58,094 nt of DNA. It comes from a virus. The stretch spans positions 1-58,094 of IMG/VR virus record IMGVR_UViG_3300030380_000249; one strand, given 5' to 3'. The first letter of the stretch is position 1. Every line of letters begins with the position of its first letter. The notes beneath the pieces are model-generated. The model saw only the letters and a list, made by a program, of their open reading frames with translations, had not been told where the DNA came from and searched no databases. Position numbers and translations under genes: made by a program. Positions 1-58,094 of the stretch are shown here, piece by piece.

Positions 1-1
1 C

Positions 2-343
2 AGGTTTCATCTGTGGGAGCCAAAGACGTTTGGCTATAGCAAGCCTATGAAGCTCGAGCAGGCGCAGAAGGAGTACGGGCCTATACTGAGACGCGCATTC
101 ACTTACAAGGCGCTCAACAGGCTTATACAAGGCTCTGCGGCGGATCAGACCAAGGTTGCTATGGCAGAGTGCTACAAGGAGGGTCTGGTGCCCCTTTTGA
201 CCGTGCATGACGAACTGTGTTTCAATGTCGAGTCCGAGAAGCAGGCCGCAAGAATCACGGAGATCATGGAGACCAGCACACCATTGAAGGTGCCGAGCAA
301 GGTCGATCAGGAACTAGGTAACAACTGGGGGGAGGTTGGCTAG
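2..343 (+). CDS. polA: DNA polymerase I (family A), C-terminal part
   Basis: This is the last 113 residues of a family-A DNA polymerase, open at the window start. The frame reads RFHLWEPK from base 2, then the motif-B-distal helix with LIQGSAAD, then motif C as TVHDEL, where His-Asp-Glu carries the catalytic metal-binding Asp of the palm. The first in-frame ATG (base 47) is internal and not a start. The N-terminal 526 codons lie at the other end of the window (56515-58094), and joining them gives a protein of about 632 residues. The TAG stop shares the bases CTAG with the convergent lysozyme stop. It would replicate phage DNA. Identity is certain at family level. Confidence 0.95.
   Translation, partial: RFHLWEPKTFGYSKPMKLEQAQKEYGPILRRAFTYKALNRLIQGSAADQTKVAMAECYKEGLVPLLTVHDELCFNVESEKQAARITEIMETSTPLKVPSKVDQELGNNWGEVG
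12..24 (+). repeat. Terminal direct repeat, copy 1 (within polA)
   Basis: The 13 bases TGTGGGAGCCAAA recur at the very end of the window (58082-58094). Extending outwards, bases 1-24 align with 58071-58094 at 20 of 24 positions in the same polA codons (RFHLWEPK versus RFDMWEPK). This is an assembly or permutation overlap inside a coding region, not a packaged terminal repeat as far as I can see. Confidence 0.8.
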
Positions 344-786
344 TCCGCCAACGCTCTCATACGCGCTACCAAACGCTTGGCGCGGTTGGTGACCTGGTCA
401 TACCAGCGGCTGTCTACCATCTCGTCAGCTGCACGATTCCAGTCCCGTGCATCGACACCAGCCTTCATACCTTTGAAAGCACTTAAACGCGGACGCCCCA
501 TGTTAAACATCATGTTTGCTATGATGAGTTGGCACTCTTCAGGCAAGTCATAGAAGTCTGGGTACAGAACCTCACACTCGTCCAACGTGACAGCAATATC
601 AAGGTTGAACACCTGACGCACGCGCTCTTCATCGACGGGCGTACCAACAGGCTGGCCGTACTCTGGATCGTCCTCCACCACGAGATGTCCAATCCCGTAT
701 GTGGGTAGGCCGAGATGGTCTAGGTAGATTTCAAACTTGCAGCCTTCATCTTCTGCAAGCTCTTCACGAAGCTGATCTTTGTTCAT
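340..786 (-). CDS. T4-type lysozyme (endolysin, GH24 muramidase)
   Basis: This 148-residue protein should cleave the glycan strands of peptidoglycan at the end of infection. The N-terminus carries the lysozyme triad as in T4 lysozyme: E14 in EDEG, D23 in YLDHLG and T29 in TYGIGH. NMMFNMG and the C-terminal RAKRL match the family, and the length is typical. There is no signal peptide, so release would need the holin candidate at 30200. It is the last gene of the leftward late block. Its ATG overlaps the stop of the preceding gene (ATGA), and its TAG stop overlaps the polA stop on the other strand. Confidence 0.93.
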   Translation of the reverse strand: MNKDQLREELAEDEGCKFEIYLDHLGLPTYGIGHLVVEDDPEYGQPVGTPVDEERVRQVFNLDIAVTLDECEVLYPDFYDLPEECQLIIANMMFNMGRPRLSAFKGMKAGVDARDWNRAADEMVDSRWYDQVTNRAKRLVARMRALAD

Positions 787-3700
787 GGAGTAGTCCTTCC
801 AAGAGATTGCGCCAGAGCCTGAGTCGCAGGATCCGGCAGCAGAATTGGTGAAACTTGCCCAGCCGTGCCTGTTGCGGCGGGGGCGACCTGTGGTGCTTGA
901 GACATTGCCGCTTGAGCCGCTTGCAATGTTTGATTAACTGTTGGTGCAAGTTGTCGTCTGGCTTCTTCTGTGATGGGTCTAGCCTCTTCTGCGCCTTGCT
1001 CTACAAGCATTTTACCGCCTTGAACTGTCGCCGCAGACATAGTTTGCCAAAAGACTTGAAGACCCTGTGCAATCGGGTCATTAGACTTGAACTTACCGGA
1101 TAAGAAGTCTTTGACCTTATTCGGCTGACGAGAGGCCATCATCATTCGCAGCACCTTCGGCTGACGCAAAGCCTTTGACATCCCCGCGTATAACACCGCA
1201 GTTGGAAGCGCCGTGGTCAAATTGCCCATAAGTTGAAAGATTCCCAGACCTAACGCAATGTTAGGTGCGGCAAGACCACCCTTGCCAGCAATCGCGGCGT
1301 TAGAAGCACGCACCATGTTTTCCGCCATGGTGTTGAGACCTTCGGCAGCATTTTTGCCGAACATAGCGTTCAGTGTTTCATCTCCGTAAGAGCGGAGAAC
1401 AGATTGTAACTTATTGCCCAAACGGCCTGACTTAAATGATTCAATGAAATCATCCGTCATCCGAATCTGTCCGCCCTCATCCACCGTAGCGCCGATTTGT
1501 TTCAAGACTCTACCCATGGCGGCGTCTCGCACCAACTCCATGGTAGGCACTTCTCTGCCGTTGACGTTGGTGATTTTGTTACCAAGAAACTTTTGTGCTT
1601 CTCTAATTGAAGCGGGGTTTCTGAATACCGTTTGTGCAATAACCTCTGGGTCTGTAGTGGACTCCAAAGTCCGCATAACTACGTTGCTATCTACCGCTGC
1701 ACGTCGCGCCTCTGCCGCTTGTAGATCTTGCAAAGCCTGACCAAGCGGTTTGCTCTGCAACTGTTGAACGACACTTGGAGAAAGATTGGCCTTGCCTCGC
1801 TCAAGCACCGTCAAAATGTCGTTGACGGCTTTGAGGTCATCACCCAGCATCTTGTCCACTGTTGTGCCTTTTTGGCGAATGTTGGCAACCAACTTAATGG
1901 GGTCAATAACTTGTTGCCCCGTTGCTGGATCAATGGTCAAGGAACGCTTAACCTGTTCTTGAATGTACATCCGAGACAGACCCTGACGCACAGTCTCGGC
2001 TTGCTCGGCTCCTGTGCCACGGATTGTGGCACGTTCAGCGGCCTCCGCCTCCAGATCTCTTGCAATTTTTTCAACTCGTCTGCGAGTTAGATCATCCGGC
2101 GGTAGCTTTTGTACGTCGTTCAAGGCTTGTTCGACGGTTCTGTTGCCGATCTTACGAGTCTTTAAAATACGAGTGCCTTCATCAAGATCTACAATTCCTG
2201 TCTTTGCTCCCAACGCTCGACCAGTCGGAACGCCACGAATGGCTTTCATAAGCTGATCAAAAGCCTCTGGATTGTCCTCTTGTATGATCTTATCAAAGAT
2301 GAACCGCATGTTCATCTGGCCGCTTTGCGCTTGTTTGACAATGTCTTGAACAACGATGTTGTCAAACCGCCCGACACCATTTCGGTAGAACCTGTTGGTT
2401 CTACTTAAAAGATTTAAAGCCTCACCAAGTTCTTTGAATTCTGCCTCACCGGCGTTCATTCTGCCTCTTGTGATTGCGAGTCCAATCTCCGCCTCGTCAA
2501 AAGCCTGATTTACAGATGCTTTCAACGCACCAAGAGCGCCTACATTAACATCATTAAGGAGAGCTGGGTTGCGTGACGCATCCGTCAAACCAGTTCTAAT
2601 TCTAGAAATCTCTTGTGCAGTGGCGAAATCTCCAAGTGCCTCCACCTGTGAAGCAAATTTAGTGGCGCCAATATCTGCAATGCTCTCTTGATTCAGCCTT
2701 TTTAACTCTGCTTTTATACCAGCGGTAGGAATTATCTTTTGACCGCGTAGTTTTTCCGTCACGACGGTGTACAGACGGTCAACGTCCTCATCAAACACCG
2801 CCTTACGACGACGGATCATTTCATCCAGATCTCTGGGGATGGTCTTGCCATCCTTTAAATTACGCATGATTTGATCAATCTCGCCTTTGACGGCATCATC
2901 CATCCGCATTTGAGCGTCGGCTAATTTTTGATCTGCGCCTTTATAAAATTCATCAATGTCGCGTTTAATTATCTCGTCAAGATTGTTGATCTGTGTGTCA
3001 TCAACAATTCCAAAAGCACGCAAGTCAGCGATCACTTGATTAAGGTTGTCTGTCGCTGCTTTTTGATTTGGAAAGACGCCTTCATACACCGCTTGAAGGC
3101 GGTTAAGAATAGGACGAAAACTTTCACTTGTGGCGCCAGCAACCGTAGGACGATAGCCTTGATTGATTATTTCACGGGCTTGTGCGCGTAAGGCTTCATT
3201 GGCCTCGCCGCCTGGGCCTTTAATGATACGACCAAACAGCCTTGAAATGCCTCGACCAACACCTTCGCCCAACATACCAAACGTGCCTTCATATGCCGCA
3301 TCACTAGCAATTTGACCAACGGACTGCCTCTGCAATCCTTCGGCAGCTTCAATCCCTTCATCAAGTAATTTGCCCCCAGCCGTGGCCGCGCCTACGATCA
3401 ACATGCCTGGTATAAAACCCACACCAGAAGCGGCAATCGCGGCTCCAGTGCCGGCAATTATTGGTAGTGCAGCCGCGCCAGCAAACTCTTTGACATCGTT
3501 GAACGAGAAACCTTCTTCATCAATTGCAAGCTCACGACCCTCACCTAAACCAAGTTTAGTGCGACCTTCCTGTGTAAGAATGTGCCGCCCAAGCGCATCA
3601 ACACGATAACCGCCGTCGCCAACCACCGTGCGGAGGTAGTTGGACTTTTCTTCGCCGGTATCCATGCGGCCAAATTGGAATCGAGAGAAGCCACCGACAC

Positions 3701-3995
3701 TATCCAAGCCGGTGCGGTAGTCTACACCAGGTTCTTTGTATTTGCTTATGTATTCATCTTCAGTAAGTTGCGCCCCACTAACAGGATCAAACCCTGCAAG
3801 TCTGCGCTGGCGCGAGTAATCACGAATTTCATCTAATGATGCGGTGGCGTAATCAATTTGAGTTTGAGTAGGCTGACTTCCGCCTCCTCCACCAAACTGA
3901 TTTAAAATCGCTTGTTGTTCCTCGGCGGTAGGGGTGTCTCCGGCGATGTCAACTTGAACTTGACCCTGTGAGGTCTCAACAATAATTGAACCCAT
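783..3995 (-). CDS. Large virion protein, putative internal/ejection protein
   Basis: The protein is 1070 residues. The N-terminus (GSIIVETSQGQVQVDIAGDTP, then a TxEEQQAIL helix and a glycine run) resembles the start of large internal virion proteins in marine podoviruses. Around residues 160-205 there is a long Ala/Gly/Ile hydrophobic stretch that could insert in a membrane. The middle and C-terminal parts are helical, charged and coiled-coil-like, and the tail is rich in Gln, Ala and Pro. No enzyme motif is visible. Its place between tail genes and lysozyme, and its size, suggest an ejected core protein that helps DNA cross the envelope. This is inference; no family was confirmed. Confidence 0.55.
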   Translation of the reverse strand: MGSIIVETSQGQVQVDIAGDTPTAEEQQAILNQFGGGGGSQPTQTQIDYATASLDEIRDYSRQRRLAGFDPVSGAQLTEDEYISKYKEPGVDYRTGLDSVGGFSRFQFGRMDTGEEKSNYLRTVVGDGGYRVDALGRHILTQEGRTKLGLGEGRELAIDEEGFSFNDVKEFAGAAALPIIAGTGAAIAASGVGFIPGMLIVGAATAGGKLLDEGIEAAEGLQRQSVGQIASDAAYEGTFGMLGEGVGRGISRLFGRIIKGPGGEANEALRAQAREIINQGYRPTVAGATSESFRPILNRLQAVYEGVFPNQKAATDNLNQVIADLRAFGIVDDTQINNLDEIIKRDIDEFYKGADQKLADAQMRMDDAVKGEIDQIMRNLKDGKTIPRDLDEMIRRRKAVFDEDVDRLYTVVTEKLRGQKIIPTAGIKAELKRLNQESIADIGATKFASQVEALGDFATAQEISRIRTGLTDASRNPALLNDVNVGALGALKASVNQAFDEAEIGLAITRGRMNAGEAEFKELGEALNLLSRTNRFYRNGVGRFDNIVVQDIVKQAQSGQMNMRFIFDKIIQEDNPEAFDQLMKAIRGVPTGRALGAKTGIVDLDEGTRILKTRKIGNRTVEQALNDVQKLPPDDLTRRRVEKIARDLEAEAAERATIRGTGAEQAETVRQGLSRMYIQEQVKRSLTIDPATGQQVIDPIKLVANIRQKGTTVDKMLGDDLKAVNDILTVLERGKANLSPSVVQQLQSKPLGQALQDLQAAEARRAAVDSNVVMRTLESTTDPEVIAQTVFRNPASIREAQKFLGNKITNVNGREVPTMELVRDAAMGRVLKQIGATVDEGGQIRMTDDFIESFKSGRLGNKLQSVLRSYGDETLNAMFGKNAAEGLNTMAENMVRASNAAIAGKGGLAAPNIALGLGIFQLMGNLTTALPTAVLYAGMSKALRQPKVLRMMMASRQPNKVKDFLSGKFKSNDPIAQGLQVFWQTMSAATVQGGKMLVEQGAEEARPITEEARRQLAPTVNQTLQAAQAAMSQAPQVAPAATGTAGQVSPILLPDPATQALAQSLGRTTP

Positions 3996-4003
3996 GACGT
4001 TTC

Positions 4004-6190
4004 CTACACATTCGCAGACGGAAGTCTAAATATTGGAAGTCCTTGAGCATTCGTCTCTCCGGTGTCAACCAATCCTAAAGTGCTCCGTTGACCAACTCCA
4101 AATGGTTCCAATCGTTTCTGCGACTCAGATAAAAGAGAAAGACCAGATCCTTCACCTTGACCAGGCAATATTCTATTAGACAAACGATCCTCAATGCCCC
4201 GCATGTTGCTAGCGGCGCCAGCTTGATTTCGTCTGAACTCACTGATGACACTCTGTAATTTACCAGCCAATACATCTTCATCAATTGACGCTAAATTAAA
4301 GATGCCACCCTCTAAAATAGCTGATTCAACATAGGCGTCCGCCAAAAACTGAACATCCCTGTTTGAAATTGAGTTTGCTGCTTGCACTCCACCAAGAGAA
4401 ACAGGAATCAGCTTTTGAAATGATTGACGAACTGCCGCTTCAAACTCAGCTTTAGATTGATACTTTGCGCCAAGATCCAAGCCACCAGCGTTAGCTAGTT
4501 TGTTAGCAAGATCTTTTATGCCACCTTTAATACCTGTGATTGAACCATCGTCAGCCAAGGTTACCAAAGCCTTTTCCGTAAACTCGATTCCCACTTCAGA
4601 GTCGATGTAAACTTTTGCTTGTTTGGCATAATTTTCTTGAATGTCCGTCGCCGCTGCGTCGGTAAGAAGGAGTTCATCCCGCAACGCGTTAGTTGCGGCG
4701 GCGTTTGTTTTCAGACGATCACGAACAGCCTTCTCTCCGTCCAAATACACATCAACATCAGTGAAGCCTTTAGGTAGTTTTCCATCAGATTCCAACAGAT
4801 CTGTTGTGGAAATTCTTATTGTCTCGCCTTTTTTGTATGTCCTACCCTCATAGGTTATGTCACCAGTTGCGGCCAATCGTATGAAGTTTCTGTCATCAAG
4901 TCGTTGTTGTGCAGACAACTTCCCTGTTTCGGTCAAGCCGTACTGTAGGGCGGACAGTTTAAGTTGACGATTAAACTCATCCTTTTTGCTCTTGTCTTTG
5001 ATGAGCATGTCGGCACCACCTTCAAGAGCCGAAGCAATGTTTTGAATCGCTCGAGGACTTTTGCCTGCCGCCATGGCAAAACCAATCTTTGCAAGAACAA
5101 GACCACTGTCTAGACCCTCGTAGCCGGGAGCCTTATCCATAAACTCCTTGATGAATCCGTCTAGTGCAGACTTCTGATCTGCTTCGTTGCCTTGATTGAT
5201 TACGTTTTCAATCTCTTCTTTTGTAGACGGGACAACGCCAGTGGTGCCGGTCTCTGACGGATCACCGGATGCGTCAGTGCCGTCTGGCAGGTTTGTCTGA
5301 CTCTGTTGTCTGCGAGACTCGTCTTTAAGAATCTCTTTTGTGCGATCAGCCTCTTGATCACGCATTTGATTGGCCTGTGCTTCAGCAATGTTTTCTGGAT
5401 TACCGGGGAGAATACCAGAAGCCTTTAGTTCAGCTTCTTCGTTCGTAACCACAACGCCATCTTTAGCCATAGCTTCTCTAGCCATAGCTTCGTCCGCAAC
5501 TCGTTGTTGATTTAAACGGTCGTTTTCAAAAGGATTCTTAATTTGATCCGTTGAAGGAACCGGACGAGGACGCACCGCTGAAGGCGGGGGAAAACCACCT
5601 CGTGCACTTTGAGACTGTAAATTGGTTAGATCCTTGACCTCAATGCCCAAACTCTTCAGGTAATCTGAACTTAAATCCGGTGGACGAATTGTGTCCGCAG
5701 GCAAAGATCCATCAGAAGACCCAAATAAAGTCTTTGCAGCTGTGCTAGTTGCACCCTCTGTAAACCCGCGTATTTGACCGCCAATTTCCGCTGCTGGCCC
5801 AAGAAGAGCTTTGATGCCGGATCCTAAACGGCTTTTGCCAAAGGCTCCCATCGAGTCGCTCAAGCCTTTTCTAGACAGGAATCCTTGTTCTGCACCTCTC
5901 AAGGCGCTGAACTCACTTGCTGTTATAGGCTCACCCGCAATGTAACGACGCGCAACTTCAGCCATATTTGCTCTGGGCATCATGCTCCGAGAAAAATCAG
6001 GCGCCGAGTATGATCTCATACGCTGTCCAGCCACACCGGGAATAGTTGGTATGGCACCAGAAACTCTTTGCCTAGGAGGCAAAACGGATCCACCGGTCTG
6101 GAACTTCTGCACGCTAGGTATACCCGCCGACTGATTCAGCGCGTTACGGGCGTTACGCGGCTTAAACATTTTGCGGTTATATACGCTCAT
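4004..6190 (-). CDS. Hypothetical virion-associated protein (728 aa)
   Basis: I do not recognise a domain. The N-terminal 35 residues are basic and end in VQKFQTGGSV, a short Gly-Gly-x-Val motif also found in two other late proteins here (7083-7892 and 29837-30190). The region around residues 200-330 is polar and low in structure (Gln, Asp, Ser, Thr), followed by helical segments and a more globular C-terminal half. The gene lies between two other putative internal virion genes, with a TAATG junction to the upstream one (stop and start share one base). A role in the ejected core or inner tail is likely from position only. Confidence 0.5.
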   Translation of the reverse strand: MSVYNRKMFKPRNARNALNQSAGIPSVQKFQTGGSVLPPRQRVSGAIPTIPGVAGQRMRSYSAPDFSRSMMPRANMAEVARRYIAGEPITASEFSALRGAEQGFLSRKGLSDSMGAFGKSRLGSGIKALLGPAAEIGGQIRGFTEGATSTAAKTLFGSSDGSLPADTIRPPDLSSDYLKSLGIEVKDLTNLQSQSARGGFPPPSAVRPRPVPSTDQIKNPFENDRLNQQRVADEAMAREAMAKDGVVVTNEEAELKASGILPGNPENIAEAQANQMRDQEADRTKEILKDESRRQQSQTNLPDGTDASGDPSETGTTGVVPSTKEEIENVINQGNEADQKSALDGFIKEFMDKAPGYEGLDSGLVLAKIGFAMAAGKSPRAIQNIASALEGGADMLIKDKSKKDEFNRQLKLSALQYGLTETGKLSAQQRLDDRNFIRLAATGDITYEGRTYKKGETIRISTTDLLESDGKLPKGFTDVDVYLDGEKAVRDRLKTNAAATNALRDELLLTDAAATDIQENYAKQAKVYIDSEVGIEFTEKALVTLADDGSITGIKGGIKDLANKLANAGGLDLGAKYQSKAEFEAAVRQSFQKLIPVSLGGVQAANSISNRDVQFLADAYVESAILEGGIFNLASIDEDVLAGKLQSVISEFRRNQAGAASNMRGIEDRLSNRILPGQGEGSGLSLLSESQKRLEPFGVGQRSTLGLVDTGETNAQGLPIFRLPSANV

Positions 6191-7083
6191 TATCTGGCAC
6201 TCCCAAAGCCAAGGAGGCTCCCTAACCCACCAAAGATGCCGCCCTCACCAAAGGCGCCAGCTTGTTGAAGCCCCGCGACACCCATGCCTATGCCACCAAG
6301 TTGTGAAACAATGCTAGGAGAAGGAGTCGTACTAGAGGTCAGCGTGCTAGTGGTGGACGGTACGCCACGGAAGATGTCAGACATGAAGCCAATGCGCTGA
6401 TACGGTTCAAACTGGCGTTCAAGAGCCGTGGCGCGTTGGGCGTCAATCTCGGCCTGTTGCTGCGCTTGTTCCTGACCACCAAGCTGTGACAGGATTCCAA
6501 TGTCGCGTGCCTGCGCCGCCTGTGCAGATTCACCCATGGCCGCTTGTTGCAGACCTAGCTTGCCAAACAGTTCAGCGCCCTGTTGCGCTCGATCCTGCGC
6601 GGACTCAAAGGCCTGTGCACGGAGCTGACCAGACTGCCTAGCAAAGGCATCCGCCGTATTGCGCTGTAGTTCTTGCTCGGCCACCGCCTGACGCGAACCG
6701 CCAAAGGCACCTGAACTGACGGCGGACGAACCAATGCGCTGACGCTCCATGTCCGCCTGCCGCTGTAGATCGGAAAGACTCTGATCCACAACCTGATCCA
6801 CATACGGGTTCATGTACTGCTGGTAAGCACCTGGCTGTAGCGCAGCTACACCCTGACCAAGAGTCGCGGCACCAGCTTCCATCATCGGCTGATAGGCACC
6901 CACACCAGAGATACCAAGCTGGATTGCCGCTTGCTGTGCCGGCGTCATGCCAGCAACCTGATAATCAGGAATCGTCGTGGGCATATTAGCTAGGGCCGAG
7001 GTACTAGCAAGCAGATCCTTGAGGAAGGTCTCCTGATACTCCGGTAATACGGTTACCGCTTCAGTGCGTACTGTGTCAGCCAT
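6190..7083 (-). CDS. Putative virion/DNA-ejection protein (297 aa)
   Basis: This is an Ala/Gln-rich, almost wholly helical protein. It contains YMNPYVDQVVDQSLSDL, then RIGSSAVSSGAFGGSRQAVAEQEL, a signature I associate with a recurrent marine-phage virion protein of unknown function. The C-terminal 50 residues turn Gly-rich and hydrophobic (LGGIGMGVAGL to FGGLGSLLGFG), which would suit membrane contact. The start overlaps the stop of the 269-residue upstream gene (TAATG). Composition and position suggest an ejection-type protein comparable in role to P22 gp7/gp20. That comparison is functional guesswork, not homology. Confidence 0.5.
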   Translation of the reverse strand: MADTVRTEAVTVLPEYQETFLKDLLASTSALANMPTTIPDYQVAGMTPAQQAAIQLGISGVGAYQPMMEAGAATLGQGVAALQPGAYQQYMNPYVDQVVDQSLSDLQRQADMERQRIGSSAVSSGAFGGSRQAVAEQELQRNTADAFARQSGQLRAQAFESAQDRAQQGAELFGKLGLQQAAMGESAQAAQARDIGILSQLGGQEQAQQQAEIDAQRATALERQFEPYQRIGFMSDIFRGVPSTTSTLTSSTTPSPSIVSQLGGIGMGVAGLQQAGAFGEGGIFGGLGSLLGFGSAR

Positions 7084-7892
7084 TATGCCATCCTCTCAAA
7101 CTTGTCCATCATGGCGTACATGCGCTTGGCACCCAAGTCGGTGTTGCCGTTTCCTGCACCCTTGACGGCCTTCTTCGTCATTACAAACTCTTCGTCCGAG
7201 AGCCGTGCCTCCTGAACCTTTTTGCCATTCTGAAAAATGCCGGCCTTGACGCTGTCTGAAGTGCCCGTCCCTGGACCTTCGATTAAACCACCTTGGTTAA
7301 GCGTGACGATGCCGCCCATCGCCATATTCTGTTCTTGACGACGACGCGCCTCAACAGCGGCGTCTCTTTCTTCAGCGGTATCATACTTGATATCTGTCAC
7401 CTGATCGACAAACAACCCAGCAATCGGGGTGCCTTTATAGTCTGGGCGCGATTCCAACTGCATCTCACCGGCTTCCTCAAGCTCTTCCTCGCCTACACCG
7501 GCCAAGCCCAATAACGAACTGCCCGTCACAATGTCACCAATCGAGATGCCGGAGCCGAGAATCCCGCTCTTTGCCGCCTCTTGCGTGGCGGCTTTGGTAG
7601 CGGCTTCGGTCACTGCGGCTTCGGTTGCAGCCTTGGTAGCGGCGGCGCCGGTAGCAGATTGCGCGGCTGCTGGACCTACCCCCATGGCACCAAGACCCGC
7701 AGTAGCACCGCCACCAAGGACTGCATTCCTAATCGCGTCTTTAGCGTCACCACCGGCCACAAGTGTGCCGATTCCAGAACCAAGAGCCGCGTTTAGTGCA
7801 GCACTACCAGCAGGGCCAAATAGAGCACCGCCTATCCCACCTATAACTGGTAACAGTGATTTGAGGTTAAGACCCAAGCGTTTTGCCTCCAA
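7083..7892 (-). CDS. Virion protein with GGIV/LxDEEFVMT motif
   Basis: The first two thirds (residues 1-150) are Ala/Gly/Thr-rich with hydrophobic glycine segments, including a low-complexity A-A-T-K-A-A-T-E run. The C-terminal part has MAMGGIVTLNQGGLIEG, GPGTGTSDSVKAG and RLSDEEFVMTKKAVKGAG. This pattern recurs in phage proteins next to tail or ejection genes ('PG-T-SD-V ... L-S-D-x-E-F-V'). Its function is unknown. It sits head-to-tail with the 297-residue protein below and overlaps the zinc-ribbon gene above by 26 bases. Confidence 0.55.
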   Translation of the reverse strand: MEAKRLGLNLKSLLPVIGGIGGALFGPAGSAALNAALGSGIGTLVAGGDAKDAIRNAVLGGGATAGLGAMGVGPAAAQSATGAAATKAATEAAVTEAATKAATQEAAKSGILGSGISIGDIVTGSSLLGLAGVGEEELEEAGEMQLESRPDYKGTPIAGLFVDQVTDIKYDTAEERDAAVEARRRQEQNMAMGGIVTLNQGGLIEGPGTGTSDSVKAGIFQNGKKVQEARLSDEEFVMTKKAVKGAGNGNTDLGAKRMYAMMDKFERMA

Positions 7893-8106
7893 GAGACTGG
7901 GGAACAGTTACGGAGATTTTAGTGTCTCGTCTTTCTGCACCTGTCCATGGATTACCGCAATCTGGGCAGTTACCATCAGGGTGACTAGCTATTTCCTCTG
8001 GAGTGTCCACTTCATTAGGACAGCTAGCGCAATACAGTTTATCAGAACTTGTGCTCGGTGACCACCGGCTCCCGTTTGGCATCACAATCACGTTGTCATC
8101 CGACAC
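7867..8106 (-). CDS. Small zinc-ribbon protein
   Basis: This 79-residue protein has two CxxC knuckles, CASC at about residue 27 and CPDC at about residue 48, a spacing typical of a zinc ribbon. The N-terminus (VIVMPNGSRW) and the C-terminal basic part are otherwise undistinctive. It overlaps the following gene by 26 bases and abuts the preceding one by a shared base, so it is translated within the late transcript. Its role is unknown. Similar small zinc ribbons occur at 44496, 49100 and 42873. Confidence 0.6.
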   Translation of the reverse strand: MSDDNVIVMPNGSRWSPSTSSDKLYCASCPNEVDTPEEIASHPDGNCPDCGNPWTGAERRDTKISVTVPQSLGGKTLGS

Positions 8107-8336
8107 TAGACATCTCCTTCTACTTTTATCTTCAGGTTTCCTGAGTCCTGATACACATCTCCTACTTCTAGCGAAGATAAAGCATTTTGGTCAGGTAGTC
8201 CATTTATGCCCGTCAAAGGATTGCGAACCTCGTTGATCAGAACCTCAAGCGTTCTGGCAAGCTGATTCATGTACGTTGCATCGTACTCTTCTGGGGCGAC
8301 AGGCAGAATAGGACGAATAACTTTGGTGTTGCTCAT
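8106..8336 (-). CDS. Small hypothetical late protein (76 aa)
   Basis: A predicted helix (YMNQLARTLEVLINEVRNP) is followed by a short beta-type tail. Its position directly after the gp10-like gene, with an ATGA-type overlap, suggests a neck or tail accessory protein. Helix plus 'NPL' proteins of this size follow the gp10-like gene in other marine podoviruses as I remember them. No catalytic motif is present. Confidence 0.5.
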   Translation of the reverse strand: MSNTKVIRPILPVAPEEYDATYMNQLARTLEVLINEVRNPLTGINGLPDQNALSSLEVGDVYQDSGNLKIKVEGDV

Positions 8337-9874
8337 CTGCGCCCATCTCCTCTTACGTCAATCCTAGGAGCACCAAGCCGCCACTTCACATCCACCGCGT
8401 CACTAGAAACCTTGAAGTTCAGGCTTCTGCCTCGTGCTCGAGTAAAGATCTGATTGGTGTATACGTCTGTACTGCTTTCGGTAACCACGCCAGAAACCGT
8501 TTCTGTAATAGCCTTACCTGGGAAGTCACGAGACTGAATTGACAGGGTAGCTGCTGGGGTCGAGGTGTCAGAATCATTGAACGTGATGTCTGGAATGACG
8601 CGCCTTAAAAGCATGAACTGTTCGCCGTCGCCTATATCAAAGTCAGACGACTGCACAAAGGCGTTGATCGCAGATCCGTCATCATTGAGTCCAAACTCAT
8701 GATTGTACAAGTAACCACCCTCCACTGCCTGTGGATAGCTACGCTGTCCCGCGCCTCGGTCATTCCATGCGGTACGAGACAACTGCCCGTAGTACCAGAC
8801 CTTTTCACCGTAGTTATAGATGACGTACCGGTTTACTTCACCTGAAGCATTGTTGGTCTGAGTGGGGTAGAACCACCAGATCTCTGTTTCTGATGCCAAG
8901 GATCCGGCGTGAATCTTAAACGCCTGATTACGATTGAGATCGCTGAAGACATAGTCTCGCACCGAGCAAGGCAACGCCTGAACACGACCATCATACACAT
9001 AGAAGTTTTCTTGCCCCATCCAGAAGACAACGTCATTGACGCTGACTGCGGCATTAGGACTAGCAATTCGTACATTATCCGCCAACAACGCGGTGCCGAA
9101 GGTGAACGGCGCACCCGTAAACTGAACAGAGTTTAGGCTTGTATCTGTCCAAACCAGAATCTCCCGCCGTGTTCTGAGAGCGGTGATGATCTCAGAGCCT
9201 TGCGATAGGCGTATGTCTCCCGCCGTGTTTGTCGCCGTGGGCGTCCAGTTGGCGGCGTCTTCTTGATTAGAGAAGCGGATCAATAGCGGGTCTTGTTCAG
9301 TTGAACCTAGTGGATTGGCACCAAAAGCTAGGACATGTCTATCTACTTCAGATACAAGAACCTTACGAGCGACAGTAGGTGTGTTGCTGGCTCCTGAAAG
9401 GTTCTCCAAGGGAATGGCTCGATTGTTCGTCAAGCCTCCTGTGGCATCCCAGTAATATATCCGTCCGTCCGCGACGTTGATAATTAGGTCTTCACCAAAG
9501 TTGTCTGCGAACCACAGGCGTAGAGTTTGACCCGCAAGATTACCTGCCGCACTGCCCCATGTAAAACGACCCCATGTGCCTGCGCCCCAACCAGCGCCAA
9601 GAACGGTGGTGTTCAAGCCGGTCTCAAGCAAGTAAAACGCCGACGCCTGACCCGCAGAAGAGTTCGTTTGATCTGCGGCAGAGGACAATGTGATCGTGTA
9701 GGTGTTGGTCGCGGCGGACTGTACTTCAAACTCAGCCGCTAATGCTGAGTTTAACGCCGACGACAGACCAGACACATCTTCAAATATTACAAAGTCTCCT
9801 GCCAAGGCACCGTGCGCTGGATCGTTAACGGTTACAGTCGTGCTTCCGCTGGTTGTAGTGAATGTTATAGCCAT
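8333..9874 (-). CDS. P22 gp10-like DNA-stabilisation/tail protein, C-terminal portion
   Basis: This 513-residue protein starts with FTTTSGSTTVTVNDPAHG, which in related marine phages appears in the middle of a longer gp10-like packaged-DNA stabilisation (neck) protein and not at an N-terminus. The rest is beta-rich with Trp/Tyr-Gly patterns (WFADNF, FWMGQENFYVYDGR, RYVIYNYGEKVWYYGQ) typical of a beta-propeller neck protein. The N-terminal portion of the ancestral gene appears to be the next gene upstream (9874-10551). The ATG overlaps that gene's TGA (TGATG), which favours coupled re-initiation. Family assignment comes from motif memory. Confidence 0.65.
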   Translation of the reverse strand: MAITFTTTSGSTTVTVNDPAHGALAGDFVIFEDVSGLSSALNSALAAEFEVQSAATNTYTITLSSAADQTNSSAGQASAFYLLETGLNTTVLGAGWGAGTWGRFTWGSAAGNLAGQTLRLWFADNFGEDLIINVADGRIYYWDATGGLTNNRAIPLENLSGASNTPTVARKVLVSEVDRHVLAFGANPLGSTEQDPLLIRFSNQEDAANWTPTATNTAGDIRLSQGSEIITALRTRREILVWTDTSLNSVQFTGAPFTFGTALLADNVRIASPNAAVSVNDVVFWMGQENFYVYDGRVQALPCSVRDYVFSDLNRNQAFKIHAGSLASETEIWWFYPTQTNNASGEVNRYVIYNYGEKVWYYGQLSRTAWNDRGAGQRSYPQAVEGGYLYNHEFGLNDDGSAINAFVQSSDFDIGDGEQFMLLRRVIPDITFNDSDTSTPAATLSIQSRDFPGKAITETVSGVVTESSTDVYTNQIFTRARGRSLNFKVSSDAVDVKWRLGAPRIDVRGDGRR

Positions 9875-10551
9875 CAGCCTACTCCAACAGTGACGTAGCC
9901 AGCGGCGCCGGTGGCCTCAAGACCTAACGGGAAGAACCCTGCGTCAGCGTCTGGGTCACCGCCGCTAGGTAGCGTCTTAACAGTTACACTGCCAAGACCG
10001 CTTGTGATCTGTTCTGTAACTTCAGATATGATCAATCTGTGCTCCGCAGGCTCCAGATCACCCACCTGACCAGTGGCTTCCTCACCCGTCACAAGCACAT
10101 GATGCGTGGTTTCAACGATGATGGATCCGACCAGACCGGCTACGCCCGTAGCTTCCTCACCAGTTACGGCGACATTCTGAGTCGCTACTGCACCGGTGAA
10201 GATTACGACGCTACCAACGCCCCCTGTTGCGGCAGAACCAGTGACAGCTTGAGGCAGAAGCACCGTGCGTCGAAACGGCGTGATGTCTCTGAACGTGCCG
10301 GACTCTTCTATGTATGCCTTGATGTGGGTGCCCACGAACAGTATGTTCTGAGATGAGAGCGTTACAAAATCATGCAGCTCCCGAGCTGTGCCAAGAAACG
10401 TGGTGCTGTTTACTTTTTCCCAACCACCAATTCTTTCAACATACCCATAACGAAAGCGGATGAAGTTCCCATCGAACCATCCGCCCTCATTAGAATAGTT
10501 GGTGCCCTCGCGATTGATACCAGGGCGAAACTGGAGTTTGGTAAGAGGCAT
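9874..10551 (-). CDS. P22 gp10-like protein, N-terminal portion with inserted repeat cassette
   Basis: Of 225 residues, the first 95 (LQFRPGINREGTNYSNEGGW, FIRFRYGYVERIGGWEK, then FVGTHIKAYIE and DITPFR) are the characteristic N-terminus of marine gp10-like neck proteins. The sequence then changes abruptly to repeats of the VTGEEATGxVG type, the same module that fills the 864-residue protein at 18532, and ends with LEATGAAGYVTVGVG and TGA. The normal continuation of the gp10-like fold restarts in the next gene. The neck protein thus seems split by a repeat insertion. SD-like purines precede the ATG. Confidence 0.65.
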   Translation of the reverse strand: MPLTKLQFRPGINREGTNYSNEGGWFDGNFIRFRYGYVERIGGWEKVNSTTFLGTARELHDFVTLSSQNILFVGTHIKAYIEESGTFRDITPFRRTVLLPQAVTGSAATGGVGSVVIFTGAVATQNVAVTGEEATGVAGLVGSIIVETTHHVLVTGEEATGQVGDLEPAEHRLIISEVTEQITSGLGSVTVKTLPSGGDPDADAGFFPLGLEATGAAGYVTVGVG

Positions 10552-10554
10552 TCA

Positions 10555-10740
10555 TTACTCCGCTTCAGCAATCGTCAACGTACCAGCTTTAACCTGCCGC
10601 AAAATCTCAGCGTATTCCGTGTTTGCTGGGTCAAGAGGTACACCATATGCAGATCCATTAATGACAGCTCTAATGCCGATGTTTTCCTTTGTTTTTACAT
10701 CAGCAATATACTGTGCAGATGTGATGTTCATTTCATCCAT
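10555..10740 (-). CDS. Small hypothetical tail-region protein (61 aa)
   Basis: The sequence MNITSAQYIAD ... NIGIRAVINGSAYGVPLDPANTEYAEILRQVKAGTLTIAEAE ends in a phrase seen in small proteins next to phage tail-fibre genes. An N-terminal beta segment is followed by a helix. It is separated by two bases from the tail-fibre gene above and by three from the gp10-like gene below. Its function is unknown and its short length leaves some doubt. Confidence 0.5.
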   Translation of the reverse strand: MDEMNITSAQYIADVKTKENIGIRAVINGSAYGVPLDPANTEYAEILRQVKAGTLTIAEAE

Positions 10741-10742
10741 GT

Positions 10743-11849
10743 TTACAACTCCGCACTCAGACTAAATGGATTGTAGATGTAGACACCCGCTAATCTGTTA
10801 TCAGTCAGGCCAGATAATCCAGTGAAAGCTAAAGCCAAGTTTGGCTCAAAGTCAGGCGTTCCAGTGACTGTAGGTGTAACATTATTTGCAGCGTTGTACC
10901 CACTCGGCCCTATTGCAGCGAGTTGGGATATTTGACTGACAGTAGGTTTTGCCCTCATAACAACAGGCAGCGGCATCATTACACTAACAGCCTGAGTTGA
11001 CCCATTTCCTCTGCCAACGAAGACAGTATTGGTAGCAGAGGATGTATCAGGATAATTTACAAAATATCTTTGACACTGAAGTAACTCATCGCCAAATGAC
11101 CGATGCTCAAACGCTGTGGCTTGTTCGCCGACTTCAAGCTGTGCGCCAGTTATATAGATTTCATTACTAGTGCTGTCTGCAAAATTTATCGATGAGCCTG
11201 ATACTCTTGTATTCGTATTGCCTGTAGAACTTAACCACGCTGATGTATTGAAAGTGCCACCGTTAAAATCGCTTCCTGCGGAAAACCAATATGACAAATA
11301 GAAACATGCTGAATTATCGTTGTTGATGTCTTGTGCGGTGTTTCCAACTATTGTGATTATTTTCTTTTCCCAAGTGTTAGCAGAGTCAATAGTAAAGGTA
11401 CTGCTTCTCAAAAAGAAATTTCCGCTTGTGTTTTTATGTTGTATTTCAACAGTGACAAGACCTGTTTTACTCGACTTAATCCAAAACGAAAAGGTAATAG
11501 ATTCTGCGTTAGCTGTTCCAAACTTCAACTGCTGTACGTCTTGTCCTTCCAATATTTGTTGCAATAACATAAATGAACCAGAAGACACGGAGGCTGTGGC
11601 CGTGCAGTCTAGCTTTAAGCTATTGGAAAAACCTTGATTTGCAGGAGATTCTGTAGACTTACTAATATCCCATGTACCAAGTGAACCTACATTAAATTTG
11701 AATCTATCCGGCGCATATACACCGCCACTGGTATGGTCCGTAGTATTTCCCCGCTGCGCCACCTGCATCCCGCCGTTAATTAGTAGGTTCCTGTTTGACA
11801 ACGCCGTCTGCGAACCAATCAGTGCGGCGAGTTCTGCTGCCTTACTCAT
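10743..11849 (-). CDS. Tail-fibre/receptor-binding protein with jelly-roll-like domain
   Basis: The N-terminus AALIGSQTALSNRNLLINGGMQVAQRG is a hallmark of marine-phage tail fibres ('NRNLLINGxMQVxQRG'). It is followed by a carbohydrate-binding-like beta-sandwich of about 150 residues (APDRFKF, ITFSFWIKSS, WEKKIITIVGNT). The second half has GAQLEVGEQATAFEHRSFGDELLQCQRYF, another typical fibre phrase. It probably contributes to host recognition. The start overlaps the stop of the 130-residue gene above (ATGA). It is the most downstream member of the fibre cassette array. Confidence 0.75.
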   Translation of the reverse strand: MSKAAELAALIGSQTALSNRNLLINGGMQVAQRGNTTDHTSGGVYAPDRFKFNVGSLGTWDISKSTESPANQGFSNSLKLDCTATASVSSGSFMLLQQILEGQDVQQLKFGTANAESITFSFWIKSSKTGLVTVEIQHKNTSGNFFLRSSTFTIDSANTWEKKIITIVGNTAQDINNDNSACFYLSYWFSAGSDFNGGTFNTSAWLSSTGNTNTRVSGSSINFADSTSNEIYITGAQLEVGEQATAFEHRSFGDELLQCQRYFVNYPDTSSATNTVFVGRGNGSTQAVSVMMPLPVVMRAKPTVSQISQLAAIGPSGYNAANNVTPTVTGTPDFEPNLALAFTGLSGLTDNRLAGVYIYNPFSLSAEL

Positions 11850-12238
11850 GCGAGGTCTCCGTGAGCTACTCCAGCCGCAGCCGGTACATCGTTAGCTGTG
11901 TTGTCATATGCACAAGCGCGAATATACATGACTGAAGCACTCGTAGGTGTGCCATCCGCTGTTCTATTACTACCCGTAGATGCTTCAGTGGGGTCCATAG
12001 CAGATGCTGTTACTGCGTAGTCAGAATTAACCATGGCTGAAGTTATGCTCAACGTGAATCTGCCAGTACCAAGATCCGTGTTTATGGAACAATTAAAACT
12101 ATCGTTTATAACACCGTCGCCGCTTGCCATGTTTAAATTCACCCATGCCTTTGCACTACCTTGTGCAACAGTAGACGTAGCCACGCTGTTGTTCCCGCTG
12201 GCATCCTTCAGGGTGTTTACTCTGAGTTCACTAGCCAT
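11846..12238 (-). CDS. Small tail-fibre cassette protein A (HGDLA family)
   Basis: This 130-residue protein starts MASELRVNTLKD and ends GVAHGDLA. The middle holds SAKAWVNLN, DSFNCS and DLGTGRFTLSITSAMVNSDYAV. Three paralogues (12947, 15400, 16598) share this plan. I chose the ATG at 12238 because it overlaps the preceding stop as TAATG; an upstream extension would add eleven implausible residues. It likely forms a beta-rich fibre tip or sleeve. Function is inferred from location. Confidence 0.65.
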   Translation of the reverse strand: MASELRVNTLKDASGNNSVATSTVAQGSAKAWVNLNMASGDGVINDSFNCSINTDLGTGRFTLSITSAMVNSDYAVTASAMDPTEASTGSNRTADGTPTSASVMYIRACAYDNTANDVPAAAGVAHGDLA

Positions 12239-12471
12239 TATGACCACTCCTCTGTAGGCACAGTGGGCCACGTTGGGCTATCGGGGTCGGTGCGCCGAAT
12301 AGTGCGAATCGCCGCACGATATGTGGCAAACGCTGTCTTGCACGAGTCCGTCAGGCCGCTGTCGCCAAGCTGCGTCCAATCGGTAGCACGAAGAATGGAA
12401 GCCGCTGTATCTGCTACACGAACAGTCATCTTCGGGGGTTCAAGAACCATGATGTTTTTATACGTTGCCAT
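12238..12471 (-). CDS. Putative tail-fibre assembly chaperone
   Basis: This 77-residue protein contains RATDWTQLGDSGLTDSC followed by ATYRAAIRTIRR and PTWPTVPTEEW. It resembles the short Phage_tail_APC-type assembly proteins (pattern 'TDWTQ.PD...YRQALRDI...FP'). Members sit next to tail-fibre genes and are thought to help fibre folding or attachment. It is embedded in the fibre cassette array and coupled to its neighbour by TAATG. Confidence 0.6.
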   Translation of the reverse strand: MATYKNIMVLEPPKMTVRVADTAASILRATDWTQLGDSGLTDSCKTAFATYRAAIRTIRRTDPDSPTWPTVPTEEWS

Positions 12472-12473
12472 CT

Positions 12474-12947
12474 CTACCCCACCAAGTATCCGTGAAAACG
12501 AGATTCAGCAGCGCCGTTATAATATTTTCCGGTTCCACCACTGTTTAGAAAAGCGCATCTAATTGTGTCTCCAACAGCGCAAGTTAAAATTCGATTGACT
12601 ACATTGCTAGCGTAATGAGTGCCATCTACATTTAACTGAAGATAGCTATATCCTTTGTTTACCCCGTTCTGTTCAAGGCGGGGAAATGCTACCTGATTGT
12701 CTCCTATTAATCGCAATATACCCATGTTGACTTCTACGAAGTAGTCTCCGGCAATAGGGATCGTATACGCATAGGTAGAGGTGTTAAATCCATTGGCGTT
12801 ATCTATCACAACCGTAGGAAATGGAATGGGAGAGGTGGCCACATACGCATCGTTATTGCCAACGACATCCCAACGGGGCTGTTTAGGCATGAGAATACCA
12901 CCAGCACTTGTGCTTTGAATCTCATCTACTTTAAGTACGCTTGCCAT
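12474..12947 (-). CDS. Tail-fibre protein with C1q/TNF-like beta-sandwich
   Basis: The first residues, MASVLKVDEIQSTSAGG, match the N-terminal tag of the cassette family. The remaining 130 residues look like a C1q/TNF-like jelly roll: WDVVGNNDAY, then YTIPIAGDYFVEVNMGILR, RLEQNGV, and DTIRCAFLNSGGTGKYY near the end. Such domains trimerise at phage fibre tips. The gene starts on the stop of the next gene above (shared base). The domain call is a pattern judgement without alignment. Confidence 0.6.
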   Translation of the reverse strand: MASVLKVDEIQSTSAGGILMPKQPRWDVVGNNDAYVATSPIPFPTVVIDNANGFNTSTYAYTIPIAGDYFVEVNMGILRLIGDNQVAFPRLEQNGVNKGYSYLQLNVDGTHYASNVVNRILTCAVGDTIRCAFLNSGGTGKYYNGAAESRFHGYLVG

Positions 12948-13324
12948 TATGCGAGGTCTCCGTGCGACACTACATCCACTACGTCCGTATCCTGTTCACT
13001 ACCATCATGTTGAACGCCTCTAAAACGTACAGTGCTTGCAGTTTTTGCGACGGCGTCCGTAGCAATATAAGTGAATGCCTCGTCATTTCCTACAGTAGCA
13101 CCCGTAAAAACAAAATGAAGATTTTTAAAGGCATTTATAAAAGTTACCTGGTATTGCCCTGGTCCATTATCTTCAAGTGAGGAGTTGTTGAAAGACTCAT
13201 CAACAGCCACAGTGCCTGTTCCATTAAAAACACAAAAATGTTTCGCCGCAGTCTGCTTGGTCAACCCCACCGGACCAGTGCCAGCCTTGTCAGCAATAGT
13301 ATCTACATTCAATACGCTGGTCAT
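12947..13324 (-). CDS. Small tail-fibre cassette protein B (HGDLA family)
   Basis: The protein is 125 residues from the ATG at 13324, which overlaps the preceding TGA (ATGA). It starts MTSVLNVDTIADKAG and contains LTKQTAAKHF, DESFNNSSLEDNGPGQYQVTF and a C-terminal VSHGDLA. It shares the LTKQ-x-AAKH element with cassette D (16598) and the C-terminus with A and C. It is a beta-rich fibre component by context. Confidence 0.65.
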   Translation of the reverse strand: MTSVLNVDTIADKAGTGPVGLTKQTAAKHFCVFNGTGTVAVDESFNNSSLEDNGPGQYQVTFINAFKNLHFVFTGATVGNDEAFTYIATDAVAKTASTVRFRGVQHDGSEQDTDVVDVVSHGDLA

Positions 13325-13779
13325 ACGATGCTCCAATATCCGTTAACAGTGACGGTAGCAGACTGCGTAATCGGCCCTGCCGACGCACCGTTTTCGTCGC
13401 TGTCAATCGTAATGTCTGCACTGATCGTCTGGCCGTTCAGGCGAATAATTGAGTTGTTGCCCTTGAAAGGATATCGAGTATCTGATTCTCCCTTGGTATA
13501 GCTGTTCGCAATGGAGAATGTGTCGTATGCAACGATTTCAACTACGTCATTGAGTGACGCCCCTGTGACCAGGACAACCGTTGTGCCCGTTGTCGCCGTG
13601 TAATCCGTCCCTGGCTTTAGAAGAACACCGTTCTGGTACACATCCACATACCGCCCGTCTTGATAAGCTAGAACCAGCGAGTCAGAATCGGATCCGCTGA
13701 AGCTCGTCTGCCCAGCCGTGGCTTGATACACGAAGCGGTTACGGACGCCGAACTCTGGAGATTTACCTATGTATGGCAT
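13321..13779 (-). CDS. Tail-fibre adaptor protein, MPYIG paralogue
   Basis: This 152-residue protein begins MPYIGKSPEFGVRNRFVYQATAGQTSFSG, then DVYQNGVLLKPGTDYTATTGTTVVL, a common phage fibre 'YQNG-LL-GTDY' beta repeat. It ends with FKGNNSIIRLNGQTI and GPITQSATVTVNGYW. A second copy of the same plan lies at 17035-17490 (MPYTG). Both precede a short cassette protein. It is probably a shaft or attachment segment of a fibre. Confidence 0.7.
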   Translation of the reverse strand: MPYIGKSPEFGVRNRFVYQATAGQTSFSGSDSDSLVLAYQDGRYVDVYQNGVLLKPGTDYTATTGTTVVLVTGASLNDVVEIVAYDTFSIANSYTKGESDTRYPFKGNNSIIRLNGQTISADITIDSDENGASAGPITQSATVTVNGYWSIV

Positions 13780-14546
13780 TATGCGTCCTCCAGTGCGGTC
13801 ACGCGCGCTTTAAGCGCAGTCATTTCGGTTTCGAGGGTTTCAATTTTGGTGATGGCTTCTTGCAGTGCTCCGGTCAGCAGCGGCACCAGCTTGCTCTGGT
13901 CGATGCCTTGCATGACTGCGTTGCCGTTGTCATCAACCTCGTTGTGTGTGCCGTGTACAGCTTCTGGCACGACAGCCTGCGCCTCGTGGGCAAGGAAGCC
14001 GTCAACCGTAGTGTCGGCGTCTGCAATAAAGTTGAAACGCTTTGGTGCAAGTGCCTTCACACGAGCGATTGCGCCGGTCATATCGGCCACGTTTTCTTTG
14101 ATGCGGTAATCTGACGCTGTTGCAAAGCTTGTTGAATTGGCACTGGTAAAAATTGAACCAACTTCACCATTAGGATTGTGAAATCCTAATTGTTGTATTG
14201 CGCCAGTACCATTTACACTAAGGTCTCTATTGCCAACACCACCGAACTTTATACCTCCACCACCACTAGAAAATGATGTTGCGCCAATGAGAAGACTGCC
14301 GCTACTGTTGATACGCATACGTTCTGACCCACCCGATGAAAACGCAAGAGTATCCGCACCCGGCAAAAACATGCCGCTGCTCGTGTCGTTACTAAATGCG
14401 TAAGCAGGTGCAGATGCAGAACTGTTAGGCGCACGGGTGGCCGCAGCAAATGTGACATTTTCAGACGAATCGATCGTAATAGCAGTGGCATCACTAGAAT
14501 TGGAAATGCCAGTGATACCTTCTTTACCAACCTTAGTTAATGCCAT
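13779..14546 (-). CDS. Tail fibre with S74 intramolecular chaperone (copy 2)
   Basis: This 255-residue protein has an N-terminal half with short fibre beta repeats (SSGMFLPGADTLAFSSGGSERMRI). The last 110 residues are a peptidase-S74 chaperone domain: SDYRIKENVADMTGAIARVKAL, KRFNFIAD, DGFLAHEAQAVVPEAVHG, IDQSKLVPLLTGALQEAI and a final coiled coil. S74 domains fold the trimer and then cleave themselves just before the SD pair. A paralogue is at 15783-16601. Neighbouring genes are coupled, with the stop sharing a base with MPYIG. Confidence 0.85.
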   Translation of the reverse strand: MALTKVGKEGITGISNSSDATAITIDSSENVTFAAATRAPNSSASAPAYAFSNDTSSGMFLPGADTLAFSSGGSERMRINSSGSLLIGATSFSSGGGGIKFGGVGNRDLSVNGTGAIQQLGFHNPNGEVGSIFTSANSTSFATASDYRIKENVADMTGAIARVKALAPKRFNFIADADTTVDGFLAHEAQAVVPEAVHGTHNEVDDNGNAVMQGIDQSKLVPLLTGALQEAITKIETLETEMTALKARVTALEDA

Positions 14547-14558
14547 TGCCTGTTATCC

Positions 14559-14930
14559 TTATGCGTAAGGGCTGTCGCCCAACACAGATGTATCCCAAGC
14601 TGCCTTCAGCTTTGCAATCGTGTCTGCATCTGTGATTGCTTTTGCCGCTGGTGCATCACGCAGTGCCTTCTTCTTAGCTACAGAAGCAGTCTTGGCATCC
14701 GCATCGTCTGCCTCAAGTGCCTTCATGTATACTACGTCCTCTGCATCAAGCAACGGTTTACGCACTGCACGAATCTTGTCCTTAAAGATCTCCTTGGCCT
14801 TTGCCAGATCCTCACTAATGACGCTCCCGCTTAAAGACCATGCACCGCGAAAGTGACGGTCAGAAGGAACGGTGGCCTTGGAAGCATCGATCTGGTTCCC
14901 GTCCTTGTCTACGATGTATGTTGTCGGCAT
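14559..14930 (-). CDS. Putative tail-fibre assembly protein (123 aa)
   Basis: It contains IVDKDGNQID, RHFRGAWSLSG, then AKEIFKDKIRAVRKPLLDAEDVVYMKALEADD and a helical Ala/Lys-rich tail. The 'RxFRGAWxLxG ... R-AR-P-L-ALDV-FM-A-E' pattern is familiar from small proteins beside fibre genes in phages of alphaproteobacteria. Its role may be fibre assembly. It lies between the two S74 fibre genes. Confidence 0.55.
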   Translation of the reverse strand: MPTTYIVDKDGNQIDASKATVPSDRHFRGAWSLSGSVISEDLAKAKEIFKDKIRAVRKPLLDAEDVVYMKALEADDADAKTASVAKKKALRDAPAAKAITDADTIAKLKAAWDTSVLGDSPYA

Positions 14931-14941
14931 TTTATGTTCCT

Positions 14942-15403
14942 CTAAGCTGCCAGTTCATCAGAGATACGCCAGGCGTTTCTCCACTCGCGTGTCCCCGGAA
15001 GCTGTTGCTTCCGACAGATCACCATCTTCGGGCGATTGCCCTCGTCCCACGACTGCCATACAGACTGTGGTACGTCCTTCTGGATGAGGTACTCGATAGC
15101 CTCTTCTTCGGTCATCGGCCCCATCGGTTCTGTGTCATGCAGCAAGTAGCCGCGTGTGTGTTTCTTGAAGTCGGGCTGTGCCTCGTCCTTCTCTAACTCC
15201 CAGTATACCCAAACCGGCGGCAATATCCCACCCTGCAAAGCACAAGCCATCCAATTGGGATCAGGCACCATTATCCTAGCGCATTCGTCTACCTTGTCTT
15301 CGTAGACAACGCGATAGTCTGACTGCACACCATCAAGGTTTTCCTTTGCCCAGCAGAGCCGTTCCCATAGATGTGTGCCTTGAAACTCTGGGGTCACTGT
15401 CAT
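14942..15403 (-). CDS. Hypothetical protein in tail-fibre array (153 aa)
   Basis: It starts MTVTPEFQGTHLWERLCWAKENL at the ATG (15403) that overlaps the preceding TGA as ATGA. It is rich in Trp, Glu and Cys (WMACALQGGILPPVWVYWELE, EAIEYLIQKDVPQSVW). Unlike the beta-rich neighbours, it looks like a globular soluble protein. I do not recognise the family. It could be a fibre-associated accessory or a moron gene carried with the cassettes. Confidence 0.5.
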   Translation of the reverse strand: MTVTPEFQGTHLWERLCWAKENLDGVQSDYRVVYEDKVDECARIMVPDPNWMACALQGGILPPVWVYWELEKDEAQPDFKKHTRGYLLHDTEPMGPMTEEEAIEYLIQKDVPQSVWQSWDEGNRPKMVICRKQQLPGTREWRNAWRISDELAA

Positions 15404-15783
15404 GCGAGGTCTCCGTGTACCGATGTTCCAACCTCGACGCAATCATCACGAGAATTGTCATTACACAGCACTGTTACTTGTCGATGAGATGACGTTGAGG
15501 CTGTACCGCTATTAGTACATATCCTGCCAAAATTGCCATTAAAGCCGTCCTTTGCACCACCGCTATAAGCGTAGTCATCATTTGCCATATTGTTTGTTAA
15601 AACCACAGAATGTTCGCCTACCTCATGGTCTGTGATCGAACTGGAGTTTAAGCTATCACGGATAGTTGTATCAGAGTTGTAATTTGTCCACGCCTTTGCA
15701 CTACCACCCACAACATATTCTGTAGACACAGAACCTTCAGTCGAGTGCGTCAGGGTATCCGCTTTGATTATACCGAATGCCAT
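15400..15783 (-). CDS. Small tail-fibre cassette protein C (HGDLA family)
   Basis: This 127-residue protein starts MAFGIIKADTLTHS, contains GGSAKAWTNYN, DSLNSSSITDHEVGEHSVVLTNNMANDDYAYSG and ends TSVHGDLA. It shares the central AKAW-N-N and DS-N-SS elements with cassettes A, B and D. Its last 14 coding bases are identical to those of A and B. It is followed by an ATGA junction. Confidence 0.65.
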   Translation of the reverse strand: MAFGIIKADTLTHSTEGSVSTEYVVGGSAKAWTNYNSDTTIRDSLNSSSITDHEVGEHSVVLTNNMANDDYAYSGGAKDGFNGNFGRICTNSGTASTSSHRQVTVLCNDNSRDDCVEVGTSVHGDLA

Positions 15784-16601
15784 TACTCACCTGCCTCCAG
15801 TGCTGCGACTTTTGTCTCGAGTGCTTCAATCTTTGCGATGGCTTCTTGCAGTGCGCCGGTAAGCAGCGGAACCAGCTTAGATTGGTCAATCCCCTGCATG
15901 ACAGCTTTGCCGTCTTCGTCCACTTTATCCTTAGTGCCGCTGATTGCTTCTGGCACGACGGTCTGCGCTTCATGCGCAAGGAAACCGTCAACGGTTCTGT
16001 CTGGGTCAATAATGAAGTTGAACCGTTTGGGTGACAGCGCCTTCACACGAGTGATTGCGCCGGTCATGTCGGCTACGTTTTCTTTGAGTCGATAGTCGGA
16101 GGATGTACCGTAATTAACCGCGCTATTACTATAATCAATGCCGCCCACATTGGAGCCGTTGTGGAAAAAATAATGTCCAGCAAAGTCGCCGCTAGCCGTT
16201 TTGTGTTGGTCAACCCGTGCTACATTAGCATCTGCGCCAGTGTTTAACTCTAAACCAGGGTCGTTTGAAGTAAGTGAGGTTTTGCCTATTAGCACGGCTC
16301 CGCTGCTGGATTCGATGCGCATACGTTCTGTGTTGTTTGTAGCAAAGGTCAGATTGTGTGAATTGGGTGTGCCAATGACTGCTTCGCTAACACTTCCCGG
16401 CGCAGCCATATGAAGTTGACGTGATGTAACACCACTGTCTTTTAGGAGGATGCCAGAACCTGTTGCATTACTATTGAAAGTATCTGTGCCGGTCATAGTA
16501 GCAGAGCCAGTTACAGCAACACGGCCCGTGCCATCAGGGTCAAGAGTAATATCGTTGTTACTCGCAAGGCTGGAGATTTTGTTTGTTTTTACCTCACTCA
16601 T
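15783..16601 (-). CDS. Tail fibre with S74 intramolecular chaperone (copy 1)
   Basis: This 272-residue protein starts at the ATG (16601) that forms ATGA with the preceding stop. The N-terminus MSEVKTNKISSLASNNDITLDPDGTG is a standard fibre tag. The C-terminal domain is S74: SDYRLKENVADMTGAITRVKAL, KRFNFIIDPDRTVDGFLAHEAQ, IDQSKLVPLLTGALQEAI, then a coiled coil. Within the S74 domain it is strongly similar to the copy at 13779. The N-terminal halves differ, as expected for receptor-binding swaps. Confidence 0.85.
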   Translation of the reverse strand: MSEVKTNKISSLASNNDITLDPDGTGRVAVTGSATMTGTDTFNSNATGSGILLKDSGVTSRQLHMAAPGSVSEAVIGTPNSHNLTFATNNTERMRIESSSGAVLIGKTSLTSNDPGLELNTGADANVARVDQHKTASGDFAGHYFFHNGSNVGGIDYSNSAVNYGTSSDYRLKENVADMTGAITRVKALSPKRFNFIIDPDRTVDGFLAHEAQTVVPEAISGTKDKVDEDGKAVMQGIDQSKLVPLLTGALQEAIAKIEALETKVAALEAGE

Positions 16602-17038
16602 AAGAGATCTCCAATAGTCATACAATAACTTGCACTTACATCGACATTATCGCCTTGTGCATTAGCGTCTGAATTTTTTCCCGTGAAAAAATCAACTTGT
16701 CCTGTAGTTGGTGCAGTCATCGTTGAATCGCTTACAAGATGTCCTATGTTTGCATTTACTCCACACCTAGTGTCGCCAGCAAGTCTAGTCTCTCCGCCAT
16801 CAGTAGCATTCATGCAAGATGCAAAATGGCATCTGTCCGTCACCGAACTAAAATTGTTTGTAAATTTAGTGGTGAAATCGCCTGCTCCGTGGTCCTGTAG
16901 AGTGGTTTGATTTAACGAGCCATCTACTATACCATCCACTGCGTCATAGTTGACCCAGTGTTTCGCAGCCTCTTGCTTCGTCAGCGTAGCCGCACCACCG
17001 CTGGTGCTTTGGATAGTATCTGCCTTTAGTGTACTCAT
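16598..17038 (-). CDS. Small tail-fibre cassette protein D
   Basis: This 146-residue protein starts MSTLKADTIQSTSGG and contains LTKQEAAKHWVNYD, GSLNQTTLQDHGAGDFTTKFTNNF and ends MTIGDLL, a diverged form of the HGDLA ending. Several Cys residues lie in its middle (CHFASC, RCGV). It is coupled by ATGA to both neighbours and occupies the same place behind MPYTG as cassette B does behind MPYIG. Confidence 0.65.
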   Translation of the reverse strand: MSTLKADTIQSTSGGAATLTKQEAAKHWVNYDAVDGIVDGSLNQTTLQDHGAGDFTTKFTNNFSSVTDRCHFASCMNATDGGETRLAGDTRCGVNANIGHLVSDSTMTAPTTGQVDFFTGKNSDANAQGDNVDVSASYCMTIGDLL

Positions 17039-17490
17039 AGCGTCACCAATGTCCCGCCGCTTTCAACGGTCAGGGTCACGCCACTGGCTACAGTGAACGG
17101 ACCTGTCACGTTTGCGTTCTCAGTTGCAAGGATGGTTATGTTACTTGTGAGGCTCTGTGCGTTAGTGCGAAACAAACCACCGCCCTTGAAGTTGCCCTTG
17201 TTGGCCGCTGGCGGCGTCACAGAACCTCGAGTCAGTCCTAAGAAGTTAATAAAGATATTGTTTGTTCCAGAAGAAGGTGCGTTCCCTGATCCAAACTCAA
17301 GCGTAGTGGAGTTTGTTAGTGTGTAGGCGTTAGAGTCCTGAACTACGCCATCCACAGAAACCAAGATGTCCTGAACGTCCGAGACCGCGTTGTCCAACGT
17401 GAACGAAGTTGTGGAACCGTTGCCGCTCTCCCGCTGAACTACAGGGATGTTCTCAAAATGTGTGGCCGGTCTATTTCCAGTGTATGGCAC
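17035..17490 (-). CDS. Tail-fibre adaptor protein, MPYTG paralogue
   Basis: This 151-residue protein begins MPYTGNRPATHFENIPVVQRESGNGSTTSFTLD, with VSVDGVVQDSNAYTL and ends GPFTVASGVTLTVESGG. The C-terminal FKGGGLFRTNAQSLTSNITI matches FKGNNSIIRLNGQTISADITI of the MPYIG copy at 13321. It is a tail-fibre shaft or adaptor by analogy with 'xxVxVDGVxQ' phage fibre repeats. Confidence 0.7.
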   Translation of the reverse strand: MPYTGNRPATHFENIPVVQRESGNGSTTSFTLDNAVSDVQDILVSVDGVVQDSNAYTLTNSTTLEFGSGNAPSSGTNNIFINFLGLTRGSVTPPAANKGNFKGGGLFRTNAQSLTSNITILATENANVTGPFTVASGVTLTVESGGTLVTL

Positions 17491-17501
17491 AATGCGCTCC
17501 T

Positions 17502-17828
17502 TTAACTACTGATCGCATCCACTGCGGAAACCCATACATCCACAGAGTCCGCTGCACTTGACTGAACCTTCAAAGCATCTCCTGATTGCAGGACGATTTT
17601 AGCACCACCATCCAAAACCTGTAGAGCTGATGCCGCCGGTATCGGAGCATCTTTGACCAGGTAATGATCGTTTGAACTCACCGTTAAAAACACGCTTACC
17701 GTAATCTGAGAAGTGGTGGTATTAGCTAGATTGATTCCAACCAAAGTATCGTTTGAATTTGACGTATGTATCGCAACTGCTGATGTGCCCACATTTCTTG
17801 CAATATACCGTGTAAAGTCCTGTGCCAT
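17502..17828 (-). CDS. Small structural protein (108 aa)
   Basis: This beta-rich protein (RYIARNVGTSAVAIHT, TTTSQITVSVFLTV, DHYLVKDAPIPAASALQVLDGGAKIVLQSGDALKV) has the pattern of small phage tail proteins with an 'IPAGSSLEVL-G-KIVL-SGD-L-V' phrase. No enzyme motif is present. It sits at the upstream end of the fibre array. Function is inferred from context only. Confidence 0.55.
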   Translation of the reverse strand: MAQDFTRYIARNVGTSAVAIHTSNSNDTLVGINLANTTTSQITVSVFLTVSSNDHYLVKDAPIPAASALQVLDGGAKIVLQSGDALKVQSSAADSVDVWVSAVDAISS

Positions 17829-17837
17829 TACCTTCTC

Positions 17838-18524
17838 CTAAAGTGCTATCGCCATTGCAATAGCAAATCCCGCTGTCGCTCCTGTTGATCCGCTTGACGC
17901 TGATGTCACCCTTCCATCAGCCGCCACAGTTATACTTGAGTTTGTATAGCTACCAGCCGAGACCCCTGAATTTGCGATATCCGTTGCGATTGACACGTTG
18001 CCTAAGTTTGTCATTGCAGTAGCACTGGCGGTCACATCCCCAGTTAGCGTAATCGTTGGACTCTTTTCTACGGTGACGCCACTCTCAATAGTGCCGCTAG
18101 ACAACGTCAGACTAGAAAAAGCGTCTACCGCCGCTCCAGATCCATCCGTGTAGATGACCTTTGTTTCACCGTTAGGAATTGACGGGTTGGTACCGGAACT
18201 GACGATTTCAATCGTCTGACTACCAGAGGTAGCGTTCTCAATAAACCAGATTTTAGAAACTGTGCTTGGAGCAAGCGTAACTGTCCGTGTGGCTGTCAGG
18301 CTTACGCCAGAGGTAATCTTCAAGTACATCGCACGGACACCGTCCGTTGCACCGTCCGCCATTGTAATCGTGCTGTTAGCATCACTGGCTATTGCTTCTG
18401 TGCCAAAACCAAAGGCATCCGCAATAAGCTCAAGATTTGCGTTCGTCGTCTGGCCCCAGGTGCCTGACTGTTCGCCGTCAGCAATCTCTTCAAGACGAAG
18501 ATTATTTACATATGTACTCGCCAT
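17838..18524 (-). CDS. Tail-fibre protein, N-terminal baseplate/neck-attachment type
   Basis: The start MASTYVNNLRLEEIADGEQSGTWGQTTN is a very common marine-phage tail-fibre N-terminus. It continues as beta-rich sequence (IWFIENATSGSQTIEI, TKVIYTDGSGAAVDAFSSL) and short fibre repeats to an Ala/Ile-rich C-terminus. At 228 residues it lacks a receptor domain, so it may be the proximal part of a multi-protein fibre whose distal pieces are the cassettes below. The reading is from motif recognition. Confidence 0.7.
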   Translation of the reverse strand: MASTYVNNLRLEEIADGEQSGTWGQTTNANLELIADAFGFGTEAIASDANSTITMADGATDGVRAMYLKITSGVSLTATRTVTLAPSTVSKIWFIENATSGSQTIEIVSSGTNPSIPNGETKVIYTDGSGAAVDAFSSLTLSSGTIESGVTVEKSPTITLTGDVTASATAMTNLGNVSIATDIANSGVSAGSYTNSSITVAADGRVTSASSGSTGATAGFAIAMAIAL

Positions 18525-18531
18525 TCATGCC

Positions 18532-21126
18532 TCACGCTGCTATGTCTTCCCAGTTGTCGCTAACCCCTGTGGTGATAGTGCTCCAAGATGGTGACTGACT
18601 TGGCGACACAGCACTCCAAGATGGTGACTGACTCGGAACAATCTGACTCCATACCAAGACAGACCCAACTTGGCCTGTTCCGACTATACCAGTAGCTGGC
18701 ACATTTGCCAATCCCGTGACAGTTACCGAACCTAATCCACTTTGGATGGCGTCTGAAGTAACCTGAACGTTTGCTGATGCAAGTGCAACAGCGGTTCCCT
18801 GCGATGCCGTCAGGCCAATGCCTGTAACGTCTATATTGTTGTTGGTAACTAGAGAAACTTCTCCAACAGATCCAGTGGCCTCTATTCCTGTGGCAGGGAT
18901 GTTGGCCTCGCCAACAACGGTAACTGAGTCAATCTCGCCAGTGGCCTCTGATCCCGTAACAACCACAGTTACGCCAATAACAGCTTCAGCGGTTCCTACC
19001 TGACCTGTAGCCTCTTCCCCTGTAACAGAAACGATAGCTTGAGCATCTACCGTCACAGAATCAATTTCGCCGGTTGCCTCTAGACCGGTAACATCTATGT
19101 TGTTGTTGGTTACGGGGGTAACCGAACCGACCTCAGAGGTAGCCTCCAAACCAGTCTGAGGGACATTAGCATCCGCTGTAACAGTTTCATCACCAACTTC
19201 GCCTGTGGCTTCAGAACCAGTGACCGCTACATTCGCCGCCGCCACAACAGTTTCATCACCAACGGCAGAAGTAGCTTCTAGGCCGGTAACAGCAATATTG
19301 TTATTGCTTACAGGGACAACCGAACCAACCCCGCCGGTTGCCTCCTCGCCGGTCTGTACTAGGATCTGTTGAGTGGTAACGGTTTCGTTACCAACTTCGC
19401 CTGTAGCCTCTGATCCACTGACAGCGATCACAGCGGCAGCGTCTACGGTGACAGAGCCGACGCCAGAGCTGGCCTCTAGTCCGGTCTCAGGAACAACCGC
19501 ACCAGCGTCTACGGTGACAGAGCCGACTCCACCCGTTCCTTCCACACCGGTGACGGCGACATTGAAGATTACTCTTACAGTAACCGAGCCAACTTCACCG
19601 GTGCCTTCGGATCCGGTAACAGACAAGTTCTGTGCGGTGCTTAGAGTAACAGTGCCTACAGCGGAGGTAGCTTCGGATCCAGTAACGGAAACAACCGCAG
19701 CGGCAGAAGTCTGACCGCCAAAGTTACGAACACCAAAAAGATTGGATTCTCTGTCACTACTGTCGTCTTCTACTACAGCGCCGACAGGCACCTCTGAAAC
19801 AAAGCGCATACCAGCGGTGAGCGCGTAACTCTTTTTGTTTGGAGTAAGATTGCTATCCGTAGTCGTGCTTGAGATAAGCTGGAACTTGGTCGGAAAGTCT
19901 GATCCAGTGTTGCTTGTCGCAAGCTGTATGGTGTCTACGAGTGTGCCGCTACTGTTGTAGACCTCAATGTTGCGGTCATTTGTACCCGGCGCACCGATGA
20001 AGTTAACAAATTCAGCCGCCTCTATCAGCCTAAACTCGTGAGCAAAACAGCCCTCCGGTATAAAGCTGGTTTTTTCACCGCCGTCACTGTCCGCAATGCT
20101 AAATGCCGCAGAGGCTTTAGCCGTTTGATACCTATTACTTGGCCCAGTAAAGTCTGTGCCCCCTGCAAAATTAGTGTTGGTTGTGCTTATCGTGGAACTG
20201 TTACTGGTCCCATCACTAGCAAATCTTGTGAAGGTTTGTGCCGTCCCGCCGTATCCATCCACCAAAATCGCTGCTGCACTGCCAGATGCAAAGCCATAAA
20301 GGAAGTCGGTGCTTGCAGGGAACGCTGATCTGCTATCGCCAGACAAGCTAGTAGAGCGTGTCTTAAAGACAATAATCGGCAAGTCTGAAAATACGGTGTA
20401 TTCAGGGTCAGAAGTATCGTCAGCGTAGGATTGCGTTGTGGTCGCGGTGCTACCGACACTCAAGGTTGTGGTTGATACACCGTCCTTGAATATCTCTACC
20501 GATGCCGTGCCATACAGGGCGCGCATCTGTAATACAAAACCCGTCCTTGTATTGCGGAAGCCAAACGAAGTGCCTGCCCAAGAGGTCGGCACACCAACAG
20601 TTTGGTTGTCCCCACTTTGAAGCGTAATCGGCTTGTTGGCCGATATGATCTTGTTTTCATAATCTGACGCGGAGACTGTAAGTGTGCCACCTGCCGAACT
20701 TATTGTGCCAAGAGATGACCCGTCAGCCGAGACTGTGGTGCTAGCCTCAAAGGCCATAACAGTTATGTTGGGATCATCGGTGTCTGTAGGTACGAAGTAT
20801 TCGGCGTTGAGGGCGCCGCCTAGCTCTGGGTTGCCTTGAGCCGCAAATCCAACAACGGAAACTCCTGCATTCGCAACAACCGTTACGCTACCAACCGAAC
20901 CAGTAGCTTCTAGACCGGTCTCAGAAACATTGGCAACGCCGGTTACGGTTACAGAACCTACGCCTGATGTGGCCTCTAAGCCAGTTTCTGGGACGTTAGC
21001 TTCTGCATCAACCGTTACGCTACCATTACTTGCGGTAGCCGAAACTCCAGACGCAACAACAGGTAAGGGGGAGTTCCACGCCCCTTCGGACCATGAACCC
21101 CGACCCCAACCTGTTATGTTAGCCAT
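18532..21126 (-). CDS. Repeat-rich virion surface protein (22-residue repeats)
   Basis: This 864-residue protein starts MANITGWGRGSWSEGAWN. About three repeats come first, then a non-repeat beta domain (residues about 100-445), then some sixteen near-continuous units of exactly 22 residues, consensus VxVTGxEATGxVGxVTVxxxAN. The C-terminus is WSAVSPSQSPSWSTITTGVSDNWEDIAA, a duplicated SPSQSPSW phrase common in marine phage structural proteins. The repeats probably form an extended beta fibre on the virion or tail. The same repeat type interrupts the gp10-like gene at 9874-10551. Confidence 0.7.
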   Translation of the reverse strand: MANITGWGRGSWSEGAWNSPLPVVASGVSATASNGSVTVDAEANVPETGLEATSGVGSVTVTGVANVSETGLEATGSVGSVTVVANAGVSVVGFAAQGNPELGGALNAEYFVPTDTDDPNITVMAFEASTTVSADGSSLGTISSAGGTLTVSASDYENKIISANKPITLQSGDNQTVGVPTSWAGTSFGFRNTRTGFVLQMRALYGTASVEIFKDGVSTTTLSVGSTATTTQSYADDTSDPEYTVFSDLPIIVFKTRSTSLSGDSRSAFPASTDFLYGFASGSAAAILVDGYGGTAQTFTRFASDGTSNSSTISTTNTNFAGGTDFTGPSNRYQTAKASAAFSIADSDGGEKTSFIPEGCFAHEFRLIEAAEFVNFIGAPGTNDRNIEVYNSSGTLVDTIQLATSNTGSDFPTKFQLISSTTTDSNLTPNKKSYALTAGMRFVSEVPVGAVVEDDSSDRESNLFGVRNFGGQTSAAAVVSVTGSEATSAVGTVTLSTAQNLSVTGSEGTGEVGSVTVRVIFNVAVTGVEGTGGVGSVTVDAGAVVPETGLEASSGVGSVTVDAAAVIAVSGSEATGEVGNETVTTQQILVQTGEEATGGVGSVVPVSNNNIAVTGLEATSAVGDETVVAAANVAVTGSEATGEVGDETVTADANVPQTGLEATSEVGSVTPVTNNNIDVTGLEATGEIDSVTVDAQAIVSVTGEEATGQVGTAEAVIGVTVVVTGSEATGEIDSVTVVGEANIPATGIEATGSVGEVSLVTNNNIDVTGIGLTASQGTAVALASANVQVTSDAIQSGLGSVTVTGLANVPATGIVGTGQVGSVLVWSQIVPSQSPSWSAVSPSQSPSWSTITTGVSDNWEDIAA

Positions 21127-21142
21127 AGGAGACTCCTACAGC

Positions 21143-21592
21143 TTACGCAATACGGATGATTGCGTTACTTGCGTCAGCCGTTGGGAACTGAATCGTAAAA
21201 TCACCTGCCGTGGAGGTCTTGTCTCCACCAAAAGCAAGGATGATTACTGCATCAGATGTGCCCGATCCGCCACCACTGGTGGTGTTGTAGATCATCGCAC
21301 CGTTTGCAGTGACAGTAGCCGTGCTAAATGTCAGGTTTGAAAAAGAGGTAATAGCTGTGGTGCCACCACCTGGGATACTCGGCGTGACGTTAGTCAACGT
21401 ACCGCCACCTGCGCTATAACCAGTGCCAGACGCCTCATTTGAGGTAGAGTAGTCTGTTGTTGCTGCACCAAGAGATGCAGAACTAGTAAACAGAGCAAGT
21501 TTGAACGTATGACCGCTCGAGTTGGTAAAGTCGTGCTTACCTTGAAGCAGTTCCTGCTTGAAGGATGTGCACATCGCTTGTGAAATAGCCAT
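21143..21592 (-). CDS. Structural protein (149 aa)
   Basis: It starts MAISQAMCTSFKQELLQGKHDFTNSSGHTFKLALFTSS. The 'FK-ELL-G-H-F ... YK-AL-TS-A-L' form is one I associate with a conserved phage tail or head-tail protein in marine podoviruses. The rest is Gly/Thr/Ser-rich beta structure ending FPTADASNAIIRIA. It is probably a virion component. It lies one base from the next upstream gene. Confidence 0.6.
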   Translation of the reverse strand: MAISQAMCTSFKQELLQGKHDFTNSSGHTFKLALFTSSASLGAATTDYSTSNEASGTGYSAGGGTLTNVTPSIPGGGTTAITSFSNLTFSTATVTANGAMIYNTTSGGGSGTSDAVIILAFGGDKTSTAGDFTIQFPTADASNAIIRIA

Positions 21593-21886
21593 TTAAAGCC
21601 TCCTTATTGCTTCAGCTAACTGCGGATGACCTGCATCCCTCAACGCATTATACACGGTTGTTCTATCACTACGAATAGCCTCCCGCATATAAAAAGCCAC
21701 AACGGTTTCCATGTGCTTTTGAAACGCTCTGGCTTGATCTCGGATACCTGGATGAGCGGCATCCGAAACTGAAATTAATTGTTTTACACACCGTTCAGCA
21801 ACTTCTTCAGGGGTCCAACCACGGTATTCCGTAGTATGAACCGATACGACTGGAGTTTCTGGAACGTCTACATCTAGTTTAAACAT
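21593..21886 (-). CDS. Hypothetical late protein (97 aa)
   Basis: The protein is mostly helical and charged (TPEEVAERCVKQLISV, HPGIRDQARAFQKHMETVVAFYMREAIRSDRTTVYNALRDAGHPQLAEAIRRL). Related sequences sit beside neck genes in marine phages, as I recall. No motif gives a function. It is coupled by a shared base to the 214-residue adaptor-type gene above. Confidence 0.5.
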   Translation of the reverse strand: MFKLDVDVPETPVVSVHTTEYRGWTPEEVAERCVKQLISVSDAAHPGIRDQARAFQKHMETVVAFYMREAIRSDRTTVYNALRDAGHPQLAEAIRRL

Positions 21887-22530
21887 CAGGTTTTCTCTCT
21901 AATTATCAGACCTTCTCGGTAGGCATCCGTTGTTTCTAGAGCCTCACCGAAGTTTTTCAAACGAATTAACGCCTGTTGAAACTGCTGGTTGTAGTTTTGA
22001 AGAACATCAGCTTCCCCCTTCATAAAGGTATAAGCCTCTATCAGGGAGCCATACAACAGTGTCATAGGGGCGTTTGTACTTAACCAAGTGCTTCCGCTAC
22101 CTGATTGAGCAGTCAAGCTGGCAGGACGATAGGTATAATGCAGCTCCGCTGTGAACGCCGCATTGGGAGTAGGCGACAGCATGAAATTGTTGATGTCAAA
22201 GAAAGCGTAATACTTCGGAACACCTGTAGCACCAGTGGGGTTGTACTCCTGCAAATAGTTCACGTCCTTGTACAGCAGGAACTCTTTGCTACCACCGTTT
22301 GTAATAGACAACGAATACGGCGCTAAAAAATCACTCGGACAAGTAAGAAACTGATTCGAGGATGTAGTCGTGCCCGTCTGATTCTTGCGGAAGAAAGTCA
22401 ACGCCACACTCTTCAAGATGCGCTCTTCCGCCTCAACAATGAAAGTGTCTAGGTTGTTTACAAACGTAGTCTCTTGATTCTCACTATAATCTTGAATCGT
22501 TTGTTTTAACTCGTTGAATGTAAATGCCAT
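21886..22530 (-). CDS. Head-tail adaptor/neck protein
   Basis: This 214-residue protein has the layout of marine phage adaptor proteins: FNELKQTIQDYSENQETTFVNNLDTFIVEAEERIL near the N-terminus, then LTCPSDFLAPYSLSI, YLQEYNPTGATGVPKYYAFFDINNFMLSPTPN, and a helical C-terminus (LIEAYTFMKGEADVLQNYNQQF). It probably joins the portal-gp4 complex to the tail. The neighbouring gene at 22830 has a gp4-like look. I cannot tell which neck ring it forms. Confidence 0.65.
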   Translation of the reverse strand: MAFTFNELKQTIQDYSENQETTFVNNLDTFIVEAEERILKSVALTFFRKNQTGTTTSSNQFLTCPSDFLAPYSLSITNGGSKEFLLYKDVNYLQEYNPTGATGVPKYYAFFDINNFMLSPTPNAAFTAELHYTYRPASLTAQSGSGSTWLSTNAPMTLLYGSLIEAYTFMKGEADVLQNYNQQFQQALIRLKNFGEALETTDAYREGLIIREKT

Positions 22531-22830
22531 TTAAACCACCACCGTGACGAATCCTACGCCGCCAATCATTTGCGCCTTATCCACTGGTGGAAAGACGTTA
22601 TTGCCAACCGGAACGAATACATGGCCCTTTCCTGTATCAGGTCTAGGGTCGCGGAGAGCTTGTGGATCAACGACTCTACGTCTCGGATCAAGCTGCGGAT
22701 GTTTCTCCTCAAATTCATCAGAACCTACCTTCAAGCCATTCCATTCTACCCGCATGTCACGAAGACGGTACCGAAACCCAGATCGATCTGAGATTCCGTA
22801 TGCATCTTTGCCTGAAGCATAATTACCCAT
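22531..22830 (-). CDS. Hypothetical virion protein, RSGFRYRLRDM family
   Basis: This 99-residue protein contains SDRSGFRYRLRDMRVEWNGLKVG, FEEKHPQLDPRR and PQALRDPRPD. This Arg/Pro-rich signature recurs in small proteins next to neck genes of marine phages. The C-terminus is hydrophobic (MIGGVGFVTVVV). Function is unknown. It is tightly linked to the gp4-like gene above (shared base) and the adaptor gene below (one-base gap). Confidence 0.6.
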   Translation of the reverse strand: MGNYASGKDAYGISDRSGFRYRLRDMRVEWNGLKVGSDEFEEKHPQLDPRRRVVDPQALRDPRPDTGKGHVFVPVGNNVFPPVDKAQMIGGVGFVTVVV

Positions 22831-23495
22831 TATACCCTCAAATACTGGATATCAGGCTGTAGCTTCAAGGATACTCGATCTTCGTCTTCATCAGCGGCTC
22901 GTTGAAACTCCTCTTCATAAACATTCTTCAAAAGCTGAACACGCTCTGGCGCCTTCTTCAGGGCGATGTAATACGCCATGCCGGCAGCTGCACAGGGTAA
23001 GAACCGGAAGGGCAACTCAACATTGTTCGTCAGCGCGTCCGCATCTTCTATCCGCCGGAGATAGTAGTATACGATCTGATCCGTGCTATTTTCCGGTGTC
23101 GGCCAAAGTGTGATCTGTGGCGTGATCTGCCGATTAAAGAAGAACTGAGAAGGGCGACCTTGTGTCGTTTTGTTAGGGATCGACAGGTAATCGCCACGAC
23201 TCAGTCGAGTCAAATCAAAGTCTGTATTACTGCGCCGCAGAACAACTTCAAGAAGATCTACAACATCTGCACCTAGAGTTTCAGTCGCTTGATTGTTTGT
23301 AAGCGTTATCGTTGCTTGCCTGACCGTCCAGAGGTTTACCCCTCTGTTCGCCCAATCTGCAAACATCAGATTCATAGAACGTCGCGCTGTTCGCGCATCA
23401 TAACCAGTGCGAACCTCTAGTCCACAACGCTCATACGCCTCTTCTATGATGTCAGAAACATCAAGATCGAAATCTCTAGAGTTAGATGTCGCCAT
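22830..23495 (-). CDS. P22 gp4-like head-tail connector
   Basis: This 221-residue protein begins FDLDVSDIIEEAYERCGLEVRTGYDARTARRSMNLMFADWANRGVNLW, which matches the helical N-terminus of gp4-type tail accessory factors. It continues with LPPxDVVDLLEVVLRR-type beta strands, GRPSQFFFNRQITPQITLWPTPE and a C-terminal helix bundle (EEEFQRAADEDEDR). In P22, gp4 assembles beneath the portal and starts tail building. The start overlaps the upstream stop (TAATG). Confidence 0.75.
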   Translation of the reverse strand: MATSNSRDFDLDVSDIIEEAYERCGLEVRTGYDARTARRSMNLMFADWANRGVNLWTVRQATITLTNNQATETLGADVVDLLEVVLRRSNTDFDLTRLSRGDYLSIPNKTTQGRPSQFFFNRQITPQITLWPTPENSTDQIVYYYLRRIEDADALTNNVELPFRFLPCAAAGMAYYIALKKAPERVQLLKNVYEEEFQRAADEDEDRVSLKLQPDIQYLRV

Positions 23496-23665
23496 TACCT
23501 AGACCTAACTTTGCCGCCCTTCTTCATCTTACGCATCTTCTTAACGGCACCGCCACCGCGCATCTTACGCATCTTCTTAACAGCGCCACCGCCGCGCATC
23601 TTCTTAACACTGCCGCCGCCCTTCATGCCGCGTCTTTTCTTCATTCTTTTCATTGCACCTGCCAT
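23495..23665 (-). CDS. Tiny Lys/Arg/Gly/Met-repeat protein (56 aa)
   Basis: This short gene reads MAGAMKRMKKRRGMKGGG followed by units of (V)KKMR(KMR)GGGA and ends KKGGKVRSR. About half the residues are Lys, Arg or Met, and the charge is strongly positive. An AGGAG lies seven bases before the ATG, and its TAA shares a base with the gp4-like ATG, so it is a real coupled gene. It could condense or neutralise DNA in the head, or bind RNA. It overlaps the gene above by 16 bases. Confidence 0.7.
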   Translation of the reverse strand: MAGAMKRMKKRRGMKGGGSVKKMRGGGAVKKMRKMRGGGAVKKMRKMKKGGKVRSR

Positions 23666-24201
23666 TTTAGTCTCCTGTAATACTCTTGACGTTGGTGATA
23701 TGAAGAAGCGCCCCCATAATACTCTTCACAAGTATCATAATAACCCTTCTCTCTGAGCTGATCCGAAGCCTCTTGCAATTTACTCAAACGCTGTAAGAAG
23801 ATCATGGCATAAGGCTCCTCATCAGTCATCTCTATCTCGTCATCCAACAAATCATTGTCGTCTGACTCTGGGTGAAAACCCATTAAAAACATGTCTTTCG
23901 TATTGAAAACACCATTTGATAAATCTTCATTCAGGCTGTCTAGTATTTCATAAAACTCTTCTATATCTTCATAACAATTATCAACAAGAATAACTACGTC
24001 TTTAGAATCGTCCCAATCATCTATCGCTAAATACAGAACATCCCAGTCCGCTGTATCCTTGAATACAAAATCTACTTTATTTTCTCTCCAAGCTTTTTTA
24101 GCAAAGGGACAGGCAGGCAAACCGTTATAGTTGTCACTTGTTTTTTCCAAGACGGAAGATGACCAGCGCCGTATCTCCTTAACTATCTCTTCGCGGTTCA
24201 T
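23650..24201 (-). CDS. Acidic hypothetical protein with CPFAKKAW motif
   Basis: This 183-residue protein is very acidic. Residues 28-38 read LPACPFAKKAW, followed by KVDFVF, DDWDDSKDVVILVDNCYEDIEEFYEILDSLN and a Tyr-rich C-terminus. A similar 'NLPVCPFAKKA' phrase occurs in hypotheticals of large marine phages. Its codon use is more AT-rich than its neighbours, a hint of transfer. It sits between basic proteins and could act as an acidic partner, which is speculation. Function is unknown. Confidence 0.55.
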   Translation of the reverse strand: MNREEIVKEIRRWSSSVLEKTSDNYNGLPACPFAKKAWRENKVDFVFKDTADWDVLYLAIDDWDDSKDVVILVDNCYEDIEEFYEILDSLNEDLSNGVFNTKDMFLMGFHPESDDNDLLDDEIEMTDEEPYAMIFLQRLSKLQEASDQLREKGYYDTCEEYYGGASSYHQRQEYYRRLKWQVQ

Positions 24202-24482
24202 TTTTTTGTCTTTCTTCTGCGAACAGATTTTACACGCCTAGGCCTACCAGCAGGCTGGCCCAGCCGCTTCTTTTGCGAAATACGAGACTTCTTCTCTTTG
24301 GCAGATAACTCCTTCGTTGTTTTGGGCGTCTTTGAAGAAACCCGCTTTGATGGGCGACAATAAGGGACACCACGTTTTTCTCCTTTTTGGCGCCCACATT
24401 TTTTCCCCGTGCGGACATCCTTCCAATCTTCTTTGAACCAACGCTTTAACGCGAGTCCAGATTTTGTCTTCCTAACCGCCAT
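24198..24482 (-). CDS. Small very basic protein (94 aa) with KRGVPYCRPSKRVS motif
   Basis: Lys and Arg make up over a third of the residues. The sequence LALKRWFKEDWKDVRTGKKCGRQKGEKRGVPYCRPSKRVSSKTPKT resembles DUF5872-like basic proteins found in marine phages and large viruses. The C-terminus is a run of RR and KK. It starts on TGATG with the 44-residue gene above and ends with ATGA on the acidic gene below. A nucleic-acid-binding virion role is plausible but unproven. Confidence 0.65.
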   Translation of the reverse strand: MAVRKTKSGLALKRWFKEDWKDVRTGKKCGRQKGEKRGVPYCRPSKRVSSKTPKTTKELSAKEKKSRISQKKRLGQPAGRPRRVKSVRRRKTKK

Positions 24483-24616
24483 CAGGATTGCTCCACAGCA
24501 CCCTTGGTGCGCTTACGTTTTTTTGGCAAAACGACTCCGCAGCCTCTCGCTACTGCGGTTCCTTTGATCTTCTTGCCTCGAAACTTGCGTTTCGGTCTTG
24601 TCTCTGGAACTCTCAT
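24482..24616 (-). CDS. Tiny basic protein with RGCG motif (44 aa)
   Basis: The sequence starts MRVPETRPKRKFRGKKIKG and continues TAVARGCGVVLPKKRKRTKG. It begins on TAATG with the 77-residue gene and ends on TGATG with the 94-residue gene, so coupling on both sides supports expression. The ARGCG phrase also closes the 117-residue protein at 29837 (MARGCGAAV). Function is unknown. Confidence 0.65.
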   Translation of the reverse strand: MRVPETRPKRKFRGKKIKGTAVARGCGVVLPKKRKRTKGAVEQS

Positions 24617-24849
24617 TAGAAGGTCTTAGCCTTGCGTTTAGAAGAGCCAGTCTTTCTTTTAGACTTCTTACTCTTTCCTCCAGTTCCATAGTTTTTGGCT
24701 CCCACCTTTCGGCATTTAGCAATCGCGCCCGAAGCATACGCCGATGGAAAAACCTTATATCTTGCTTTAACCTTTCGGTAACATGCATCTTTTGGCACTT
24801 TAACCCCCTTAGTCGTTTGCTTGGCGATAGAGCTGCGCGAGATCGTCAT
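24616..24849 (-). CDS. Small basic protein, RKVKARYKVFPSAYASGA family
   Basis: This 77-residue protein contains CYRKVKARYKVFPSAYASGAIAKCRKVGAKN, a signature I have seen in small proteins of cyanophages, other marine phages and giant viruses. The C-terminus is a Lys/Ser/Arg string. GGAGAAGGG precedes the ATG. It overlaps the membrane protein above by 41 bases. It is likely a nucleic-acid-binding or virion-packaged protein by composition; the signature itself has no assigned function. Confidence 0.65.
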   Translation of the reverse strand: MTISRSSIAKQTTKGVKVPKDACYRKVKARYKVFPSAYASGAIAKCRKVGAKNYGTGGKSKKSKRKTGSSKRKAKTF

Positions 24850-25045
24850 TGCCCTTCTCCGCTAAAAACGCCTGCCACATGGGTTTGATCATCTCATAAT
24901 TTGAGGCGACCTTCTCTTTCACAACAGCGGTATCCGTCTTGAGTTCAACGATAGAAATACCTATCCAACCCAAGAACGCCAAAGTTGCACCGCTAATGAT
25001 TGTGCTTAGATTCTTCAACACCGCCACCTTTTCCTTGCCTGACAA
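24809..25045 (-). CDS. Small single-TM membrane protein (78 aa)
   Basis: One hydrophobic helix lies at about residues 14-33 (STIISGATLAFLGWIGISIV), followed by a charged heptad-like C-terminal domain (TDTAVVKEKVASNYEMIKPMWQAFLAEK). This is the layout of small phage lysis accessory or spanin-like anchors, but no lipobox or Cys is present. It overlaps both neighbours (41 and 31 bases). Function is uncertain. Confidence 0.55.
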   Translation of the reverse strand: MSGKEKVAVLKNLSTIISGATLAFLGWIGISIVELKTDTAVVKEKVASNYEMIKPMWQAFLAEKGNDDLAQLYRQAND

Positions 25046-25299
25046 ATACGCTTCTTAGGCGTTTTGCGGCAATTGATGTTATGCATTTTCATCTGCCCCT
25101 TTGAACGGGAGCAATAAGAACTGCGGCGTTTCGCACGAGACTTGCTCGGCTTTTTCTCCGTTACAGCCGTTTGGAGCTTGCTGCCTGGATTCTTACGACG
25201 GTACGCCGCGACTCCAGCTTTAGTCATTCCCGCCCCAGACTTGGTGGAGCGGAAATTCTTTTTGTTGCGCTTGGGCATCTTTGTGGCCTTACGAGCCAT
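25015..25299 (-). CDS. Small basic protein, DUF6321-like
   Basis: This 94-residue protein, from the ATG at 25299 that shares a base with the preceding TAA, reads MARKATKMPKRNKKN, then TKSGAGMTKAGVAAYRRKNPGSKLQTAVT, RAKRRSSYCSRSKGQMKMH and ends QARKRWRC. 'SGAGMT..GVA.YRR.NPGSKL.TAVT' is the hallmark of DUF6321-type proteins. Net charge is very high. It probably binds nucleic acid; no activity is known to me. Confidence 0.7.
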   Translation of the reverse strand: MARKATKMPKRNKKNFRSTKSGAGMTKAGVAAYRRKNPGSKLQTAVTEKKPSKSRAKRRSSYCSRSKGQMKMHNINCRKTPKKRICQARKRWRC

Positions 25300-25571
25300 T
25301 AGCCAAAGAAACCTGTGATTGAATCTATATTGGTAAGTGTCACATGACACTCATCATTAAAGATCATCCCATGATCAGGTATGGAGATCTGATTGTCATC
25401 CGAGGTGTGAAACACCATAGATAACAAAGTAGCTCCACCACTGCCGTTTTTAAACACCACCGCTGGAGAACCACTAGAAGCTGTCTTTACATAGAAAGCC
25501 TTTAGACGAGTTCTGCCGCCTTGCAATGTTCCAGTCGCCGTGGCCGTTTTAGTAAAAATAGAAGCAGCCAT
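25299..25571 (-). CDS. Small structural protein (90 aa)
   Basis: The protein is beta-rich: TATATGTLQGGRTRLKAFYVKTASSGSPAVVFKNGSGGATLLSM, then FHTSDDNQISIPDHGMIFNDECHVTL. The pattern 'R-RLK-YY-T....G-VVF-DG.SG-TLL....' occurs in small phage capsid or tail proteins. It lies between the capsid-region gene at 25584 and the basic protein. It is likely a virion component. Confidence 0.55.
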   Translation of the reverse strand: MAASIFTKTATATGTLQGGRTRLKAFYVKTASSGSPAVVFKNGSGGATLLSMVFHTSDDNQISIPDHGMIFNDECHVTLTNIDSITGFFG

Positions 25572-25583
25572 TCCGCCCTCCTA

Positions 25584-26045
25584 TTAGCCAAGGTTATTGT
25601 TTTGAGCATACAAAATAGTAACGCGAACTTCACCAGCAGTGGTTGAAGCAGAGGCCGTTACAGTCAAACGAATGTCTGCTGTTCCTGTGTCTTCCCATGC
25701 TAAAGCACCACCAGATTGAGTGGTCGGATACTTGCGGCCTGCGCTTGTTCCAATAGCAAAAGTGTTAACTAAGGTTGCTGCACCGCCAACGGTATCTCCA
25801 ACACTCAGGTTAGTTGCATCACTTGACGCGGTAATAACGTCAATCACGCAGTCAATGATCTGAGAGTTTGCAGGAATAACAACGTCAGTAACAGAAGCAG
25901 TTAAAGCGCCCCCAGAAAGATCTGCTGCAAATGTCTGAGACATAACAACTTGACCGACGTTGGAAATGTTTGAGCCTAGGGTCGTGCCTGTTGTGTTCTT
26001 GATGGTTCCGGCTTTAATAGGACCAGAGAAAGTAGAAGTAGCCAT
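25584..26045 (-). CDS. Putative virion structural protein (153 aa)
   Basis: It starts MATSTFSGPIKAGTIKNTTGTTLGSNISNVGQVVMSQ, a form I know from capsid-associated proteins in marine podoviruses. It is beta-rich, has almost no charge, and ends VRVTILYAQNNNLG. It is the first gene after the capsid-gene terminator and has its own SD (AGGAG). It could be a head-decoration or tail protein. Confidence 0.6.
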   Translation of the reverse strand: MATSTFSGPIKAGTIKNTTGTTLGSNISNVGQVVMSQTFAADLSGGALTASVTDVVIPANSQIIDCVIDVITASSDATNLSVGDTVGGAATLVNTFAIGTSAGRKYPTTQSGGALAWEDTGTADIRLTVTASASTTAGEVRVTILYAQNNNLG

Positions 26046-26070
26046 TTAAATCTCCTGTCGTGGCTAGAGT

Positions 26071-26089
26071 CAGATCTATTCTAGATCTG
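26071..26089 (-). promoter_or_regulatory. Inverted repeat before the post-capsid operon
   Basis: Arms CAGATCTA and TAGATCTG (8 bp, perfect) surround a 3-base centre. It lies 26 bases upstream of the gene at 26045 and just past the capsid terminator. On the minus strand the centre contains TAGAAT, which could act as a -10 element, though I see no good -35. An operator or processing site is possible. Confidence 0.45.
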
Positions 26090-26111
26090 TCAGGGTACGA
26101 ACAGGATACAC

Positions 26112-26144
26112 GAAAAAAGACGGAGCCGCAAATTCTACGGCTCC
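26112..26144 (-). terminator. Rho-independent terminator after the capsid gene
   Basis: On the minus strand, GGAGCCG and CGGCTCC (7 bp) form a stem with a 9-base loop, followed by GTC and six T. It sits about 90 bases after the capsid stop and would reduce transcription of the tail genes relative to capsid. Confidence 0.8.
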
Positions 26145-26175
26145 AAGTTTAGGGAGGAAACTACTGTAACAGAAG

Positions 26176-26209
26176 AAAGGGCGACTTGATTGCCATAAAG
26201 CCGCCCTTT
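26176..26209 (-). terminator. Second hairpin after the capsid gene
   Basis: AAAGGGCG and CGCCCTTT form an 8-bp stem with an 18-base loop, between the capsid stop and the stronger terminator at 26112. On the minus strand it is followed by CTTCTG only, so it may be an RNA-stabilising hairpin or a weak terminator. Confidence 0.5.
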
Positions 26210-26233
26210 CGCCTAGCTGGAGGACTAGGATTC

Positions 26234-27145
26234 TTAGGCGCCCGGCGAACCGAACACACAACGCGGATCAGAGAAACCGAAGCTGTAACGCTCACGAGCC
26301 TTGAAACGCATGTTGCCGGTGTCGAAGTCTGCTTCCATCTGAGTGGAAAGCGGTAGACGCTCAAAGTGTACAAAGCCACGAGGCGCATCGGTAAGGATGA
26401 AGAACGCATCCGTGTCCGTAAGGAAGTCGTTGACGTGGTAACCGTCAGGCAACATCCCCATGGAACGAAGTGCATTTACATCGTTATCCGCAGTACCCAC
26501 ACGCAGGTTAGAAACCATCAGACGCTCTGCAACGAACTGAAGCTGACGAGGTATGATCAGCTTCATGCCGCGAAGGGCGACTTTCAGGCCACGCTCATCA
26601 ACGAAACCAGCGATGCTGATCAGAGCGTCCTCAAGTGAGGTCTCGTTCAGATCTGCGGCTGTGCCTGGCTCGTTAGCAAACGTGCTACCGTTTGTAAGCG
26701 GGTGTGATGCGTCACAAAGTGCAACACCGTCACCGCCGGCAGACGCACCAGCCGTAAACGCATTATTGAGAATGCTAGCTGCTTTGACCTGCTTCGTGTG
26801 TGCCATTGAACGAGCAAGAGCACGAGTGTAGCGAGAGGAGAGACGATCATAGAGATTGTCTTCCACAGCTTCTTCCGTGATCGAAAATGCCAGTGCAATG
26901 GTTTCGTGGTTGTACCGAGCTGTGAATGCTTCGTTGGCATCATCAAAAGTGATGGCGGAACCTTCCGACTTAGTCGGAGCGGCGCCAAAGCCACTCAACA
27001 TCACTTCCTCCTCAAATGCTCGATCTGAGGACTCGGTAGTGTAGATTTCTGCGTGCTGGTTCTCGTACCTGTCGTACTCCATTCCAAATAGAGCATTGAG
27101 GCCTGGTTCCAGTTCTTTCGCTAGTTGTGCGCGAGAAATAGCCAT
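26234..27145 (-). CDS. Major capsid protein (HK97 fold, Mu gpT-like)
   Basis: This 303-residue protein starts MAISRAQLAKELEPGLNALFG, then YENQHAEIYTTESSDRAFEEEVMLSGFGAAP, FTARYNHETIALAFSITEEAVEDNLYDRL, a G-loop-like GDGVALCDASHPL and a C-terminus RERYSFGFSDPRCVFGS. These are typical of Mu gpT-like major head subunits in marine podoviruses. It sits directly after scaffold and decoration-type genes and before a terminator. Residues 5-21 recur exactly in the early protein at 45657. The ATG has a good SD (GGAGG). Confidence 0.92.
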   Translation of the reverse strand: MAISRAQLAKELEPGLNALFGMEYDRYENQHAEIYTTESSDRAFEEEVMLSGFGAAPTKSEGSAITFDDANEAFTARYNHETIALAFSITEEAVEDNLYDRLSSRYTRALARSMAHTKQVKAASILNNAFTAGASAGGDGVALCDASHPLTNGSTFANEPGTAADLNETSLEDALISIAGFVDERGLKVALRGMKLIIPRQLQFVAERLMVSNLRVGTADNDVNALRSMGMLPDGYHVNDFLTDTDAFFILTDAPRGFVHFERLPLSTQMEADFDTGNMRFKARERYSFGFSDPRCVFGSPGA

Positions 27146-27157
27146 TGATCAGCCTCC

Positions 27158-27802
27158 TTATACGCCCGTCGTAGAAACAGTACCCTGTGCAATGCTACCG
27201 TTAGGAGCATTGAAGTGGTTGTTTATACGAACGATTAATGGGATGCCAGCAGCACTAAAGTCTGAGTTTTCTGGGTCATCAAGAATACCCATAATACGCA
27301 GAGCGTCTGAGGCTGTGACGCCGACAGTATTCAGATCCGCAGTCGCAGAGGAAATACCTGTTGTGGTAGAGCCGCTGTTACCGTTTGCAAGCTGAATGTT
27401 TGAAAACACCTCTGTACGAAGTTCTGCTTCAGTATCGTTAGAACCTTGTACGTTAGACGTTGCAATCGTAAACAGCATTGCTGGATCGTCATACAAAAAG
27501 GCTTTGACGGGGTAATTCGCATCCGCGCCAGAACCAGGCCAGAAGTTAGAGAAAATTGTTTCTCCAGTGGTTGAACTGACATATTCGCATCCGTTGAACA
27601 CACCCACGATTGAAACCGTACCACCAGCGGCGGCTTGCAGGTCATCAATCACTCCAGCGGCAAGCGGTATTACAGGCATGCCTTGGAAGATTGGGTTGGA
27701 GTTGTTAGATGCAATGCGATACTCAGTTGTACCCATGGAGGCTGGGGCGGACCCTAGCATGCCGTATGGTTTTAGACCAAAGGCTCCATTTGCATTTGCC
27801 AT
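27158..27802 (-). CDS. Capsid-associated protein (214 aa)
   Basis: It begins MANANGAFGLKPYGMLGSAPASMGTTEYRIASNNSNPIFQGMPVIPLAAG, typical of a conserved protein next to the capsid gene in marine podoviruses. The body is beta-rich with Asn, Gly and Thr, and ends GSIAQGTVSTTGV. A head decoration or cement role is the simplest reading of this position and composition. I have not confirmed it. Confidence 0.65.
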   Translation of the reverse strand: MANANGAFGLKPYGMLGSAPASMGTTEYRIASNNSNPIFQGMPVIPLAAGVIDDLQAAAGGTVSIVGVFNGCEYVSSTTGETIFSNFWPGSGADANYPVKAFLYDDPAMLFTIATSNVQGSNDTEAELRTEVFSNIQLANGNSGSTTTGISSATADLNTVGVTASDALRIMGILDDPENSDFSAAGIPLIVRINNHFNAPNGSIAQGTVSTTGV

Positions 27803-27820
27803 GAGAATAACTCCTTCTCA

Positions 27821-28285
27821 CTATGAATCAGAGTCGCCTTTGCGACCTCCGAAGGTTACACGACTTTGCCTATCATTAGTAATAGGCATCGAAGGATGCT
27901 GCTCCTTCATTAAGTCCTGATCCACAGCAGTGATTTGTTCGCGTGTCCGATCACGGTAATATTCGGTTCTTTCCTGCGCTGTCTCTTCAGGTATACGGGC
28001 TAACATCAACCCACCGTTACCAATTACACCGGCATGTGTGCCTTCATCAAGAACCGCATAATCACGGCCAGGATACTCGTCAGCTCTGACTGGTTCCCAT
28101 CCCTCACGAAGTTTCGCGTGGACGTTCATCTTGTCGTCGTCGCCTCTGAGTGCTGTCCTGATCCAACGATGGCGATACCCATCGGGCGGTGTCGGTGCAT
28201 CTAGTCGGCTGGGCGGTGCCCATGGTTTTCTGCGCGTTTGCTTTTCGCGTGTTTCTGTAGACCGTGGTTGTCTTGTATCACTCAT
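27821..28285 (-). CDS. Hypothetical head-region protein (154 aa)
   Basis: The N-terminus is Arg/Lys/Pro-rich (ETREKQTRRKPWAPPSRLDAPTPPDGYRHRWIRTALRGDDD). The middle has KMNVHAKLREGWEPVRADEYPGRDYAVLDEGTHAGVIGNGGLMLARIPEE. This is a conserved pattern between scaffold and capsid genes in marine phages. It may be a head assembly factor or minor head protein. Confidence 0.6.
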   Translation of the reverse strand: MSDTRQPRSTETREKQTRRKPWAPPSRLDAPTPPDGYRHRWIRTALRGDDDKMNVHAKLREGWEPVRADEYPGRDYAVLDEGTHAGVIGNGGLMLARIPEETAQERTEYYRDRTREQITAVDQDLMKEQHPSMPITNDRQSRVTFGGRKGDSDS

Positions 28286-28288
28286 AAC

Positions 28289-29182
28289 TTAGTCCTTTAC
28301 ATACTTAGCGTATTCTTCCAAAGGAACTCCAAGTTTTTTAGCCATTGCTATCTGTGATGGTGACAACTTGACAGTCCTGCGCCCCTGCTTGTTGCTGCGG
28401 GATGCGGAAGTAGAAGCCGAGGCGACCCTTGTACTTCCCCCGTTCTGTTTGGCCCCCAACTCGTTTGGAAAACGAGATTTAAGACGAGAGTCCAATTCAT
28501 TGTAGTAGTCATCGCCAGATGGGTCAAACCCTTCTTCGTTGACTAAGTTATTATGAATTACAAACGCGGCCTGTGTCATGATCTCGTCATCACCAAACCA
28601 TTCGTTTGTTTCTGCCCACTTCTGTGCTCGTGGGTCTGGCTGTGCCTGTTGTGCCTGTTGTGGCTGTGTCTCCTGCGGAACCTCAACAGGTTGTGCCTGT
28701 TGCTCTTGGCGCTGTTTAGCAAGTCTATAGCGTTCTTGCTCAATGGCGATATGCGACAGCGCCTGTTGAGAATTGAACAAGGCATCCGCGTCACCGCGCT
28801 CATGAGCGTCCGTATACGCACGCTTGGCTTGTTCTAGCTGAGAATCCAAACGAGTGCCGTACTCACTAAGGTAGCCTTGATCAAGGTTACTGAGTTTGGT
28901 CTTGAGTTGTTCATTCTCTTGCTTCAAGACATCCGCAAGTCGCGCAGCTTCTTCCTTGTCGCGCTCGGCATAGCGGTACTTCTCAGTCAGCTTCTTGATG
29001 CGCTTCTGAACACCCTTACTGTAATTGTCTAATTCATCCTCGGACGCTTCGGCAGGCTCTTCAGTTTGAACCTCAACACGCTCTTCTTCAGCGTTAACCG
29101 TCTTCTTATCGTCCTCAAGCGTTACTTCAACGCTCTCTTCTTCAATTGCTTGAGCCTCTGCCATCTCCGTCTCCTTAGACAT
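28289..29182 (-). CDS. Scaffolding protein
   Basis: This 297-residue protein has an acidic N-terminus (EEESVEVTLEDD, then TEEPAEASEDELD), a long coiled coil (KRIKKLTEKYRYAERDKEEAARLADVLKQENEQLK), a Gln/Pro linker, and a short Lys-rich C-terminal helix (KLSPSQIAMAKKLGVPLEEYAKYV). This acidic-coil-basic layout and its position one gene from the capsid genes are those of phage scaffolds. It overlaps the GroES-like gene above by 8 bases. Confidence 0.85.
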   Translation of the reverse strand: MSKETEMAEAQAIEEESVEVTLEDDKKTVNAEEERVEVQTEEPAEASEDELDNYSKGVQKRIKKLTEKYRYAERDKEEAARLADVLKQENEQLKTKLSNLDQGYLSEYGTRLDSQLEQAKRAYTDAHERGDADALFNSQQALSHIAIEQERYRLAKQRQEQQAQPVEVPQETQPQQAQQAQPDPRAQKWAETNEWFGDDEIMTQAAFVIHNNLVNEEGFDPSGDDYYNELDSRLKSRFPNELGAKQNGGSTRVASASTSASRSNKQGRRTVKLSPSQIAMAKKLGVPLEEYAKYVKD

Positions 29183-29642
29183 GCTTCACATCATCGGGTT
29201 CAAGAAGGGTAGCAATCACTTCGTCATCATTTATGACGCGAACCTCTCCACCTTCGATCTTGAACCTAGACCCTGCATAACGACCAATGCACACCCACTG
29301 ACCTTCCTGACACCATGGCTCTGGGTTATCGCCAAACTTGTTGGGATCTTGGTAAGCCAACGGCCCTAGCTTCAGCACATAAGCTACTACCGTAGCTAGT
29401 GCCTCACGCTCACGGGCTTGATCAGGAATAAGAATGCCACCATCGGTCTTTGCCTTGCCTTGATACGGCATAACAAGAAGTCGCCAACCCGTAGGTTGCG
29501 GCAAGCGTTCTTTCAGGGATTTGTCGATGAGACCGGGGTCTAAGACTCGCTGGTCTGCCTCTACATAAGCAGAATCTGCGGTAACGGGATCTTTTGCTTT
29601 TGATCTGGCAACATGATCAGGAACGTATAATGTCTTCGCCAT
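29175..29642 (-). CDS. GroES-like co-chaperonin
   Basis: This 155-residue protein has a Cpn10 core from about residue 50: GWRLLVMPYQGKAKTDGGILIPDQAREREALATVVAYVLKLGPLAYQD, followed by GQWVCIGRYAGSRFKIEGGEVRVINDDEVIATL. The 'GGILIPD' mobile-loop region and the 'G..V....Y.G......G...R.I.DDEV.A' end are diagnostic. It may replace host GroES, as T4 gp31 does, so that capsid protein folds in GroEL. It lies directly beside scaffold. Confidence 0.87.
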   Translation of the reverse strand: MAKTLYVPDHVARSKAKDPVTADSAYVEADQRVLDPGLIDKSLKERLPQPTGWRLLVMPYQGKAKTDGGILIPDQAREREALATVVAYVLKLGPLAYQDPNKFGDNPEPWCQEGQWVCIGRYAGSRFKIEGGEVRVINDDEVIATLLEPDDVKHV

Positions 29643-29829
29643 CGTCTAAGTTTCTCTCCAGCAGGGTTTTAATTTCTTCCTTGGCGTAGACAAGTCCCTG
29701 TACTTCTCCCACCAACCGCTGGTACTGCTCAAAGTTCTGAACACCACCAGATGTTAACATGTCAGCGATTTGCTCCTCTCGCTGACTCAACAAGCTATAA
29801 ACATATTTTGCGAAGTCTGCAACATCCAT
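29617..29829 (-). CDS. Small helical hypothetical protein (70 aa)
   Basis: The sequence FAKYVYSLLSQREEQIADMLTSGGVQNFEQYQRLVGEVQGLVYAKEEIKTLLERNLDD predicts two helices. This size and the 'F-QYQ-L-GE-QGL-YA-EEI-TLL' phrase resemble small head-region proteins of marine phages. It overlaps the GroES-like gene by 26 bases. Function is unknown. Confidence 0.55.
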   Translation of the reverse strand: MDVADFAKYVYSLLSQREEQIADMLTSGGVQNFEQYQRLVGEVQGLVYAKEEIKTLLERNLDDGEDIIRS

Positions 29830-29836
29830 CGGACAA

Positions 29837-30190
29837 TTAATATGTACCGCTAAAGTTTTTGCCTGTTACCGCCGCACCACAACCACGAGCCATATCATCT
29901 GCTTTTACGCTCATTCCCTTACGAAATGTCTTAACAGACTTGTCCAGACGCTTGGTGTCTCGCTCTTTGAACAGATCAGATTTTGCAATTTCTGCGGCGT
30001 CGTCATCACCAAACTCTGCTAGTTCTTGTAACTCAATGATCCTCGGCTCTGTAGAAGTAACCTCGCCGCCCTCATTGAACTTAACTATGCCGCCATCGGC
30101 TTTACGAAGCTCTTGAAAGTCCTCACCGGTGATCTTATCGCGAGGCTCTGCTACACGGGCAATCTTCATCTGCTTTTTTGTCAGTGGCAT
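29837..30190 (-). CDS. Hypothetical late protein with GGIV and RGCG motifs (117 aa)
   Basis: The N-terminus MPLTKKQMKIARVAEPRDKITGEDFQELR is followed by KADGGIVKFNEGGEV. The C-terminus is KADDMARGCGAAVTGKNFSGTY. GGIV and ARGCG motifs recur in other late proteins of this window (7083-7892, 4004-6190, 24482-24616). Function is unknown; a virion-packaged protein is plausible. Confidence 0.6.
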   Translation of the reverse strand: MPLTKKQMKIARVAEPRDKITGEDFQELRKADGGIVKFNEGGEVTSTEPRIIELQELAEFGDDDAAEIAKSDLFKERDTKRLDKSVKTFRKGMSVKADDMARGCGAAVTGKNFSGTY

Positions 30191-30199
30191 GGCGCCCTC

Positions 30200-30586
30200 C
30201 TACTTCTTTCCAAAGAACTTCGTTGCTGATCTAACGCCAAAGCTGGCCGCTACAATCACACCCAGTGTATACTGATACCAGTCCGGCATCACCTCCAAAG
30301 CTGCAAAACCCTCTGCAACAATGGTTCTGCCCCACTCACCAGCAAAGGCCAGTATTAGCGGAATCGAGAACAAGATCGTTAGCCACTCGTCCTTCCAAGA
30401 CGATTGACTGCCCTTCGCCATCAGCTTTTCCCAATCAGCCGTTGACGTAGCAGCAGATACCATCACCTTGGCTTCAGCTTCCGCCTTTGCCTTGGCAACC
30501 GCAGATTTGCCGCGTTGCTCTTCCGTTTTAGAGTCCATCCATGACCCAATTAGGCCGGATACAGGACCAATAAGTGCTTGTAACAT
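30200..30586 (-). CDS. Putative holin (128 aa)
   Basis: The N-terminal amphipathic part is Lys/Ala-rich. Two hydrophobic segments follow: WLTILFSIPLILAFAGEW (about residues 70-87) and YTLGVIVAASFGVRSATKFFG at the C-terminus. The pattern matches holin-type proteins of marine podoviruses (often annotated as phage holins, 'WKDEWLTI ... G.I...FG.R...K'). It should permeabilise the inner membrane for the lysozyme at 340. I chose the ATG at 30586 (TGATG with the gene above). Confidence 0.7.
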   Translation of the reverse strand: MLQALIGPVSGLIGSWMDSKTEEQRGKSAVAKAKAEAEAKVMVSAATSTADWEKLMAKGSQSSWKDEWLTILFSIPLILAFAGEWGRTIVAEGFAALEVMPDWYQYTLGVIVAASFGVRSATKFFGKK

Positions 30587-30813
30587 CAATACACCTTTAC
30601 CTGATCTGAATTGACCTGTCTAGGAATACAGTACGCCGTAACTCGATCCTTGGGATCTAGCAGGTCTGAATGTCTATAATTTCCATACCTTTTGGAGACT
30701 TGATTCGCAAAATAGTTACATTCAGTGATTGAATAGAAATACATGTTTCCACTCTCTAGCTTGCGGAACTCTCCTGTGCCCAAGTATACCAGCAACAAAA
30801 AAGCGTCTATCAT
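30586..30813 (-). CDS. Small secreted/membrane-anchored protein (75 aa)
   Basis: A hydrophobic N-terminus (MIDAFLLLVYLGTGEF) acts as a signal or anchor. The rest is polar with two Cys (ITECNYFA, TAYCIP). A similar layout occurs at 45268-45471. Such Cys-containing small proteins are common beside holin genes in marine phages and may be periplasmic. Function is unknown. The start overlaps the preceding stop (ATGA). Confidence 0.5.
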   Translation of the reverse strand: MIDAFLLLVYLGTGEFRKLESGNMYFYSITECNYFANQVSKRYGNYRHSDLLDPKDRVTAYCIPRQVNSDQVKVY

Positions 30814-31127
30814 TTACGGCTCATCCACGCTGTGGTGCCCATATACGCTCCAACGACACCGGCGCCGCTAATATAAAATAGATTGCTTATTTCACTAAGC
30901 GCCTCAATACGTTCAACAGATACCCATGGCGTAAACATGGCGGCAGTAAACACCCCCATGCCAATCAAAGTGTATCTCGCCATCCGCAGTTGAGCTAAAC
31001 TTTTTCTCAAGTCGCGCTCTGTCTCTCGTATTTCCTTGGCGTGTTCTAATTCTTCGTCAGTAATTTCACCATCGCCGTCCAGATCATACTCGGCATACTC
31101 GGTGTCCTTCTGAAACTTCTTAACCAT
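30810..31127 (-). CDS. EF-hand membrane protein
   Basis: This 105-residue protein starts at 31127, after AAAGGAAAGAGA, as MVKKFQKDTEYAEYDLDGDGEITDEELEHAKE. DLDGDGEITDEE is a canonical EF-hand loop (D-x-D-x-D-G-x-I-x-x-x-E), so it should bind calcium. Two hydrophobic helices follow (YTLIGMGVFTAAMFTPWV and LFYISGAGVVGAYMG), with a helical charged segment between loop and membrane. It is in the lysis/membrane gene group next to the holin. A calcium-responsive membrane role is inference. Confidence 0.75.
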   Translation of the reverse strand: MVKKFQKDTEYAEYDLDGDGEITDEELEHAKEIRETERDLRKSLAQLRMARYTLIGMGVFTAAMFTPWVSVERIEALSEISNLFYISGAGVVGAYMGTTAWMSRK

Positions 31128-31599
31128 TCTCTTTCCTTTTGACATACAGCCATGCAAGAAAGACAAGGAACGCCCCAACCGATGTCACCAAAAGTATTAT
31201 GCAGATTACTTCAACGAACTTCCGGCGCCGTTCACGTTGCCTGTATAGGGTTTCCTGTCGTTGCTTTCGGATCCGGCCTTCCATGCGAATCAGCTCTTCC
31301 CAGTGAGACCTGCCCATTGTAAGTCCGATCCAGTTTTGCAACTCCAGACGTTGTTGCTGCGCCTTCTTTTTTGCCGCAAAAACCTCGATAGCCTCTTGTT
31401 CGACACTCTTTCCGCTGAATAGCTTCTTGAATATAGGAGGGTTCTTGGCCTCTTTTTCGGCCTGGTCTAGGTCAGATAATGCACCCATCCAACGCGAAAG
31501 ATCGGATGCCATCGACTCGATGTCCCGTCCTATCGCAAAACCTTTTTTAATGGCTCCAAATGCCGCCGAAGCGGTGGCCATCGCAGTTACTGGATCCAA
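31120..31599 (-). CDS. Membrane-anchored hypothetical protein (159 aa)
   Basis: The N-terminus MDPVTAMATASAAFGAIKKGFAIGRDIESMASDLSRWMGA is shared by a widespread protein of marine myoviruses and podoviruses. The centre is charged and helical, including RRRKFVEV just before a C-terminal membrane helix (ICIILLVTSVGAFLVFLAWLY). This family has no known function to me. Topology suggests a bitopic protein with the bulk in the cytoplasm. It adjoins portal with a zero-base gap. Confidence 0.6.
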   Translation of the reverse strand: MDPVTAMATASAAFGAIKKGFAIGRDIESMASDLSRWMGALSDLDQAEKEAKNPPIFKKLFSGKSVEQEAIEVFAAKKKAQQQRLELQNWIGLTMGRSHWEELIRMEGRIRKQRQETLYRQRERRRKFVEVICIILLVTSVGAFLVFLAWLYVKRKENG

Positions 31600-34077
31600 T
31601 TATCCCTTACGCATCGCCAACTCACGCTGGGTCTGGATGCGTTCCCTGTTCACATCTGCCCTATCTTCCGCGATCTCCTCTTGGAGTTCGATTCGCGCTG
31701 CGTCAGTCATGGCTCTCTGCTGGAGCTTCTGGCGTTCCAAATCAAGTTCTGCCGAGTCCTGCGCCGCTCTGCGCTGGGACTCGTTAGCCTTGATAGCAAG
31801 CTCTTGCTGCCGGATTGCTACAAGAGGATCTTGTTGCCCTTCCGGCGGTGCAAGCATCTGAATGATTTCTTGGGTGAACTGTGCTTCTAGTTTTGCAACT
31901 TCGGCTTCAACCATGTCCTCACTCATCGCAGATGCTGCTTGCATTTGTTGTTGCGCCATCATGGGGTCTACTGCCCCCATCTGAGCGGCCAATGCCATTT
32001 GCTGCGCCTGCGCCTGCTGTTCTTGGACTTGAGCCATCACAGTCAAACGTGCCTTCATGGACACATGATCCTGAAGGTGCCCCATGAATATAGCATAAAT
32101 GTTAGGCGATGTAGAGACCAACGGCAACTTCATGAACATGATGTGTGCCATAATATGAGCGTCATGGTCCTGCTGTTGGAAGGCTGTCAGGAGTTCGCCC
32201 TGCATTCCCTTGGCATTCTCAATGCTGGGACTCGTAGGCTGCGGTTCCTTCTTGGCCGGCAGAATCTCATCAATGTTCTGCACTTCTAGCGCCTGATACA
32301 TACGCTTGTATGCTTCATGGAGATTGTGGATCTGCGGATTCGACTGCGCCAACTGTAGCTGTGTCTGCGCTAGCGTTACCCGTTGTGACATCGAGAAGAT
32401 GTTGGGATCCGATACTGGAACCACATCTACGCGACCATCAAAGTCCTGTGCTTTGATCTCTGAAGGTGCTCCGGCTACCTCATAAGGATACACAGGAGGG
32501 AGATTTTCTGCGAAGATTCTAGCGAGGAGCCGGAACTCTGTCTTCTGAGCATAATGCAGGCGCTTGTGAATGGCCGACATGACCTTCATACCGCGCTCAA
32601 GCAATGCCACAGTTGTACCTACGGGCATGTCTCCACTTTGAGCGCCGTCACCAATCTGCTGATCGGCGATAGACACAAAGCGACGACCACCCTCAATCAA
32701 AGAGGCCAGCAACTGCGCTAGCGTGCCTGACGGCTCTTTGAATGGAAGCGGAATGATAGAGTTGCGGATGTCGCCACCAGGCGCATCAATGTCTCTGAAC
32801 TCACCAGGACTTAGCGGTTCGTCATCGTTACGGATGCGAATGCCCCGCGCCTTGAATCCAGACGGCAAGTTTGCCAGTGTGCCGGAATCAATCAACTGAC
32901 GAAGGATGCTGGTCGTAGCGCGACCCAGCCCACCAATCATGTGGATCAAGCCGAAGCCATAGAAACCCAGACCGGGCAGGAATTTGTAGTGTACGAAATA
33001 CTGACGCTTACGCTTCAGCGAATCTTCTTGATCATAGTTACGAGTGATCGACAGAATCTCACCTGACCCGTGGTCAATCGTAACGACATACGGCAGCTTG
33101 ATCTCGGTGGGCTGACCATCGGGACCAACGTCTTCAAAACCCTCTAGATCCAGATCGACATGCATCTCCAAAACGGTGTGAATGTCGTCCGTATACCCTT
33201 TGCTAATACCCTCAAGTTCATCAACCTTGTCGCGAACCGGATCGTCTACATTGTCATCTATCGACACCTCTACGTCCTTGTAGATGCCTGCAACCTGCAT
33301 CTTGCGAAGCTGGTTGCCATCCATACGCAGAACGTGCGTTACACGAGGTGCAGTGTTCAGATCGGTGGCGGAGTACGACACAACCAGATCTTCCGAAGGC
33401 ACAAATGCCGATACCGCACGAGCCTTGGTGGGATCAAAGTAAACCTTCTTGAAGGTAGAACCGGACAGCGGCAGATAGAACAGCATCTGATCCGTGTCAG
33501 GATCAAACTCCTCCATGACCTCAGTAACCTGATAGTTCATGAAGTTCTTCACGCGGCTGGCCTGCGCTTCTTTCTCCATGGTCTTGGAGCCAAGAACCTG
33601 CGTCTTCACAGGACCGCCGGCAGGCAGAAGTTCCTTATATGCTTGCGCTTGGAACTGCGTGACGGATTCGGCAATCAAAGGGTGTGTTACGCCAGATGCG
33701 CCCTCAAACGGCTGAGTGCGCTCCTGATACTTGATACCAAGAAGATCCAGACCCTTGGTATACGCCTGTTCCCAATCCTCGCGAGACTCCATGTCTTCTT
33801 CGTACAAACCACGAAGTTCGCTGGATATCTCACCCAAAACATCGTCATCAATGATCTCGGCGAGATTCGCCATGTGATCATATTGCTCAGTCTCTACCTC
33901 AAGACCGTCAGGCACACCGCCCATGAGAGCCTGCACAATTGCGCTACCGTCAGGCTGCTGAACAACCTCGGCGCCTCCAGCAAAGTCTGGAGCCTGCGGG
34001 ATCTCTACGTCCATACCCTGCGGCGCTTCAATGCCAGAGTCTGTCAAGCTGCCCATCGGGCGTGGAGGTAGTGCCAT
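31600..34077 (-). CDS. Portal protein
   Basis: This 825-residue protein, from the ATG at 34077 (TAATG with TerL), is of P22-like portal type. It has the stem and wing features WEQAYTKGLDLLGIKYQERTQPFEGASGVTHPLIAESVTQFQAQAYKELLP, YLPLSGSTFKKVYFDP and EDLVVSYSATDLNTAPRV. The C-terminus is a long Gln/Glu/Ala helix (LAQTQLQLAQSNP then coiled coil), as expected for a barrel. It forms the vertex through which TerL packages DNA. Gene order TerL-portal is standard. Confidence 0.9.
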   Translation of the reverse strand: MALPPRPMGSLTDSGIEAPQGMDVEIPQAPDFAGGAEVVQQPDGSAIVQALMGGVPDGLEVETEQYDHMANLAEIIDDDVLGEISSELRGLYEEDMESREDWEQAYTKGLDLLGIKYQERTQPFEGASGVTHPLIAESVTQFQAQAYKELLPAGGPVKTQVLGSKTMEKEAQASRVKNFMNYQVTEVMEEFDPDTDQMLFYLPLSGSTFKKVYFDPTKARAVSAFVPSEDLVVSYSATDLNTAPRVTHVLRMDGNQLRKMQVAGIYKDVEVSIDDNVDDPVRDKVDELEGISKGYTDDIHTVLEMHVDLDLEGFEDVGPDGQPTEIKLPYVVTIDHGSGEILSITRNYDQEDSLKRKRQYFVHYKFLPGLGFYGFGLIHMIGGLGRATTSILRQLIDSGTLANLPSGFKARGIRIRNDDEPLSPGEFRDIDAPGGDIRNSIIPLPFKEPSGTLAQLLASLIEGGRRFVSIADQQIGDGAQSGDMPVGTTVALLERGMKVMSAIHKRLHYAQKTEFRLLARIFAENLPPVYPYEVAGAPSEIKAQDFDGRVDVVPVSDPNIFSMSQRVTLAQTQLQLAQSNPQIHNLHEAYKRMYQALEVQNIDEILPAKKEPQPTSPSIENAKGMQGELLTAFQQQDHDAHIMAHIMFMKLPLVSTSPNIYAIFMGHLQDHVSMKARLTVMAQVQEQQAQAQQMALAAQMGAVDPMMAQQQMQAASAMSEDMVEAEVAKLEAQFTQEIIQMLAPPEGQQDPLVAIRQQELAIKANESQRRAAQDSAELDLERQKLQQRAMTDAARIELQEEIAEDRADVNRERIQTQRELAMRKG

Positions 34078-35543
34078 TAATAATACTCCCGTTTCCTCGG
34101 ATACCAATCAGAGTTATCGTTCTCGCCCTCAAGCTCGATGAACCCACCCTGCCGGAAACGAATCAAAGCCATCGTCATGCTATCGACAAAATCGTCATGC
34201 TCCCCATGTGGGAACGCAAGACACTCTTCAATAACTTCCTCCGAGAACTTCTGTTCCGGTGCCCACACCATCCCCGCCTCAAACAGCGGAGCCACCGTGT
34301 GCATACGGGTGATCTTATCACGGCCTTTGCTTGGTGTATAGTTCATGACCGGAATGCCGGCAGCACGTAGCTCGTCCGTCAGTGGCTGGCCCGACGCCTT
34401 CGCTTCAATAATGACCATATCAGGTTCCCAATACTCGTACTCTTCTCCTGCCACCTCTTTAAGTTCAGGGAAGTTCCAACGACCACGACGAGCATCCATA
34501 AGAATGATATTATCGGCACCGGTATCTTCATTTGCAAAAACTCCCCATGTCGTAATCGCCGAGAAGTCAGCCGTCTCTTTCTTGCTGAAAGCCGTGTCAT
34601 ACGCCTGAATGATGTACTTCACAGGCGGAATCTTCTCCTTCTCCCACATCTGCCACCACTCTTTCTTGACGATGGCGCCCTCTTCGGCTGTCGGATTCTG
34701 CTGCCACTGTGCGTTCCACTTGGCTACAGGCAAAGATGCCTTGACCTTGACCAGGTCATCCTTGTTCCAGAACTCCGGCCAGAGCGGTTTGTCGGACGGA
34801 AGTATGGCTGGGAACTCCACAACCTCCCATTCGTCCGCCATCTGGTCAGAACCCTGCATCTTGAGCACCTGACCGGTCAAATCCTTCTGGCCCCAGCGCG
34901 TCATGACGATGATTATCGCCCCACCAGGCTGTAAACGCTGTCTTGGACCGGATGTGTACCAGTCAAAGGCGTGATCGAAGGCCGTGCTGGACAATGCGTC
35001 CTGCTCTGAGTGCGGATCGTCAATAATCAGCAAATCCGCGCCGCGACCCGTCATTGCTGCGCCCACTCCGGCAGCAAAATACTCGCCTCCAGCCGATGTT
35101 CCCCATCTTCCGGCGGCTTTATCGTCCGCTTTTAGGCCCGTATCGGGGAAAATGGTGTGAAAATCGGGCGTGTCGATCAAATCACGCACTTTTCTGCCGA
35201 ATCTGACCGCCAATTCGGTGTTATGGGTGGCCTGAATGATCTTTAGCTTCGGATTCCGGCCCAAAAACCACGCCGGCATCAGATATGAGGCAAATTCTGA
35301 CTTACTATGACGCGGCGGCATGTTCACAATAAGCCGTTTCAGCTCACCCCGCGCCACTCTTTCCAGCTTTTCCGCAATAATCCGGTGATGACGGCCCTCG
35401 ATGAAGCCATCATACACATGATGCACGAATGGCATGAACTGATCGCGTGCCTTTTCGCGTATACTGAGCCGGACCTGCTGGTTCTGAAGAGCATATATCT
35501 CCTTCAGAACCTCTTCTGGAACCGTATCAAACTTGTCGGCCAA
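34077..35543 (-). CDS. Terminase large subunit (TerL)
   Basis: This protein packages DNA into the head. Motifs present: Walker A variant MPPRHSKSE, adenine-binding region upstream (FEEGRH-type), Walker B LLIIDDPHS, coupling region MTRWG, nuclease AYDTAFSKKETAD, IEAKASG and HGEHDDFVDS (acidic active site). I prefer the TTG at 35543, six bases after AGGAG. The ATG-frame extension to 35603 overlaps the upstream gene by 77 bases and reads like frame shadow. The start within the upstream stop region indicates coupling. Confidence 0.93.
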   Translation of the reverse strand: MADKFDTVPEEVLKEIYALQNQQVRLSIREKARDQFMPFVHHVYDGFIEGRHHRIIAEKLERVARGELKRLIVNMPPRHSKSEFASYLMPAWFLGRNPKLKIIQATHNTELAVRFGRKVRDLIDTPDFHTIFPDTGLKADDKAAGRWGTSAGGEYFAAGVGAAMTGRGADLLIIDDPHSEQDALSSTAFDHAFDWYTSGPRQRLQPGGAIIIVMTRWGQKDLTGQVLKMQGSDQMADEWEVVEFPAILPSDKPLWPEFWNKDDLVKVKASLPVAKWNAQWQQNPTAEEGAIVKKEWWQMWEKEKIPPVKYIIQAYDTAFSKKETADFSAITTWGVFANEDTGADNIILMDARRGRWNFPELKEVAGEEYEYWEPDMVIIEAKASGQPLTDELRAAGIPVMNYTPSKGRDKITRMHTVAPLFEAGMVWAPEQKFSEEVIEECLAFPHGEHDDFVDSMTMALIRFRQGGFIELEGENDNSDWYPRKREYY

Positions 35544-37257
35544 GAGCCGCTCCTGTCGGCGACAGACCCTGTATACCCTGCGACACGTTAGGACGGAGCA
35601 CAAACGGATTTACCTGCCCAACCTGTGTCGCTTGAGTCATAGGCGAGAAAGATGTCGGAAAACCACCGGATGGGAAGAACTGGAACCCAGAGCCGGGGGC
35701 CGCAGTCGTCACATCATCTACAGGCTGACAGACCCCATTCACCAACTGGTAACCTGGAGGACACGGATCCTGTGGCGATTTTGTAACGTCCGTGGTCATC
35801 GCCTCTTCAGGCTCTTGATATGAATCCGAACCGGATAAAGACGTTCCGGTGTACGCTCCCCTATCAAGTAAATCCTCTACGGTCTGTGGTGGTCCCATCA
35901 TCATGTTTTGAAGACCGGTTACGGCGTTTCCAAGAACACCCATCCCCGGTGTTCCTACCTGACCTATGACGTTGCCTTGATCGTCCAGTTCATAGCCATA
36001 TGCTTGAGAACCCATAAGATTAGCGGCTCTCACAGAAAGCGGTAGGTTTTCGCGTTGCGCTTCAGTCAGGCCGGCTAGGTTCCTTGTTACCGTAACACCG
36101 TCAGGTCTTGTATATGTCTCAAGGCCAATCGGAAGTCCGTCTCTGTATCCAGGGCGATTAGGGTCTGTAAGATCCCGTGCAAAAATGTCTGTCTCTGCGT
36201 CTACCATGTCTGGCAGAGGACCAGACACCGCTGGCGCAGCAGCTCCAGACACGTTCATAGGTGCCGTACCTGTTTGAAGTAGAGGATCAGTTCCCCGTGC
36301 TCTAGCTTCCTGATCCAAGGCAACTTGTTCAATTGGAGCAACGGACAAAACGCCTGGGTCAACTATGGCTGACGCAGTGGCGGCTTCGGGCAAGGATTGA
36401 ATGCCTACCGGAACAAGCGCCTGACGAGAAGGTGCCGCAAACGGATTCGGCGCATTAAGATCCACGCGTCCCGCACCAGCCAAACCAAGTTCTTCACGCG
36501 CTTCTACATCCGCTAAATCCTGACGAGCACCTTCGTCGCCTAACGTGGCGCGATTGCGAATCTCCTGTAATATGCTCTGCCGCTCCTCTTGCGGAGTGCC
36601 TTGTGCTAACATTCTGTTTGTTAGAAGTGTGTTATTCGTACCACTGTATGGCGAGGTCCGTAACGCTTCTGCAATCGCGTCACGGGGATTCGGTGACGGC
36701 AAAGACATGAGTTGCATCTCTGGACCCATGGCCGGAGGAGCACGAACCCCTGCCACCTCCGCCGCACGAAACGCCTCTGGTGACATGGTCGGCTGAGTCA
36801 CATCAATGTTTGCAAGTGCCGAACCCGCAGGAGCGCCAGCCAACCTGCCAGCCGCCGCCGCACGCTCTACTGCCGCTTGCTCCTTTCGAGCAACTTCCGC
36901 CGCTAGACTCGCCGCACTGCGAGATAAGACGCCGTCTGATATTTCTCTGCGAACAATCTCATCAGCATTAGCACCTACGACTCCTTGTAGCGCCAACTCG
37001 TTCATACGAGCAACGCGATCACGGGTCGCCTGCTCTCGCGCAAAATCCTGCTGCGCCATAGAACGCTCAAAGTCAGTGCCAGTCGTAACAACACTCTGCG
37101 TGCCATCACGGTTGGTAGATGTTACAGGACTGCCACTACTGTCAGTAACCGTGCCGGATCTTGCCGCCGCTTGCTCACGAGCACGCATTTCATTCGGATT
37201 AGAGCGATCTACGTTATCGCTGCCTGCTTCGTTACCGCTGTCTGCTGATTCACCCAT
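35527..37257 (-). CDS. Large disordered virion-region protein (576 aa)
   Basis: The protein is rich in Ala, Gly, Pro, Gln, Arg and Thr, mostly low-complexity and predicted disordered. There is a helical segment at residues 60-135 (REQATRDRVARMNELALQG ... EVARKEQAAVERAAAAGRL). It has DPCPPGYQLVNGVCQPVDD near residue 505, a Cys-Pro motif seen in a few marine phage proteins. The C-terminus is Pro/Gln/Val-rich (GFPTSFSPMTQATQVG ...). It sits between the HlyC-like gene and TerL. Function is unknown. Confidence 0.5.
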   Translation of the reverse strand: MGESADSGNEAGSDNVDRSNPNEMRAREQAAARSGTVTDSSGSPVTSTNRDGTQSVVTTGTDFERSMAQQDFAREQATRDRVARMNELALQGVVGANADEIVRREISDGVLSRSAASLAAEVARKEQAAVERAAAAGRLAGAPAGSALANIDVTQPTMSPEAFRAAEVAGVRAPPAMGPEMQLMSLPSPNPRDAIAEALRTSPYSGTNNTLLTNRMLAQGTPQEERQSILQEIRNRATLGDEGARQDLADVEAREELGLAGAGRVDLNAPNPFAAPSRQALVPVGIQSLPEAATASAIVDPGVLSVAPIEQVALDQEARARGTDPLLQTGTAPMNVSGAAAPAVSGPLPDMVDAETDIFARDLTDPNRPGYRDGLPIGLETYTRPDGVTVTRNLAGLTEAQRENLPLSVRAANLMGSQAYGYELDDQGNVIGQVGTPGMGVLGNAVTGLQNMMMGPPQTVEDLLDRGAYTGTSLSGSDSYQEPEEAMTTDVTKSPQDPCPPGYQLVNGVCQPVDDVTTAAPGSGFQFFPSGGFPTSFSPMTQATQVGQVNPFVLRPNVSQGIQGLSPTGAALGRQV

Positions 37258-37666
37258 GCTTCAATCTCCAAGCATTGCCCTGCCTGCCGTCAGGCCGTTT
37301 CCAGTGCGCCACATCATGATCCGTGACATCACTCAAGAATCGGCGCATGTCTCTCGCAATATACAATACACTATCAACCGCAACCATGTCCATGACCCAC
37401 AACTGATCGCCAGAAGTCCGCGAAAATACCTCTCGGCCACTATACTCCCGCGTCTCAGCCTCCTCAAATGTCATGTAACACCAAGTCGCAAAACCAATCA
37501 ACGAACCATCACGCATCCAATATCGAACCTTCCCATGCTCAATCGCAGGAATGAACCGAAAGCCAAGATCCCTGATCCGCTGGTCCCTGTACCACGGCGC
37601 ACTGTCCAACAACACACACAGCCGGCCAAACATCTCAAATGAATTTAGATCAGAATTTTTTTCCAC
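37250..37666 (-). CDS. HlyC/TAAT-like acyltransferase-fold protein
   Basis: This 138-residue protein resembles toxin-activating lysine acyltransferases (HlyC family): the pattern SAPWYR ... FIPAIEHGKVRYWMRDGSLIGFATW ... SGDQLWVMDMVA follows HlyC's SPLHR ... VLPAI ... SGDRKWFIDWIA. The essential Asp is conserved (D93 counted from the GTG start), but HlyC's catalytic His23 is Tyr26 here. Start: GTG at 37666 after AAGGAG; an in-frame TTG lies at 37696. No RTX toxin is in this window. It is the first gene of the late block. It may be a repurposed or inactive acyltransferase fold. Confidence 0.65.
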   Translation of the reverse strand: MEKNSDLNSFEMFGRLCVLLDSAPWYRDQRIRDLGFRFIPAIEHGKVRYWMRDGSLIGFATWCYMTFEEAETREYSGREVFSRTSGDQLWVMDMVAVDSVLYIARDMRRFLSDVTDHDVAHWKRPDGRQGNAWRLKHG

Positions 37667-37765
37667 GCCTAGGGACTCCTTTAGACATTCGTACAATTAA
37701 TTTGTGGATCTTGCAACAGGTGCCTAGGTCGAACAGAAAAACATGGGAATGAATGTACCCATCTA

Positions 37766-37780
37766 GGGCGGGTGGGTGGG
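37766..37780 (+). promoter_or_regulatory. G-quadruplex motif in divergent control region
   Basis: GGGCGGGTGGGTGGG is a textbook four-tract, single-base-loop G4 on the plus strand, 86 bases upstream of the leftward late genes. It lies in the leader of the leftward late transcript, whose template strand is the plus strand here. It could slow RNA polymerase or affect strand opening. A second G-rich stretch follows at 37806-37816. Confidence 0.65.
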
Positions 37781-37934
37781 CGCGCGCAGCGCCCCGTCTT
37801 GTCAAGGGGGTTGGGGCGTCAGTAATTTGACATGTTGCCCGATATTGTCCCAAGTAACCCTAATATTATTACGCCTGGCCTGGGCGACAGAGTAATTTTA
37901 TTACAAGGTTTTTTGTGCTGGTGTCAAATTGTTG

Positions 37935-37958
37935 ACAAATAAAATGTATTTTATTTGT
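37935..37958 (+). promoter_or_regulatory. Perfect 11-bp inverted repeat (operator candidate)
   Basis: Arms ACAAATAAAAT and ATTTTATTTGT are exact complements around a 2-base centre, 24 bp in all. The left arm follows TTG, so a TTGACA -35-like box overlaps it. The arms are pure A/T apart from the outer C-G pair. A dimeric repressor could bind here between the divergent late and early units. Confidence 0.6.
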
Positions 37959-37967
37959 TGTTTGGTG

Positions 37968-37995
37968 TTGCATGTTGTCTCATTTTAGCTTAATG
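37968..37995 (+). promoter_or_regulatory. Candidate early rightward promoter
   Basis: TTGCAT, a 16-base spacer and a weak -10-like TTAATG. The stretch GTTGCATGYTGTCTC is shared with the stronger promoter at 42815 (TTGCAT, 16 bases, TATAAT). The putative -10 falls in the inverted repeat at 37989-38010, so a repressor there would shut the promoter. The -10 is poor, so confidence is limited. Confidence 0.4.
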
Positions 37996-38010
37996 TCATA
38001 GGACATTAAG
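37989..38010 (+). promoter_or_regulatory. Perfect 9-bp inverted repeat, operator candidate
   Basis: CTTAATGTC and GACATTAAG are exact complements around ATAG. It overlaps the weak -10 at 37990 and ends 60 bases before the first early gene. This is the size of an HTH-dimer operator; a hairpin in the leader RNA is the alternative. Confidence 0.55.
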
Positions 38011-38070
38011 GGAAATCGGACGGCAATAGCCAAGCGACCCCAAAGCAACCTAGTCTATTGGAGGACTAAA

Positions 38071-38364
38071 ATGACTAAATCACAATTTGCTCGTCGCCAT
38101 ACATATGACGCATTAACAGAAGCGGAACAGATTGCCTTCTGTAAAGAGATGCTGACGCTATGGCGCGAGACATTGGTAGGCCTACATGGCCTAAAAGATC
38201 AACACGATTTCGCAAAAGGCCAAGCTAAGTTTTGGAATTTGGAGCGAAAGGATGTTGAGAGACACGCCATTGAGGCGGGTCTCGCATATCACGATCCACA
38301 AGAGTTTGAATATGAGGCGAAAGCGGCATACACGCAAATTCGTCAGATGTTCAAGTGGAAGTGA
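38071..38364 (+). CDS. Early hypothetical protein (97 aa)
   Basis: The sequence is mostly helical and soluble: MTKSQFARRHTYDALTEAEQIAFCKEMLTLWRETLVG, then FAKGQAKFWNLERKDVERHAIEAGLAYHDPQEFEYEAKAAYTQIRQMFKWK. It is the first rightward gene after the control region, with GGAGG and an eight-base gap before ATG. A strong terminator follows, making it a one-gene unit. Function is unknown; early expression suggests host takeover. Confidence 0.65.
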   Translation: MTKSQFARRHTYDALTEAEQIAFCKEMLTLWRETLVGLHGLKDQHDFAKGQAKFWNLERKDVERHAIEAGLAYHDPQEFEYEAKAAYTQIRQMFKWK

Positions 38365-38372
38365 TAAACCTA

Positions 38373-38402
38373 GCCGCCGGCATCACGCCGGCGGCGCTTT
38401 TT
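38373..38402 (+). terminator. Rho-independent terminator
   Basis: GCCGCCGGC and GCCGGCGGC form a 9-bp perfect stem with an ATCAC loop, then GC and five T. It ends the first early gene. Confidence 0.85.
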
Positions 38403-38415
38403 GGAGGACTACAAA

Positions 38416-38655
38416 ATGACTAGACCACTACCTTTCAAATGCCTAGTGGGTGACGATCCAGAAGAGGTCACGAACCCATTCAGTGGTGAGAGCGTCACCA
38501 TTCCAGCCGATGCCGTGGCCGTCTATGACGTTACCATGGGCATGAATTGGATGGCAGAGCAAAGCAACAACCCAAAGCACTGGGCGGTTGTTCGCAAAGG
38601 TCTTGATTGGTTCAGGCAATACGAACCAAAAGCCTACATGGTTCTTTTGGACTGA
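38416..38655 (+). CDS. Early hypothetical protein (79 aa)
   Basis: It reads MTRPLPFKCLVGDDPEEVTNPFSGESVTIPADAVAVYDVTMGMNWMAEQSNNPKHWAVVRKGLDWFRQYEPKAYMVLLD, with an N-terminal beta part resembling 'L-NP-SG' phrases and a C-terminal helix. GGAGG precedes the ATG at 38416; a TTG five codons upstream lies in the SD itself. The next gene starts on its stop as TGATG. Function is unknown. Confidence 0.6.
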   Translation: MTRPLPFKCLVGDDPEEVTNPFSGESVTIPADAVAVYDVTMGMNWMAEQSNNPKHWAVVRKGLDWFRQYEPKAYMVLLD

Positions 38656-38843
38656 TGGCGGCTGTCAAACTTGGCATGATGCTAGCGGGATTATTCCTGC
38701 TAGCGTCTGCCCATCTAATCTTCGGGCTGGTGGAACCGCTCGATGATCTAGGCCATCAGGTCATGCGACTAGCCATGATCCTACACGCTGGCGCAGCCTT
38801 CTACTGCGCGGCACTACTACACATCATGCGGAGGCGGCGCTAG
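38655..38843 (+). CDS. Small two-helix membrane protein (62 aa)
   Basis: Two hydrophobic helices (LGMMLAGLFLLASAHLIFGLV and MRLAMILHAGAAFYCAALLHIM) are separated by PLDDLGH, and a basic RRRR end marks a cytoplasmic C-terminus. ATG shares one base with the upstream TGA (TGATG), so it is coupled. Its terminator overlaps its own 3' end. A membrane-modifying or holin-like role is possible but early placement speaks against classical lysis. Confidence 0.65.
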   Translation: MAAVKLGMMLAGLFLLASAHLIFGLVEPLDDLGHQVMRLAMILHAGAAFYCAALLHIMRRRR

Positions 38844-38857
38844 CCGCCTCCCTTTTT
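38830..38857 (+). terminator. Rho-independent terminator
   Basis: GGAGGCGGC and GCCGCCTCC form a 9-bp stem with a GCTA loop, then TTTTT. The stem overlaps the last codons and stop of the small membrane protein. Confidence 0.85.
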
Positions 38858-38875
38858 ATTTGCCTAGATTTTATA

Positions 38876-38936
38876 TGCTATAGTCTTACGCCTATAGCAG
38901 AGGGCGGCGCCCTACTGGTGACTAAAGCCACCAGTC
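38876..38936 (+). other. Cluster of three hairpins, possible structured RNA
   Basis: Three perfect inverted repeats follow one another in the gap after the terminator: TGCTATAG/CTATAGCA (8 bp, loop 8), AGGGC/GCCCT (5 bp, loop 3) and ACTGGTG/CACCAGT (7 bp, loop 8). There is no coding capacity. It could be a small RNA or an operator array. Confidence 0.5.
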
Positions 38937-38979
38937 CCGAACCCGACCCGACCCGAAACATAGCGAACCCGACCCGAAC
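38936..38979 (+). repeat. CCCGA(A/C) short-repeat tract 1
   Basis: Six copies of CCCGA separated by A or C, with a short interruption (AAACATAGCG). The same kind of tract occurs at 40394-40442 and, longer, at 41605-41765. All are after terminators or at gene ends in the early region. Confidence 0.7.
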
Positions 38980-38986
38980 ATTTAAT

Positions 38987-39014
38987 TTGTTTTGTGTTTG
39001 TTAATGTGTATAAT
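38987..39014 (+). promoter_or_regulatory. Early sigma70-like promoter
   Basis: TTGTTT, 16-base spacer, TATAAT. The sequence from the -10 to the SD (ATAATGAGGAT, then CAACAACAGTC and TGGAGGAC) is nearly identical to the one at 39359, so the two early genes share a promoter-leader cassette. Confidence 0.75.
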
Positions 39015-39048
39015 GAGGATTCAACAACAGTCTATGGAGGACAACAAA

Positions 39049-39312
39049 ATGAATATCGTATTTATCACAGACCAAGGACATGGCTGGGGCATCGTTTCAA
39101 AAGAACAGCTTGCGGCTGCGCGGATGTCTGCGGCAGATTTCTCACAATGCTCATACCAAACGCCTAATGGTGAGATATACGCGCTGGAGGAAGATTGCGA
39201 TTTTCCAAAGTATCTGAACAAACTTGACAGCATGGGCACGAAATATGAGATCACAGATCGCTATGTTGACGAGGATCACAGAGACAATCCAAGATCATGG
39301 GATAGGATTTAG
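39049..39312 (+). CDS. Early hypothetical protein (87 aa)
   Basis: It reads MNIVFITDQGHGWGIVSKEQLAAARMSAADFSQCSYQTPNGEIYALEEDCDFPKYLNKLDSMGTKYEITDRYVDEDHRDNPRSWDRI. This is a compact alpha/beta protein with the N-terminal 'IVFITDxGHGWG' resembling phage proteins whose role I do not know. It has its own promoter (38987), SD GGAGG and terminator (39329), a complete single-gene unit. Confidence 0.7.
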   Translation: MNIVFITDQGHGWGIVSKEQLAAARMSAADFSQCSYQTPNGEIYALEEDCDFPKYLNKLDSMGTKYEITDRYVDEDHRDNPRSWDRI

Positions 39313-39328
39313 TTCCTCCATAGGACGG

Positions 39329-39356
39329 AAAGAGCGGCAGAGATGCCGCTCTTTTT
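39329..39356 (+). terminator. Rho-independent terminator
   Basis: AAAGAGCGGCA and TGCCGCTCTTT form an 11-bp stem with a GAGA tetraloop and a T-rich end (TTTTTGTTT). Confidence 0.85.
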
Positions 39357-39358
39357 GT

Positions 39359-39386
39359 TTGTGTTTAGTTTGTTATTCGATATAAT
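39359..39386 (+). promoter_or_regulatory. Early sigma70-like promoter
   Basis: TTGTGT, 16-base spacer, TATAAT, directly behind the preceding terminator. The leader (GAGGATATCAACAACAGTC) repeats that of the promoter at 38987. Confidence 0.75.
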
Positions 39387-39420
39387 GAGGATATCAACAA
39401 CAGTCTAATGGAGGACTAAA

Positions 39421-39789
39421 ATGACTATGCTTAAATTTAAAAGCAAGGAGTTTACGCGAATGATTCAGCACATGCTGAAGAGCGAGCGCAAAATTCCTTA
39501 TGTGGACGAGACCACAGATGAATATGGTCTGTGGCTTGTTAAGGATGAGGGCATCTATGTGATGTCGCCATCGCCAGAGCGTGACATTGTCAGCAAGAAC
39601 AAGTGCCATGTTATCTATGCGCGCGGATATTCTCCGCGCGTCAAGGATTTATGGGAAAAGACTCATGCGGTAAGCGGAGACGATTTCGCAGAGTTTATCC
39701 CATTGTCTGAACAACAGATGAAACGAGTCGCATTGTTCGGTGAATTGGACATTCGTCTCACAGAAACGGAGGTATCAATCTATGCCTAA
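39421..39789 (+). CDS. DUF3085-like protein (122 aa)
   Basis: The central phrase YGLWLVKDEGIYVMSPSPERD, then CHVIYARGYSPRVKDLWEKTHAVSGDDFAEFIPL resembles DUF3085 proteins ('LWLV.D.GVYLMSNG...VVYARG'). Function is unknown in that family. GGAGG precedes the ATG. The next gene begins seven bases before its stop. It belongs to the early set with its own promoter. Confidence 0.6.
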   Translation: MTMLKFKSKEFTRMIQHMLKSERKIPYVDETTDEYGLWLVKDEGIYVMSPSPERDIVSKNKCHVIYARGYSPRVKDLWEKTHAVSGDDFAEFIPLSEQQMKRVALFGELDIRLTETEVSIYA

Positions 39790-40240
39790 TTGGTGTCAGA
39801 ATGTAATCTATGTGTCCCATGAGGACGAAAACAAGATGGTGGCGTTGAAAGACGCCATCATCAATGGCGAGATGTGCGACCATATCAAACCCATGCCAGA
39901 AGCATTGAAGGATACAACATCTCCTTCAGACTCTCCTAATTGGTATGATTGGGCGTGCGATAATTGGGGCACGAAATGGGATGTCTGTTCGCCATGGGAT
40001 ACAGATGAAATCTATAGCGATGAGAATGGCGAGACATATGTGTTCAAATTCGACACAGCATGGTCGCCACCAATTCCTGTATATGATGAGATGATTAAAC
40101 AGGGATTCCATCTGGTCGCGCGTTATGTGGAATATGGTTGCGGATACCATGGCGAATATTCTGTTGATGGGGATTTCTATCACAATGAAATACAGAACGG
40201 GGATGAGATAGACGAACATCTCCAATCTGAATACGCCTAA
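39782..40240 (+). CDS. Api92/YubB ferredoxin-like protein (DUF1281 type)
   Basis: It starts MPNWCQNVIYVSHEDENKM, the sharply conserved start of Api92-like proteins (M-x-N-W-C-x-N). It continues with KPMPEAL, NWYDWACDNWGTKWDVCSP, and FKFDTAWSPPIPVYDEMIKQ, all diagnostic of the YubB ferredoxin-like fold. It has 152 residues. Found in plasmids and phages; exact role unknown. The ATG overlaps the previous gene's end, so it is translated with it. Confidence 0.85.
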   Translation: MPNWCQNVIYVSHEDENKMVALKDAIINGEMCDHIKPMPEALKDTTSPSDSPNWYDWACDNWGTKWDVCSPWDTDEIYSDENGETYVFKFDTAWSPPIPVYDEMIKQGFHLVARYVEYGCGYHGEYSVDGDFYHNEIQNGDEIDEHLQSEYA

Positions 40241-40246
40241 CAATGG

Positions 40247-40278
40247 GGAGCGCGGCAGGTGTCGCGCTCCTTCCTTTC
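40247..40278 (+). terminator. Hairpin terminator
   Basis: GGAGCGCG and CGCGCTCC form an 8-bp stem with an 8-base loop, followed by TTCCTTTCC. The T-run is broken, so it may be only moderately efficient. It comes directly after the Api92-like gene. Confidence 0.65.
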
Positions 40279-40360
40279 CTTCACCAGTCCGCAGCGGATG
40301 GGCTGGCATCCTCGAGACTCGAGTGTTATATATTAGTTATGGTCCTCCAACCATAGACGG

Positions 40361-40389
40361 CGCCCTGGGCATGGCCCAGGGCGTTTTTT
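40361..40389 (+). terminator. Rho-independent terminator
   Basis: CGCCCTGGGC and GCCCAGGGCG form a 10-bp perfect stem closing an ATG loop, followed by six T. It ends the region from 39421. No gene lies between this and the preceding hairpin. Confidence 0.85.
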
Positions 40390-40393
40390 ATTA

Positions 40394-40442
40394 GTCCCGA
40401 ATCCCGAACCCGACTCGAGGCTGCTGAACCCGAACCCGAATC
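40394..40442 (+). repeat. CCCGA(A/C) short-repeat tract 2
   Basis: Copies of CCCGAA, CCCGAC and near-variants (TCCCGAATCCCGAACCCGA, a break, then AACCCGAACCCGAATC). It lies between terminator and the next promoter, as tract 1 does. Confidence 0.7.
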
Positions 40443-40449
40443 TTTTTAT

Positions 40450-40478
40450 TTGTTTCCTGGTTGTTTTTAGCTTATATT
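40450..40478 (+). promoter_or_regulatory. Early sigma70-like promoter
   Basis: TTGTTT, 17-base spacer, TATATT, upstream of the GP88-like gene at 40506. GGAGGG serves as SD. Confidence 0.65.
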
Positions 40479-40505
40479 TAACTTGTGAACTATGGAGGGT
40501 TACAC

Positions 40506-41108
40506 ATGTTAAAAATATCAAACATGACAGGGAAACTTGCCGGATTCAAAGCGTTGAATACAAACACGCTTACAAATCCGTATTGTCAAAAAATGAATGC
40601 TGTTGATGATGACAACATCATTTGCAAACATTGCTATAGCGTTGAGATGCTAAACGGATTGCGCAAAAATTGCGCTCCATCATGGCAACGGAACAGTGAC
40701 ACGTTGTCGGGCGGGTTGATTCCTCCGCATATGTTACCGACAATCCTAGACGCATTTTTCAGGTTTTCCGGTCATGGTGAATTGATCAACATGACCATGC
40801 TGGAAAACTTCCACAACATCACGTTGCACAACCCACATTGCTCTTTTGCCTTGTGGACAAAGCGCAAGAATTTCATTCGCAAGTTTTACAGCCAGAATGA
40901 AAAGCCGGCTAATCTGATTCTGATTTACAGCAACCCGCGAATTGACGCGGTAATGAATCAGCCGCCGGAGTTTTTTGATCGGACGTTCAACAATGTCCAC
41001 AAGGACAGCGACGTTGAGCAAAACTGCACCGGCCAAAAATGCAAGGATTGCTTGCTTTGCTACACGCAAGGCAATGGCGTCACCACCATCGTTGAGGCAG
41101 TAAAATGA
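40506..41108 (+). CDS. GP88-like protein (gene product 88 family)
   Basis: This 200-residue protein has NPYCQKMNAVDDDNIICKHCYSVEMLNGLRKNCAPSWQRN, then GELINMTMLENFHNITLHNPHCSFALWTKRKNF, ANLILIYSNPRIDAVMNQPPEFFDRTFNNV, and ends ENCTGQKCKDCLLCYT. This is the conserved Cys-rich plan of GP88-type phage proteins. Conserved Cys clusters (CKHCYS, CTGQKCKDCLLC) suggest zinc or Fe-S binding. No catalytic role is established to my knowledge. The next gene overlaps by ATGA. Confidence 0.8.
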   Translation: MLKISNMTGKLAGFKALNTNTLTNPYCQKMNAVDDDNIICKHCYSVEMLNGLRKNCAPSWQRNSDTLSGGLIPPHMLPTILDAFFRFSGHGELINMTMLENFHNITLHNPHCSFALWTKRKNFIRKFYSQNEKPANLILIYSNPRIDAVMNQPPEFFDRTFNNVHKDSDVEQNCTGQKCKDCLLCYTQGNGVTTIVEAVK

Positions 41109-41374
41109 TTATTGAAACGCAACAGCAAAAGGACAGCATCATTGCTGTCCTTGAAAACATGATCGAAAACTATCACGACATGCGCGACGAGTTAGGCGAC
41201 GAGGGCGCCTATCCAAATGAAGAAGACTGCGAGATTGTCCTTGCCGACATACGCGCCGCGGGTTCGTTTCCAGTCAAACTATCGCTCCACACAACAGCCG
41301 AAGACATGTATCTCACAGCGTGGGAACAATACAACGAGTGCCGCGAGCACTGGCACGAGGTGATCACATGGTAA
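41105..41374 (+). CDS. Early hypothetical protein (89 aa)
   Basis: It reads MIIETQQQKDSIIAVLENMIENYHDMRDELGDEGAYPNEEDCEIVLADIRAAGSFPVKLSLHTTAEDMYLTAWEQYNECREHWHEVITW. The protein is helical and acidic. It overlaps the GP88-like gene by four bases (ATGA) and the next by seven. Likely made from the promoter at 40450. Function is unknown. Confidence 0.55.
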   Translation: MIIETQQQKDSIIAVLENMIENYHDMRDELGDEGAYPNEEDCEIVLADIRAAGSFPVKLSLHTTAEDMYLTAWEQYNECREHWHEVITW

Positions 41375-41526
41375 AACCAGCAATGACAAAAGAAGATATC
41401 ATCATGCACATAAAGCACATTGTCGTTGAGCAATGCGAAAAGGAACCAGAAGATCGGGATTGGTTCGCAGCCTTTGGCGCCCTAATCGACAAGATCGAAG
41501 ACAGCATAAAGGAGGAGGAGGCCTAG
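41368..41526 (+). CDS. Early small protein (52 aa)
   Basis: It starts MVKPAMTKEDIIMHIKHIVVEQCEKEPEDRDWFAAFGALIDKIEDSIKEEEA. The ATG at 41368 overlaps the preceding TAA (ATGGTAA) and follows GAGGTG. A longer upstream frame exists but is inside the previous gene. Highly charged helical protein, acidic C-terminus. Its stop lies in a perfect 20-bp palindrome and overlaps the convergent gene's stop. Confidence 0.55.
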   Translation: MVKPAMTKEDIIMHIKHIVVEQCEKEPEDRDWFAAFGALIDKIEDSIKEEEA

Positions 41527-41534
41527 GCCTCCTC
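41515..41534. repeat. Perfect 20-bp palindrome at convergent gene ends
   Basis: GAGGAGGCCTAGGCCTCCTC reads the same on both strands. The central CTAG contains the stop codons of both genes, so both proteins end Glu-Glu-Ala. With no spacer it cannot form a normal terminator hairpin (only 3-4 loop bases by breaking the centre), but it may act as a protein site. Confidence 0.7.
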
Positions 41535-42032
41535 TACCTCGAGCCCAGGTTGCTGTGACCCTGGTACTGGCGCCCCAGTCCCTAGCTCCCCTAGAGCTGG
41601 ATCCCCGAATCCCGAATCCCGAAGTCCCGATAGCACTGACTCTAGGTACCCGACCCCCGCCTCCCGAATCGCGTCCCATAAGATCGACCCCGAACCCCGA
41701 AACTCGGCCCCAGCTGCCAGTCCCGACTTGGCTACGTCCAAGGCTCTCGCGCCCCGAAACAAAAATAGCTCGCCCGAAGAGAGGTGCTTAACCAAGATGA
41801 ATGACAAGCCGCCCGAACGAGAATAGGCGGTATTCCACGCTATTTGCTGTGGAGATATTCTGACACTGTTGTTTTTTGTTGTTTTTAATTCTAACCAAAA
41901 CACAAGCCCTGACCATGCTACATGTACGTCAGGTACGCCGCCACCATGGCGGTTTTCGATTCGGGTTGTATGACAGTTACTCGGCAGGTTCCTGCGAATG
42001 GTGTTCCAAAAGTTCGCCTCCGGTGTCGGCAT
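41523..42032 (-). CDS. VRR-NUC-like nuclease with repeat-encoded tail
   Basis: This 169-residue protein has a restriction-endonuclease-fold core: GGGVPDVHVAWSGLVFWLELKTTKNNSVRISPQQIAWNTAYSRSGGLSFILV. The catalytic set is D in VPDVH, E-x-K in ELKTT and Q in SPQQ, as in VRR-NUC proteins (Holliday-junction or structure-specific nucleases). After residue 105 the sequence becomes low-complexity (SGLRDSGFGDPALG) because the CCCGAA-type repeats are translated. The ATG at 42032 follows GGAGG by six bases. It overlaps TerS by 56 bases. Confidence 0.75.
   Translation of the reverse strand: MPTPEANFWNTIRRNLPSNCHTTRIENRHGGGVPDVHVAWSGLVFWLELKTTKNNSVRISPQQIAWNTAYSRSGGLSFILVKHLSSGELFLFRGARALDVAKSGLAAGAEFRGSGSILWDAIREAGVGYLESVLSGLRDSGFGDPALGELGTGAPVPGSQQPGLEVEEA
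41605..41765 (+). repeat. CCCGA(A/C) short-repeat tract 3 (inside the nuclease gene)
   Basis: CCCCGAATCCCGAATCCCGAAGTCCCGA, then scattered CCCGAATC, CCCCGAACCCCGAAAC, CCCGAC and CCCGAAAC. It is the coding DNA for the C-terminal tail of the nuclease and is the longest of the three tracts. Confidence 0.65.
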
Positions 42033-42534
42033 CAACTACCTCCGTATATTCACCCTCAATGAACGCCTGCGGATACTCGCGCCGGAGCTGATTCAAACGA
42101 GAGGTGATCTCTTCACGCGACAGATCGTCTAGCTGATGAATGTTCTCTCGCCTATCCACTGTCAAGCCACCAAGTGCAGAGCGAATCTTTTCAGCATTGA
42201 TTGCAGCTGAGAATTGACCTGCCTCCTCGGCGCCAGACGATAATTCATGAAGACGTTTAAGCTGACCCATCACGGTCACGCCATAACGGCGTTCTCGTTC
42301 TTCACGAAGTTCTTGTATGTAATCGGTGAGGTGAGGAAACTTTTTGCCGGCTAACAGGTGCCCAGCAATAGAGGCTGCTGAGTTGGATGCATAGCCTGCC
42401 TTTCGGGCACATTCAGCGTTGGAATAGATGCCTTCAACATAGTGCCGAGCGAACTCACGCTGACGCTGGGTCAATTTGCGTCCAGTCTCGGCCTCAATGT
42501 CATCTGCAAGAATGTCTGTCTTCTTGTTACACAT
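41977..42534 (-). CDS. Terminase small subunit (TerS)
   Basis: This 185-residue protein starts with LTQRQREFARHYVEGIYSNAECARKAGYASNSAASIAGHLLAGKKFPHLTDYIQELREERERRYGVT, the HTH and helical core of Terminase_2-type small subunits. A coiled middle and acidic C-terminus follow. TerS binds the packaging site and hands DNA to TerL. It is about 6.4 kb from TerL and surrounded by early genes on the other strand, which is unusual. Its own promoter and the 9-bp repeats lie directly upstream. Confidence 0.87.
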   Translation of the reverse strand: MCNKKTDILADDIEAETGRKLTQRQREFARHYVEGIYSNAECARKAGYASNSAASIAGHLLAGKKFPHLTDYIQELREERERRYGVTVMGQLKRLHELSSGAEEAGQFSAAINAEKIRSALGGLTVDRRENIHQLDDLSREEITSRLNQLRREYPQAFIEGEYTEVVDADTGGELLEHHSQEPAE

Positions 42535-42631
42535 GTCACACTACTACCCCATAAAAACGCTGTTTTGAAGCCCTTTTGAAAAAAGGCATTTTACCTGGAT
42601 TTTGAGATGTTGTCCTATAGTGTCTCCATAC

Positions 42632-42731
42632 TGTGACAAGTGTGCCAAAAATGCTTAGAAGTGTGCCAAAGAAAACTCCTTGCTCCGCCTTGTGTTGAGA
42701 GGTTCTTGTCACACTTGTCACACTTGTCACA
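42632..42731 (-). repeat. 9-bp repeat array upstream of terS
   Basis: Three perfect tandem copies of CTTGTCACA (42705-42731), one exact inverted copy TGTGACAAG (42632-42640), and two inverted variants TGTGCCAAA (42641-42649 and 42662-42670). An AT-rich tract follows at 42736-42764. The set could be TerS-binding (pac-like), iteron/origin-like, or a repressor site. The layout alone does not decide. Confidence 0.65.
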
Positions 42732-42735
42732 CCCT

Positions 42736-42764
42736 ATTCTAAAAAATTTTAAAAACTTTTTTCC
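42736..42764. other. AT-rich tract beside the 9-bp repeats
   Basis: About 29 bases with almost only A/T, including AAAAAATTTTAAAAA and a T run, directly beside the repeat array. An unwinding element or UP element for the promoter at 42815 are both possible. With the repeats this covers the only 300-base gap in the middle of the window (42535-42872), where no plausible gene is seen. Confidence 0.5.
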
Positions 42765-42814
42765 AGCAAAAACACTGTACCAAACGTGACAAACGAGACA
42801 CGGTTCTTATGTTG

Positions 42815-42842
42815 TTGCATGCTGTCTCGCTCTGTGTATAAT
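42815..42842 (+). promoter_or_regulatory. Early sigma70-like promoter
   Basis: TTGCAT, 16-base spacer, TATAAT, with GTTGCATGCTGTCTC shared with the control region at 37967. It is followed by the SD GGAGG and the gene at 42873. It would drive the second early block. Confidence 0.75.
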
Positions 42843-42872
42843 AACAATTAAATATCAGTCTTGGAGGACGTT

Positions 42873-43052
42873 ATGGAAGTACAGCAAAGAATTGAGGTCC
42901 AAGGTTCACGGATCGAATACGTTGTATACTGTGACTGGTGCGCCGGTCATGGGTACGAGCCAACGCCTTATGGTGATGTCGTAGATTGCGACAAGTGTCA
43001 GGGCACATGTGTAAAGTTTCGTCATGTAATGGAGGAAGACAATGGGAACTAG
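42873..43052 (+). CDS. Small DnaJ-type zinc-finger protein (59 aa)
   Basis: The sequence is MEVQQRIEVQGSRIEYVVYCDWCAGHGYEPTPYGDVVDCDKCQGTCVKF. CxxCxGxG and CxxCxGxC repeats, separated by 14 residues, match one zinc module of the DnaJ central domain. ATG at 42873 follows GGAGG; a TTG twelve bases earlier lies in the SD. HMO-2011-type phages are known to carry a DnaJ-like zinc domain within another gene. Role unknown; a chaperone-like or nucleic-acid scaffold is possible. Confidence 0.75.
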   Translation: MEVQQRIEVQGSRIEYVVYCDWCAGHGYEPTPYGDVVDCDKCQGTCVKFRHVMEEDNGN

Positions 43053-43452
43053 AGCGATTTACATCTTTGAGGATGAGAATGAAGAAGTGTGGGCATACAA
43101 GCATTATGACAACTACCCACGCGGTGCGGCTGATTTCATTGAGAATGCCAAGGAGTTCGCATGGGAGTTGCCACGTTTTGAGGCTGACGAATTTGCTGCG
43201 GCGTTTGTTGCGGCGAACAAGAATCGGCGAGGCGGCGAGGTTCGTTTGGTGAATGCCTTGTTCAAGGATCGTGATGAGATGTTGGAGGCCAATCATTGGT
43301 GTGACTATCATTATGTGATCTCAAAGCATAACAGCCAAGATTTGTGGGTTGAGATTTGGCAGATGCGTGACACTTGGAATTGGGTTCTGATTGACGAGCT
43401 TACACATACTGAAATGAAGGAGAAATACGGTGAACGTGCTATCGCTATTTGA
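43042..43452 (+). CDS. Conserved phage protein MGTRAxYxF family (136 aa)
   Basis: It starts MGTRAIYIFEDENEEVWAYKHYDNYPRGAADFIENAKEFAWELPRFEADEFAAAFVAANK. The 'YKHYDNYPxGA ... AW.LPRFEADEFAAAFVAANK' phrase is widely conserved in phage genomes. C-terminus: YHYVISKHNSQDLWVEIW and NWVLIDELTHTEM. Function is unknown. It overlaps the previous gene by eleven bases and the methyltransferase by 23. Confidence 0.65.
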   Translation: MGTRAIYIFEDENEEVWAYKHYDNYPRGAADFIENAKEFAWELPRFEADEFAAAFVAANKNRRGGEVRLVNALFKDRDEMLEANHWCDYHYVISKHNSQDLWVEIWQMRDTWNWVLIDELTHTEMKEKYGERAIAI

Positions 43453-44512
43453 CGGAATGTCATGTGGGAGGCTGGCCTTGGAAAGGGCTGGCTTTCCTAT
43501 CACCAACTACTTTGCCAGCGAGATTGACAAGTATGCGATTGAGGTGGCGAGGGCCAACTATCCTGACACGGTGCATCTGGGTGATGTGACCACAGTGGGT
43601 ACAAAACATGGTCGTCTTTTTTATGAGGATGAAAACGGTGTTGGGTGTGGCGCGGACATTGATCTGCTGATTGGCGGCTCGCCTTGTCAGGGATTTTCGT
43701 TTGCTGGCAAGCAACTCAACTTTGACGACCCGCGTTCCAAGCTCTTCTTTGAGTTCGTGCGGCTGTTGAAAGCGTTGAAGCCAAAGTATTTCCTGTTGGA
43801 GAACGTCAATATGAAGAAAGAATATCAGGACGTTATATCTGACCTTCTGGGATGCAAGCCTGTGGACATCAACTCAAACCGTGTAAGCGCGCAGAATCGG
43901 CGCCGTTTGTATTGGACGAACATTCCAGTCAAGTCTTTGCCGGAGAACAAGCATGTCTATTTGAAGGACATCTTGGAGGATGGGTTCACGGATCGGGATA
44001 AGTCGCATTGCATTGACGCGAACTACTTCAAGGGCGGCAATCTGAAATCGTATTTTCAGAAGAACCGCCGCCAGCTTGTGTTTGATTTTGACGATCAGAC
44101 GGAAGACGGATTGCAGTTGGCTGGCGAGGCAGACCTAAAGGGTCACGGCTACAATCGCCGCGTCTATCATCCGGATGGCAAAGCACCAAGTTTGTGTGCG
44201 GCATCTGGTGGCAATCTGGAGCCTAAGATTCTTCAAGTTGCGAGGGGCAAGAACCAAGGCGGCATCAAGGCGGACGATGGGAAGGTTCCCACGTTGAGCG
44301 GATCGTCATGGGAGCATAACAATTTCTTGGCAGTTGACGGTATGAAGTGGCGCAAGCTCACGCCCGTTGAATGTGAGCGATTGCAGACCGTGCCGGATGG
44401 ATACACGGATCATGTGTCGAACACCCAGCGTTATCGGATGTTAGGCAACGGCTGGACCGTTGATGTGATCTGTCATTTGCTGGAGGGCATGAGGGATGTT
44501 GCCCATCAGTAG
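43430..44512 (+). CDS. DNA cytosine-C5 methyltransferase
   Basis: This 360-residue protein transfers methyl from SAM to C5 of cytosine in DNA. Motif I LSLFDGMSCGRLALERAG (residues 4-21), motif IV GGSPCQGFSF with catalytic C86, motif VI FLLENV (E124), motif VIII QNRRRLYW (residue 155), IX-X RKLTPVECERLQTVPDGYTDHV and RYRMLGNGWTV. All main motifs are intact, so it should be active. No restriction enzyme gene adjoins. It may protect phage DNA from host restriction. The ATG overlaps the previous gene by 23 bases. Confidence 0.92.
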   Translation: MNVLSLFDGMSCGRLALERAGFPITNYFASEIDKYAIEVARANYPDTVHLGDVTTVGTKHGRLFYEDENGVGCGADIDLLIGGSPCQGFSFAGKQLNFDDPRSKLFFEFVRLLKALKPKYFLLENVNMKKEYQDVISDLLGCKPVDINSNRVSAQNRRRLYWTNIPVKSLPENKHVYLKDILEDGFTDRDKSHCIDANYFKGGNLKSYFQKNRRQLVFDFDDQTEDGLQLAGEADLKGHGYNRRVYHPDGKAPSLCAASGGNLEPKILQVARGKNQGGIKADDGKVPTLSGSSWEHNNFLAVDGMKWRKLTPVECERLQTVPDGYTDHVSNTQRYRMLGNGWTVDVICHLLEGMRDVAHQ

Positions 44513-44699
44513 GTGCCACAAGTGTGGCGAGAAGGCTGATGCAAAGGATGGTAACGATCTGCTTTGCACAGAATGTTGGTTCAAAATCTACGGAGGTAGA
44601 AATGGGAAAAGTAAAAGCATGGGTCATGAACATGGAGGAGGACGCCATCGACATGACCGTGGAAGCATGGTGCGAGAAGCATGGAGAAAGTCTGATTGA
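44496..44699 (+). CDS. Small zinc-ribbon protein (67 aa)
   Basis: CHKCGEKADAKDGNDLLCTECWF is a clean CxxC-15-CxxC ribbon near the N-terminus, followed by a His/Arg/Gly-rich tail. The gene overlaps the methyltransferase end by 17 bases and its tail overlaps the next gene in another frame by 98 bases. The ribbon argues for a real gene; the tail may be frame shadow. Confidence 0.55.
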   Translation: MLPISRCHKCGEKADAKDGNDLLCTECWFKIYGGRNGKSKSMGHEHGGGRHRHDRGSMVREAWRKSD

Positions 44700-44781
44700 G
44701 CTTTACCATGAGACGCGGCGCAAGCATGCAGGTTTGATCAACGAAGGACCGGACGGTCCACCGGAGGATGATGATGAGTGA
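44602..44781 (+). CDS. Hypothetical acidic early protein (59 aa)
   Basis: It reads MGKVKAWVMNMEEDAIDMTVEAWCEKHGESLIELYHETRRKHAGLINEGPDGPPEDDDE. GGAGG with six-base spacing precedes the ATG at 44602. One Cys, a helical acid-rich C-terminus. Similar small proteins follow methyltransferases in some phages, but I do not recognise a family. Confidence 0.55.
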   Translation: MGKVKAWVMNMEEDAIDMTVEAWCEKHGESLIELYHETRRKHAGLINEGPDGPPEDDDE

Positions 44782-45058
44782 CATGGACTGGACATTGAGC
44801 TTCCTGTCGGAGGTGGCAGGTCAGATCACAACGTCATCAGGTGAGGGCAGCACGACACGTTTGTTTGCGTGGGCATCTCCGGAGGTGGCTAATTATTGGC
44901 TGTTTTACATTGTGGATGACAACGGAAAACAGGTTGTGAGGATTGTGTCATTCATTGCTCCGCACCCGCAGTTGTATTCTGTGATTGGTTACTGCAAGTA
45001 CCATGGCATTCAATGTGAGGTGGACGAGAGTCTGCCGGAGGAGGATGACGATGAGTAG
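44774..45058 (+). CDS. Hypothetical early protein (94 aa)
   Basis: It reads MSDMDWTLSFLSEVAGQITTSSGEGSTTRLFAWASPEVANYWLFYIVDDNGKQVVRIVSFIAPHPQLYSVIGYCKYHGIQCEVDESLPEEDDDE. It looks like a small alpha/beta globular protein with an acidic C-terminus. The ATG overlaps the preceding stop, after GGAGG. Function is unknown. Confidence 0.6.
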   Translation: MSDMDWTLSFLSEVAGQITTSSGEGSTTRLFAWASPEVANYWLFYIVDDNGKQVVRIVSFIAPHPQLYSVIGYCKYHGIQCEVDESLPEEDDDE

Positions 45059-45278
45059 AGTTCATGGGAGTCCGGCGGATCGCGGCTCGGCGGACGCATA
45101 TTATAGGCGCCGTCCTGCTCCGCATTACGATCAGGTGCAGGAAAACGGATCGATGAAGCGCATCGAGCGCGAGGATATGACGGACGAGCAGGTCCAAGAT
45201 TACCTCCGCGCCTATGAAAACGAGGATGACCGCAAGGATTGGGGCGGTCCAGAGCTGGAGGACAACTATGATAGTTAA
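45051..45278 (+). CDS. Small SPADRGSADAYYxR family protein (75 aa)
   Basis: The start MSRVHGSPADRGSADAYYRRRPAPHYDQV and the end MTDEQVQDYLRAYENEDDRKDWGG match a common phage hypothetical ('SPxDRGxADAxYxR ... EYLAGY.....KDWG'). No catalytic motif. ATG at 45051 overlaps the preceding TAG, and the next gene begins inside its end. Function is unknown. Confidence 0.65.
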   Translation: MSRVHGSPADRGSADAYYRRRPAPHYDQVQENGSMKRIEREDMTDEQVQDYLRAYENEDDRKDWGGPELEDNYDS

Positions 45279-45471
45279 GGCAATGGCCTTGGTGTGCACG
45301 GTGTTCGCAGGCGGTGAGAGCAAATGCGAGACCGAATTTTATCATCGCACATTCGATAGCGTGCAGGCTTGTACGACGCAGCTGACTCAGTGGCGGTTTT
45401 ATGAACTGCCTCGGAACAAGAAGATTGTTCTGGATGATTGTGTGATAACAAGCTATAAACATGAAGAATGA
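45268..45471 (+). CDS. Small exported Cys protein (67 aa)
   Basis: The N-terminus MIVKAMALVCTVFAGGES looks like a short signal or anchor. The rest, KCETEFYHRTFDSVQACTTQLTQWRFYELPRNKKIVLDDCVITSYKHEE, holds three Cys that could pair. The layout matches the late protein at 30586. The gene overlaps both neighbours. Probably periplasmic or membrane associated. Confidence 0.55.
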   Translation: MIVKAMALVCTVFAGGESKCETEFYHRTFDSVQACTTQLTQWRFYELPRNKKIVLDDCVITSYKHEE

Positions 45472-45997
45472 TAATAAAATCTTAGATTTCACAATCACCC
45501 TATATTCTAATAGGTTAAAGATTGTGAAGGAGGTGGTGTGCAAACCCACCGAAGTGGAGAAGGTGATTGATGAACTGGACACACAAGCCAGCATCCCCAG
45601 AAGGGGAGACGGTCACCATGGTTACTACATCGAAGTCGAAGTAAGGAGGTACAAGGATGTATTTAGGAAACCAGACTCTTCTGGTGAACGACGCTCTGAA
45701 CCTGCTGCGCGGAAAGCTAGTGCGGTTCGTTCTGGAAGACGGCGACATGAGGATGATCGCAAACCTCGTAGCAACAGCGGACGAGCTAGGTCTGGAGTAC
45801 GACAAGGAGTCGATGATCTATCGGGATCGAAAGGCCGAGGAGGCAAGACTCAAGGGTCGGGCGCAACTAGCAAAGGAACTAGAGCCAGGTCTGAACGCGC
45901 TATTCGGGACGGATTATCTGCAACACGATCCAGAAGCACAGCGTCAGGAAAGAAATCGCAAGGCGCGAGAGCGGTATCACGCAAAAAAGAAAGGTAA
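45461..45997 (+). CDS. Hypothetical protein with long out-of-frame tail (178 aa)
   Basis: The first 65 residues (KILDFTITLYSNRLKIVKEVVCKPTEVEKVIDELDTQ, HGYYIEVEV) look like a normal folded domain. The remaining 113 residues lie in another frame of the gene at 45657 and are Arg/Ser/Gly-rich. The frame stays open for 341 bases of overlap. Either the tail is a true Arg/Ser-rich extension or the gene recently lost its stop. The start is weakly supported (no clear SD). Confidence 0.45.
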   Translation: MKNDNKILDFTITLYSNRLKIVKEVVCKPTEVEKVIDELDTQASIPRRGDGHHGYYIEVEVRRYKDVFRKPDSSGERRSEPAARKASAVRSGRRRHEDDRKPRSNSGRARSGVRQGVDDLSGSKGRGGKTQGSGATSKGTRARSERAIRDGLSATRSRSTASGKKSQGARAVSRKKER

Positions 45998-46082
45998 GAC
46001 CAATGGCGGCAAAGCGCGGAAGACCAACAGTCGAAAAAAAGGCGGCGTTTCGCAACGTGGCCGTGCCGATGGAAATCTATGA
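45657..46082 (+). CDS. Early protein carrying the capsid N-terminal motif (141 aa)
   Basis: N-terminal domain: MYLGNQTLLVNDALNLLRGKLVRFVLEDGDMRMIANLVATADELGLEYDKESMIYRDRKAEE. Residues 68-84 read RAQLAKELEPGLNALFG, identical to capsid protein residues 5-21, encoded with 12 of 17 codons differing at synonymous third positions. The C-terminal 45 residues are Lys/Arg-rich. AAGGAGG lies seven bases before the ATG, the best SD nearby. The position between early genes makes an assembly or control role the main idea. Function is otherwise unknown. Confidence 0.75.
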   Translation: MYLGNQTLLVNDALNLLRGKLVRFVLEDGDMRMIANLVATADELGLEYDKESMIYRDRKAEEARLKGRAQLAKELEPGLNALFGTDYLQHDPEAQRQERNRKARERYHAKKKGKTNGGKARKTNSRKKGGVSQRGRADGNL

Positions 46083-46185
46083 GATGATCCGTGAGCTGTC
46101 CAAGTCTGAAGACCGGACAATCGCAAGGCAACTAGCCGTCCTGATCAAGGACGCATACCAACAGACAAGGGAGAAGTCTGCATGA
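46003..46185 (+). CDS. Ribbon-helix-helix (Arc/MetJ-type) regulator
   Basis: This 60-residue protein reads MAAKRGRPTVEKKAAFRNVAVPMEIYEMIRELSKSEDRTIARQLAVLIKDAYQQTREKSA. A beta strand (FRNVAVP) and two helices (EIYEMIRELSKSE and TIARQLAVLIKDAY) are the RHH fold, which binds DNA as a dimer through the strand. The basic RGRP start could also contact the minor groove. It overlaps the preceding gene by 80 bases. It may bind the inverted repeats in the control region. Confidence 0.75.
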   Translation: MAAKRGRPTVEKKAAFRNVAVPMEIYEMIRELSKSEDRTIARQLAVLIKDAYQQTREKSA

Positions 46186-46406
46186 TGAAGAGTTTTTTGA
46201 AAACATTCTTTCCGATGTTCTACACCGAGTCCGAGCCGGAGCGCGCGCGAGATGATCGAGGGCGACTGATCGGTGATGACAAGAAGACGCCCACGTTCAA
46301 TGAAGCGTGGGTCGGGGGTCAGGCTCCAGCCAAAAAGAAAGCGGCACCCAAAAAACCCGCACCGAAAAAGCGGGGCAGGCCGAAAGGTAGCAAGAACAAG
46401 AAGTAG
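46182..46406 (+). CDS. AT-hook-like small basic protein (74 aa)
   Basis: The N-terminus MMKSFLKTFFPMFYTESEPERARDDRGRLIGDDKKTPTFNEAWVGG is followed by an Ala/Pro/Lys tail (APAKKKAAPKKPAPKK) ending RGRPKGSKNKK. RGRPKG is the core AT-hook that binds AT-rich minor grooves. H1-like tails condense DNA. The 'DDKxTP-NEAWVGG' phrase is seen in marine phages. ATG overlaps the previous stop. The operon ends here with a terminator. Confidence 0.7.
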   Translation: MMKSFLKTFFPMFYTESEPERARDDRGRLIGDDKKTPTFNEAWVGGQAPAKKKAAPKKPAPKKRGRPKGSKNKK

Positions 46407-46411
46407 GAATC

Positions 46412-46433
46412 GGGCGGCGTGAGCCGCCCTTTT
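46412..46433 (+). terminator. Rho-independent terminator between convergent units
   Basis: GGGCGGC and GCCGCCC form a 7-bp stem with a GTGA tetraloop, followed by TTTT. It ends the rightward block and lies next to the end of the leftward operon. Confidence 0.75.
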
Positions 46434-46435
46434 CA

Positions 46436-47218
46436 TTAGAACAGACTCAGCTGCTCCGGTTCGCGCATGATCTCGTCTATGTCCTTGTGCATGATCTCGG
46501 TGAACTCAATGTCACAGAAGTTGCCGCAGTCAGGCATGATGAACTTCTGTTGGGCGCCCTCGTTAGACTCTAGTTCATCAAGGTAGACTCCGCGAATACA
46601 AGAGTTGCCGACTTGCCGCTCGGCCTCGGCCATGCGTTCAAAGTAGTCTGGGAAGTCTCGCCTGATCTTGTTCCAGTATCCCTTGCCGCCTTTGACGCAG
46701 CCGATGCAGTTGTTGTTGCCGTAGCCCAGCTTGTACATGGCAGGTCGTTCTATGCCGGCCTGTTCAAGGTAGTACAGGCACTCTGGCTTGGTCAGCTTCT
46801 TTTCAATCAATGGAAAGATCGGCTTGGCATCTGGGTATTGTTCTTGGAATCGGATGGCGCGGTTGACCTCCTTCTTGGAATACTCAAACCCAAAGACCTG
46901 TGCCTCGTACTCCATCTCCTTTTCGATTCGCTGCCGGACTCGTTTCTTGAGCACCAGCGTGCATCGAGCACCACCAGGCCCGTTGACGTACTTGTCTTTG
47001 GTGATGACATCAAACTGATTACTGTGCTTGTGGGACTTGGTCACCATGATGTCCCGACCATACCAATCCTCGCACTCCCGAATGAACCGCTCGTTGTCAC
47101 GGTGCGCTGTGTCAATGTGGAAGTAGATCGGGAGCACCCGATCCTTGCCGTACTTGTCTATCGCCAGCTTGGTCGCCACCGCACTGGTGACGCCAGCCGA
47201 CCACCACGAAATGATCAT
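46436..47218 (-). CDS. PP-loop ATPase, PAPS-reductase-like
   Basis: This 260-residue protein starts at 47218 as MIISWWSAGVTSAVATKLAIDKYG, a modified PP-loop (SxG-VTSAV for SGGKDSA) that binds ATP for adenylation. It continues with YFHIDTAHRDNERFIRECEDWYG, GGARCTLVLKKRVR, PAMYKLGYGNNNCIGCVKGGKGYWNKIRRDFPDYF and ends PDCGNFCDIEF. Conserved Cys pairs (CIGC, CGNFC) suggest a metal or sulphur function. Phage relatives are usually called PAPS reductases; DNA thiolation or nucleotide modification is possible. It is the last gene of the leftward operon. Confidence 0.75.
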   Translation of the reverse strand: MIISWWSAGVTSAVATKLAIDKYGKDRVLPIYFHIDTAHRDNERFIRECEDWYGRDIMVTKSHKHSNQFDVITKDKYVNGPGGARCTLVLKKRVRQRIEKEMEYEAQVFGFEYSKKEVNRAIRFQEQYPDAKPIFPLIEKKLTKPECLYYLEQAGIERPAMYKLGYGNNNCIGCVKGGKGYWNKIRRDFPDYFERMAEAERQVGNSCIRGVYLDELESNEGAQQKFIMPDCGNFCDIEFTEIMHKDIDEIMREPEQLSLF

Positions 47219-47664
47219 GCTTCCCACCTAAACTTCAGCTGCCCATAGATTGGTTGCCAGTTCCGATTTCCGCCTTTGGGAGTCCACCTGTCATGCGGCT
47301 TAACCTCACCGACGATCTTCCAACCGGCGCCCCGAAGCGAGGATCCAGACTCTTCTTGCAGGGTATATGTGACCATGCGCTTGCCACCCATCTGTTGCCA
47401 GATCCGCCAACACCTCCCGTAAAGAAAACTGCACGAGTTTTTGGGTGCGTGATCCACGACACAAACTCTGGTAACCTCGGCTGTTAGGCCGTCATCTAGC
47501 GTGGCAGAGACAGGACGCCCCACGACAGCTACCCCGACAAGCTCGTTGTCATATATCGCACCTATCGCAAACTTCCCCCCTTGTGTCGGCTTGTTGTGCC
47601 GGTGGAAGTTCTCAACGAACTCGTTTGCTTCTCGCAGACTCAGTGGCGTAACTTCAAGTTTCAT
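47215..47664 (-). CDS. XF1762/GNAT-like acetyltransferase
   Basis: This 149-residue protein starts MKLEVTPLSLREANEFVENFHRHNKPTQGGKFAIGAIYDNELVGVAVVGRPVSATLDDGLTAEVTRVCVVDHAPKNSCSFLYGRCWRIWQQMGGKRMVTYTLQEESGSSLRGAGWKIVGEV. The GNAT core (strand, 'VGVAVVGRPV', then 'V-RV-V....KN-CS-L') is that of the phage XF1762 family. ATGA with the DpdA-like gene. It may acetylate or condense a small molecule on modified bases, unproven. Confidence 0.75.
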   Translation of the reverse strand: MKLEVTPLSLREANEFVENFHRHNKPTQGGKFAIGAIYDNELVGVAVVGRPVSATLDDGLTAEVTRVCVVDHAPKNSCSFLYGRCWRIWQQMGGKRMVTYTLQEESGSSLRGAGWKIVGEVKPHDRWTPKGGNRNWQPIYGQLKFRWEA

Positions 47665-48347
47665 ATCGCCAGTTCCATCTGGTGCACCGTCAGGTTTGGG
47701 TTCCAATGCAGGGGACACTGCACGCCATCAATCCGACGCGCCATCTTCTCTGGGTCAGCCGAAGAGTCTTTGTAGTTGCGTGCGACGTTGACGCTATCAG
47801 CCGAAGCGAAAGGCCACCGCTTGCCGGCTTGGGCAAGACCTCGAAGCATGTGAATCCATGGCAGGTGACGTTGGTGTTTGGCGACGGCGTTAAACGCCTC
47901 GTCAATCCGCTGCTCCCACTTGATTGTCCCGATCTTCCAATACTCCCCGCTACTACCGAAGCAGACCTTCGGGTAGTTGTCACACAGGTACAGTAGGTAA
48001 TCGGTGTGCATATGAAGATGCCAGACGGGGGCGCCGAATTCTTTTGGAAAAGGCCAAGTAGCAAGTTTCGCCCTGTTCTGCGTCTCGTCTCCACCTATCT
48101 CGTCAGGGATTACCGCCCAATGTGGGTGCCCGAGTCGTGGCTCGACCCACTCGTAGAATGCGTTGATGTCAAATGTCTTGCCTTGAGTAAATGCAGTAAA
48201 CGCGCCGTTATCCCACATGACAGACTGCCCGATATCCAGACAGACCTCGGCGTCACGCGGGTCAGCAAACGACACGCAGAAGTGCTTCCCCGCCATGCGG
48301 AGAAGCATCTCTCTTGGTGTTAGTGGTGTGCCGTGGTAGTGGATCAC
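47661..48347 (-). CDS. TGT/DpdA-like protein
   Basis: This 228-residue protein looks like a short phage member of the tRNA-guanine transglycosylase/DpdA superfamily. MWDNGAF (D46-F50) corresponds to TGT's DSGGF substrate loop; PDEIGG (81-86), WHLHMH (109-114), CFGSSGEY (129-136) and FASADSVNVARN (180-191) match 'WHLHE...VCFGSSGEY...F-S-DSTN-AR' phage proteins. D184 lines up with the TGT nucleophile in DCVLPTRNAR. The Cys3His zinc site is absent except CPLHW (211-215). Beside a YhhQ-like gene, base exchange in DNA is a good hypothesis. Family call from memory. Confidence 0.7.
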   Translation of the reverse strand: MIHYHGTPLTPREMLLRMAGKHFCVSFADPRDAEVCLDIGQSVMWDNGAFTAFTQGKTFDINAFYEWVEPRLGHPHWAVIPDEIGGDETQNRAKLATWPFPKEFGAPVWHLHMHTDYLLYLCDNYPKVCFGSSGEYWKIGTIKWEQRIDEAFNAVAKHQRHLPWIHMLRGLAQAGKRWPFASADSVNVARNYKDSSADPEKMARRIDGVQCPLHWNPNLTVHQMELAI

Positions 48348-48634
48348 GGCTTGTACTTGCTCATGCCGGCTTCTGAGATGATGCGTACACCAGAGTGCAC
48401 GCCCTCTACCTTCAGGTAACCTGCTGTTCCGTCACTCCACTTTTCCCAGAACCGACTGGTAAAATCCTCTTGAAACATTGGGATTTGAACTTGTTCCTCA
48501 ACCCACTCCATGAGGAGTTCTACCTGAACAAAATCCTCAACTATCCAAGTCACATCATACTTGATGATTTGCCCATCAATGGGACAAGGAATGCCGTCGA
48601 TGGAGAACTTGTATGTGTTCTGGTCAATAATCAT
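48344..48634 (-). CDS. Hypothetical protein between DpdA-like and YhhQ-like genes (96 aa)
   Basis: It starts MIIDQNTYKFSIDGIPCPIDGQIIKYDVTWIVEDFVQVELLMEWVEEQVQIPMFQEDF and ends GVRIISEAGMSKYKP. Beta-rich N-terminus, then an acidic helix. The ATG (48634) follows GGGAG and overlaps the YhhQ-like stop by eleven bases; its own stop forms ATGA with the DpdA-like gene. Tight coupling suggests a shared pathway. I do not recognise the family. Confidence 0.6.
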   Translation of the reverse strand: MIIDQNTYKFSIDGIPCPIDGQIIKYDVTWIVEDFVQVELLMEWVEEQVQIPMFQEDFTSRFWEKWSDGTAGYLKVEGVHSGVRIISEAGMSKYKP

Positions 48635-49121
48635 TCTTAACTCCCAACCTGTACCACACGATTCCGGCGCCAATCATCTTGCTGACAACCATCACAAAGA
48701 ATCCGTACCAGCTAAAGAACCCAAGCATTAGCATGAACACGGCAGAGTCTACCGGTGTGCCGATGGCTGACGAGTACAGGATCCGATCCCGCAGCGGCTT
48801 CTTGGTGTAGGTATAGACCGCCCAGTCCACCAGCTCACTGATGGCAAACGCGACCACGCTGGCAACCGCAACGAAGGGGTTAGCCAGCAAGTAACTGAGC
48901 ACGGCTCCGATAGCCATGGCACCCAGCACGCGATGACCAACGTCACGCTGCGCCATGTCCCGCCATACGAAGATGAACCCGACAAGCAGACTCATAGGCG
49001 CGAACATCTCCCCGCCTGGTAACGGAATCATGGGGATGTATGTGAACCCAAAGTTCGCGATTACGATGCCCCCGATATAGAGCATCACTGATTTGTTCTT
49101 CAATGTATCGACCCAGCCCAT
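48624..49121 (-). CDS. yhhQ: YhhQ/VUT-family queuosine-precursor transporter
   Basis: This 165-residue protein has five or six hydrophobic helices. The conserved VUT block is clear: AISELVDWAVYTYTKKPLRDRILYSSAIGTPVDSAVFMLMLGF. YhhQ proteins import preQ0/preQ1 for queuosine. It is shorter than E. coli YhhQ (about 220), which fits other phage members. The start MGWVDTLKNKS follows GAGGAGG. Located in an operon with a TGT-like gene, it should feed a 7-deazaguanine base to a phage enzyme. Assignment by motif. Confidence 0.8.
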   Translation of the reverse strand: MGWVDTLKNKSVMLYIGGIVIANFGFTYIPMIPLPGGEMFAPMSLLVGFIFVWRDMAQRDVGHRVLGAMAIGAVLSYLLANPFVAVASVVAFAISELVDWAVYTYTKKPLRDRILYSSAIGTPVDSAVFMLMLGFFSWYGFFVMVVSKMIGAGIVWYRLGVKNDY

Positions 49122-49285
49122 CCTGTGTCCTCCTCTTCAATTGTTTCGGGTTGTTTCCCGTTTCCAATGTGGATGCCACAACAACGACACTTACGCCCAG
49201 TTGGCACCACCTCTAGCGTGTCCGATGAACATCTTGGACACATGCCTGCGTCCAGCCGCCTTTGTATGATGTCGTCATCTTTCAT
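49100..49285 (-). CDS. Zinc-ribbon protein (61 aa)
   Basis: It reads MKDDDIIQRRLDAGMCPRCSSDTLEVVPTGRKCRCCGIHIGNGKQPETIEEEDTGWAGSIH. CPRC and CRCC, 15 residues apart, form a zinc ribbon. It overlaps the YhhQ-like start by 22 bases. Function is unknown; ribbons like this often accompany nucleic-acid enzymes. Confidence 0.6.
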   Translation of the reverse strand: MKDDDIIQRRLDAGMCPRCSSDTLEVVPTGRKCRCCGIHIGNGKQPETIEEEDTGWAGSIH

Positions 49286-49457
49286 CACTTTTCGTCTCCG
49301 TCCTGACGCACACCGCTTCTTGATTCATTGGCATGTCTTTCCAAAGAATCCGACTTGCTGCCGAGTGACAACTCTCCACTGTCGGAAACCCCGACAGAAC
49401 TCTTGTCTCGATTCTGTCCATCTCCACGGCGGTCACTAGGACGAGGAGCCAGATCAT
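49275..49457 (-). CDS. Small secreted/anchored protein (60 aa)
   Basis: A hydrophobic start (MIWLLVLVTAVEM) precedes a polar region with two Cys (VESCHSAASR, EAVCVRTE). The layout is like the proteins at 30586 and 45268. It overlaps the upstream stop (ATGA) and the next gene by 11 bases. Likely in or beyond the inner membrane; role unknown. Confidence 0.5.
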   Translation of the reverse strand: MIWLLVLVTAVEMDRIETRVLSGFPTVESCHSAASRILWKDMPMNQEAVCVRTETKSDER

Positions 49458-49672
49458 TCCGCCGCCGACTCTGACTCAAGAACTGATTTTTTTGCCGAAA
49501 GCGAAACGACATTGTCTCTACCTAGCCCCCGTAAAAACTTTTCAGCAACGTCTGGTGTCAGGCCGGTCAGCTTCCTGAACCGGTCAACGGCCTGTTCTAA
49601 TGTTAGACCACCTTTCTTGTAGTCAATCAAAACGTCTATACTACCTGCGATTTTGGGGTCAGCTTCAGCCAT
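49454..49672 (-). CDS. Hypothetical protein after helicase (72 aa)
   Basis: It reads MAEADPKIAGSIDVLIDYKKGGLTLEQAVDRFRKLTGLTPDVAEKFLRGLGRDNVVSLSAKKSVLESESAAE, mostly helical. 'GGLTLE-AV-RF--LTGL-PEVAE-FLRG---NVV' recurs near helicase genes in marine phages. It overlaps the helicase by 37 bases. It may be a helicase partner; not established. Confidence 0.55.
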   Translation of the reverse strand: MAEADPKIAGSIDVLIDYKKGGLTLEQAVDRFRKLTGLTPDVAEKFLRGLGRDNVVSLSAKKSVLESESAAE

Positions 49673-51123
49673 TCTCTGGCCTCCTCTCCTAATACTCGTG
49701 CACCAATATCAATCTTATCACGAAGGGCTTTGACGATCTTCTCGTCAATCGTCCCATCTGCGATCAAGTCAATATATGTGACAGGGTTTTTCTGACCAAT
49801 ACGATGACAGCGATCCTCGGACTGGATCCGAGTTTCAAGGTTAAAGTCGTTAGCATAGTAAATCACTGTGTTGGCCTCGGTCAGCGTGAGGCCATAACCA
49901 GCCGTGGCTGGATTCGCTACGAAGAATCTTGCGTTGCCATCTTGGAATCTGTCGATGGCGATCTGCCGGTCCTGATCAGATGTGTCGCCATAGTAAGAGA
50001 CCACCGAGTCCGAACCGTACACGTTAGCCAGTTCATTACGGATGTTGACGATGTCATACCGGAACCGTGACCAGATGATGATCTTACCGGACACTTCTTC
50101 AATGCAGTCCATAAGCGCGGCCAGACGTTGGGTGGGCAACTGAAGTAGTTCACCCTCATCCGTTTTGACATGGCCCGATAGCACCTGTTGTAGGCGCAGC
50201 ATCTGCGTAATCATCTGCGGTGTACTGACGAGCTTGTCGTCTTTTAGCAGTGTGATGGCAAATTCCTGCAACTCCTTGTACATGCGGATTTGCTCCATAG
50301 TCAGGGGGACATGACGCACAGTGTAGGTCTTTTCCGGCAGGTCTAGGCAGTCTTTCTTCAAGACTCGATATGTGTGTGGGTCAATACGCATGGTCAGCTC
50401 TTCCAGATTTCTGTAGCCAAGGATTTGTTGAAAGCTGTGTGCGCCCATGGTGCGCTTTTGCAGGACAGCGAAGCGCCCTTGAAATGCATAGTAGGAGTCG
50501 TATCCCAAGATGCTGGGGTCAAGAAACTGGAACTGTGAATACAAGTCCATGGGTGACTTTGTGACAGGCGACCCTGTCAACAGTCTTCTGTACTTGAACT
50601 TCTCCGCAATCTTGAGTAAGGACTTGGTGCGCTTGGCTTTATGGTTCTTGATGGTTGTTGATTCATCAATGGCTATAAGGCCAAAGCGCCCGAACTTCTC
50701 AGCCATCCACTCTCCCGCCTTCTTGCCTTTGGCTGACGAGAATGCCTCCACATTCATGACAAATATCTTTACGCCAAGGTCGCGGCTGTTGAAGAACGCC
50801 CGAACCTTATCCTTATATGTTTTGGTTTGATTTGCCTGCCAATGGCACACGGTGTGCGCGATCTCATCTGAGAAATGCTCTGGGATCTCTTTGTTGATCC
50901 AGTTGCGGTACACGCCCTTTGGTGCAATGATAAGAGCGAACTCGACCCGATCCAGAGGGTTGATTGCCTGCGACCCAAGGTAGGCGATGGTGTCAATCAA
51001 GACCTTTGATTTACCAGTACCCATCTCCATAAAGAACCCGAAGGATTCCTTGTCAACGCTACGATCCAACGCCTCGACCTGGTGTGCATATGGTTTCGTT
51101 TTGATTTTGTAGTTGACTTCCAT
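49636..51123 (-). CDS. SNF2/DEAD-type DNA helicase (SF2)
   Basis: This 495-residue protein starts at 51123 (GGAGG, six bases, ATG). Motif I MEMGTGKSKV (residues 32-41), motif II IDESTTIKN (DEST, 153-156), motif III LLTGSPVTKSPMDLYSQFQFL, and C-terminal motifs IV-VI (WSRFRYDI, YYGDTSDQDRQIAIDRFQ, DRCHRIGQKNPVTYIDL) are SNF2-like. It could remodel protein-DNA complexes or drive replication or repair. The upstream promoter at 51146 would express it and the whole leftward operon. Confidence 0.9.
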   Translation of the reverse strand: MEVNYKIKTKPYAHQVEALDRSVDKESFGFFMEMGTGKSKVLIDTIAYLGSQAINPLDRVEFALIIAPKGVYRNWINKEIPEHFSDEIAHTVCHWQANQTKTYKDKVRAFFNSRDLGVKIFVMNVEAFSSAKGKKAGEWMAEKFGRFGLIAIDESTTIKNHKAKRTKSLLKIAEKFKYRRLLTGSPVTKSPMDLYSQFQFLDPSILGYDSYYAFQGRFAVLQKRTMGAHSFQQILGYRNLEELTMRIDPHTYRVLKKDCLDLPEKTYTVRHVPLTMEQIRMYKELQEFAITLLKDDKLVSTPQMITQMLRLQQVLSGHVKTDEGELLQLPTQRLAALMDCIEEVSGKIIIWSRFRYDIVNIRNELANVYGSDSVVSYYGDTSDQDRQIAIDRFQDGNARFFVANPATAGYGLTLTEANTVIYYANDFNLETRIQSEDRCHRIGQKNPVTYIDLIADGTIDEKIVKALRDKIDIGARVLGEEAREWLKLTPKSQVV

Positions 51124-51145
51124 CCATGTCCTCCCATATGGTCTA

Positions 51146-51174
51146 AACATAGGCTGTCGGTACGGTTCCGTCAA
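51146..51174 (-). promoter_or_regulatory. Promoter for the leftward helicase/modification operon
   Basis: On the minus strand: TTGACG, 17-base spacer, TATGTT. It ends about 23 bases before the helicase ATG. It is the only good promoter for the nine-gene leftward operon. The divergent gene at 51205 starts 31 bases away. Confidence 0.65.
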
Positions 51175-51204
51175 GCCATCAAACCTGAAGAGGATGTACT
51201 TGGT

Positions 51205-51783
51205 ATGAGTAACGAAATAGATATCTTCGACGAAGAAGATGAAATCTTTGACGCTAGCACGCTGGAGGGCGTGCAGGCTGAGAATGGTAAACAGTTATCC
51301 GGTTTAGTTCGCCGGCTTAACGAGAAACAAGAACAAATCGACGAGACTGAAAAGTATCTCAAAGAACTAAAAGCAGAAAAACAGCGGATCGCGTTTGAAC
51401 ACATTCCTATGCTCATGGATGAGATGGGGATGGAGCGTATTGATGTTGACGGTCTAACCGTCAAGCTCAAACCATTTGTGACGGCGTCGATCCCTGCTGA
51501 CCGGAAGCAGGATGCTTTTAATTGGCTCCGTGAACATGGTCTGGACGACATCATTAAGAATGACATCATCGTGTCGTTTGGTCGTGGGCAGGATAACAAA
51601 GCTGGGGACGTAATGTACGACCTTGAGCAGAAGGGATTCCACCCAGAACAGAAGACGCACATCCATTCGATGACCTTGAAGGCGTTTGTTCGTGAACGTG
51701 TTGAGAAGGGTCTGCCTATCGACTTGGATATGTTTGGAGCGTTTGTAGCAAGAACTGCTGAAGTGAAGAGGAACTCAAAATGA
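51205..51783 (+). CDS. Conserved replication-region protein (192 aa)
   Basis: It starts MSNEIDIFDEEDEIFDASTLEGVQ, has a coiled coil (LVRRLNEKQEQIDETEKYLKELKAEKQRIAFEHIP) then GMERIDVDGLTVKLKPFVTASIPADRKQDAFNWLREHGLDDIIKNDIIVSFGRG and KTHIHSMTLKAFVRERVEKG. The last block is conserved in many phages, usually beside SSB. Function unknown; a recombination or replication accessory is likely. Followed by SSB with an ATGA overlap. Confidence 0.65.
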   Translation: MSNEIDIFDEEDEIFDASTLEGVQAENGKQLSGLVRRLNEKQEQIDETEKYLKELKAEKQRIAFEHIPMLMDEMGMERIDVDGLTVKLKPFVTASIPADRKQDAFNWLREHGLDDIIKNDIIVSFGRGQDNKAGDVMYDLEQKGFHPEQKTHIHSMTLKAFVRERVEKGLPIDLDMFGAFVARTAEVKRNSK

Positions 51784-52601
51784 GTACACAAATTGCAAAG
51801 AAGAAGGAGACCGCAGTCTCCACCGGCCTGATTGATCAGATGGTCTCTGATGAGGGCGCTGGCGTAGATTTCAACGTGAATGATATGGAGGTGCCGTTTG
51901 TTCGTTTGGCGCATCCAATGTCTGGTGCGATGCAGAAAGCAAAGCCTGAGTTTATCAAAGAGCTTCGTGCTGGTGAAATTTACAACACCATTACCAAGCA
52001 GATTTGGGATCCAGAGAAGGGCATTACTGTCATCCCAGTGCACCAAGAAACCATTTACACACACAAGGCGGAAGATAAACTCATCAAACGATACACGATG
52101 GCCGACACCGAGTTGGCTACGTTGTTGAAGCGTGTGACGCGGGACGGTGCCAAGGAGTACATCAAGGACGCCAACGGTCACATTGAGAGTGAGTTGGTCA
52201 AGTCTGACAACTTCTACTGTGTAATCATTGATGATGATGGCAGCACACAAAAAGCAGTCATCGACTTCCGCTCTACCGGTCTGAAGGTCAGTCGGCGTTG
52301 GAAGACCCAGATCTCCATGCAGAAGGTACAGGACTCGCAGGGTAACTACAGGACTCCGCCGCTGTATGGTGTGATGTGGAACTTCACAGGCGTTGATGAG
52401 TCCAATGATCGAGGGTCATGGTCCTCGTGGTCGATCTCCAAGATCGGGGTCGTAGATCGTGCAGATGTATTCGCAGAAGCAAAGAAGTTCCGCGAACAGA
52501 TTATGAAGGGTGAAGTCAAGCCCCAGCAAGAGGACGAGTCTGTACAGGACTCGGCGCCGGCTGGCAACGACATTCCGTCCGCCGACGACATCCCCTTCTA
52601 A
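51780..52601 (+). CDS. Single-stranded DNA-binding protein
   Basis: This 273-residue protein has an N-terminal beta-barrel-like core (EVPFVRLAHPMSGAMQKAKPEFIKELRAGEIYNTITKQIW, GITVIPVHQETIYT, YCVIIDDDGSTQKAVIDFRSTGLKVSRRWKTQI) and an acidic C-terminus ending SADDIPF. DDIPF is the SSB C-terminal tip that recruits repair proteins. It should coat ssDNA during replication. A terminator follows. The overlap ATGA with the previous gene indicates one operon. Confidence 0.8.
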   Translation: MSTQIAKKKETAVSTGLIDQMVSDEGAGVDFNVNDMEVPFVRLAHPMSGAMQKAKPEFIKELRAGEIYNTITKQIWDPEKGITVIPVHQETIYTHKAEDKLIKRYTMADTELATLLKRVTRDGAKEYIKDANGHIESELVKSDNFYCVIIDDDGSTQKAVIDFRSTGLKVSRRWKTQISMQKVQDSQGNYRTPPLYGVMWNFTGVDESNDRGSWSSWSISKIGVVDRADVFAEAKKFREQIMKGEVKPQQEDESVQDSAPAGNDIPSADDIPF

Positions 52602-52606
52602 TCGTT

Positions 52607-52642
52607 GGGGCGGCAGGTAGCACGGCCTGTCGCCCCTTTTTT
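52607..52642 (+). terminator. Rho-independent terminator after ssb
   Basis: GGGGCGGCAGG and CCTGTCGCCCC pair (one G-T) with an 8-base loop, followed by six T. It would lower transcription of primase and later genes compared with SSB. Confidence 0.8.
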
Positions 52643-52654
52643 GCGGAGTAAGTG

Positions 52655-54187
52655 ATGACATTAGTTGACCGGTTCGCTGCGGCCTTTGAAGGCTCCAGCG
52701 TAGCACACGGTCAAACAACAGTAGGTGACGTTAGGAAGAACGGAAAGACAGAGGCAAAGAGTTTCATCGTCCGAGAGCCGTTGACCAAGCATTTGATCGA
52801 CAGCCATTTGCAGGGCGAACATGGGGTTGGTTCGATTCCGATCAATAGTCAGAACATGTGTAAGTTTGGTGCACTAGACATTGATACATATCCGGTTGAC
52901 CACCTAGCCATCTTGAAGAAGTGCCGCCGTTTTAAGCTACCACTTGTTGTTTGCCGTTCTAAATCAGGCGGGGCACATCTGTTCTTGTTCATGCAAGACT
53001 GGATTAGTGCAACAGACATGCGCGACCATCTGATGGAGTTCGCTGCCGTACTCGGCTACGGCGGATGTGAGGTGTTTCCAAAACAAAATAAGATTCTTGC
53101 CGAGCGAGGTGATGTCGGTAACTTCATTAATCTGCCGTACTTCTCGGCAGATAACACATTACGTTATGCGATAAATCAAAAGGGGGATGAGTTATCACTG
53201 GAGTCATTCCTTAAAGAGGTCGAGCGTAAAAAGGTCACGTTAGAGGATCTTCGTAAGTTAGATTTTTCGACCGACGATGATGAATTAAAAGAAATGCCAC
53301 CATGCTTGCGGATCATGTTCGCAACCTCTGTGCCAGACGGCACCAGAAACAAAGTCATGTTTCATGCGGCAGTGGCCGCGAAGATGATGAATCCAGATTC
53401 GTGGGAACGTACCCTTGAATCGTGGAATCAGAAGTATTGCAAACCATCATTGCCTGCCAATGAGATCGTCACGATCCAGAACCAGCACAAGAAAAAGGAC
53501 TATGGGTATCTCTGCAAGGACGAACCCATGGGCAGTCATTGTGATAAGACGGCCTGTCGGCAAGCCAAGTATGGCGTAGGCAAGAACGGTTCAATGCCTG
53601 GTATTACCGGACTCACAATACAAAAGTCGGAGCCGCGTCTGTACTTTCTGGATGTTGATGGCAAGCGACTGGAGTTATCCACCGAACAGTTACAAATGCC
53701 TTTGCAGTTCCAACGCGCATGTATGGAGCAGCTGGATGTCATGCCGCCGATCATGAAAGCGCACGATTGGCAGGAGTATGTAAACCGGATGCTCGAGACG
53801 GCTACTCATATTGAGGTGCCCAAAGAACTGACGATCAAAGGTCAGTTTGAAGAGCTGGTTGAGGTTTACTGTACTGGCAGGATTCGGGCGCGGTCACCGC
53901 AAGAGATGACGATTGGCAAGCCGTGGACAGAGAACGACATGACAATGTTCACGATCAAAGGACTGATGGAGTTTCTACGCAATCGTGGTTTCCGCGAACT
54001 GAAGCGTCCACAAATCCAGCAGCGACTCAAGGACATGAACAGTGGTCATGACTGTAACACTACCTACAAGTTTAAAGACGAAGATACCGGTCAATGGAAG
54101 AATCTTCGCGTCTGGTTTGTACCAGAGTTTGACAACACCGAAATCGACCTACCAACAGAGGAGATAGAAAATGACATACCCTTCTGA
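52655..54187 (+). CDS. AEP-type primase (TOTE/PrimPol-like)
   Basis: This 510-residue protein makes primers. The AEP catalytic site is GALDIDTYP (D75, D77) with SKSGGAHLFLF (102-112), followed by LGYGGCEVFPKQNK and DVGNFINLPYF, typical of TOTE-type and PrimPol primases. The C-terminal half has Cys (GYLCKDEPMGSHCDKTACRQAKYG) and ends with a winged-helix-like part and NDIPF, like an SSB tip. No helicase motif. The start ATG follows GGAG; a GTG just before is less likely. It overlaps the next gene by 17 bases. Confidence 0.8.
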   Translation: MTLVDRFAAAFEGSSVAHGQTTVGDVRKNGKTEAKSFIVREPLTKHLIDSHLQGEHGVGSIPINSQNMCKFGALDIDTYPVDHLAILKKCRRFKLPLVVCRSKSGGAHLFLFMQDWISATDMRDHLMEFAAVLGYGGCEVFPKQNKILAERGDVGNFINLPYFSADNTLRYAINQKGDELSLESFLKEVERKKVTLEDLRKLDFSTDDDELKEMPPCLRIMFATSVPDGTRNKVMFHAAVAAKMMNPDSWERTLESWNQKYCKPSLPANEIVTIQNQHKKKDYGYLCKDEPMGSHCDKTACRQAKYGVGKNGSMPGITGLTIQKSEPRLYFLDVDGKRLELSTEQLQMPLQFQRACMEQLDVMPPIMKAHDWQEYVNRMLETATHIEVPKELTIKGQFEELVEVYCTGRIRARSPQEMTIGKPWTENDMTMFTIKGLMEFLRNRGFRELKRPQIQQRLKDMNSGHDCNTTYKFKDEDTGQWKNLRVWFVPEFDNTEIDLPTEEIENDIPF

Positions 54188-54389
54188 TGAACGGTATCTC
54201 AAAGTGGGCGATGTAGTCGAATGGCTTGGTGTGGCGCGTTCAACGATCTACCGGTGGGTAGACGAAGGACATTTCCCCAAACCAGTCGTGCTTGGTCCTG
54301 AGAACGAAAAGAACAGCACAACTCGCTGGCTACGGACAGAGGTAGAGCATTGGCTTGAGTCTCGTCCACGCGACAGAGAAGACGGATGA
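54171..54389 (+). CDS. MerR/AlpA-type HTH protein
   Basis: It reads MTYPSDERYLKVGDVVEWLGVARSTIYRWVDEGHFPKPVVLGPENEKNSTTRWLRTEVEHWLESRPRDREDG. The winged-helix core 'YL-V-DVA-WLGV-RSTIYR-V--G-FP-P---G---TRW---EV--WL' is that of AlpA/excisionase-like regulators. It may control a phage promoter or help replication. No integrase is present, so excision is unlikely. It overlaps both neighbours. Confidence 0.85.
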   Translation: MTYPSDERYLKVGDVVEWLGVARSTIYRWVDEGHFPKPVVLGPENEKNSTTRWLRTEVEHWLESRPRDREDG

Positions 54390-55906
54390 CTGAGGAGACA
54401 CTCATCTTCGGGCCACCAGGGTGCGGTAAAACACACACGATGATTGAGATCGTGCGTCAGGAACTTGCTAACGGCACGCCTCCTGATCGTATCGGATTCG
54501 TGTCTTTCTCTCGCAAGTCCATCCAAGAAGCGAGAGAGCGAGTAAGCACCGCATTACAGCTTACTGAGAAGGATGTGCCGTGGTTCAAGACGCTACATTC
54601 AATCGGCTTCAACTGGTTGGGCATGGACAAGTCCGAGACGATACAATCGCCTGACTTTCACAAGCTGGGTGACATCTTGGGTATGCCCTTTGACCGTAGC
54701 ACTGCACAGGTTATGGAGGAGGGACTGGTGCCGTTGTCCATGAAAGAGGGCAATCGGTATCTGGAGATCATCAACCGAGCCAAGATGCGCTGTGTGAGTC
54801 TTGAGCATGAGTACAATGATCGAGCCGACTATGACTTGCATTGGAGCATGGTCAAGCGCGTGGATCAGATCTACGCAAAGTACAAGTCTGACTTGGGCAA
54901 GTATGACTTTGCGGACATGGTGGATCTGTTTGTTAAGCAAGGCACCGGCCCTGCCTTGGAGATCCTGATTGTTGATGAGGCGCAGGATCTGACACCGCTA
55001 CAGTGGAAGCAAGTTGCCATACTCAAGGAGAGGGCGGCAAAGGTCTGGTACGCAGGGGACGACGATCAGTGCATCCACCGCTGGAACGGCGTGGATTTGC
55101 ATAGCTTCATGAACGCTTGTGACAACAAGGTTATCTTGAACAAAAGCTACCGTGTGCCAGGGGAGGTGTTTGGTCTGGCAAACGAATTGGTTAACCGTAT
55201 TCATGTCAGACAAGAGAAGAACTGGAGTCCGCGTGACGCCGAGGGTTCCGTCAACTTTCACATGAATTGGTACGATGTGAACATTGATGAAGGTTCGTGG
55301 ACAATTATGGCGCGAACCAACAAATCCTTGAATCATATTCACCAAACTTTACGGGACGACGGGTATTTGTTTGAGCGATTTGGTAATTCCATGATCTCGC
55401 TTGAACTACTTGAGGCCATGAACATCTGGGAGCGGTTAGCCAAGGGCGAGACAGCCAGTGTCGGTGAGATCAAGAAGCTCTACGGCTACATGCCAAAGCA
55501 AGGCGACAAGGCGCTGTTGAAGCGTGCAGCGACCAAGACCTTTGACGCGGTGGATCCTCAAGGTTCCCACAACTACGACAATCTGGTGGCAGAGCATGGG
55601 TTGTTGGCACCTCAAGAGATGAGGCCAGAAGTCGTGGTCAATATGTCCCGCGAAGATCGCCGGTACATGGCGGCTGTGCGACGTAGGGGCGAGGATCTAA
55701 CCAAGCCAAGGATCAGTCTGTCTACCATCCACCGCATGAAGGGCGGGGAGGATGACAACGTCCTGTTGCTGACGGACTCGTCATACCCTGCGGTCAACGC
55801 ACCGGATCAGGACGATGAGCACCGCGTCTTCTACACCGCCGTCACTAGGGCAAGGGAGAATCTGCATGTCGTGGATTCGCGGTCACAATACAGGTATTCG
55901 ATATGA
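54386..55906 (+). CDS. SF1 (UvrD/Rep-like) DNA helicase
   Basis: This 506-residue protein has motif I GPPGCGKT (9-16), Ia FVSFSRKSIQEARER, II ILIVDEAQDLTPLQW, III WYAGDDDQCIHRWNG, IV SYRVPGEV, V ISLSTIHRMKGGEDDNVLLLTD and VI FYTAVTRARENLHVVDS. Together with the primase it is the likely replicative or repair helicase. It is shorter than UvrD because the inserted 2B domain is reduced. ATGA overlap with the HTH gene. Confidence 0.93.
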   Translation: MTEETLIFGPPGCGKTHTMIEIVRQELANGTPPDRIGFVSFSRKSIQEARERVSTALQLTEKDVPWFKTLHSIGFNWLGMDKSETIQSPDFHKLGDILGMPFDRSTAQVMEEGLVPLSMKEGNRYLEIINRAKMRCVSLEHEYNDRADYDLHWSMVKRVDQIYAKYKSDLGKYDFADMVDLFVKQGTGPALEILIVDEAQDLTPLQWKQVAILKERAAKVWYAGDDDQCIHRWNGVDLHSFMNACDNKVILNKSYRVPGEVFGLANELVNRIHVRQEKNWSPRDAEGSVNFHMNWYDVNIDEGSWTIMARTNKSLNHIHQTLRDDGYLFERFGNSMISLELLEAMNIWERLAKGETASVGEIKKLYGYMPKQGDKALLKRAATKTFDAVDPQGSHNYDNLVAEHGLLAPQEMRPEVVVNMSREDRRYMAAVRRRGEDLTKPRISLSTIHRMKGGEDDNVLLLTDSSYPAVNAPDQDDEHRVFYTAVTRARENLHVVDSRSQYRYSI

Positions 55907-56265
55907 TTAAGGTTCAAGATTCAAGCATTGAGGGTGTTGGTGTTTTTGCTGATCGCAACATTCTAAAGGATGAAGTGATTGAGGCCTGCTTCTATGTCGT
56001 TATAGACAATGACGATATCAAAGAGGGCAGTCGCCTTGATGATTATCTTTTTCAAAGTCCAGACAATGATGAGGACTACTACTGCGTGCTGGGCGCTGGG
56101 ATGATCTACAACCACGGATCAGATCCAAACGCTGAATGGCAGATATCCGAAACAGATAATAGGTTTCTAGAGTTCGTCGCTTTGCGGGACATAGCCGCAG
56201 GCGAAGAGATTGTTCACCATTACGGCGAGGACTATTGGGACACTCGCGAGGAGGAACAAAAATGA
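55903..56265 (+). CDS. SET-domain methyltransferase-like protein
   Basis: This 120-residue protein shows SET landmarks: EGVGVFADRNILKDEVIE (10-27, the GxGxFA start), IYNHGSDPNAEW (68-79, the NHS-xPN equivalent forming the knot) and GEEIVHHYGEDYW (100-112, the GEEL..DY end). These make the SAM- and lysine-binding core. The length equals small viral SET proteins. It would methylate a protein lysine, with target unknown. ATGA with both neighbours places it in the replication operon. Confidence 0.85.
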   Translation: MIKVQDSSIEGVGVFADRNILKDEVIEACFYVVIDNDDIKEGSRLDDYLFQSPDNDEDYYCVLGAGMIYNHGSDPNAEWQISETDNRFLEFVALRDIAAGEEIVHHYGEDYWDTREEEQK

Positions 56266-56531
56266 AACGTGACAAGCTACTCGACACCGCCAAGGACTTG
56301 GTCAATGGGCCGAGAGCCAGAGATTATGGCGATGCCTACGAGAACCATGAACGCGTGGCGCAACTCTGGTCTGTCATACTAGAGAAAGACGTTACGGTTT
56401 CTCAAGTTTATCAGTGTCTTACGGCGCTAAAACTTGCTAGACTAATTGTTACGCCGACGCATCAGGACTCGTGGATCGACATTGCTGGTTACGCGAGTCT
56501 CGGAGGAGAAGTAGATGGCAAAGGAAAATAG
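56262..56531 (+). CDS. DUF6378-like phage protein (89 aa)
   Basis: It starts MKRDKLLDTAKDLVNGPRARDYGDAYENHERVAQLWSVILEKDVTVSQVYQCLTALKLARLIVTPTHQDSWIDIAGYASLGGEV. The pattern 'L--A--LV-G-RA-DYG---EN--R-A-LWS--L...V....V---L--LK-ARL---P-H-DSW-DIAGYA' is common in phage genomes near polymerases or nucleotide enzymes. Function unknown. Start overlaps the SET stop (ATGA); polA starts inside its end. Confidence 0.75.
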   Translation: MKRDKLLDTAKDLVNGPRARDYGDAYENHERVAQLWSVILEKDVTVSQVYQCLTALKLARLIVTPTHQDSWIDIAGYASLGGEVDGKGK

Positions 56532-58094
56532 TCAGATCACGTTCCTACATAGGCTGGATCTGGACACCATAGAGAAGGACTGGGTGCCGCCGGAGGTGTT
56601 TCCTGACCTGCGGAACAGCAAGTTCATTGCCATTGACCTTGAGACTAACGATCCGAACCTGATGTCCTTGGGACCAGGGTGGGCGCGTGGTGACGGCTTC
56701 ATCGTAGGTGTAGCGGTAGCGGCTGGTGACTTCGTAGGCTACTACCCTATCGCCCATGAGGGTGGGGGCAACATCCCACAGAACAAGGTCATGAAGTGGT
56801 TGGCTGATCAGCTTGCTACGCCTGACATCCCCAAGGTCATGCACAACGCCACCTATGATGCTGGCTGGCTCCGGTGGGCAGGGGTCAAGATCCAAGGCAC
56901 GATCATCGACACGATGGTAGCGGCGCCACTACTGAACGAGAACAGGTTCAGCTACAGCCTCAACAATCTGGCTAAAGATTATCTAGACGAGCGCAAGGAT
57001 GAGAGAACACTCCGCGCTGCGGCGGCGGACCACGGCTTTGATCCCAAGGGTGAGATGTGGCGGCTCAACTCACGATTCGTGGGGGCGTATGCCGAGAAGG
57101 ATGCAGAGCTGACGCTCAAGCTGTGGAACATGTTGCATGTCGGACTCAAAGAACAGAGTCTTATGGATGTGTTCAATCTGGAGACCTCGCTGTTACCCGT
57201 TCTGTTGGACATGCGTGAGAAGGGCGTGAAGGTAAACATCGACGGTGCCGAGGCGGCAAAGAAAAAGCTGATTGGTCTCAAGAAGGATCTGGTTGCAGAC
57301 ATTAAACATGAAACAGGCGTGAGCGTAGAACCGTGGGTAGCCAAGAGCGTGGCGTCCGTCTTCGATCACCACAATCTGTACTATGAGAGAACAGAGAACA
57401 ACGGACAGCCATCCTTTACCAAGGCATTCCTGCAAGCCTGTTCGCATCCAGTCGCGGCAAAGATACTTAGGCTTCGTGAACTAGATAAGGCCAGTAATAC
57501 ATTTATTGATAACATTCTGAAGTTTGCCCACAAGGGGCGCATTCACTGCGAGTTTCATCAGCTACGGTCTGACGATGGCGGCACTGTCACTGGGCGGTTC
57601 TCCTCAAGCAACCCCAATCTTCAACAGATTCCGGCGCGGGATCCAGAGATTAAGGCCATGATCCGTGGTCTGTTCATCCCTGACGACGACTGCAAGTGGG
57701 GCAGCTTTGACTACTCAAGCCAAGAGCCAAGGCTCCTTGTCCACTACTGTGCAAGCATGGGCGCTAAGTACAAGAGTCCAATGATCGACAGCGTCGTGGA
57801 CGAGTATCACAAGGGCGATGCCGACTTCCACCAGATGGTGGCCGACATGGCGAACATCAGTCGCAAGCAGGCCAAGACCGTAAATTTGGGCATCATGTAT
57901 GGCATGGGTGTAGGCAAGCTGTCTCACACCATGGACATATCCAAGGACGAGGCCAAGGCACTGTTGGCACAGTACCACGAGAAGGTGCCGTTTGTGAAAG
58001 GCTTGGCGGATCTGGTGTCGGCACAAGCAAGTGCTCACGGCAAGATCCGCACCATGTCAGGGCGTCTGTGCCGGTTTGACATGTGGGAGCCAAA
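56515..58094 (+). CDS. polA: DNA polymerase I (family A), N-terminal part
   Basis: Open to the window end with 526 codons and no stop. It starts MAKENSQITFLHRLDLDTIEKD after GGAGGAG. The 3'-5' exonuclease has FIAIDLETNDP (D41, E43), MHNATYDAGWL and YAEKDAEL. Polymerase motif A is SFDYSSQEPRLL and motif B is RKQAKTVNLGIMYGMGVGKL. The last codons RFDMWEP line up with the first codons at base 2, so it is one gene cut at the window boundary. No 5'-3' nuclease domain, as in phage polymerases. Confidence 0.95.
   Translation, partial: MAKENSQITFLHRLDLDTIEKDWVPPEVFPDLRNSKFIAIDLETNDPNLMSLGPGWARGDGFIVGVAVAAGDFVGYYPIAHEGGGNIPQNKVMKWLADQLATPDIPKVMHNATYDAGWLRWAGVKIQGTIIDTMVAAPLLNENRFSYSLNNLAKDYLDERKDERTLRAAAADHGFDPKGEMWRLNSRFVGAYAEKDAELTLKLWNMLHVGLKEQSLMDVFNLETSLLPVLLDMREKGVKVNIDGAEAAKKKLIGLKKDLVADIKHETGVSVEPWVAKSVASVFDHHNLYYERTENNGQPSFTKAFLQACSHPVAAKILRLRELDKASNTFIDNILKFAHKGRIHCEFHQLRSDDGGTVTGRFSSSNPNLQQIPARDPEIKAMIRGLFIPDDDCKWGSFDYSSQEPRLLVHYCASMGAKYKSPMIDSVVDEYHKGDADFHQMVADMANISRKQAKTVNLGIMYGMGVGKLSHTMDISKDEAKALLAQYHEKVPFVKGLADLVSAQASAHGKIRTMSGRLCRFDMWEP
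58082..58094 (+). repeat. Terminal direct repeat, copy 2 (within polA)
   Basis: TGTGGGAGCCAAA equals bases 12-24. Together with the neighbouring aligned codons, this closes the genome into a circle of about 58,070 bases. Confidence 0.8.

Follow-up and report, generated by a model that had tools for sequence, protein, structure and literature searches.

The N-arm peptide of a gpT-like major capsid protein recurs in unrelated small phage proteins and may serve as a docking tag

A 17-residue peptide from the N-terminus of the major capsid protein (MCP), RAQLAKELEPGLNALFG, is repeated exactly in a small protein encoded by the same virus and, within a group of marine phages, recurs in several other proteins that resemble each other in nothing else. 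The DNA analyzed here, referred to as the window, comprises 58,094 nucleotides (positions 1 to 58,094 of IMG/VR record IMGVR_UViG_3300030380_000249). Our preferred reading, to which we give somewhat less than an even chance, is that the peptide acts as a portable docking tag. It would reproduce the helical N-arm of the MCP from the same phage and thereby bring small DNA-binding proteins onto or into the prohead.

RAQLAKELEPGLNALFG is encoded at 45858-45908 (+), corresponding to residues 68-84 of a 141-residue protein, and at 27083-27133 (-), corresponding to residues 5-21 of the 303-residue gpT-like MCP. Translation of both stretches confirms the identity described in the initial annotation, and the match is indeed prolonged as x-(E/D)-Y (TDY and MEY). 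The two coding copies agree in 39 of 51 bases. They differ by 12 synonymous changes at 14.3 synonymous sites and by no change at 36.7 non-synonymous sites. These differences, together with independent contigs of the same arrangement, exclude an assembly error or a recent copy, in agreement with the earlier judgement. A search of the 141-residue protein against its own genome returned the protein itself and an alignment of residues 67-93 with the start of the MCP (E = 3e-7), and nothing else; the two proteins are otherwise dissimilar. All peptides were furthermore compared with each other for the window and four related contigs with both a bearer and an MCP (G004, G007, G040 and G036). RAQLAKELEPGLNALFG is the only long peptide common to unrelated proteins in this comparison, in which chance matches reach about 7-9 residues. 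The other stretches in common come from paralogous tail genes, from genome ends and from antisense shadows. The products of 13782-14552 and 15786-16646 (both on the minus strand of the window) have a similar long C-terminal stretch (SDYRLKENVADMTGAITRVKAL...), which resembles a tail-fibre intramolecular chaperone domain and represents a duplication.

The core ELEPGLNALFG was found 41 times in 84,980 bacterial and archaeal genomes (84,980 species). All of these matches (41/41) are located at the N-termini of gpT-like MCPs, starting 5-26 residues into the MCP frame. Among named phages (INPHARED), the peptide is present in MCPs only and no other bearer was found. As the genome scan matches MCPs only, chance and a common helix are excluded as explanations of the shared peptide. 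Poor conservation in relatives, the other observation that would have spoken against the initial annotation, was not found either; the motif is almost unchanged wherever it is present.

The 141-residue protein (45657..46082, +) is small and basic and consists of an N-terminal helical domain, the MCP-like peptide and a basic tail. Together with its relatives (L003-L020, L136, L137, L149 and L150) it is referred to as family F1. The protein matches no Pfam family and nothing significant in PHROG. Its designation as early reflects solely the strand and the neighbours, with methylase, primase and helicase genes on the plus strand and head genes on the minus strand. The N-terminal domain (LVNDALNLLRGK...LGLEYDKESMIY, 45681..45821, +) is marked by invariant alignment columns and is common to the F1 relatives in IMG/VR (about 55 residues), including short forms that lack the peptide. 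In the AlphaFold2 model this domain contains helices 3-23 and 28-44 (pLDDT 80-90), and a further helix (58-83) spans the peptide, with pLDDT 58-66 at the peptide. A fold search with this model gave no significant match. Long F1 forms continue after this domain with the peptide, then a linker that varies, and finally the basic tail NRKAREKYHAKKKGK.

At 45461-46185 (+), three genes read in different frames overlap one another. The upstream gene (178 residues, 45461..45997, +) overlaps F1 in the +1 frame; about 67 residues are conserved, after which the frame stays open and basic through the peptide. The F1 tail (EAQRQERNRKARERYHAKKKGK..., 45933..46079, +) overlaps at its end, in another frame, with the following gene, a ribbon-helix-helix protein (RHH_5, PF07878; 46003..46185, +) that starts inside the tail. 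The upstream frame is open across the F1 gene far beyond what synonymous recodings give. Thus, the DNA encoding the peptide is probably dual-coding in the window. In short-form relatives, the DNA of the basic tail is read in the frame of the upstream gene instead.

Within F1 the peptide is optional. It is present in 13 of the 18 relatives found first, degenerate in one and cleanly absent from the others. A damaged version (ELEPRLNALFS) is found in L013, and in L014, L149 and L020 the peptide is preceded by HTNIP or HTTIS. The short forms (L016-L019, L132, L140, L148, L172-L176 and L181-L183) lack the peptide and end with the AT-hook-like KRGRPK or similar. When the DNA of the window and of L006 is aligned with that of L017 and L019, peptide and linker correspond to a clean gap of about 130 bases in the two short alleles, with nearly identical flanks. 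An acidic segment (DDEAPEPEPEEE..DDELxEAFEHAWD) precedes the peptide in L014 and L149 and follows it in L013; therefore the linker modules appear to be shuffled within the family. Contig G015, which has a short F1 form, is closely similar to the window (95% identity in TerL and 90% in the portal protein), and contig G050 has an MCP 95% identical to that of the window and no bearer. Since phages this similar lack the peptide or the whole gene, the module is accessory and not an essential regulator of assembly. The regulatory role that had been considered for the early protein is thus contradicted as far as it was to be essential, and an essential assembly factor is excluded by the phages with the same MCP in which no bearer was found.

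Further bearers were sought by three pattern scans of IMG/VR that excluded most MCPs; MAIA-type MCPs also matched, and the list of bearers is a minimum. The scans revealed at least nine non-MCP families with the peptide, i.e. at least eight beyond F1. F2 (L203, L204, L205 and L207) combines an HTH-like part, the peptide and DUF6378, and is encoded between a UvrD-like helicase and the DNA polymerase. F3 (L254) has no known domain. F4 (L264 and the second gene of L278) and F5 (the first gene of L278, L304, L313, L357 and L364) are both HTH-like with a C-terminal peptide, and the F5 gene of L278 adjoins polymerase and nuclease genes. F6 (L284) has an N-terminal peptide and a likely membrane segment. 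F7 (L366, L371, L377 and others) has two HTH domains, the peptide and a likely membrane segment, F8 (L367, L370, L376, L382, L389 and others) has the peptide and a winged helix, and F9 (L395) is small and basic.

BLASTP comparison of the nine families gave 91 cross-matches with the peptide included. With the peptide masked five matches remained, all of them within a family, so the families share the peptide only. An exclusive pair of capsid and early protein is excluded by the eight or more other bearer families; a special tie of one early protein to the capsid is accordingly not supported. The peptide is always located in linkers or at termini. Its core lies at positions 29-171 in eight of the nine families and is N-terminal in L284 only. 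The bearers carry HTH_23, HTH_5, HTH/DUF6378, other HTH-like parts or basic tails, and DNA-binding parts are recognisable or likely by sequence in six or seven of the nine families. Most bearers have a pI of 8.8-10.2; L254 and L149 are acidic or near neutral. Most of the contigs examined have one bearer.

L278 has two bearers. Its adjacent HTH-like genes (206-499 and 496-783) both end with the peptide, encoded by nearly identical DNA, and differ otherwise, which suggests a recent duplication or gene conversion. In L284 (1729-2034, -), which lies near a portal gene, an MCP-like start with a repeated RAQLARAQLA leads into what is probably a membrane protein (holin-like). The window has its own DUF6378 protein (56262..56531, +), which lacks the peptide, in contrast to that of the F2 contigs. 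Hence, the peptide is located on different proteins in different genomes of one phage group. HTH-DUF6378 relatives in Mycobacterium phages also lack the peptide and are too divergent to demonstrate an insertion. Directly after the UvrD-like helicase in the early region, the window encodes a SET-domain protein (PF00856; 55903-56265, +).

The bias towards DNA-binding parts also suits a different function, in which the bearers sense assembly. The tag would then be an input: free scaffold (or MCP) would bind it and switch or titrate a DNA-binding regulator of phage genes or packaging. Expression would track head assembly, and packaging of the protein would be unnecessary. Apart from the domain content, this agrees with the position of several bearers in or beside replication genes. 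The architectures (HTH, wHTH, HTH-DUF6378, TM) are, however, very different, which would be odd for one circuit, and phages with the same MCP exist without the gene or without the peptide. We consider assembly sensing unlikely, though it is the best of the alternatives to the docking tag.

For each bearer contig in which the start of the MCP is present (G000, G004, G007, G009, G036, G040 and G013), the MCP has the peptide. In G013 the sequence is RQQLAKELEPGLNALFG, with one residue different. The MCP gene of G009 (17696-18600; L103, L114 and L118) is split among several frames and contains internal stops, the result of a frameshift or an assembly error. An MCP without its own start forms an in-frame fusion with the protein encoded upstream of it in L381 (1652-2944, -) and L386 (4088-5422, +); the joint still contains the peptide. 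Most of the bearer contigs without an MCP have tail, portal or terminase genes in common with the window or with MCP contigs, a comparison that covered contigs other than some short ones (L264, L278, L371 and L395).

The MCP peptides are mainly of the subtypes A/V/L..ELEPG or L/M..ELLPG. Those of the bearers are A..ELEPG or L/F..ELLPG (I..ELKPG in L395) and never A..ELLPG. The head genes of the ELLPG bearer contig G023 and the terminase of G028 match contigs with an ELLPG MCP best, and those of G022, G036, G038 and L284 match contigs with an ELEPG MCP best. Best matches of the tail and early genes of bearer contigs are mixed between the MCP subtypes. Peptide subtypes thus tend to follow MCP subtypes in these few contigs. 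Such agreement fits a shared partner and also plain descent from the phage's own MCP. The earlier proposal that the protein binds the same partner as the MCP N-terminus is strengthened by the eight or more unrelated bearers and, as a tendency, by the subtypes; its binding remains putative.

The MCP (26234..27145, -) is assigned to the gpT-like HK97-fold proteins by phrog_371 (4e-22) and by two Pfam families above the curated cut-offs (PF25209 with 41.1 bits, cut-off 27; PF10124 with 22.8 bits, cut-off 20.1). HK97-type structure matches were obtained with a low-confidence model. Its named homologs include the MCPs of Pelagibacter phages HTVC023P and HTVC027P, of phage DSL-LC04 and of Roseobacter phages CRP-901 and CRP-902 (57-72% identity). 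No solved structure related to the MCP by sequence was found. The peptide is located in the N-arm, with a helix predicted at residues 5-24 by AlphaFold2 (pLDDT about 53 there; 63 for the model, too weak for reading contacts). In an alignment of 24 MCPs, R5, Q7, L8, K10, E11, L12, P14-G21, E23, Y24 and Y27 are invariant. HK97-type shells usually have a free N-arm helix. The N-arm of Mu gp34 undergoes considerable conformational change (PMC11915804).

A nearly invariant capsid peptide would be a good target for host immunity, and host sensors triggered by a capsid protein exist, such as CapRel (PMC9712102). Early proteins presenting the same peptide could occupy or desensitize such a sensor before the capsid is made, and their optional presence would suit an accessory counter-defence gene. 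A bound copy would, however, be expected to trigger the sensor instead of blocking it, and the DNA-binding bias of the bearers is left unexplained. A decoy is therefore quite improbable in our view.

Next to the head genes, the window encodes a GroES co-chaperonin (29175..29642, -; PF00166, phrog_3188). The gene between GroES and the MCP block (28289..29182, -; phrog_28737, function unknown) is a candidate scaffold gene, judged by its position and the coiled-coil character of its product, which is a possible partner of the peptide. The peptide is absent from this candidate, the MCP and the one small protein being the only carriers in the window. No copy shared with the scaffold candidate was found in the window. 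The retention of the GroES gene beside the head genes in relatives could indicate that the peptide binds a general factor also needed by the MCP, e.g. GroEL with the phage GroES, or a protease. Small HTH proteins of about 90-140 residues should need no chaperonin, however, and chaperonins do not usually require an exact 17-residue sequence. This possibility appears marginally less probable than the decoy.

The peptide core ELEPGLNALFG is under extreme purifying selection, as measured in the F1 family of the window. Across 16 long F1 forms pS is 0.49 and pN is 0.0017 (pN/pS 0.0035), compared to a pN/pS of 0.24 for the N-terminal domain of the same genes. The overlapping upstream frame should reduce the synonymous rate, so the contrast between core and domain is, if anything, understated. 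This measure on the shared block, together with the excess of synonymous differences between the two copies in the window, bears out that both copies of the peptide have long been under selection, as the initial annotation had inferred. Functionless copying of the MCP 5' end into other genes by illegitimate recombination, to which the clean F1 indel and the nearly identical peptide DNA in L278 might point, is very improbable, being strongly disfavoured by synonymous divergence with almost no amino-acid change (pN/pS 0.0035), by the reading frame kept in nine families and by the finding of no other MCP part copied within these genomes.

Returning to the docking tag, nine unrelated proteins share a motif that is otherwise found only on the MCP N-arm, and a shared partner is the simplest common property. 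The partner of the N-arm is the assembling shell or scaffold, and most bearers bind or probably bind DNA; for these reasons the docking tag is preferred. A tagged protein would bind the site held by the MCP N-terminus in the procapsid, either on the scaffold or in a groove of a neighbouring MCP, and would be carried onto or into the prohead. Given that a DNA-binding domain or a basic tail is present in most bearers, the tag would probably serve to bring small DNA-binding proteins into the head, so that they act during packaging or, once ejected, in the next host. The presence and absence of the peptide at one locus, as known for accessory internal proteins, supports this reading. Against it, T4 and P1 have their tags at the N-terminus, whereas the present one usually lies inside the protein or at its C-terminus; HTH regulators are atypical as internal proteins; two bearers (L254 and L149) are not basic; and the subtype agreement, seen in few contigs, could be common descent with the MCP.

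In a broader form, held with slightly less confidence than the docking tag itself, the MCP N-arm helix would have spread as a general address tag to early DNA-binding proteins of unrelated kinds, and regulators would be packaged along with the genome or be under the control of head assembly. Such a link from capsid building to gene control, if true, has no counterpart described in the literature searched. An address tag would offer a route from sequence alone to proteins attached to or packed in the heads of abundant marine phages, which are otherwise hard to predict. The shell protein's own arm could then be a cargo signal, and a short portable peptide would be available for loading proteins into HK97-type shells. 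If the peptide belongs to a sensor or decoy instead, it marks a link of the capsid to gene control or immunity that is testable with one peptide.

Compared to Mu-like gpT MCPs (PF10124 and PF25209), the MCP of the window is an ordinary member, and the peptide is its conserved N-arm. No description of this peptide in other proteins was found in the literature searched, nor was the reuse of an MCP peptide in other phage proteins described in the open papers, which cover the field incompletely. Encapsulins are HK97-fold shells that load cargo by short peptides, and the Family 1 pocket is partly formed by the N-terminal helix of the shell (PMC8346489). The likeness would consist in a short terminal cargo peptide and an HK97-fold shell, the MCP of the window being HK97-type by a low-confidence model. 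Here the peptide is C-terminal in L264, L278 and L304 and located elsewhere in other families, with putative binding. Encapsulin cargo is enzymatic, and its peptide has not been described as copying the N-terminus of the shell. The capsid redirection proteins CpmB of SaPIs and Rcm are small helical proteins that enter assembly via a motif common with the scaffold (RIIK; PMC12409344) and thus resemble the F1 protein in sharing a motif with a head-assembly protein. Being satellite-encoded scaffold mimics that affect capsid size, they differ from the present case, in which the copied part comes from the MCP, not from the scaffold candidate (28289-29182), and the bearers are many and unrelated. 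In P1, the 30 N-terminal residues of DarB suffice for sending a reporter into the capsid (PMC9024508); a short stretch (more than 9 and fewer than 30 residues) is sufficient for head targeting. The signal of DarB is N-terminal and belongs to a single large antirestriction protein, and no peptide shared with the MCP is described in the parts of that report consulted.

In T4, the capsid-targeting sequence is a short peptide that is the sole common feature of diverse small accessory phage proteins and leads them to the head (PMC3012670). The same pattern of otherwise unrelated small proteins with a short conserved peptide in common is observed here. The T4 sequence is N-terminal, in contrast to the mostly internal positions in the present families, and leads into the scaffolding core, whereas the present peptide is the MCP N-terminus and is absent from the scaffold candidate. 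Its effect in T4 is to lead proteins to the head; here the peptide is known from sequence. The two would work alike if the docking tag is real, the shell protein itself supplying the address in the present case. The idea of a capsid-targeting peptide is thus already known, and the version copied from the MCP, with its putative function, appears to be new.
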